A stretch of 28,137 nucleotides of DNA from a virus. Positions 1 to 28,137 of this stretch are shown piece after piece. Both the position numbers and the translations under genes were made by a program. The notes beneath the pieces were generated by a model. The model was given only the letters and a program-made list of their open reading frames with translations. It was not told the origin of the DNA and searched no databases. The first letter of the stretch is position 1, and the number at the start of each line of letters is the position of its first letter. The DNA is taken from positions 1-28,137 of IMG/VR virus record IMGVR_UViG_3300029787_000245, one strand, 5' to 3'.

Positions 1-911
1 CGACGGTATCCCGTGTGGTCTCTCATCCCTTTTCGAGTTCTCCCTCCAACTTTAGGAGGAACCATACCTTGTCTAGCGAGAGCTTCTTTACTAGGCTTGT
101 AAGTTCCAGGTTTGTGCCTGAAGATATTTTGACCAGCCTTAAATTTAGCCTCGGCAGCCTTGGCAGCCGCAGCCTGAGTCTTCTTTGAAGCCCTTGTCTC
201 TAGCAACGTAGTAACATAACTGTTCTCATACTGTGTGTTATCTTCCATATCTTTTTCCTTACTTCTATCGCGCACTAAGCCAGCAACTTTTTTTGCTACT
301 TTTTTAGTTGCAACTTTTTTTGCCACTTTAGCACCTCCTTTAACAGCCGCTCCAGCGACCTTAGAACCTACTCTAGCGGCTCCACCTGCTGCTCTGGCTA
401 GACCCATTGCAATCGCAGGAAGAACTTCATCAATTCTTTCTTTGTTCCACTCGTACATGCTACGAGTCTTAATGTTTTGTTGTTTTAATTCTTGGGATTT
501 CTTGTTAGCATCATTGCCAACAGGAACTCCGTAATCTCCTGCGGCGTTTGCACCAGCAGTTGTATTTCCACCAGCAGTTAGCGACGGTGTCTTGGCTTTC
601 TTAGGCTTAGGATTTAAAGGCTTGGCTGCATCTTTCATTGCAGCAGTATCGGTCTTGCTGAAGCTTTGAGCTTCATCCTTCCTTTCTTTGTTGGCTTTCA
701 TGAGAGCGGCTCGTTCTTTCTGAGCTTTAAGTTTTGCGGTGCGCTTCATCAGAGCTTGCATTGCAGGACTAGCAGTTCCTTTAACCTCTTCTTCAACGCC
801 TTTGATTGTACCTTTGTTTATAGAAGCGTAGAATACCTTCTCTCCTTCCTCGTCTCCATACTGATCTTTCATAGATTTCATAATCTTATTTCCTTTTTTG
901 TTTAATGGCAT
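1..911 (-). CDS. Lys/Ala-rich putative structural protein, partial (C-terminus outside window)
   Basis: The frame is open from an ATG at 911 to the left edge (303 codons, no stop), so the C-terminus is missing. The product is very basic. It starts MPLNKKGNKIMKSMKDQYGD and continues EKVFYASINKGTIKGVE, an opening I recall from small structural or hypothetical proteins of marine phages (family recall, not searched). Residues about 165-213 form an Ala/Gly/Lys segment ending in repeated AKKVA units (near 196-210), similar in style to histone H1 tails or amphipathic membrane-active helices. A Pro/Lys/Ala linker lies near 95-112. The start is 2 bases past the gp13 stop. No good Shine-Dalgarno precedes it; a GGA precedes an in-frame ATG ten codons later, but the conserved opening favours 911. 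Function is unknown; an internal, DNA-contacting or membrane-active virion protein would fit, by inference only. Confidence 0.75.
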   Translation of the reverse strand, partial: MPLNKKGNKIMKSMKDQYGDEEGEKVFYASINKGTIKGVEEEVKGTASPAMQALMKRTAKLKAQKERAALMKANKERKDEAQSFSKTDTAAMKDAAKPLNPKPKKAKTPSLTAGGNTTAGANAAGDYGVPVGNDANKKSQELKQQNIKTRSMYEWNKERIDEVLPAIAMGLARAAGGAARVGSKVAGAAVKGGAKVAKKVATKKVAKKVAGLVRDRSKEKDMEDNTQYENSYVTTLLETRASKKTQAAAAKAAEAKFKAGQNIFRHKPGTYKPSKEALARQGMVPPKVGGRTRKGMRDHTGYR

Positions 912-913
912 GA

Positions 914-1789
914 TTAAAACATAGTGAACACTGGTGGTTCTTCAATTTCTGAGAGAAGCTCTTCCTTGAGCTTATCCTTTTCGATCTCGCTTGCCTGTAA
1001 TAAGGCTGTTCCATTTAACACTGCTCCACCTCCAGGAGAAGGAAGCGTTCCATACTTGCCTCTGACCTCACCTAGGACTCCTTTAGCCACTGCGAGAGCG
1101 TAGCGTTGAATCCAATTTCTATAGTAAGGATGCATAGTATGTGTATCTAATCCTCGGAAAACCAACACCACAGGCTGTCCATCAATAACAGGCACAGGGT
1201 ATAGGTTTAATATGTTACCATTCACTAAGTCCCAACTGCCCTCTTGGCTTAGAATCTTTCTCATAGATTCTAGGTGTGTTTGCATCAAGTAGAAATCAGA
1301 CACACTAAAGTTGCTGAATAAGAAATTATCTTGGAAATATTTAATAAAGAAATCAAACTCCAAGGTTCCAGCCATGTTTTGAATACTTAACAGGCTCTTC
1401 TTGTAGGCACAGTAAGCTAAATTGTGTGCAATATGGAGTGGTAGTTCGTACTGATTAACCCCAGCAGAGGTCTCAAATACTGCCATTTGAGTACACCAGA
1501 AAGGTGCATGATAATCCAAGTTAGTGATGGCTTCATCAATAACCGTCTTCATTTGGAAGTCCGTGAGTTCTACTCTCACCACAGGATGTCCCAAACGAGC
1601 AAGAACAAAGTCTCTAATTGTTACTTCAAAGTCTGTAAGCTCTACTGGATCTCCAAAAGTGCCTTTGTTCAGCTTAGAGGAATCAATAGCTGTAGCAAAG
1701 ATATCAGTATCTCCTAGGTTTCTACCTCCGTAGTTACCAAAGGTGTCCCCATATCCTACAAGCTTTGGATCAATTTTTGTTGCTACCAT
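914..1789 (-). CDS. 13: Neck protein gp13-like (head completion)
   Basis: This 291-aa protein matches the T4 gp13 neck family in pattern. An N-terminal segment at residues 54-93 (TIRDFVLARLGHPVVRVEL, then a helix ending LDYH) matches the family's short connector-like opening. The C-terminus has the expected order: YRNWIQRYALAVAKGVLGEV, a GKYGTLPSPGGG loop, then an acidic amphipathic helix with SEIEKDKLKEELL. T4 gp13 is 309 aa, so the size fits. In T4, gp13 and gp14 form the neck that seals the DNA-filled head and receives the tail. Here the gene follows the capsid gene rather than sitting beside gp14 and gp15. The ATG at 1789 lies inside the end of the upstream 70-aa gene (20-base overlap), with only a weak purine-rich site before it. 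The assignment is from remembered family pattern, not a search. Confidence 0.8.
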   Translation of the reverse strand: MVATKIDPKLVGYGDTFGNYGGRNLGDTDIFATAIDSSKLNKGTFGDPVELTDFEVTIRDFVLARLGHPVVRVELTDFQMKTVIDEAITNLDYHAPFWCTQMAVFETSAGVNQYELPLHIAHNLAYCAYKKSLLSIQNMAGTLEFDFFIKYFQDNFLFSNFSVSDFYLMQTHLESMRKILSQEGSWDLVNGNILNLYPVPVIDGQPVVLVFRGLDTHTMHPYYRNWIQRYALAVAKGVLGEVRGKYGTLPSPGGGAVLNGTALLQASEIEKDKLKEELLSEIEEPPVFTMF

Positions 1790-1982
1790 TTATATCGTCT
1801 TTCTTATTCTGATGTGAGGATTTTGCAGGTCTTCCTTTTTTCTTTGGTATATTTATAATTTCTAAGTGTCGAGAACTAACTAAGCTTCTTGACTCAAAAA
1901 GTTCTCCTGGTCTAATCTCAATAACTTCCCCATCAATGTGAAGAAGCATGTTCCATCTACATTTGCTTCTATATTTATACAT
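1770..1982 (-). CDS. Small basic protein with AT-hook-like motif, unknown function
   Basis: A 70-aa protein between gp23 and gp13. The ATG at 1982 (MYKYRSKCRWNML) has AGAGGA 3 bases upstream, which is close for a ribosome site. An internal ATG at 1949 (MLLHIDGEV) is an alternative, and the frame also opens further upstream to 2027 without support. Residues 12-41 look like a compact beta-rich domain (HIDGEVIEIRPGELFESR). The tail is basic and polar and contains PKKKGRPAKSS at 46-56, with the GRP core typical of AT-hooks. It lies downstream of the gp23 terminator and overlaps gp13 by 20 bases, so translation is probably coupled to gp13. I do not recognise a named family; its place suggests a capsid- or neck-associated protein (inference). 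Confidence 0.65.
   Translation of the reverse strand: MYKYRSKCRWNMLLHIDGEVIEIRPGELFESRSLVSSRHLEIINIPKKKGRPAKSSHQNKKDDINGSNKN
1850..1857 (-). promoter_or_regulatory. Candidate T4-type late promoter box for gp13
   Basis: The minus strand reads TATAAATA, an exact match to the T4 late promoter -10 box recognised by gp55. It lies about 60 bases upstream of the gp13 start, inside the 70-aa gene, and downstream of the gp23 terminator. In an AT-rich phage genome the octamer can occur by chance, so context is the main support. I saw only three exact minus-strand matches by eye (1850-1857, 1972-1979, 28101-28108). Confidence 0.35.
1972..1979 (-). promoter_or_regulatory. Candidate T4-type late promoter box after gp23 terminator
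   Basis: TATAAATA on the minus strand, about 30 bases past the gp23 terminator stem. It overlaps codons 2-4 (Tyr-Lys-Tyr) of the 70-aa gene if that gene starts at 1982. If this is a real promoter, transcription would begin downstream of that ATG and the 1949 start would be used from this transcript. It may equally be a by-product of the encoded YKY. Confidence 0.3.
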
Positions 1983-2009
1983 AATTCCTCTAGTGTATAT
2001 AGGAAAGAG

Positions 2010-2045
2010 AAGAGGGTCAGAGGACAAAATTCCTCTGACCCTCTT
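2010..2045 (-). terminator. Strong hairpin terminator after gp23
   Basis: A perfect 15-bp inverted repeat (arms 2010-2024 and 2031-2045, loop 2025-2030) begins 24 bases after the gp23 stop. The arm reads AAGAGGGTCAGAGGA. On the minus strand the stem is followed by pyrimidine-rich CTCTTTCC rather than a clean T-run, so it may work as an intrinsic terminator, an mRNA-stabilising 3' end, or both. T4 also has a terminator after gene 23. It is the strongest hairpin I see in the window. Confidence 0.7.
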
Positions 2046-2068
2046 GTTTATTTACTTGTTAGTCGTTA

Positions 2069-3760
2069 TCAGACACTTACGTCAGCACCATTCTTGAAGC
2101 TATTTCTAGCGAACGGGCTGAACAGGTAGTTTGAGGTCGGGCCAATAATACGGATGATTCTGTAGAATCTGTTGTAAGGCTCGATGTGGACCTTACCGTA
2201 CCTAGTAAGGATTCCTTTCCTTGGCTGGAAGGACTCGGGATCCGTAATGGTCGGCAACTGCTGGAGAGGAATATACGGAGCGTAAATCATACCAGCGTCC
2301 ATTGCGTTGGCTCCTTTGTAGCCCACAAGGATCTCATCCGTGGGGTACATCGGGTCAACATAGAGGTCGTAGCGACCCATAAACTTACCTTTGAACTCAA
2401 TTGAGTTACGACCGATATTAGTCGGACCATCAGCAGGTTGAACACCTCCTTCAAGCTTGGCAGCACTCTCAAGAAGAGAAGCAACAAGCGGTGAAGTAAG
2501 AAGCCAATTACCTGGACCACGCATCGTCGTGCGATAAATATCCTGCGAAGCAAGGTTAATGATCGCAAGAAGGTTAGCGTAGACTTCGCCAACGTGACGA
2601 GGATAAAGCTGAAGACTTGACTGGCTGAAGTCGATGACGAAAACATTTGAGTCGGCCTTGTGTGCGCCAAGCTGAGTTGTTCTCGGGCTCTCGTTACCAC
2701 CGTTGAAGTCGTAAGTGAACTGAGCAGGAACGAAGGTTACTTCGTCAGTAGCGTTAGTTGCACCACCGAGGCCAGGGAATGAAGTTCCACCACCAAGGGT
2801 AACGTAATCGTTATCCATAGTGTGGGTTCCAACACCACCGTGCTTCGAAGGCTCACCATTGTGCATACCGTAAGCAATCGTTCTCAGATCTTCAATGAGT
2901 TCACGGTCGATTTCAAGTTGAAGCTCCTTCGAAAGAAGGTCAGTAAGCTCCCGCTCAAGATCAAGGTTGTGATAAGCCTTAAGGTCTTGAGAAGCCTCAA
3001 GAGTCCAAAGGGCTCTCATCTTACGAGTGTTGGCAACAACTGCCTCTTGCTCGATGTGGAAGGTCATCTCAGGAATACCAGTTCCCGTCAGACGCTCACC
3101 AGCGGACATTGTGTAGCCCATAACCATGTCTGGGTTCGGCCAAGCAGCAATTCTACCGCCCATCGTACCAGAACCAGCACCAGCACCAACCACTTCAAGG
3201 CCAGAACCAGCGAGGACGTTAGAAACGTCGAAGCTATTAGCAGCGATGTCGCCGTCAAGACCAATGCCGCCGCCTTTACCAGCGTCAGTGAGGAACGTAC
3301 CACCAGCATTCGTGGCTGCCACGGCTACGCCAGGAGGGTTGTCTGCACTCAATGAACCGATAGCAGAAGCGGTCAGACCTCTGTAGGTCAGGTTGAACTT
3401 ACTGTAAACAGTTTGAATGTTTCCAGCACCGACTCCACCGTTCTTCGCACGGTCATTACCGAGATAGAAGACCTGTGAAACAGGACCCTGCATGGGCTGA
3501 ACACCAACAAGGCTGTTGGCTAAAAGTTTAGGGTATACCCTGCGAACGAGGGGGAAGGCGAACTTTTGGAAAGTACCAAGCTGACCAGTTGTGGTAGCAG
3601 CAGCGGTAATATCCTCAGTAAGTCTTTCCTCGACAATAGATTTTGCTTGGTTCTCAAGAAGTTGAGCAGTTACGCGACGAGTGTAATCACTGTCGATGCC
3701 CTCTAGGACGGGCTCCCACTTCTGGACAAGCGTGTCATCAGTTTGATGCATCATTTCCAT
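2069..3760 (-). CDS. 23: Major capsid protein gp23
   Basis: A 563-aa protein (T4 gp23 is 521) that forms the hexamers of the head shell. Family marks include FAFPLVRRVYPKLLANSLVG followed by VQPMQGPVSQVFYLG (residues 67-100), an acidic helical region EASQDLKAYHNLDLERELTD, and a C-terminal part with ARNSFKNGADVSV. The N-terminal part is the prohead-binding arm, removed by gp21 in T4. LTE at residues 47-49 fits the gp21 rule (L/I-x-E) and lies at an appropriate distance before the shell domain, so cleavage after E49 is predicted. A Gly/Ala-rich stretch near 150-205 may be an inserted surface loop. Synonymous sites are more GC-rich than in the tail genes, as expected for the most highly expressed gene. 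The gene is 15 bases after gp22 and is followed by a strong hairpin. Confidence 0.97.
   Translation of the reverse strand: MEMMHQTDDTLVQKWEPVLEGIDSDYTRRVTAQLLENQAKSIVEERLTEDITAAATTTGQLGTFQKFAFPLVRRVYPKLLANSLVGVQPMQGPVSQVFYLGNDRAKNGGVGAGNIQTVYSKFNLTYRGLTASAIGSLSADNPPGVAVAATNAGGTFLTDAGKGGGIGLDGDIAANSFDVSNVLAGSGLEVVGAGAGSGTMGGRIAAWPNPDMVMGYTMSAGERLTGTGIPEMTFHIEQEAVVANTRKMRALWTLEASQDLKAYHNLDLERELTDLLSKELQLEIDRELIEDLRTIAYGMHNGEPSKHGGVGTHTMDNDYVTLGGGTSFPGLGGATNATDEVTFVPAQFTYDFNGGNESPRTTQLGAHKADSNVFVIDFSQSSLQLYPRHVGEVYANLLAIINLASQDIYRTTMRGPGNWLLTSPLVASLLESAAKLEGGVQPADGPTNIGRNSIEFKGKFMGRYDLYVDPMYPTDEILVGYKGANAMDAGMIYAPYIPLQQLPTITDPESFQPRKGILTRYGKVHIEPYNRFYRIIRIIGPTSNYLFSPFARNSFKNGADVSV
3572..3601 (-). 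repeat. 30-base segment shared with the 174-aa core-region gene (copy in gp23)
   Basis: These 30 bases encode gp23 residues 54-63 (AATTTGQLGT). They match 25 of 30 positions in 6355-6384, which encodes AATTSGQIGT. In gp23 the segment begins five residues after the predicted maturation cleavage site. No other copy was noticed. Confidence 0.6.
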
Positions 3761-3775
3761 AATAATTTAATCCTA

Positions 3776-4414
3776 TTAAGATTGGGAGAAAGGCATGAAT
3801 TTCATAACCTCATCGTTTAAGAATTTATTTTCAAAAATTCTTTCTTCGTTAATTTCCTCATCTGCATGAGAAATAACGACCGCTTTTTCGGATGAGACGA
3901 ATGCCTCTTCGTTGGAAGCTTCTAAGTTCTCAACTTCCTCAAGAAGTTGTGATTTTTGGCCTTCAAGTTCCTCTACCGTTTGCTCGGAAAGGGAAACTTT
4001 GTTGTCAAGAACCTTTACAGTGTTCTGAAGCTTATCGTTTTCAAGAACAAGTGAGTTCACCTGCTCGGTTAAAACGTCAAACTCTTCCTGAAGCTCGCCA
4101 TGTTGGCTTGTCATTTCAGAAAGAGCATTGTCTTCATCATCCGTGTTAAGTTCAAGAGCCATTAAAGTTCTTACTGACTCAAAGAGTCTCGCATTGCGAT
4201 ACACTTCGCTCTCTTCCGAGAGTTCAGCAAGAGCCTGTTCTTTAAGTTGGTCAATTTTTGTGCGAAGGTAGGCGTTTACTTTCGCCTCCAAAAGACCAAT
4301 TTTCTCTTCCACTTGCTCATTGATAGTGGAATCGACGAGACCAAAAATGGCCTCTACCGTTGATTCATCCAATCCTTCGGGAAGAATCTCGGCAATATTG
4401 TTTAAGTTACTCAT
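3776..4414 (-). CDS. 22: Prohead core scaffolding protein gp22
   Basis: A 212-aa acidic, largely helical protein in the fixed T4-type position between protease gp21 and capsid gp23. The N-terminal half (residues 9-90) holds the family-like segment ILPEGLDESTVEAIFGLVDS followed by a long charged helix. Residues about 95-170 have the heptad pattern of a coiled coil (ELQEEFDVLTEQVNSLVLEN). The C-terminus FLNDEVMKFMPFSQS resembles the short conserved tail of T4-type scaffolds thought to contact the shell. Many L/I-x-E sites fit degradation by gp21 during maturation. An AGGAG site at 4424-4428 lies 9 bases before the ATG. T4 gp22 is larger (269 aa). Confidence 0.92.
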   Translation of the reverse strand: MSNLNNIAEILPEGLDESTVEAIFGLVDSTINEQVEEKIGLLEAKVNAYLRTKIDQLKEQALAELSEESEVYRNARLFESVRTLMALELNTDDEDNALSEMTSQHGELQEEFDVLTEQVNSLVLENDKLQNTVKVLDNKVSLSEQTVEELEGQKSQLLEEVENLEASNEEAFVSSEKAVVISHADEEINEERIFENKFLNDEVMKFMPFSQS

Positions 4415-4451
4415 ATGAATAGTCTCCTAGGTTCATCTATATGTACAGAAG

Positions 4452-4477
4452 GTAGATAAAAAATCTACTTTTTTTTT
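4452..4477. repeat. Hairpin with T-run in gp21-gp22 gap
   Basis: GTAGAT (4452-4457) and ATCTAC (4463-4468) form a 6-bp stem around a 5-base loop, with nine T following on the plus strand (4469-4477). It therefore looks like an intrinsic terminator for plus-strand transcription, yet no plus-strand gene is visible. Read on the minus strand, the stem is preceded by an A-run and not followed by T. It could be an RNA-processing or stability element ahead of gp22. The 83-base gap holds nothing else I can support. Confidence 0.45.
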
Positions 4478-4497
4478 AAAAATGTAGGCGTTAAAGT

Positions 4498-5751
4498 TTA
4501 CTTTGATCTTTCAAGCCTTGTTGCTTTAGACTGTCGGATCTTCTCTCTGGCGACTTCACCTTTCTGTTGCTCGCCTGACCTTCCTGCAAGTGATTTTCTT
4601 TGCAGGGAAGCTCTTTGTTGTGCTCCTTTTGTAGCAATGTCCGAAGAGGTTTGAGTCTTCTTCACGGCTGCGGCTCCTGTGGCCTTTTCTTTATCTCTCG
4701 CTATGTCACCGCCTGTGCTGATTTTTTTAGCGAGCCTGTCCCCAGTGGCGGCTGCCATCTTACCGAAAATACCAGGACCTTTTCGTCCTTTCTCAAGTTT
4801 TCTTTGCTGTTTGATTTGTGATGCTTTTGCTTTGGCGACTCCAGCCTGAGCTTTTAGGTTTCTAGTGCTACCTGAACCCCTTCCACCAGAGCTTTCACCA
4901 GAGCCCTCTTGCCCTGATCCGTTCTCTGGGTCAAAGACACTTTCAGCAATATCATGACCAAAACCAACTGCAATCATTTCTGCAATCCTGTGCCAGTGAC
5001 CATCTTTGCGAATCATGTCCATGGCTTCGTTTTTTCTTGAACGAAGTTTTTTCAAATCCTTTGCATCAATGTCTCCATCACCACCTTCAGGCTCAACATC
5101 CATATTTGCTTTTTGGGCCGCACTAAGTTTTTTCTTTTCTTCGATAAAAGGCTTATAAGCATCACGCATTTTAGCTTCAAGCATTGTAACAAAATTGCTT
5201 TCCTTGGTTAGCTTACCTTGAGTCTCTCTAACATACTGTGACTCAGTAGACTCAGAGAGTCCAGGGTATGCGCCCCTTGTTGACGGGTCTGCAACCAAAT
5301 CAAAAGTTACCAAACGGAAATCTTCATTAACAATCTTGTCTCCTGTTTCGTTCTCGGATAAAGTTCCCATACCTCTTGAAGAAATGCCAATCTTGACACC
5401 TCCGTTAACCAAGGCAGCAGCAGTTAAACCAGCAGGGGTGTTAAGGATCTCAGCTTCTCCAATCAGTTCGTCGCCCTTCATCTCAAGTTTGGTAATAAGG
5501 TGGGAAGCGTTTGAAAGCTTAACCGTATCATTCTGAGGGTGGTCAAGTTCACCACATAAACGCCTTTCGGAGATCATAGGCTGCACTTTATTAAGCTGTG
5601 ATTCTAAAACAGCAGTAGGATAGATCCTGCCGTTGTTGTTTTTTTCGTTGCAGCGACCAAAGACTCCTTTGATTTTCATCTTATCGCTTGCTTTTCCTTC
5701 ACTAAGAACTTGTAAATTCTCAATAATAAATGTGTCTTGTAATAATTGCAT
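4498..5751 (-). CDS. 21: Prohead maturation protease gp21 with long basic C-terminal extension
   Basis: The N-terminal 165 or so residues are the gp21 serine protease that cleaves scaffold and shell proteins in the prohead. NGRIYP (residues 40-45), GELDHP with catalytic His71, and IGISSRG with the nucleophile at Ser124 or Ser125 are visible. Asp155 in FDLVADP is another conserved acidic position. T4 gp21 is 212 aa; this protein is 417 aa. The extra part (about 190-417) has a helical KKKLSAAQKANMD segment, a Gly/Ser linker near 277-296, and a Lys/Arg/Ala/Gln-rich tail. The start at 5751 is set by an AGGAG 6 bases upstream (5758-5762); longer starts at 5769 or 5790 would overlap the upstream gene and place that site inside the coding sequence. 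The upstream gene's stop ends one base before this ATG. Confidence 0.92.
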   Translation of the reverse strand: MQLLQDTFIIENLQVLSEGKASDKMKIKGVFGRCNEKNNNGRIYPTAVLESQLNKVQPMISERRLCGELDHPQNDTVKLSNASHLITKLEMKGDELIGEAEILNTPAGLTAAALVNGGVKIGISSRGMGTLSENETGDKIVNEDFRLVTFDLVADPSTRGAYPGLSESTESQYVRETQGKLTKESNFVTMLEAKMRDAYKPFIEEKKKLSAAQKANMDVEPEGGDGDIDAKDLKKLRSRKNEAMDMIRKDGHWHRIAEMIAVGFGHDIAESVFDPENGSGQEGSGESSGGRGSGSTRNLKAQAGVAKAKASQIKQQRKLEKGRKGPGIFGKMAAATGDRLAKKISTGGDIARDKEKATGAAAVKKTQTSSDIATKGAQQRASLQRKSLAGRSGEQQKGEVAREKIRQSKATRLERSK

Positions 5752-5752
5752 A

Positions 5753-6199
5753 TTAATCTCCTTTGTCATCTCGTCCGTCCTTACCACCAATTCCTTTAGC
5801 TTTTTTCATGGACCTGCTGCCGTACTTGGCTGCTAATTTAGCCGATCCTTTTCCGTGTCTTAATAAAGTTCGTGCAGCGTGTTTTCTGACGCTACCGAAA
5901 TCAGCCGAAGGGGTCGCGCTTCCAGGCGTAAAGCCCTTGGCAATCTTACCCCTTCCACTCTTCTTGCCCCACTTACCTTTTGAAATAACATACATTCTAT
6001 TTGCGGCCTTTGTGCTGAAGATCTGACCAACAGAGCCTCCTGACAATGCTGCTTTAATACTATCGTATGTTTTTACCCGACCTTTAAAAGATTTTTTAGT
6101 ATCTTTCTTAGCCCCTTCCCTAGATGTGTAGGTCTCTCTCCCTTTGGAGTCTCCTGCCTTACGTTCTTCTAAGAATTCAATGGCCTCGGTCAGTTTCAT
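5753..6199 (-). CDS. Very basic prohead-core-region protein, gp68-like by position
   Basis: A 148-aa protein with 37 Lys/Arg residues by my count (25 percent), no Cys, and much Gly/Ser. It starts MKLTEAIEFLEERKAGDSKG, with an LTE motif at 3-5 that fits gp21 processing. The middle (residues 45-75, TYDSIKAALSGGSVGQIFST) is the only part that looks folded; the rest is basic and probably disordered. It sits directly before gp21, where T4 carries core genes 67 and 68, so a prohead core or DNA-binding internal protein is the likely role (inference from position and composition). The start is 2 bases after the upstream stop, and gp21 starts one base after its own stop, so all three are probably co-translated. 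Confidence 0.75.
   Translation of the reverse strand: MKLTEAIEFLEERKAGDSKGRETYTSREGAKKDTKKSFKGRVKTYDSIKAALSGGSVGQIFSTKAANRMYVISKGKWGKKSGRGKIAKGFTPGSATPSADFGSVRKHAARTLLRHGKGSAKLAAKYGSRSMKKAKGIGGKDGRDDKGD
5758..5762 (-). promoter_or_regulatory. Ribosome binding site fixing the gp21 start
   Basis: AGGAG on the minus strand, 6 bases before the ATG at 5751. It falls inside the reading frame of the longer gp21 start candidates and so argues for the shorter start. Confidence 0.7.
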
Positions 6200-6201
6200 T
6201 A

Positions 6202-6726
6202 TTAGTATTTTCTTTTTAGCTTGTTTGCGATTGAGCTTTTAAGAACTGCTTTTTTAGTGCTATCTCCACTCATTTTACTACGAGTAGACTTCTTATAACC
6301 ATAGCTCTTTTCTACTTTGTCAAAAGACTCATCATCTTGAGGCCCTGCAAGGTTAGTTCCAATCTGACCACTAGTAGTAGCAGCCATGCTCATCTCTTTT
6401 AAAAGACCTTTAACTTCTTCCAAGAGAGGAATTAACTGCTGGGCAGTCTCCTCGGTGAGAGAAACAGGGGTAGCTTCCTTCTGCTCGCCTGGGTCTTCCC
6501 AAACAAGCTGAGGCATTTCCTCCGCAGCAGGAGTCTCTTGTGAGTGAAAACTTTCACCCAGGATTTCCTTCATAAAAGAATCAGGAACCTGAGTGTGAGA
6601 AATATCTTTACCCGCAGGAGCTAATCCTTTAGCAGAGCTTGCGCTAGGAGGAAGTGCTGCGCCTGTTTTTACTTGGCTTACTTCGTTTAGAATCAGACTT
6701 TCCGCGAAATTGCTTATGCTGTCCAT
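6202..6726 (-). CDS. Prohead-core-region protein sharing a motif with gp23
   Basis: A 174-aa protein starting MDSISNFAESLILNEVSQVK. The frame is open to 6864, but that extension overlaps the upstream gene; the ATG at 6726 has AGGA 6 bases before it (6733-6736) and follows the upstream stop by 19 bases. Residues 46-59 (TQVPDSFMKEILGE) look like a conserved short helix. Residues 80-113 are acidic and helical with LTEE at 90-93, and the last 35 residues are Lys/Ser-rich. Residues 115-124 (AATTSGQIGT) nearly repeat gp23 residues 54-63. Its place upstream of gp21 suggests a prohead core component. No named family is recognised. Confidence 0.75.
   Translation of the reverse strand: MDSISNFAESLILNEVSQVKTGAALPPSASSAKGLAPAGKDISHTQVPDSFMKEILGESFHSQETPAAEEMPQLVWEDPGEQKEATPVSLTEETAQQLIPLLEEVKGLLKEMSMAATTSGQIGTNLAGPQDDESFDKVEKSYGYKKSTRSKMSGDSTKKAVLKSSIANKLKRKY
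6355..6384 (-). repeat. 30-base segment shared with gp23 (copy in the 174-aa gene)
   Basis: Encodes residues 115-124 of the 174-aa protein. It is identical to 3572-3601 in gp23 at 25 of 30 positions; the mismatches are scattered and mostly conservative at the protein level. Confidence 0.6.
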
Positions 6727-6732
6727 GAGAAA

Positions 6733-6736
6733 TCCT
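6733..6736 (-). promoter_or_regulatory. Ribosome binding site fixing the 174-aa gene start
   Basis: AGGA on the minus strand, 6 bases before the ATG at 6726, in the 19-base gap after the upstream stop. It supports the 6726 start over the longer frame that opens at 6864. Confidence 0.6.
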
Positions 6737-6745
6737 TTTGTTTCC

Positions 6746-7195
6746 TCACTCTTCGGGTGAGTCTTCGTTTTGTAAAAGTAGTTCAGCGAGCGTCTCGTCG
6801 ATAACGGCATCAATGTCTTCTTCACCCTCTTGCAATTGCGAGAGGCGATCAACAAGACCAACAACGATATCTAAGTGCTCAAGAAGGCGCTCTTCAGAGA
6901 TGGCCTCGGAAAGCTCAGAAGCACAAAGAGGGCAAGCGTGTGCCTCTTCAAGCTCTTCAGAATCCTCAGCATCCTCATGCTCAGAGTGATCCTTCATCGC
7001 TTCTCTCTTCTTCATTTCTTTTTTAGCGGCCTTTGTTCCAGGCTTGATACCCTTCTCAGGATAGCCTTTTCCGTAATCCTCTTCGACGGTCTCTTCCGTA
7101 GACTCGGTAAGACGAGGTGTAATATCAGCCTTGCCCCACTTGGCAGACTCAATTAATTGGTTGCGAAGTTCATCGCTTAAGTTCATGTGATCCAT
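6746..7195 (-). CDS. Acidic prohead-core-region protein with CPLC motif
   Basis: A 149-aa acidic protein that opens the prohead cluster. Residues 41-68 are a short basic, flexible segment (PGTKAAKKEMKKRE); 69-87 are His/Glu/Asp-rich. HACPLCASELSEAI at 86-99 has a CxxC pair (C88, C91) typical of half a zinc site. An acidic helix follows (LLEHLDIVVGLVDRLSQL). LTE occurs at 29-31. T4 carries the acidic core protein gp67 upstream of gp21; position and acidity fit a similar role, but I do not see sequence identity to it. The ATG at 7195 has AAGGA (7203-7207) at 7 bases; another ATG three codons later is less well spaced. The 87-base gap before it contains a hairpin, so a new transcript may start or be processed there. 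Confidence 0.75.
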   Translation of the reverse strand: MDHMNLSDELRNQLIESAKWGKADITPRLTESTEETVEEDYGKGYPEKGIKPGTKAAKKEMKKREAMKDHSEHEDAEDSEELEEAHACPLCASELSEAISEERLLEHLDIVVGLVDRLSQLQEGEEDIDAVIDETLAELLLQNEDSPEE

Positions 7196-7215
7196 AATTA
7201 TATCCTTGATATGTG

Positions 7216-7230
7216 GAGATTTTTTATCTC
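7216..7230. repeat. Hairpin in leader of the prohead cluster
   Basis: GAGAT (7216-7220) and ATCTC (7226-7230) form a 5-bp stem with a TTTTT loop on the plus strand, extendable by a G-U pair. The core AGATTTTTTATCT is the reverse complement of the core of the hairpin at 4452-4468. It lies 20 bases upstream of the 149-aa gene start. The rest of the 7196-7282 gap is AT-rich with no clear promoter. Confidence 0.4.
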
Positions 7231-7282
7231 TATCCTTATCTAGCTAAGACAGCCAAAGAAGACGATTTTATTTTAAAAATTG

Positions 7283-10200
7283 TTAGGTAGGGTTGATGGG
7301 TTGTCGAGGAGGTGCAGGTTCAAATGCTGCCCCAGCCACCTCGGTAGGCGGTTTAAGTGAAAATCCCGTGTCCATCATCTTCACAGGACTGAATGCATCA
7401 GCAGCTACTGCTGTAGCCTTTCTGCTTAAGAGTTGAGTTTTTCTAATTGACAACTGATTACTCGCATCCTTCACCGCAGGAAATACCTTAATTCCATTAA
7501 CCAATCCGTTCCTGACTAGCCCATCCAGTAGAGAAAAGTTCTCTAGACGGAGGTATTTATTAAATTGAATCATTCTCAAACGACTAATAACATCAAAATA
7601 CGTTAGCGTTTTTCCTAAACCATCTATATCAATGTTATAGTTATCATCAAGCTCTTCAATAATTTCTTTGACGAGCCTGATACCAGTCCTATGCCTCACA
7701 GGAGTAAACTCTTTAGCTGTCCCTAAGTTACCTCTAGAAGTAAACCCTGTCTTAAAGACAGACGCATCTGGGAAAATCTCTGTGATCCGTGCCTGTGTAT
7801 CTTCTACTCCAAAAACATTAGTATACTTGGGGTAAGCAAGAGTTTGTTGAGCAAACTTAGATTTAGAGAGAGGCTTTGTAAACTTTGGAATAATAGCAGG
7901 TCTAGTTTTTACCTGCCTAATAATCGAACCACCAGGCGTGTATCCTACAATTGAAGACTTCGCATTGAATATATTATAATCAGTCCTGTTTGTGGGAAAC
8001 AGGATAATATACCATGGAATTTGTCTTGTAAGAAGAGGTATTGTTTTATTAGTCTTTGGAGCATCAAAAAGAATATCCGTCTGTGAGAGTTCTAAAGCAG
8101 CGCCAGACTCCAAGTAATCAAATATTAAATCTTCATGATTCAAGATGTATGTTCTTGAATTTGCTTTGTATCGAATGTACTCGTTAACACTTGCAAGTCC
8201 CGCAACTGTGCTTGTCTCTACAAGATCATAATTTATTTTTGTATTTTTTAATAAATAGGATCCTGGAGAAAGTGTAGTATTCACAGTGCTCAGATTTGCA
8301 CTTAAGAAGTAGAAGTCTTGCCTTGGATCTGATAGTGAATAAGAGTACTCCACTGAATTGGTGTCCATTGCGCTTACGGTAAGAGTTCTACTTGGATCTC
8401 CTCCTAAAAGGTTTATGGCCTTTTGTTTTGTCTTATCAGGGACATGGAAAGCATGATCTATTTCAGACTCACAGAATAAGCGGATTGATTGATCTCCTTT
8501 TTTGATGTCTATAAAATCACCATCTCTAATAGGAACGGTTCTAGACCCCAGAGCAAACGTATTCGTATCTTGAATATAATACTTTTTAAGAACTCCTGCT
8601 TGATTTTTAATTTCAATATGCTTATCAATATCAGTAGAAAAAACTTTCCAATTCGATAAGATATTCTGCATTTTACTTTCAGTCTTTGCAGCGTCTAAAG
8701 ACATATAAGTGGACTCAATCAAGGCCAGCGCAGCAGTCTCGTTCACTACACGATTAGAACTTTTAACAATTTCTAAAGGATTTCGCTTTCTACTATTGTT
8801 AGCTAAGTCTTGGAGGGTTCTAATTTTAAGTTTGTTAATCGTTCCATCTAAAATTCTAGTGCCCACTATCTTGTAAATTTCTCTATCAGTTAGTGGTGTG
8901 CCATCAACATTCCTAATACTGCGGAAGAGATCCAAAACAGTGGGGCTGAGGCTTGCAATAACCGAACGAGCAGTAACCCCATTGGCTCTTCGACTATCCC
9001 AGTTTGCTGCTTGCTTATTATTTTTTAGAACATATAAAATATTCTCATCAATTTTCTCTCCAAAGATTTGATAGCCCGTGGTATTTGGAACCATTTCAAA
9101 ACTTAACGGGTTTGTCATGATTGCAATATCGTTGTCAACAAATCCCGTAGGTTTTTTCTTTAATACATCAGCAATAATAGATCCATCATTTAAATCAAGC
9201 TTTCGACTAGTTCTTGCTTTCTGAGTAATAGATTTTGATCTACCAGAGCGTTTTAGTAATGCTGTACCTGCTTTAATTACATTTTTAACAGTAGAGAAAA
9301 GCCCAGGAGGCTCTTGATTAGGAAGCGTTACACCTCCTACGGGATAAGCTGGGTCATTCCCCGCTGTGAAGCCCTCGTCACAAGGACACCATGCTGCACA
9401 GATTTCTGACTCACACTCCTCTAGAGAATTAAAGTTCCACTCCTCTATAGAACTTTCTCCTGCTACGCAATATGGTTGTACGCATGTTCCTACGAAGTGG
9501 TGGGGATCCGCACCAACAACTACAGTACCCCCTCCTGTTATTTCTCCTGGTTGCAAAATGCCGCCTCCTGTTCTGGGCTCTCTTATTGTGGGGTCACCAA
9601 CGTCTTCTTCGTCAGCGCAGATCCATCTCCTCCATAAGACAGTAACTGGGCCACAATTTTCATTACAGCCTCCGTTATTACCTTTGCAACCTGTATGATA
9701 ATCTGGATCAGTAGTGCCATCTTCAGTTATTTCTCTTTGTGGATTATCTTCTTGAGCTTGAACATAATCTTTATATTCATCGCTGTCATCTGTAACTGGT
9801 ATATTGGACGGAGCATTTCCCATAGGGGGTTGAGGGAAGCATTCTTGATTAAAAACTCTCCCTTCAATCTTCCAGCAACCATCATAAGTAGGACTCAGAG
9901 GCCCAAGTGTAGTTGTCACTCGGCACTCACAATTATAAGCTCCTCCCGTAGAGGGACCACCACCTCCTGGCGCTCCAGGTCCTGCGGGTCCAGGTGTTGA
10001 AGGACCTGCTGGGCCTCCTGGGCCTCCTCCATCACCGAGCCCCCAAGTTTCTCGCTTGACACCAACAATTACGCACTCGGGACACTCAGGTTCCTCACCT
10101 GGTTCTTCATCTCCTGGATGCACACCGCAGGTACAGCTTTCTTGGTTAATCTCACAATCCCCTCCCTGAATATCACCAAACCCTTCAGCGGTCATCTGAG

Positions 10201-10519
10201 ACACAACTTCAGAGGGTTCAATCTCATTCTCTGCCTGTGCGCCTCCACAATCTTGAACTAACGTAACAATTTTTGTTGTAATTCGTCCTCCTGCTAAAGG
10301 ACTGCCCCACTCAACAACCGAAAGCTCTTCTTCCTTTTCTTTCACATAGCAATCACACGCTGGGGGTGGAGTACCAATATCATCATCGTGTTCAGCTAGT
10401 CCATCATCGTAACTAGCGTCTACACCTCCAGTCTCCTCTTCCTCATCGTCATTTCCTGGACCAAATCCAGGGGCAAACGTGTTACAACCGAAGGTTACAT
10501 TGTTTTGAGATCTCACCAT
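7283..10519 (-). CDS. Large structural protein with Cys-rich, collagen-like N-terminal third
   Basis: A 1078-aa protein at the end of the tail block. Residues 1-50 are acidic. Residues 12-380 hold 23 Cys by my count in small clusters (CDC 55-57, CTC 129-131, CPEC 146-149, CEC 197-199, CNENC 285-289, CPC 378-380), while residues 381-1078 hold one. A Gly/Pro-rich collagen-like linker spans 161-193. A Lys/Arg-rich segment near 411-435 leads into a long mixed alpha/beta region without repeats (to about 990) and a Pro/Ala-rich end (EPAPPRQPINPT). I do not recognise a named family. Its place after fibre-like genes suggests a tail or baseplate-attached protein. The start overlaps the upstream stop as TAATG at 10519. 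Confidence 0.8.
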   Translation of the reverse strand: MVRSQNNVTFGCNTFAPGFGPGNDDEEEETGGVDASYDDGLAEHDDDIGTPPPACDCYVKEKEEELSVVEWGSPLAGGRITTKIVTLVQDCGGAQAENEIEPSEVVSQMTAEGFGDIQGGDCEINQESCTCGVHPGDEEPGEEPECPECVIVGVKRETWGLGDGGGPGGPAGPSTPGPAGPGAPGGGGPSTGGAYNCECRVTTTLGPLSPTYDGCWKIEGRVFNQECFPQPPMGNAPSNIPVTDDSDEYKDYVQAQEDNPQREITEDGTTDPDYHTGCKGNNGGCNENCGPVTVLWRRWICADEEDVGDPTIREPRTGGGILQPGEITGGGTVVVGADPHHFVGTCVQPYCVAGESSIEEWNFNSLEECESEICAAWCPCDEGFTAGNDPAYPVGGVTLPNQEPPGLFSTVKNVIKAGTALLKRSGRSKSITQKARTSRKLDLNDGSIIADVLKKKPTGFVDNDIAIMTNPLSFEMVPNTTGYQIFGEKIDENILYVLKNNKQAANWDSRRANGVTARSVIASLSPTVLDLFRSIRNVDGTPLTDREIYKIVGTRILDGTINKLKIRTLQDLANNSRKRNPLEIVKSSNRVVNETAALALIESTYMSLDAAKTESKMQNILSNWKVFSTDIDKHIEIKNQAGVLKKYYIQDTNTFALGSRTVPIRDGDFIDIKKGDQSIRLFCESEIDHAFHVPDKTKQKAINLLGGDPSRTLTVSAMDTNSVEYSYSLSDPRQDFYFLSANLSTVNTTLSPGSYLLKNTKINYDLVETSTVAGLASVNEYIRYKANSRTYILNHEDLIFDYLESGAALELSQTDILFDAPKTNKTIPLLTRQIPWYIILFPTNRTDYNIFNAKSSIVGYTPGGSIIRQVKTRPAIIPKFTKPLSKSKFAQQTLAYPKYTNVFGVEDTQARITEIFPDASVFKTGFTSRGNLGTAKEFTPVRHRTGIRLVKEIIEELDDNYNIDIDGLGKTLTYFDVISRLRMIQFNKYLRLENFSLLDGLVRNGLVNGIKVFPAVKDASNQLSIRKTQLLSRKATAVAADAFSPVKMMDTGFSLKPPTEVAGAAFEPAPPRQPINPT
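9380..10486 (-). other. Cys-rich region of the 1078-aa protein, with collagen-like linker
   Basis: Covers residues 12-380. Cys occur mostly as CxC or CxxC pairs separated by 10-50 residues, interspersed with Asp/Glu/Gly/Pro-rich spacers. The Gly-Pro-Ala stretch lies at 9941-10039. Paired Cys could bind metal or form disulfides once the particle is outside the cell; the sequence alone does not decide which. Confidence 0.7.
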
Positions 10520-13059
10520 TAGTTAGGCTTAAGTGCAATAGTCGGGTTAGTTCCATTAAGATTTCCATAGAGATATGGAATATCTGATTGGGGGACTCCC
10601 TGAAGACTCCACATGACCGTGGGGTATGTACACTTGCCTACTCTTGGATTTCCAACGTAGCCTAATCCTAAATCAGAGCTAACAGGATTGGTATTTGAGT
10701 AAAGTAAATCAGAAACAGGAACAACAAAGCCACTAAATCGCTCGCCTCCTCGCTCCGATACGTTTAACGTATTCGTTGTTTTCTTCTTTTTACCGCCACT
10801 TGTAAATGTGAGTGAGTGCGGAGCAGGGAAACGTGGGGACTCTGTGCCTGATCTAGAATTTAAATCATCAGCAATAAATGCAACATAAATTGTAAACTCG
10901 TCAAAGCCCTTCTCCACCCAATGACCGAAGTAACTACCACCCTGCGCCTGTGTCCCACCACCAGCCTGAAAGCCCTGGCTATTCTGAGGAAGACAGTTAA
11001 TTAGATCAATAGATACTTTATAGTCTGCCAACCAAGGTGTGGAAGACCTATTAAATTTAATTTTCTTAGCGATGTAATGGAATCCTACTCGGGACTGAGC
11101 CATGTCGCCAGTCTCCGCATTGCGGAAGTTTTGAAGTCTTGCGGGAGTACCCCCACCTTCTGTCGTTCCATCGTCGTTAACCAACTGACTGTAACTTCCA
11201 GCAACAATCGTCGGATCGTCGGAGCTATTAGTGCCAAAGAAAGTGTTGATATAATCATTAGGATAAGATCCTTTTGATGTAATGTCCTGTTCAGTACACC
11301 ATTGTGACAAGTCCCAATCAGGATAAGAAGGAATACTTATCTGCGCTGCATTACTTCCAAAGCCATACTTACCAATGATATATTGCTTGATAACTTGTAC
11401 GGAGTCGTTAGTATCATCGTCATCTTGTCCGAATACCGATTGATAGTAATCGAACAACGCTCCTTCAGGTCCAAAGTTCCAACCGCCAAAGACATATCCA
11501 GTCGCCAATACGTTCATGCTATCTTGTGGAGTTCCAGTATCGCCTCCTCCTTCGGTAACATAAGTATTGTTAGTAGTTGAACCTGCTCTTAGAAGCTCTT
11601 CATAGATTTTTTTAATCTCAAGATCTAACTGCGCTTTTCCAACAGCGGGATTAGCGAGGGAAAGCTGCGGGAATGCAGCAGAAATACCCGCTCGTTCATT
11701 GTAAGCTAATTCAGCAGTCCTAAACAAAGGTCTAATATCAATAACATCGCTGGACAGAACCACATTCGTGCTTTGCTGAACCCAAACATAGGCCACAGGC
11801 AGGATAGACTGACCAATTAATTCATAAGCCTCGCTCTCTAGTTTCTCAGAAATAAGAGGTGCTAAGTTTAAGATATCATCAGGAGCAGGGAAACTACCTC
11901 GAACATCAAAAGTGATATCATTACCAGACGCTGCCGTGAATCCCATATTTGTGTTACTCTGGTCTCCAGGAGAGGCAAGAATCTTGTGATCTTCTCCTGT
12001 GTTTTGCATGTAACTACGTTGAATATCAGCAGTAGGCTGAAAATTAGCTTTAATACCAGCACCACGGATGATGCCAAGTTGAGGTTTTGTAATAACCCTC
12101 TTTCCTGTGCTTTTTAAAATTGTTACTCCGCTTGCATCAACAGGCTTACTGTAAATAAACACTAGGTCAATACGGCTCTGTACTCCCTCGACTGGGGTAG
12201 CTTGGCCTTGTGCATTGATGTATTCAAAATCCGAAGGATCAAAAGCGGGAACTTCAATATTTAATTCATCATCTACATCGACAATAGCTAATCGAGAAAC
12301 GCCTCGCCACTTTTTGATAAAGTAACTTTCTGTTCGTGGGAATTTAGCAAAGCCACTATTGGGATTAGTTGTTTCGTAGGTAGGCAAGACGTATGCGTCT
12401 GAACCTGAATTAAGTGCCTTGGCCCACACTAGTGCCTGTGAAATAACAAAAGGAACATTATGCGCTCCTCCTCCTAAAGTGTTCAGACTCGGGCTTCCAT
12501 AGGACAGAGCGCCATCCGTAGAGTTTACAACCACTGCTCCATCCCCATCGACGGGTGTATCAATATTAACAACAGGCCAAGTGAATGCTCGCTCAACAAG
12601 ACCCGTCATACCTAGGGCATCTTGAGACAAGGTGCTTTTAAATTGTTCTAAAGCAGCAGAGAGAAGTGCATTAGCTCCCCCTGGGAAATTACCAGCATTA
12701 GGTGTAGCAGTCTGCCATGCATCTACATCACCTAGAGTGTCTCCCATGACCTTCAATAAATAAGCTAAGGGAGCTTTTGAGGTTGCATCATTGATTCTCG
12801 CAGTATACCGTCCAGGCTTGACGCGAACTACCCTATCTGCTCCGTTGGCGTAAGGTCTTAACTCATCAAGATCTCCGCGTTTTACATTACGAATCTTGTC
12901 AGCGTCTCTTCTGAGTTGGTCCTTTAGCCATAAGCAATTCTGTTGTAACTGCTTTAGTGGAATATTATCCACTTCAAAGTAGTAAGGATCATTTGCTTTA
13001 AAGAATCGAATAGGGTCAATAAAGCGGTAAGTGCTATCGAAATGTATATTTTCACTCAT
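10519..13059 (-). CDS. Baseplate- or fibre-associated structural protein
   Basis: An 846-aa protein. The N-terminus is YRFIDPIRFFKANDPYYFEV followed by DNIPLKQLQQNCLWLKDQL (to residue 49), a segment I recall from structural proteins of marine T4-like phages. A related DN-L/I-PL motif occurs at the start of the upstream beta-helix protein, so it may be a shared attachment element. Residues about 270-480 are beta-rich with a segment typical of virion proteins (VEGVQSRIDLVFIYSKP). Residues 480-500 form a helix, followed by Gly/Thr-rich loops and a C-terminal beta domain (residues about 660-846). No catalytic motif is visible. The TAATG overlap at 13059 couples it to the upstream gene, and another at 10519 couples it to the downstream gene. 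Confidence 0.75.
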   Translation of the reverse strand: MSENIHFDSTYRFIDPIRFFKANDPYYFEVDNIPLKQLQQNCLWLKDQLRRDADKIRNVKRGDLDELRPYANGADRVVRVKPGRYTARINDATSKAPLAYLLKVMGDTLGDVDAWQTATPNAGNFPGGANALLSAALEQFKSTLSQDALGMTGLVERAFTWPVVNIDTPVDGDGAVVVNSTDGALSYGSPSLNTLGGGAHNVPFVISQALVWAKALNSGSDAYVLPTYETTNPNSGFAKFPRTESYFIKKWRGVSRLAIVDVDDELNIEVPAFDPSDFEYINAQGQATPVEGVQSRIDLVFIYSKPVDASGVTILKSTGKRVITKPQLGIIRGAGIKANFQPTADIQRSYMQNTGEDHKILASPGDQSNTNMGFTAASGNDITFDVRGSFPAPDDILNLAPLISEKLESEAYELIGQSILPVAYVWVQQSTNVVLSSDVIDIRPLFRTAELAYNERAGISAAFPQLSLANPAVGKAQLDLEIKKIYEELLRAGSTTNNTYVTEGGGDTGTPQDSMNVLATGYVFGGWNFGPEGALFDYYQSVFGQDDDDTNDSVQVIKQYIIGKYGFGSNAAQISIPSYPDWDLSQWCTEQDITSKGSYPNDYINTFFGTNSSDDPTIVAGSYSQLVNDDGTTEGGGTPARLQNFRNAETGDMAQSRVGFHYIAKKIKFNRSSTPWLADYKVSIDLINCLPQNSQGFQAGGGTQAQGGSYFGHWVEKGFDEFTIYVAFIADDLNSRSGTESPRFPAPHSLTFTSGGKKKKTTNTLNVSERGGERFSGFVVPVSDLLYSNTNPVSSDLGLGYVGNPRVGKCTYPTVMWSLQGVPQSDIPYLYGNLNGTNPTIALKPN

Positions 13060-16000
13060 TAGTTTTCTCTCTTAAGATCAAAGATATTAGCTGATTCGAA
13101 GCCTATTGTACCAGACAAATGCCCAATATACGACTCGGACCCTGGTGTATTGTTACTTCGTGACCTATACAGTGTAACCTTCTTGGGTCTTCCTGACGAT
13201 CCCAGACTTGCATTCTGAGCATTAGCAAACGTAAACCCTGCGGATTCATCAAACATACATTGGGTTGGGTTCTCGTCAACCATCTCCTTACAATAATAGA
13301 AGCCTGAAGTCTCCATTCGTGTAGGAATTCTTAATGTGCCAAAGCCGAGAGGGGCGTGGCTTAGTTTTAGCAGGTCAGGGTACGCACCACTTACGCTGTC
13401 CCCAGCAACACCAGGCCCTTCGGTTATTGCAGATAAAGCAGCAGAGCAGTTATATCCCTGAGCAAAAGTCTGATACGCGGGTCCCACTGCTCCTGGGAAG
13501 TTTCCATTAAAGAAGTTGTCATCCTCAGGGTTGTAATGTGGGAATGCCCCTTTATACCATCCACTTAGATCATTTTGCAAAAATTTTGCGTCAGACTTAG
13601 GCGACCAATAAATTCTAAAACATCCTGTGTTATTATAAACATGTTCAGTTGCACCATAACGGAATACATCCTGACCACTTACGTTTATACCAGCTTGGGC
13701 TAATAAAGATGCCTCAACTGCTGTCATCTCTTCAGTGTCTAGGGGGAACATACGGCTATCGTATGGATTATTAAACGAGCCTCCTGATGGAATCATCCAC
13801 ACACTACTTCCCGCTCCGAAGGTATCATGAACACTCAATGCTCCCGTTTGAGGAGTAAAAGCAGGAGCGCCAGAAGCAATAGTTCCGTACCCAGCATTCT
13901 GCGGCTTGGTTAAATCACCTTCGATTGAAGCAGAGGCATACAGCGCACTAGGTCCGTGCCAATCAACTTCAAAAGGCCACTGACCCTTCACGGAAAGATA
14001 GGAGGCATTAAAGCGAGAAGTATCGGCTATGTTCCAAATTCCAAAGCGTTCACACGGGGTTGCGCTGGTGCTGTAGTAATGTCCGTCTAATGGAGAATTA
14101 TTTGTTCCGATGGGGAAGTGGACATTGACTGCGTTAACTACGCTATCCTCAGTGGCTCGAACACACACGCCACCCTGCGTAATAAATTGCCTTCCGTTTG
14201 CGGCTGTATAGTTGGGACCTGAGCCAAACGGGTCATCGTTAATTAAACAAGTATTAACGATTGTTGTGTTTGTGAAGACAGGAAAATCAGCAATTGTGAA
14301 ATCTAAACCACCAGCATTTTCCAAGTCAGCCAAGAAGAAGTCTCCAATCGCACTGGTATCTTGCGGATTGGGGAAAAATTGCATAGATCCAGACATGGTA
14401 AGCCCACTCGTAGCTGTTGCCCCTGTGTGGTAATCTGTCCCTGCATCAAGCATTGCTCTACCCTTCGCAGAGCGGCCCCAGTTGATTGAGTAATCACCAA
14501 GGTCTTGCATGTTAATTGTAGAGTTTTTATTTGCGACCAAGCAAGCTCGCGTAGCATGTAATTCAACAGAAGTGTGATTTGCTTGTTGATTTAAATTAAA
14601 CGCTGAAGCTTCCAAGCCCCAAGAGTCTCGGATGCGTGGAGGTTGAATGTTAATAGTAGAATTGTTTTCCGCTAAAACATCTACACCGAATTGAGCAACT
14701 GCTGTAGGCCCATGAAGATTAATCTCTGAGGAGTTTTCAGCACAGAGTCCAGCAGTATAGTGCTGATAGGTGTACCCTTTCGGTCCCCAGATAAAGTTGC
14801 AACCGCTGCCTGTCCCGAATAGGCTGGCAACAGAATTATTACTTGCCTTGACTGCAAGTCCATAGCCTGGGACATTTGCGATTGAGTCTGCTTGTGCTCT
14901 GGTGTGGATAAAGGGGTGAACTAAGTTTAAGACTGAGTTGTTATTTACAGACAGGGCGGGAAGCATAGCTCTATTTCCCTCATACCATTTAATAACACCA
15001 TGACATGCACTAAACGACATGTTTCCATAGGTGGTTGGAATAGAATTTTTTCTGGCAAAGACAAAGGCACTCTCATCTTGTAAGTCTAAGTGCTGCCCGT
15101 TAGCAACAAAATCAACCTGATACCTAGCTTCTTGCCCCACATTTATGGGGTTTGTTACTGAGTCGAACAGGAAGGTAGAGTTTTTAGATCTAATTGCTTG
15201 TTGTTCCTGCCTGTCAAGACACAAGTTTTCATAGGTTACTTCTGATGTGTCGGCTTGAATCCCTTTATCATTTCCATAAATATCAAGAAGCCCCTTAACA
15301 TCCACTTGTGAATTATTAAGGATCATTCCATATCCAGTATTTTGTTCCGAGAACGTAATGCCTCCTGTGTTTTCGCTGTTGCTAAACAGTCGAGAGAAAC
15401 CACCATGAAGTTTTGAGTTGTCTAGCTGCCATCCTGTGTAATTTCGGGAGGCTCCCATGATAACGTCCATACCTGATGCTTGGAAGTCTCCTGCCATCGG
15501 GTCTGCGGTGCGGTAATTCTCTTGAGCAGTCGTTCCTGAAACCAACGCACTCATGGACACATCACTGTTAATTGCATGGAATCCAATCCCTGTTTGAGCT
15601 TTTCGAAGTTCGTTTGTTGTGAGCGAGTAGTTTCTATAAGAGAAAGCAGACCTAGAAAGAGTTACTTTTGAATTATTAAATTTAAATCCTGCTTCTCTAC
15701 ACCTAGCGGCAGAGCAGTTTTCTAGCACAACTTCAGAATTTAGAACATCAAAACCGAAATCTTCCCCTCCGTCAGGCACAGACTTTCCATTCACACAAAA
15801 GTTTCTAATGTAGATAGGACCATCACAGTTTTTAACGCTGGCCTTTGTCAGGTAGTTTAAGTAAATGTTTCCACCCGCACTAACGCCTGTTCCTGTTCCA
15901 ATCGCTGCTCGTTTTAGCGCGGCTCCTGTGGCTTGATTTAAAGAAGATGCATCAGTTGTCCCCAACGTGCTATCCTCTGCTAGATCTGCAACATTTTCAT

Positions 16001-16751
16001 AAGGATCGAGTCTAAATTTACTTACTCCATGAGTAACATTACTTTCTCTTAAGAAAGTAGATTGATCTAAAGCAACACTTAATGGTGCTTGTCTCAGCGT
16101 AAGCTTAGGATACAAGAAAGAGTTTACGGAACTAAGTTTGATATCTCCTGCGCTACTTAGTACAGTAGATGATACGTTAACTCCTGAAGTTACAACATTA
16201 AAGTTAATACTAGAGAACAATGTAGCACTCACATCTGGAGAAAAGATGTCTTTAATTAGGGGTGCATACCCATTCCTAATTGTATTTGGTGTAACCACTG
16301 CATCTACATTAGAAGAACAAGTATAAACTTTAGTAAATGCTCTATTAATAATCTCAATTGAGCCACCTTCCTCAATTCGGAAATTATGTAGCTCCAAGTC
16401 TCCCATATCTCCATTGTTACACACTTCAACTAGCACAGGGAACCTAACAACTTTAGGAATTGCGGCTATGGCTGCGCTAAGAGAGGTAAAGATGGTGGTG
16501 TTTGCTGCTAAGTAATCAGCACCAGCGTGAGCAGACACCGTTAAAGAAAGCCCTGGAACACCTGCTGAAGTAGTAAATCCTTGCTGCTCCCATAGCTCGT
16601 AAGTCCTTTCCTCTAGGTCATATAAGGGAAGGTTATCTTGCTCCCAGTTGTAGAAAGAACTTGTGTCGTACTTGGAGACATAAGGAGTCCATGCGTTGTG
16701 AAGCATGACGCTTCCGCTACTTGTATAAATATCTGCTCTTGAAAATACCAT
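13059..16751 (-). CDS. Right-handed beta-helix tail fibre or baseplate adhesin
   Basis: A 1230-aa protein. Residues 33-57 carry the attachment-like motif FYNWEQDNLPLYDLEERTYE. Residues 85-110 (TTIFTSLSAAIAAIPK then VRFPVLVEV) are a typical opening of a pectate-lyase-like parallel beta-helix. From about 336 to 917 there are at least 13 short N-S ladder units such as NNSKVTLS, INSDVSMS, LNNSQVDVK, KNSTFLFD, NNSVLNL, NNSTINI and KNSTINM. These mark successive coils, with Asn/Ser at the turn and alternating hydrophobic residues in the strand. The region after 930 is non-repetitive and probably forms a trimerisation or receptor-facing domain. No lyase or hydrolase active site is evident. It is probably a trimeric adhesin mounted on the baseplate (inference). 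TAATG overlaps flank it on both sides. Confidence 0.8.
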   Translation of the reverse strand: MVFSRADIYTSSGSVMLHNAWTPYVSKYDTSSFYNWEQDNLPLYDLEERTYELWEQQGFTTSAGVPGLSLTVSAHAGADYLAANTTIFTSLSAAIAAIPKVVRFPVLVEVCNNGDMGDLELHNFRIEEGGSIEIINRAFTKVYTCSSNVDAVVTPNTIRNGYAPLIKDIFSPDVSATLFSSINFNVVTSGVNVSSTVLSSAGDIKLSSVNSFLYPKLTLRQAPLSVALDQSTFLRESNVTHGVSKFRLDPYENVADLAEDSTLGTTDASSLNQATGAALKRAAIGTGTGVSAGGNIYLNYLTKASVKNCDGPIYIRNFCVNGKSVPDGGEDFGFDVLNSEVVLENCSAARCREAGFKFNNSKVTLSRSAFSYRNYSLTTNELRKAQTGIGFHAINSDVSMSALVSGTTAQENYRTADPMAGDFQASGMDVIMGASRNYTGWQLDNSKLHGGFSRLFSNSENTGGITFSEQNTGYGMILNNSQVDVKGLLDIYGNDKGIQADTSEVTYENLCLDRQEQQAIRSKNSTFLFDSVTNPINVGQEARYQVDFVANGQHLDLQDESAFVFARKNSIPTTYGNMSFSACHGVIKWYEGNRAMLPALSVNNNSVLNLVHPFIHTRAQADSIANVPGYGLAVKASNNSVASLFGTGSGCNFIWGPKGYTYQHYTAGLCAENSSEINLHGPTAVAQFGVDVLAENNSTINIQPPRIRDSWGLEASAFNLNQQANHTSVELHATRACLVANKNSTINMQDLGDYSINWGRSAKGRAMLDAGTDYHTGATATSGLTMSGSMQFFPNPQDTSAIGDFFLADLENAGGLDFTIADFPVFTNTTIVNTCLINDDPFGSGPNYTAANGRQFITQGGVCVRATEDSVVNAVNVHFPIGTNNSPLDGHYYSTSATPCERFGIWNIADTSRFNASYLSVKGQWPFEVDWHGPSALYASASIEGDLTKPQNAGYGTIASGAPAFTPQTGALSVHDTFGAGSSVWMIPSGGSFNNPYDSRMFPLDTEEMTAVEASLLAQAGINVSGQDVFRYGATEHVYNNTGCFRIYWSPKSDAKFLQNDLSGWYKGAFPHYNPEDDNFFNGNFPGAVGPAYQTFAQGYNCSAALSAITEGPGVAGDSVSGAYPDLLKLSHAPLGFGTLRIPTRMETSGFYYCKEMVDENPTQCMFDESAGFTFANAQNASLGSSGRPKKVTLYRSRSNNTPGSESYIGHLSGTIGFESANIFDLKREN
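14001..15746 (-). repeat. Beta-helix NS-ladder repeat region
   Basis: Encodes residues 336-917 of the beta-helix protein. Units of irregular length (about 20-80 residues apart) each carry an N/D/T-S-x-hydrophobic-x-hydrophobic core; visible Ser positions include 339, 361, 396, 446, 481, 503, 525, 606, 640, 674, 698, 744 and 870. Confidence 0.7.
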
Positions 16752-17380
16752 TAGAAATTAAGTGTCCATCTAAATATTAAACTAAAATCACTAGTTTTAA
16801 TTATATCGCTAAAGGTGCGATAGGCTACAAGTATTGATGCATTCGTAGCAGCCGCTGTAGGGTTCTTCATAAACAAACCGATCTCATTTAGTGCCCCTGC
16901 ATTGCCTGGGCCTACTCTCGTTATGCTATTAGCTGCTTCTTCGTCAACCACTAAGGTATACCGAACGGATGCATTCCCGATTCGTGTTCGTTTGTTTGCT
17001 GGGATTAGTGCGAAGAAATTATCGCCTGTGTTTACAATGTCATTTCGAATTTGATTACAATCTTCAATGTACAAGTTGCTTCCCGCTCCATATTCCTCAA
17101 GACTGGCTAACGGGCCAGACAGTTGATAAGTGCTGCTTACTTCTAAGTGGTCAGTAGGGACACCATCAAATCGACCTGAAACTCCTAATTGAAATCTATC
17201 AATTTGAAAATCGGTAATGGTATCACTTCCTGAAGCTGAGTACAGGTAGGAAAGACCTACACCCATACCTGAGACAATAATATTGTGGTCATCAAAAACA
17301 AGCTCTTCTGTTCCATCCGCAAATTTCTTATGGATAGATAAGTGACCTGTCATTCCTAAATCATCTACAAATTTTTTCAT
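16751..17380 (-). CDS. Putative structural protein, shorter paralogue of the upstream gene
   Basis: A protein of 209 aa from the ATG at 17380, which overlaps the upstream stop as ATGA; a GTG at 17398 would add six residues. Residues 10-41 (MTGHLSIHKKFADGTEELVF then DDHNIIVSGMG) align with the start of the upstream 369-aa protein, and both end in an aromatic strand, here FSLIFRWTLNF. The shorter protein thus looks like a duplicate lacking the central part. Proteins with this charged opening followed by HN and a glycine-rich start often sit beside phage fibre genes (family recall, weak). The role is probably tail accessory. The beta-helix gene follows with a TAATG overlap. Confidence 0.7.
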   Translation of the reverse strand: MKKFVDDLGMTGHLSIHKKFADGTEELVFDDHNIIVSGMGVGLSYLYSASGSDTITDFQIDRFQLGVSGRFDGVPTDHLEVSSTYQLSGPLASLEEYGAGSNLYIEDCNQIRNDIVNTGDNFFALIPANKRTRIGNASVRYTLVVDEEAANSITRVGPGNAGALNEIGLFMKNPTAAATNASILVAYRTFSDIIKTSDFSLIFRWTLNF

Positions 17381-18486
17381 ATGAAGTGTATTCTCCACTT
17401 AAGCAATAAATGCGTATAGTTCTCGAATCCTTTATCGGATCCGTTATCATTAATGAAACACAGGTTTTTGCTTAATCCTTTTCGAGCAAAAAGTTTATAT
17501 TTCCTAGGGTTATTTAGTACACTGAACGCAAAAGGAGGAGTATTTCCATTTTGAAGAGACTTCTCAACATCAATAGTCCAAAGACCTAAATGATATATAC
17601 CACCATACATGTTAACAGTGGTCATGTCGCCTGGAGCCAAGATAACAGAATACTCCACAACTCCTGAATTTCCAACGTCTGCACCTCCTGATATCGTCAG
17701 CCCACTAAAAGGTGAACTCATTTGATAAATATAAGGTGAATGGTGCGGCGATCCTGACATGGTAGTCGTAACAAAACCCGAAACATCCATCGAACTTGCA
17801 GAGTTAAATACTCCGTAAGTATCGTTTTGAACTGCTTTCTGAGTGGCAAAAGGATATCTAATTTGCACTCTTGTCGCGTGAAGGTTAGGTTCTATGTCTG
17901 CGATCCCACTGCCCTCTGGAAAAGCTCCTAGGGCTGCCTGTGCTAAAGCCATTGACGAGGTGTGAGAGAACTGAGTAGGAGCCATCATGGCGCTCGCAAT
18001 AGCAGAGGGCAAGAAGTTAACGTGCTGACCGTTTCCTGGAAATACAGCACTCACAGGAAGTGTTACGCCTGAACCAGTAAAAGATCCTGATACATTGGTA
18101 TCTAATTCTAAAACGCTCATCTCAGGGTTTGGAGCGGAAGGTAGCCCAGCATCTGGTCGAACGGAATACCCTAGGTTTTCCGCATCCCACTCGGCAATAA
18201 CCTGTGCCCCCGCAATCTGATAATTAACATCATTCGTAATAAAATCAATCTTTTCAGGGCTTAGAGTGTGAGCGTTTGATTTAAAGCCTTGTGAGCCTGT
18301 TCCAAAAGATATCGCTTGGATGGTGTAATTAGAAGCATCCAGAATACCAGAAGCAGTAGGGATTTCAGCGTATGAGGGGGATACAGTCATCAAGTCTGCG
18401 ATAGTAGACCCTGCTCCATTAACGAGCATATTGTCTTCTTTGAAGACTAACTCATCACCATCCCAAACTTCTACTTCACCTCTCAT
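17377..18486 (-). CDS. Putative structural protein, longer paralogue of the next gene
   Basis: A 369-aa protein. It opens MRGEVEVWDGDELVFKEDNM then LVNGAG, followed by ISFGTGSQGF at 59-68, and ends in YTHLLLKWRIHFI. All three features have counterparts in the adjacent 209-aa protein, so the two are tandem paralogues. The middle (about 80-320) is Ser/Gly/Thr-rich and beta-like with no catalytic motif. The start directly abuts the gp7-like stop (TAAATG). Its position after the wedge genes corresponds roughly to where T4 has genes 8-9, but I cannot show homology to either. Confidence 0.7.
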   Translation of the reverse strand: MRGEVEVWDGDELVFKEDNMLVNGAGSTIADLMTVSPSYAEIPTASGILDASNYTIQAISFGTGSQGFKSNAHTLSPEKIDFITNDVNYQIAGAQVIAEWDAENLGYSVRPDAGLPSAPNPEMSVLELDTNVSGSFTGSGVTLPVSAVFPGNGQHVNFLPSAIASAMMAPTQFSHTSSMALAQAALGAFPEGSGIADIEPNLHATRVQIRYPFATQKAVQNDTYGVFNSASSMDVSGFVTTTMSGSPHHSPYIYQMSSPFSGLTISGGADVGNSGVVEYSVILAPGDMTTVNMYGGIYHLGLWTIDVEKSLQNGNTPPFAFSVLNNPRKYKLFARKGLSKNLCFINDNGSDKGFENYTHLLLKWRIHFI

Positions 18487-21400
18487 TTAATTATCTAGCT
18501 CCACTCGTTCATAGTTATTGAAATCAGCTTGCGTATTTGCTTTATTAGTTGCTCCCCAGGAAGGATTAACTCTGTAATTCAGCCTACTACCACCACTTAC
18601 TTCCAGCGTTGTTGCTGTTAGCGTAGCATCTCTAGATGCTAAAACAGTTGAGTACAGTCCAACAGACTGCTGACCCGCTAATCCATTATAGAACTTTAAA
18701 ACCTCTCGAACATTATCTAATGTTAGATAGTGTAGATCTTCTTTTACAAATCTTCTTAGCGGAACTCCACTAGTCTCGACTCCACGCCCTAATTTAAATG
18801 CAGCATTATCTCTCTGAGTAACATCTTGAAGCTGAATTTCTTCCAAGAGCATGTACTTATCAATAGTGTTAGGCATAAAGAATACTTCAACAATATAGTT
18901 TGTTATATCTGTATTTACTTGATTAGTAAATTTATACTGTTCTTCCTTAACTGGGATGATGTCTAGGTATTCTGAGTTATTATTTATTGTAAAGTTTCTA
19001 GTATCGAAATCTAAATTATAGGTTTCAAAGTAGCTGCCTCGAATGTTATCTAAGCTTAAGTCGTTAATTTCAGAAACGTCTGACCCTGAGGTTGCAATGA
19101 GACAACAATCTTTCTCCTGAAGAGGGTTCTTTGAAGCAAAGGTATACCTATTAGATAACTGATATTTTACGGCATCAATTGATAAATCAGATTCTTGAGT
19201 GGTAATCCACCTTCCATTAACCCAAGACCATATGATACCTGCGGTGGGCTTCGTGTGAATCCATACGCCCATCTCTCCCCCACCTAACATGTGATCATGT
19301 TCATCTGCAACTAAAGCACTAATTTTTAGATTAAATTTGTGGTTTTTAATCAAGCGATTAGGTCTAGGACCATAAGAGGAGAGATCAAATCTTAGCCTTG
19401 GTAACCCACCTAAAGACTTACATTTAATTACGGTATTACCTATTAAACGATTATCAGAAACTAGTTTTGCTTGAGACTCGGCTAAACGGAAAACTCTAAA
19501 CTCATTTCTTGCAGGGGATCCTGATATATCCGTAAATTCAATACCACTAAGCAAGTATGGGTTTCTCCAGTTTACATTTCCAGGGTTGCCCTGTACGAAT
19601 GTACCAGATATAGGCACAACAGCTTCTCCTGCGGTGCTGGCAGCATAGGTTCCGTAGTATGCATCAGTTGCCTCTTGGCTCCAGACATTTGCTGCGTTAA
19701 TGCTACTAGCAGTTGCAAAGCTACTTGCAACCACCCCTGCGGCTCCAGATCCATCTACAGAGAAGTTGCAATTAAATAGCCCACTTCCTGCAATTTGTGC
19801 AAAGATGTTTCCACCAGTCTCCAAAAGCTGTCGCGCACCTAGGGGCTGGTCTGGGAAATACTTTTGAAAGTCTCTATATGTTTCTTGAATACCTCGACCA
19901 AACCCAAAGTTGAGATAGTCTTCATATGAGTTTATGTATGCTCCATTCTCAATGGAAGCATTAGCAACACTTTGAACATTATCTTTCCAGTAATCATTAT
20001 AATCATACACTGCGGGATTGTTTTCAATCTCAGTTACAGCGTCTGCTTTTGCTTTACTCTCAAAGTAATCATGCATGGGCATGTAGATTAATGGCAATTG
20101 CCCTCTATCGACATAGCGCGGGACTTCATCGTCTTCTTCAGGCATCTTAACATTGGATCCTAGGGAACTCAATCCTCTAAATGAGAAGGTCGATGCTGTA
20201 GCAATTCCTGAGAAGGACCGAGAAGATTCAAGACCCTCACACTCATGCCACACACCTGTTACACATAGAGGGTCCGCAACAGGGTGGAACTTCCCCGCAG
20301 ACGCAACGTAGCCCAACGTAAGCATACCTAAGGAAGAAGCCATAGATCCCTCCAAAGTGGAGGCATCGTAGTTTATAGGGCCATTGAAGCCCGTCCTGTC
20401 GTAATAGCCTTCGTTGGGTAGGACGTACCTGAAGTTTCTGCGTCTAATGGCCCTTCTGGCGACTGAAGGCTCATCAATGACTGCTGCCACGCCTGAAAGA
20501 AGAAGATCGTCTATGTTGTCAACAGCACTGCGTTTAAATGTGTTCGAGCTATCTCTTCCACCGCTAGAATCTAAATTGCTATCTCCTCCACCAAGAGCAA
20601 ACCCCATAGTAGTTCCACTAGATTCAAAGTTTCCAAGAACCGATGCTGAAGTGTAGGAAGCTCTAGTGTTGTCTTGATCTAATGCATAAAAATCAAAGGA
20701 TGTATTAGAAGCGTCCCAGTAATCATTTGCGCTTCCCGTAAGGTTAACACGCATAATCGCATGAGCAGGACTGTACTCTCTGGATACCCTAGCCGCTTCG
20801 TAGAGTGCCCATTTTCCATCTCCCTCCATCGTTGTTTTGGAAAAATCAAAATCACTATCAACAAAGTTAACAAAGATATGAGAGGACTTTCCGTTCCACA
20901 ACCCTAATAGATTTTTTTCATAATCCGAGATACTCAGCATCACTCTATTGAAATTGGGAGGAGTCTGCACAGAGGAGAACAGCATTAGGAACTCATTTAG
21001 AGAACCCAGATCAGTATCAGAAGTTACAGCACCTGATAGGATATGGTCTCCAACCTCATCTGCAAACTCAGGTCTAACTTGGAAGCATTTTAATTTTTCA
21101 ACTAGTAACTCTACTAGATCCGCAGTTACAGTGCAGTCACGATAGTACTTTACTTCTTCAAACGGAGGAATCGGGAAGTTGTGCTTTAGGCGATAAGAGT
21201 ATACGGCTTCCATGTCTCCTGTTGCGGAAAGATAAACAGGTCTGCCGTCCAGGGGGTGAGATTCCCCTGCCATGTATACGCCAGAGCCAAGAGGACCAAA
21301 GCATTCTGCGGCATCGAATCTACCTTCTTCATTATTTACATACGCATTGTATTCTAATTCAGAAAAGTACCCCTCTCCTCTTGGGTGCATATGGAATGGG

Positions 21401-22926
21401 AGCATGTCGGGATCACCAATGATCGTATACACCTCGTCTGTATCCCCGTTCTCATCAATGATAAGCATTCTTGGGGTGTTCCATCGCTCTCCATGAAATA
21501 TAAAGTTTTTGGGAAAAGCTTTGTATAAACTAAGAAGAATGTCATCGGTAACTATTTTTAAGTTTTCTTCCAGGCTGCTTGGGCTGTAATGCTGGACGCA
21601 AGACTCTTGTGCGAGTTGGTGGGTCCAAGTGGTTAAATCTCTGAACAAAGGAGACTCTGTTCCAAGTGCGTACCAGATTAAATGTGGAATGTAGGACTCC
21701 CATAAGTCCTCAACTTTTCCAGATAGGTCAAGTACAGAATCAATAATAAGTGCATTTATTGAGGTCTGTATTGCGTCAATGGTTCCTGATTTTTTATATA
21801 AATCAATAGCCATTCGCAACTGCTGTCTCCACTTAGAAGCGGAACCCCCTCGTAGTTTAAAGCCAATCAAGTCTGCGATATACGTTAATTGATCATCATT
21901 GGCATTTTCAATATCATAAATTAATCCAATCTCTTCGATCTGATCAGTGACATCAGCCATCTGATATCCGAGCATTGTATTAAATTTTTGTAAAGGACCT
22001 TTTGATACAGCATCAGAAAGTAATAAAGAAGCGTCAATGTACCCCTGGAATGCGTCTTTTACTTTTGTGTCCTGCTCATCCAGGTAGAGTGGAGAATATG
22101 CAACATCAACCAGAGTTTTATATTTATCCAGGCGTTGTATTCCACTAGTGTATGTAGGAATAACTCCTGCACTAGGCTCTGTAACGGCATCTGCTGTTCC
22201 TGAGACGTACTCCGAAGGGATGAGATTCAACCCAGAAAATAACGAACAGGTTCCATAGTTTCTCCACACATACTCAGAGAATCCCTTGACACCATCCACC
22301 GTTTCCAAAGTATTTCCTAAGTATAAAGTGTTCAGAGAACTTAAAACAAAGGAAGAAGGAGAGTAGTCTAAATCACCATCACCTGACGTATTAAGGAAGT
22401 AAAACCAACCTAAAGCGTCAGTCAGGTAATTATGAACACTGCTAGGCTCAACACTGTTTGTTAGAGAAGAGAGCGCAGTTATGTTAGTATCTATGTTGCC
22501 AGCAGGTTTCGAGGTGCTGGCTGGGATCATCATAGGAAGTAGCGTCCCAGATAGATAGCTATTAAACTCTGCGCTAGTGTCGTAATTAGCAAGAGTGGTA
22601 TTTAACGGCAGCAGAATTTTACTTTCAAAAGTAAATGGGTTGATATTTGTAAGCTTGTTTTGTTTAACAAAGTATTGGCTTATTCCCGATATGTTACCCA
22701 GACTTGAGGTTTGAGTGTTCGCAACTCCTGACAAAGAAAGCACTTGGCTAATGTTATCAGCAGCGTTGATGTGACCATTAATGATATCAGATAATGGATT
22801 GGTCTCCGTCCCGCTAAGGGTGCGGTCCTCTGTCTTGTAGACCTCAGGGGTTATGAGTTCTAAAATCTCAAAAAAGTTACTTTTCGCGTACTTTCTTGGA
22901 TTGGGAGTAAATCTGCTGTCAGCCAT
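18487..22926 (-). CDS. 7: Baseplate wedge protein, gp7-like
   Basis: A 1479-aa protein directly after gp6, as gene 7 is in T4 (gp7 1032 aa). Residues 347-393 carry the tail-protein-I-type signature YIADLIGFKLRGGSASKWRQ then QLRMAIDLYKKSGTIDAIQ, which links it to the wedge proteins of contractile tails in general. The first 340 residues are mixed helix and Ser/Thr loops. Residues 400-560 follow the signature with Trp-rich helices (LWESYIPHLIWYALG). Later parts are beta-rich with a motif near 1220-1270 (GGGEMGVWIHTKP) that may be a carbohydrate-binding-like sandwich; this last point is speculative. It would bridge gp6 and outer baseplate parts. Start and gp6 stop share TAATG at 22926. Confidence 0.72.
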   Translation of the reverse strand: MADSRFTPNPRKYAKSNFFEILELITPEVYKTEDRTLSGTETNPLSDIINGHINAADNISQVLSLSGVANTQTSSLGNISGISQYFVKQNKLTNINPFTFESKILLPLNTTLANYDTSAEFNSYLSGTLLPMMIPASTSKPAGNIDTNITALSSLTNSVEPSSVHNYLTDALGWFYFLNTSGDGDLDYSPSSFVLSSLNTLYLGNTLETVDGVKGFSEYVWRNYGTCSLFSGLNLIPSEYVSGTADAVTEPSAGVIPTYTSGIQRLDKYKTLVDVAYSPLYLDEQDTKVKDAFQGYIDASLLLSDAVSKGPLQKFNTMLGYQMADVTDQIEEIGLIYDIENANDDQLTYIADLIGFKLRGGSASKWRQQLRMAIDLYKKSGTIDAIQTSINALIIDSVLDLSGKVEDLWESYIPHLIWYALGTESPLFRDLTTWTHQLAQESCVQHYSPSSLEENLKIVTDDILLSLYKAFPKNFIFHGERWNTPRMLIIDENGDTDEVYTIIGDPDMLPFHMHPRGEGYFSELEYNAYVNNEEGRFDAAECFGPLGSGVYMAGESHPLDGRPVYLSATGDMEAVYSYRLKHNFPIPPFEEVKYYRDCTVTADLVELLVEKLKCFQVRPEFADEVGDHILSGAVTSDTDLGSLNEFLMLFSSVQTPPNFNRVMLSISDYEKNLLGLWNGKSSHIFVNFVDSDFDFSKTTMEGDGKWALYEAARVSREYSPAHAIMRVNLTGSANDYWDASNTSFDFYALDQDNTRASYTSASVLGNFESSGTTMGFALGGGDSNLDSSGGRDSSNTFKRSAVDNIDDLLLSGVAAVIDEPSVARRAIRRRNFRYVLPNEGYYDRTGFNGPINYDASTLEGSMASSLGMLTLGYVASAGKFHPVADPLCVTGVWHECEGLESSRSFSGIATASTFSFRGLSSLGSNVKMPEEDDEVPRYVDRGQLPLIYMPMHDYFESKAKADAVTEIENNPAVYDYNDYWKDNVQSVANASIENGAYINSYEDYLNFGFGRGIQETYRDFQKYFPDQPLGARQLLETGGNIFAQIAGSGLFNCNFSVDGSGAAGVVASSFATASSINAANVWSQEATDAYYGTYAASTAGEAVVPISGTFVQGNPGNVNWRNPYLLSGIEFTDISGSPARNEFRVFRLAESQAKLVSDNRLIGNTVIKCKSLGGLPRLRFDLSSYGPRPNRLIKNHKFNLKISALVADEHDHMLGGGEMGVWIHTKPTAGIIWSWVNGRWITTQESDLSIDAVKYQLSNRYTFASKNPLQEKDCCLIATSGSDVSEINDLSLDNIRGSYFETYNLDFDTRNFTINNNSEYLDIIPVKEEQYKFTNQVNTDITNYIVEVFFMPNTIDKYMLLEEIQLQDVTQRDNAAFKLGRGVETSGVPLRRFVKEDLHYLTLDNVREVLKFYNGLAGQQSVGLYSTVLASRDATLTATTLEVSGGSRLNYRVNPSWGATNKANTQADFNNYERVELDN

Positions 22927-24524
22927 TAGTCAATTAACGCTACATTTATAGTTAAATTATTAAGTTGAATAATTTCATTAAAATCAATTCGAACATCTTG
23001 TCCAACATTATCAACCGTGGACCACCTAACTTCATCCACTTCGAAGATCTTTCTATTTAGCTCTGCTATAATAAGATCTTCTCCAAAGTCTCTGTTGTCA
23101 ACATTCATATAATTTAAAATATTATTTCTAACCATTGTGATAATTTTATCTCTGTTACCTTCCTCTTCTCTGTCAATATGAATAGTGGTCGTAAGGTCTA
23201 AAGTTCTAATCAAACCATCTACAATAACAACATCATCAGTAGCCATCTTCTTTGGATTGATAGCGTCTAACAACTGTGTTTTAAAGTTAGTAGTTGCTCT
23301 TTGCAGTTGAATGTCAGATGCTTTTTCTAAAACATAAATATCAATTGTATTGGCTGATGAGTATGCGTTTCTGGTTGCTGCGGTGGCTTTACCTACTGTG
23401 CCAAAGGTTCCAATGAATGTGTTAGCAAAAACCGAATAGTCTTCTAATGTAACTAAACGATCTTGTCTTCTAAAGGTCAAAGGCGCATACTTCTTTGCAT
23501 GTTCAATAGTTTCTGCGTTCTGCCCACCAGTTCCTTTAGAGATGTTGGTTAGTGTACCATTATAAGTTGTGGCTCCCAAGGAGGCTGTGACTCCAGTATT
23601 GACAGCATCTTTTAAAATATTTCCACGACTGCCGCCTCCAACACGATATTGAACCACATAGTTCGCAGTATCGTCTGGTGAGATTCCAGCATCCCCATCC
23701 CCGAAGACTACAGTACCAACAAAGTCTTCATCATAAACCATTTCAAACACACGGTCTGTGGCTCCTGAAGCAAAGTAAACATTGTCTACCTCTCTGTATG
23801 CTCCATTAGCGGCAAGAGTAGGGGAGTTAACATACACTTGAACACTACCATCAATGACGGGTCCTTGAGTTAATTTAATACTCTTGATCGCTTCAGTGGA
23901 TGCAAAGTCTCCAGTGTCCGTAACTAAGGCTCCCTCTTGTAACACTAAGTTATCAAAGACATTTTTATTAGCACCCTTTCCTTCAGAGGCAGTTGTTAGA
24001 ACAAGATTACCAGTCGAATTTGCGATGTCAGCGAGGCCATTTACCACTTTGTAGAGAGTAAAGGTTACTGCCCCACCGTCCTCTGGTGAAGTTGTGTCAA
24101 TAGTTCTTTGGTTGGGGGCAAACGTAACCGTTGCAGGTGCTCCTGCTAATTCCCAAGAAAAAGTAACCTGTCCGTCTGCGGCTGCGGAGAGAGGTCCTCT
24201 TAATCTTACTCCTACCAGTTCTAACAATTTTTTAACACTTGGTCTTTGCGTTGCGGTTGCTAAAAAGTTTTCATTAGCAAGCATGTCTGCTTTCATAGAC
24301 ATCACTGATCCCATATAAGAAACTAGTTCAATAAACATCATTCCTAAGTCGGATTCAACAAAGTACTGATACTCATTAGGATACACTGCCTTTGCATATT
24401 CAATTAATGAATTTCTTAGAGATAGAAAGTCCGTTGCTGCGAAATTGACCAAAGTGGGTCGTTTAGCTTCGGGGATGTTTGCCAACTTCATAAAATCTGA
24501 AGCGATTGTTCCTGAAAATGTCAT
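22926..24524 (-). CDS. 6: Baseplate wedge protein gp6 (baseplate J-like)
   Basis: A 532-aa protein of the gp6/J family, which forms the iris-like ring of the inner baseplate. The N-terminal mark is ESDLGMMFIELVSYMGSVMS and the helix to NENFLATATQRPSVKKLLEL (58-103). The central J-domain mark is VVFGDGDAGISPDDTANYVV followed by YRVGGGSRGN (272-302). GTGGQNAETIEHAKKYAP then RQDRLVTLEDYSVFA (331-367) completes the family signature. T4 gp6 is 660 aa, so this is a shorter form. The start overlaps the gp25 stop (ATGA, 4 bases) and the stop overlaps the next start. Confidence 0.93.
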   Translation of the reverse strand: MTFSGTIASDFMKLANIPEAKRPTLVNFAATDFLSLRNSLIEYAKAVYPNEYQYFVESDLGMMFIELVSYMGSVMSMKADMLANENFLATATQRPSVKKLLELVGVRLRGPLSAAADGQVTFSWELAGAPATVTFAPNQRTIDTTSPEDGGAVTFTLYKVVNGLADIANSTGNLVLTTASEGKGANKNVFDNLVLQEGALVTDTGDFASTEAIKSIKLTQGPVIDGSVQVYVNSPTLAANGAYREVDNVYFASGATDRVFEMVYDEDFVGTVVFGDGDAGISPDDTANYVVQYRVGGGSRGNILKDAVNTGVTASLGATTYNGTLTNISKGTGGQNAETIEHAKKYAPLTFRRQDRLVTLEDYSVFANTFIGTFGTVGKATAATRNAYSSANTIDIYVLEKASDIQLQRATTNFKTQLLDAINPKKMATDDVVIVDGLIRTLDLTTTIHIDREEEGNRDKIITMVRNNILNYMNVDNRDFGEDLIIAELNRKIFEVDEVRWSTVDNVGQDVRIDFNEIIQLNNLTINVALID

Positions 24525-24988
24525 GATAATGTTACCTCTACTTCAAAAACTTGTAGGTCATCGCTGTTCAATTCTAAATCTAAAGCAACCTTCAGGCTGT
24601 TTCCTCCTGAAGGACCTATCTCACCTAGAGGGATAACTTTTATCTTCACAATCCTAGCTCCAACAATGAAGCGGTCAAAGGATGTTTGTATCTCTCTTTT
24701 TATGTTTTCAAATGTGATCTCGTCTAAGGGCTGAAAAAGATATTTCCTAAGGTTGCATCCGTAGCTGGGAATCATCACCCTCTCCCCTCGCTCAATCCTA
24801 AGCAACTGGGAAACGGACTGTTTGATCATTGTAACCCCTGTGTTCTTAGCAAAAAATCCTCCTAAGGTTTTTTTAGACCCTAGTGGAAATTGCAGACCTT
24901 GTACAAGTCTGCGCTTGCTGGTTGGGTTCTCCTGCATATAGCGAGGCACAACTTGACCATATACGTTTACTGTTTGATTTGCAGCCAT
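24521..24988 (-). CDS. 25: Baseplate wedge protein gp25
   Basis: A 155-aa protein of the gp25 family, the small wedge subunit that helps nucleate sheath assembly and is conserved across contractile systems. The diagnostic part is GVTMIKQSVSQLLRIERGER then VMIPSYGCNLRKYLFQPLDE (51-90), followed by an amphipathic helix and a C-terminal beta region (ARIVKIKVIPLG to VFEVEVTLS). T4 gp25 is 132 aa; here the extra length is an N-terminal arm (residues 1-40). Start and upstream stop share TAATG at 24988. Confidence 0.93.
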   Translation of the reverse strand: MAANQTVNVYGQVVPRYMQENPTSKRRLVQGLQFPLGSKKTLGGFFAKNTGVTMIKQSVSQLLRIERGERVMIPSYGCNLRKYLFQPLDEITFENIKREIQTSFDRFIVGARIVKIKVIPLGEIGPSGGNSLKVALDLELNSDDLQVFEVEVTLS

Positions 24989-27708
24989 TATATCCTAATA
25001 TTTTTGAAAAAGCCTTGTTGAGCTTTATAATTTTGAAGAACTTCTAGGTTATTTAGTGGCCTAGAGTAAAACTTTAAGCTTCCTACATGTCCACGCAAGC
25101 CACTAACAAGCCCACCACGGAATCCACCTCCTAAGAAGTTACCATGCTCATACATTCCATCCGTGTAACCACCTCCCACAATCCATGGAGTGTAGAAAGG
25201 ATTTAACAGGGGGCCTGTTTTCAAGGACTGCGGACCATCAACAGTCGTAGAGGAATACTCAAAGCTATTTTCTTTCCTAAATGAAGGTAGTTGAGGTGCA
25301 TCTTTTTTATCTACTCCAAATACGCTGGTGACAGCGGAAGTGGCGACCAAGTTTCCATCCGCATAGAATTTAACTTCATCTTTGCCAGGATCAACCGTAA
25401 CGTCAACAAGAACAAACTGAGAAGACACATTTCCAAAGTCGGTTGCTGATAGGTCCACCTTCATGTTGTAGTATGTGGGGTAATCAGCGCAGTCATCATC
25501 GTTAATAAAGGATGCAGAGGAGGAATCACGCGACTGAGTTGGAGCAATAAAGAAGCTTAACGAGGACGCTGGGTCATTGTCAGAGTTTTCATTACTAAAT
25601 CCTGATAGTCCCAGAGGCGTTCCCGCTTCGGTGATTCGCCTATCTCTAGTGAACCCGCAAAGCATCCCTCGAACAAACTGCTCGCCTCGATCATTATATA
25701 AGTAATCTAAATCTGTCTCGCCTTCACCTGGAGATCTTCTACATCCTGATGCATGACCAACATTTTCGCTTCCTAAAAGAACTTTGGTTAACGAGGAGGT
25801 TGTGGCACTCATCCATCCCACTGCTGCGTCCATAATATTGGGAACATGGACCCAGCATTCCATACTAAATCCACTTGGGGAATAAGTTAGATCTCTGAAC
25901 TCTGGCGTATCGGGTAGTTTAAAGTAGGACCCTAAAGCTGAGGCTGTTGTAGGTGATGAGCTTTTGTTTTTTACAATCCCCTCTAGATAAGGAATAGCTA
26001 ACCCTGAGGCAAAAACTGTTCGCTTAGATGGGCCTACTAACTGACCATTGTTATACATGTTAGTGGTAGCACAGTTTGTTGTTTTAAAATCCATTGACGA
26101 GGGCAGAACCAACTTCGTTTCTAAAAAGTTGTAAATAGCAAAAAGACCGTCCGATTCAATTTGGTCTGTTAAAGAAAGAACGGTCCCTGCATTAGTGCTT
26201 GAAGGAGAATATAGGATACTTCCTTTTCCAATAGTGGGCACGTTTAGGTGATCAATTTTCATTGAGTCAGGCGTTGGTCTAGACACTGCAAATCGAGGCT
26301 CTAACGGAAGTACTACCCCAGCAACCTCTGCTTGTTCGAAGATAAGCTCTCGTTGTTTTTCTACATCTATTGATAAATTATACTCTTCTAAGTATGCAAA
26401 ATCATTAACTGGGGTTTCTCCTGGAGGGAATTGCGGCTCATCACTATCGGAGTATATTTGAGGAATTTTAACTGAGATTTCAATCTGTTTCTTACGTCTA
26501 TTGATTTTACTGTTATGATTTGCAATATCTGTAATAATTAGCTGGCGTTGGTTTTTTACGATTGAAGAATCTTCACCATACTCTTGAATATATCGAGTAA
26601 GATCTCCCGATAAATCATAAACATTCTTGTCTCGTTGCTGCATTACAACTGACAGGAAATGATCCTCATCATAGAAGTACTTCATTCCCAGGCTGTCATC
26701 AATCCTACTAGGGTCAAAGACATTATCAGTATACGCTTTTAGAGATGCGATAGAAATAGCATCTCCTTTTCCTCCTAAGTTAGGATCATAATCGTACTTC
26801 CACTTTTCCCCTACTGGGACAACACCAGAGATAGCGAGATATACAGGGTCTAAACCACCTGATCTTGAATCGTAATACAGGCCATCGTTTGTTAAGACAT
26901 ACTGCCCTAACTCGCTGATCGGAGGTCCGTAGCTCAATCGGAAGATGTCTTCTTCGTCTGCTCCTTCTTCAGGATCAAGCAAGGGGACACGCTCAAAGTT
27001 TGTCTGGTCTAGGAAGGGGTCAAGCTCAGAACTATCTAAAAGGAGAGGCTCTAGCGAGGGGTCTGCTTCTCTTGACTGTAAAATGCTATTAATAGCTTGT
27101 ATTTGATCATCGCATTTTTTCATGTAGTCCATAGTGCTTTTTAACTTAGCCTTCTGTCCTGCATATTCTTGTTCAAAAAGGAGTTCTGCTTCTTCAGGTG
27201 GCAGTGTACCTTTTTGGTTTGCAGAATTTCCTGATTGATATTTTTGAAGCTCATTAAACTTATCTAAGCACTCTGTTATTTCTTCTACTTGATCTATGAT
27301 CCCTTGAACATTTTGATAAATCTGAGCGCCGTAAGATGCGGCAAACTGAAAGGCTCCCAATAGTCCTCCGAGATTGGACTGCTCTTGGTTGTTATCGTTG
27401 TCCTGCCCATCCCAGCCTGTACGAGATTTAAATTTAATCATACCCTCTTCGGTATCCCATTCAATGATTCCAGTGTCCAATGATAGTTTTTGGAAAACCT
27501 GTTTCATGTGGTTATTTGCTTTAGACTTTCCTGCTTCGATCTGGCTGCTAATGTTACTGAGAATACTACTAGGCAGTAAAGCCATGGCTCCTTGAGCTAA
27601 ATTAAGCATACAGCTAGGAAGGCCGAATGACATACCTAGAGCTTGGAACGCTCCTGTTCCTCCTTGCCCCTGTACTTTTAAAAATGTTTCTAAATCAAAT
27701 GATGCCAT
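24988..27708 (-). CDS. Large baseplate-region protein with LamG-like C-terminal domain
   Basis: A 906-aa protein inserted between the gp5-like spike gene and gp25. Residues 1-120 are Gly/Ala-rich with short hydrophobic stretches; 130-215 are helical and probably coiled coil; 355-415 form another charged helix (NSKINRRKKQIEISVKIPQI). From about 500 the pattern is that of a concanavalin A/LamG-type sandwich: GLFAIYNFLE (521-530), FSMECWVHVPN (614-624), VTVDPGKDEVKFYADGNLVA (770-789), and a closing GLRGHVGSLKFYSRPLNN then EVLQNYKAQQGF (870-900). Such domains bind sugars or proteins, so an adhesin or structural bracket at the hub is likely (inference). AGAGG lies shortly before the ATG, and the upstream stop is 9 bases away. 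Confidence 0.78.
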   Translation of the reverse strand: MASFDLETFLKVQGQGGTGAFQALGMSFGLPSCMLNLAQGAMALLPSSILSNISSQIEAGKSKANNHMKQVFQKLSLDTGIIEWDTEEGMIKFKSRTGWDGQDNDNNQEQSNLGGLLGAFQFAASYGAQIYQNVQGIIDQVEEITECLDKFNELQKYQSGNSANQKGTLPPEEAELLFEQEYAGQKAKLKSTMDYMKKCDDQIQAINSILQSREADPSLEPLLLDSSELDPFLDQTNFERVPLLDPEEGADEEDIFRLSYGPPISELGQYVLTNDGLYYDSRSGGLDPVYLAISGVVPVGEKWKYDYDPNLGGKGDAISIASLKAYTDNVFDPSRIDDSLGMKYFYDEDHFLSVVMQQRDKNVYDLSGDLTRYIQEYGEDSSIVKNQRQLIITDIANHNSKINRRKKQIEISVKIPQIYSDSDEPQFPPGETPVNDFAYLEEYNLSIDVEKQRELIFEQAEVAGVVLPLEPRFAVSRPTPDSMKIDHLNVPTIGKGSILYSPSSTNAGTVLSLTDQIESDGLFAIYNFLETKLVLPSSMDFKTTNCATTNMYNNGQLVGPSKRTVFASGLAIPYLEGIVKNKSSSPTTASALGSYFKLPDTPEFRDLTYSPSGFSMECWVHVPNIMDAAVGWMSATTSSLTKVLLGSENVGHASGCRRSPGEGETDLDYLYNDRGEQFVRGMLCGFTRDRRITEAGTPLGLSGFSNENSDNDPASSLSFFIAPTQSRDSSSASFINDDDCADYPTYYNMKVDLSATDFGNVSSQFVLVDVTVDPGKDEVKFYADGNLVATSAVTSVFGVDKKDAPQLPSFRKENSFEYSSTTVDGPQSLKTGPLLNPFYTPWIVGGGYTDGMYEHGNFLGGGFRGGLVSGLRGHVGSLKFYSRPLNNLEVLQNYKAQQGFFKNIRI

Positions 27709-27717
27709 AATAACCTC

Positions 27718-28137
27718 TTAGTATGTAGTGATTCCCGACAACCCGTAATAACTTTCACTTTCTCCAATACTTGGGTTTGCCTCTGTGGATAAACCACCAT
27801 TAAGCTGAATCTGTGCGCCGTCAGCATTGATGTTGCCTGAAGCCTTTACGCTGGTAACCCCACCTGACTGCATTGTGATATTACCACCAGCATTGATATC
27901 TATGTTGTTACCTGCATTTATGCCAATATTTTCAGCGTCAATATCCACCTTTCCGTTTGTTTTTATTCGAATGGCTCCATCCGCTCCATTTGTTTGTATT
28001 TCAATAACCTGATCACTGCCATCAGCATTCAGACATTCGATAAAGATTCGTCCTTTTGCTGCCTTGGTAAAGATATTGACATCTTTGTTTAAGCTTTGAA
28101 TATTTATATTTCCTGCGTGATTAGGTTCTCCTTCAGG
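27718..28137 (-). CDS. 5: C-terminal end of gp5-like baseplate central spike, partial
   Basis: The frame is open from the right edge to a stop at 27718 (139 codons seen); the N-terminus is outside the window. The visible start PEGEPNHAGNINIQSLNKDV and NIFTKAAKGRIFIECLN fit the stem of gp5/VgrG-type spikes. Residues 73-112 show eight-residue periodicity (INAGNNID, INAGGNIT, MQSGGVTS, VKASGNIN), the pattern of the T4 gp5 C-terminal triple-stranded beta-helix needle. The end (ESESYYGLSGITTY) lacks a clear His-x-His metal tip, so a separate tip protein may cap it. A GTG at 27948 is not the start, because the frame continues upstream without a stop. Whether a lysozyme domain exists cannot be seen. 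Confidence 0.75.
   Translation of the reverse strand, partial: PEGEPNHAGNINIQSLNKDVNIFTKAAKGRIFIECLNADGSDQVIEIQTNGADGAIRIKTNGKVDIDAENIGINAGNNIDINAGGNITMQSGGVTSVKASGNINADGAQIQLNGGLSTEANPSIGESESYYGLSGITTY
27802..27921 (-). repeat. Octapeptide repeat region of the spike
   Basis: Five consecutive 24-base units encode the octads at residues 73-112 of the visible spike fragment, with Ile/Val/Met at the first position in four of five and Gly/Ala/Asn near the middle. This is the coil repeat of an intertwined beta-helix. Confidence 0.65.

Follow-up and report, generated by a model that had tools for sequence, protein, structure and literature searches.

A candidate modular virion protein with predicted disulfide-stapled domains in an uncultivated T4-superfamily myovirus

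In Hoc, the outer capsid fiber of T4-like phages, a conserved C-terminal part serves as the anchor, while the displayed domains vary (PMC10385173). Virions of the Agrobacterium phage Milano contain many structural disulfides, which stabilize the particle and some of which must be reduced before the tail can contract (PMC10811340, PMC10491603). Hoc is the closest analogy in layout, and phage Milano the closest chemical precedent, for a 1078-residue protein encoded on the minus strand at positions 7283-10519 (read from 10519 to 7283) of the window, which is a complete virus record of 28,137 bases. The gene is an open reading frame with homologs at the same syntenic position on about 35 nonredundant IMG/VR contigs. 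The preferred reading, held at a probability of roughly 60%, is that it encodes a virion protein whose conserved anchor displays rapidly diversifying, disulfide-stapled binding modules in a Hoc-like layout.

The likeness to Hoc is one of layout only and consists of a conserved C-terminal part, a variable string of domains, an acidic character and membership in the same virus superfamily. The domains of Hoc are Ig-like and its C-domain is small and binds the capsid, whereas the window family has cysteine-rich modules and a C-terminal part of about 640 residues. The AlphaFold2 (AF2) model of the module has a helix between its strands. Alignment of the C-terminal part (alignment A3) with T4 Hoc by hhalign gave a probability of 0.2% against this single-sequence target. 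The likeness to phage Milano lies in cysteine abundance in myovirus virion proteins, which in Milano form disulfides; the virion location of the window protein is suggested by its gene context. The bonds in Milano are largely interchain (sheath, baseplate, collar and capsid) and its proteins contain about 2% cysteine, whereas the window protein has 6% cysteine in one region, seemingly paired within small modules.

Genomic context of the family

PHROG matches on the window include a gp23-type capsid protein (E 9e-84), a gp21-type protease (E 1.4e-52), the gp6 and gp25 wedge genes (E 2.7e-37 and 2.6e-14) and a head-tail adaptor; therefore, the contig is assigned to a T4-superfamily myovirus. The 1078-residue protein and its 846- and 1230-residue neighbors matched nothing in Pfam or PHROGs. 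The 1078-residue protein had zero matches among 50,697 phage records, tblastn likewise matched the family to none of the phage records, and searches of INPHARED, Pfam and PHROGs gave no real match for the protein, its module or its C-terminal part. A single-sequence scan of IMG/VR with the whole protein also gave no match. Relatives were reached via the capsid gene, with 38 loci from an IMG/VR scan with the capsid protein and 35 from a scan with the aligned family, and about 35 nonredundant homologs are present in IMG/VR. The protein family is real and previously undescribed, and it adds a sequence-isolated, apparently structural family to those of uncultivated phages. A scan of bacterial and archaeal genomes matched neither the C-terminal part nor the capsid protein and therefore gives no clue to the host.

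The gene order in all homologs is 1230-type, 846-type, 1078-residue-type, 149-, 220- and 148-type genes, gp21, gp22 and gp23, and the family locus is constant between tail-type genes and gp21/22/23. The 846-residue protein (10519-13059, minus strand) is the upstream neighbor wherever contigs extend that far, and its stop codon overlaps the ATG of the 1078-residue gene (TAATG). Since the family gene directly precedes the gp67/68-like and gp21 genes, its product might be internal or transient, either associated with the head or a substrate of the gp21-like protease, with an N-terminal region that is never displayed. This is improbable, since the gene is translationally coupled to the 846-residue tail-type gene and fast-changing modules of a disulfide type make little sense within a capsid. 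The protein is also not the portal; PF07230 lies at other places in five relatives, and hhalign to gp20 gave 0.3%. The gp20 portal gene occupies the same gene position in T4. Comparison with T4 structural proteins by hhalign gave at most 1.1%. Display outside the virion is plausible from the gene context and the modular variability.

Several other genes showed features of their own. The 1230-residue neighbor (13059-16751, minus strand) has 18 cysteines, with 4-15 in its complete homologs at other loci, and resembles a beta-helix tailspike by eye. A 906-residue protein encoded beside gp25 (24988-27708, minus strand) has no PHROG match, and its C-terminal third resembles a LamG/concanavalin-type domain by eye. 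In one relative (L073:2-13742) many genes, including the family homolog, are split into short open reading frames, a pattern suggestive of sequencing errors or decay.

N-terminal tag, linkers and cysteine content

The family plan consists of an N-terminal tag, Gly/Pro/acidic linkers with interchangeable cysteine-rich modules, and the conserved C-terminal part. The tag spans residues 8-23 (VTFGCNTFAPGFGPGN; 10451-10498, minus strand) and has 10 invariant columns in alignment A4. Its family consensus is TFGCGxFLPGxGPxN, in which the invariant cysteine is Cys12 of the window protein, and a scan with the tag found matches solely at the start of proteins of this family. A lipoprotein was rejected because direct inspection of the sequence found no hydrophobic segment ahead of this cysteine. 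The tag is followed by an acidic linker at residues 24-54 (10358-10450, minus strand), identified by composition.

The cysteines of the window protein are at residues 12, 55, 57, 91, 122, 129, 131, 146, 149, 197, 199, 215, 227, 278, 285, 289, 301, 346, 351, 369, 374, 378 and 380, and then only at 683. Residues 1-380 thus hold 23 cysteines (6.1%) against one in the other 698 residues, a skew that the earlier note had pointed out correctly; in 20,000 shuffles of the whole protein the maximum was 18. The CxC/CxxC pairs named there were also found, at residues 55, 129, 146, 197 and 378. The same 380 residues are composed of 15.5% Gly, 11.3% Glu, 9.2% Pro and 7.1% Asp. The next-highest cysteine density among the open reading frames of the window is 8 per 380 residues, in the 1230-residue neighbor, and none comes close to the 1078-residue protein. 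All 23 N-terminal cysteines can be assigned, with one in the tag and 8, 8 and 6 in three successive stretches.

A Gly-Pro-Ala linker had likewise been proposed, and it is present at about residues 158-196 (9932-10048, minus strand). The description of the region as collagen-like did not hold, since Gly-X-Y runs in the window protein do not exceed three triplets. Linkers rich in Gly, Pro and Ala could in principle belong to a true collagen-like, triple-helical fiber with cysteine knots, but with runs of three triplets in the window and three to seven in six relatives such a fiber is scarcely credible.

Among the homologs, the N-terminal region is between 218 and 1484 residues long, compared with 610-659 residues for the C-terminal part. 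It contains 1-83 cysteines in complete copies, and 89 in L034, whose start is missing. Between L036 and L071, identity is 82% in the C-terminal part and 35% in the N-terminal region, where an 8-cysteine module stands in place of a 6-cysteine one. L002 and L047 are 69% and 44% identical in the same two regions, with 7 cysteines and 1, and the only cysteine of L047 is that of the tag. These sequence comparisons show modules that diversify and vary in number far faster than the C-terminal part. Two other homologs (L069 and L104) keep the tag and the C-terminal part, but their N-terminal domain is of a wholly different kind; it contains 14 and 12 cysteines, respectively, and neither of the two modules (A and B) described below. 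The near-identical homologs L032 and L066 (3300035698_000064 and 3300007074_000110) differ by one copy of a Gly/Pro linker repeat of about 23 residues (NPGGNQGGIGGGLVPDPPPGGGG), which suggests that linker length varies by repeat slippage.

Cysteine pairing in the main module

The main module, module A, has about 90-110 residues with the pattern CxC ... C ... C ... CxxxC and is present in 0-3 copies per protein. Copy 2 of the window protein (residues 197-301, 8 cysteines; 9617-9931, minus strand) was identified by HMM, pairing analysis and AF2. It scored 19.4 bits (E 8e-8) with an HMM that excluded the window copies, compared with at most 8.9 bits in 1000 shuffles with fixed cysteines, and it is the sole statistically secure module in this protein. 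A module-A-like copy 1 at residues 55-149 (10073-10357, minus strand; cysteines 55, 57, 91, 122, 129, 131, 146 and 149) is based on its cysteine pattern only. It has the same order, CxC...C...C...CxxC, and its HMM score of 1.2 bits is not significant against controls of up to 2.5.

The pairing of the cysteines in this phage family can be read from evolution alone. Across 43 module A copies, C1 and C5 are both present in 34 and both absent in 9, and C2 and C6 are both present in 39 and both absent in 4. The optional cysteines Ca and Cb occur together in 6 copies (absent in 37), and Ce and Cf in 3 (absent in 40); no discordant copy was seen for any of the four pairs. The cysteine columns of this tally were assigned by hand, and a count on alignment A2 served as an automated check. 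In 37 of the 39 copies there, the number of cysteines before the invariant pair equals the number after it, which none of 100,000 permutations reached. The rule also holds for 20 of 22 copies made up of non-defining copies and the later-found L093 and L099 (0 of 200,000 permutations). The module copies are related, so both permutation counts overstate independence. The states seen before and after the invariant pair are 0-0, 1-1, 2-2 and 3-3; five copies retain only C2/C6 beside C3/C4, and four retain C3/C4 alone. Copy 1 of the window violates this rule with 2 before and 4 after, though its number is even. The cysteine total is odd in 31 of 34 tagged N-terminal regions, or in 22 of 25 distinct spacing patterns, as expected from one tag cysteine plus pairs. 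The exceptions include L069 and L104, which have even totals. These sequence patterns fit three or four disulfides per main module and support such bonds well; in the mature protein the bonds would probably be present. The predicted bonds in copy 2 are 197-285 (C1-C5), 199-289 (C2-C6), 227-278 (C3-C4) and 215-301 (Ca-Cb).

Zinc or iron-sulfur sites would be another use for cysteines in a CxC...CxxxC arrangement, whose spacing is like that of metal ligands. Metal-bound knobs could fold in the reducing cytoplasm, and a phage oxidase was not found in 16 partial records. However, all ligands of a four-ligand site should be retained or lost together, yet C1/C5 and C2/C6 disappear independently of each other, copies with two and with four cysteines exist, and additional pairs occur at other positions on the strands. 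The independent loss of pairs, including the copies with only C2/C6, argues against a four-ligand metal site and is what independent disulfides predict. Metal sites are thus unlikely. The earlier note had left the choice between a metal-bound and a disulfide-locked region; the first option is disfavored, and the second agrees with the paired gain and loss of cysteines, their parity and the strand register described below.

The disulfides might also be interchain bonds, that of the tag cysteine included, which lock the particle until they are reduced at the host, in the manner of phage Milano, where sheath contraction requires DTT plus guanidine (PMC10811340). The tag cysteine, which never varies and has no partner within the chain, would suit such a latch. 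On the other hand, most cysteines belong to variable modules that contain them in even numbers, which agrees with intradomain bonds; L047 carries the tag cysteine alone; and the capsid protein has no cysteine in the window and very few among homologs. A latch of this kind is therefore doubtful.

Predicted structures, proposed role and the minor module

The AF2 model of module A copy 2, built from a 39-row alignment, is of middling confidence (pLDDT 76, pTM 0.65). It predicts strands at 4-21 and 24-38, a helix at 53-65 and a strand at 97-107, which is a beta-hairpin/helix/strand arrangement. The proposed cysteine pairs are 5-93, 7-97, 23-109 and 35-86 in model numbering, and in the model 5-93, 7-97 and 23-109 would share one parallel register between the first and last strands. 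The conserved C-terminal part (residues 431-1078; 7283-9229, minus strand), the proposed anchor, aligns end to end with 31 relatives at 30-50% identity (A3), and its AF2 model is a confident one, with a pLDDT of 87.5 and a pTM of 0.86.

Sequence searches of the PDB with alignments A1, A2 and A3 gave unconvincing best E values of 0.28, 0.78 and 0.021. For the module A model, the best Foldseek match in the PDB had an E of 0.17, and the best VIA-align match was to a designed protein (Z 6.3). A weak match to PKD, which is Ig-like, was seen in only 2 of 39 module A copies (E 0.004). The C-terminal model had best Foldseek matches of E 0.027 in the PDB and 0.049 in BFVD, read as chance at a query-normalized TM below 0.1, and no VIA-align match with Z of 2 or more; it was searched as a single 648-residue piece, and a weak match of this kind does not prove a new fold. 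Thus neither the main module nor the C-terminal part matched, in Pfam, PHROGs or, convincingly, the PDB, a well-described domain of known fold, which the earlier note had named as the finding that would count against it; the minor module alone showed a faint Kunitz resemblance.

Under the preferred reading of a displayed virion protein, the gene would encode a late protein associated with the virion of a T4-superfamily myovirus. The constant C-terminal part would probably anchor it to the particle. The flexible Gly/Pro/acidic N-terminal chain would present small domains, each held by one to four intradomain disulfides, which in the main module would be C1-C5, C2-C6, C3-C4 and optionally Ca-Cb or Ce-Cf. 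Because relatives exchange the domains and vary their number, the protein would probably serve as a tunable device for binding surfaces, and fast domain turnover would be expected of binding modules that face changing targets such as the host envelope, an extracellular polymer or particles. The conserved tag cysteine could link chains to one another. Disulfide formation would follow lysis, or take place wherever the particle encounters oxidizing water. No genes for thioredoxin, DsbA or Erv1 were found in 16 partial records of relatives, the Erv1 search being one without a positive control. Since thioredoxin and DsbA were not found there, the simplest guess is that oxidation follows release. 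The site and means of oxidation of a phage protein made in the cytoplasm also become a testable question. The family suggests that disulfide-stabilized virion parts are used by phages beyond the Agrobacterium group, and it may be a source of small, naturally diversified disulfide scaffolds.

The minor module, module B, has four invariant cysteines and ends in CxxxC. Many copies are present in L034 and L038, and one each in L098 and L099. Residues 346-380 of the window protein (cysteines 346, 351, 369, 374, 378 and 380; 9380-9484, minus strand) resemble the module B of these four homologs by eye and in alignment A5, although the stretch alone is not significant. The top PDB matches of the module B profile (E 0.003-0.08) are all Kunitz domains, and the best E with Pfam Kunitz was 0.056, in 1 of 20 copies. 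The profile aligns with the second half of Kunitz/BPTI (C30 ... C51xxxC55), but module B has four cysteines instead of six and does not have the half with the inhibitory loop. By definition it is not a Kunitz domain, which has a six-cysteine framework; the faint resemblance to half of one is a lead only. A broader and more tentative reading, somewhat short of an even chance, concerns a widespread, unnamed family of T4-superfamily phages. These would carry a cassette-like display protein that acts as a fast-evolving adhesin oxidized only outside the cell. Its variable part would string together novel disulfide-stapled mini-domains in different combinations, one kind with a fold not yet recognized in the PDB and the other Kunitz-like, on an anchor of novel fold.

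Two open reading frames of 225 and 189 residues (L113:907-1584 and 1581-2150, minus strand) from the same genome as L034 also encode several module B copies, with Pro-rich linkers between them. Both lie outside the structural operon; therefore, the 4-cysteine module also serves other proteins of the same virus.
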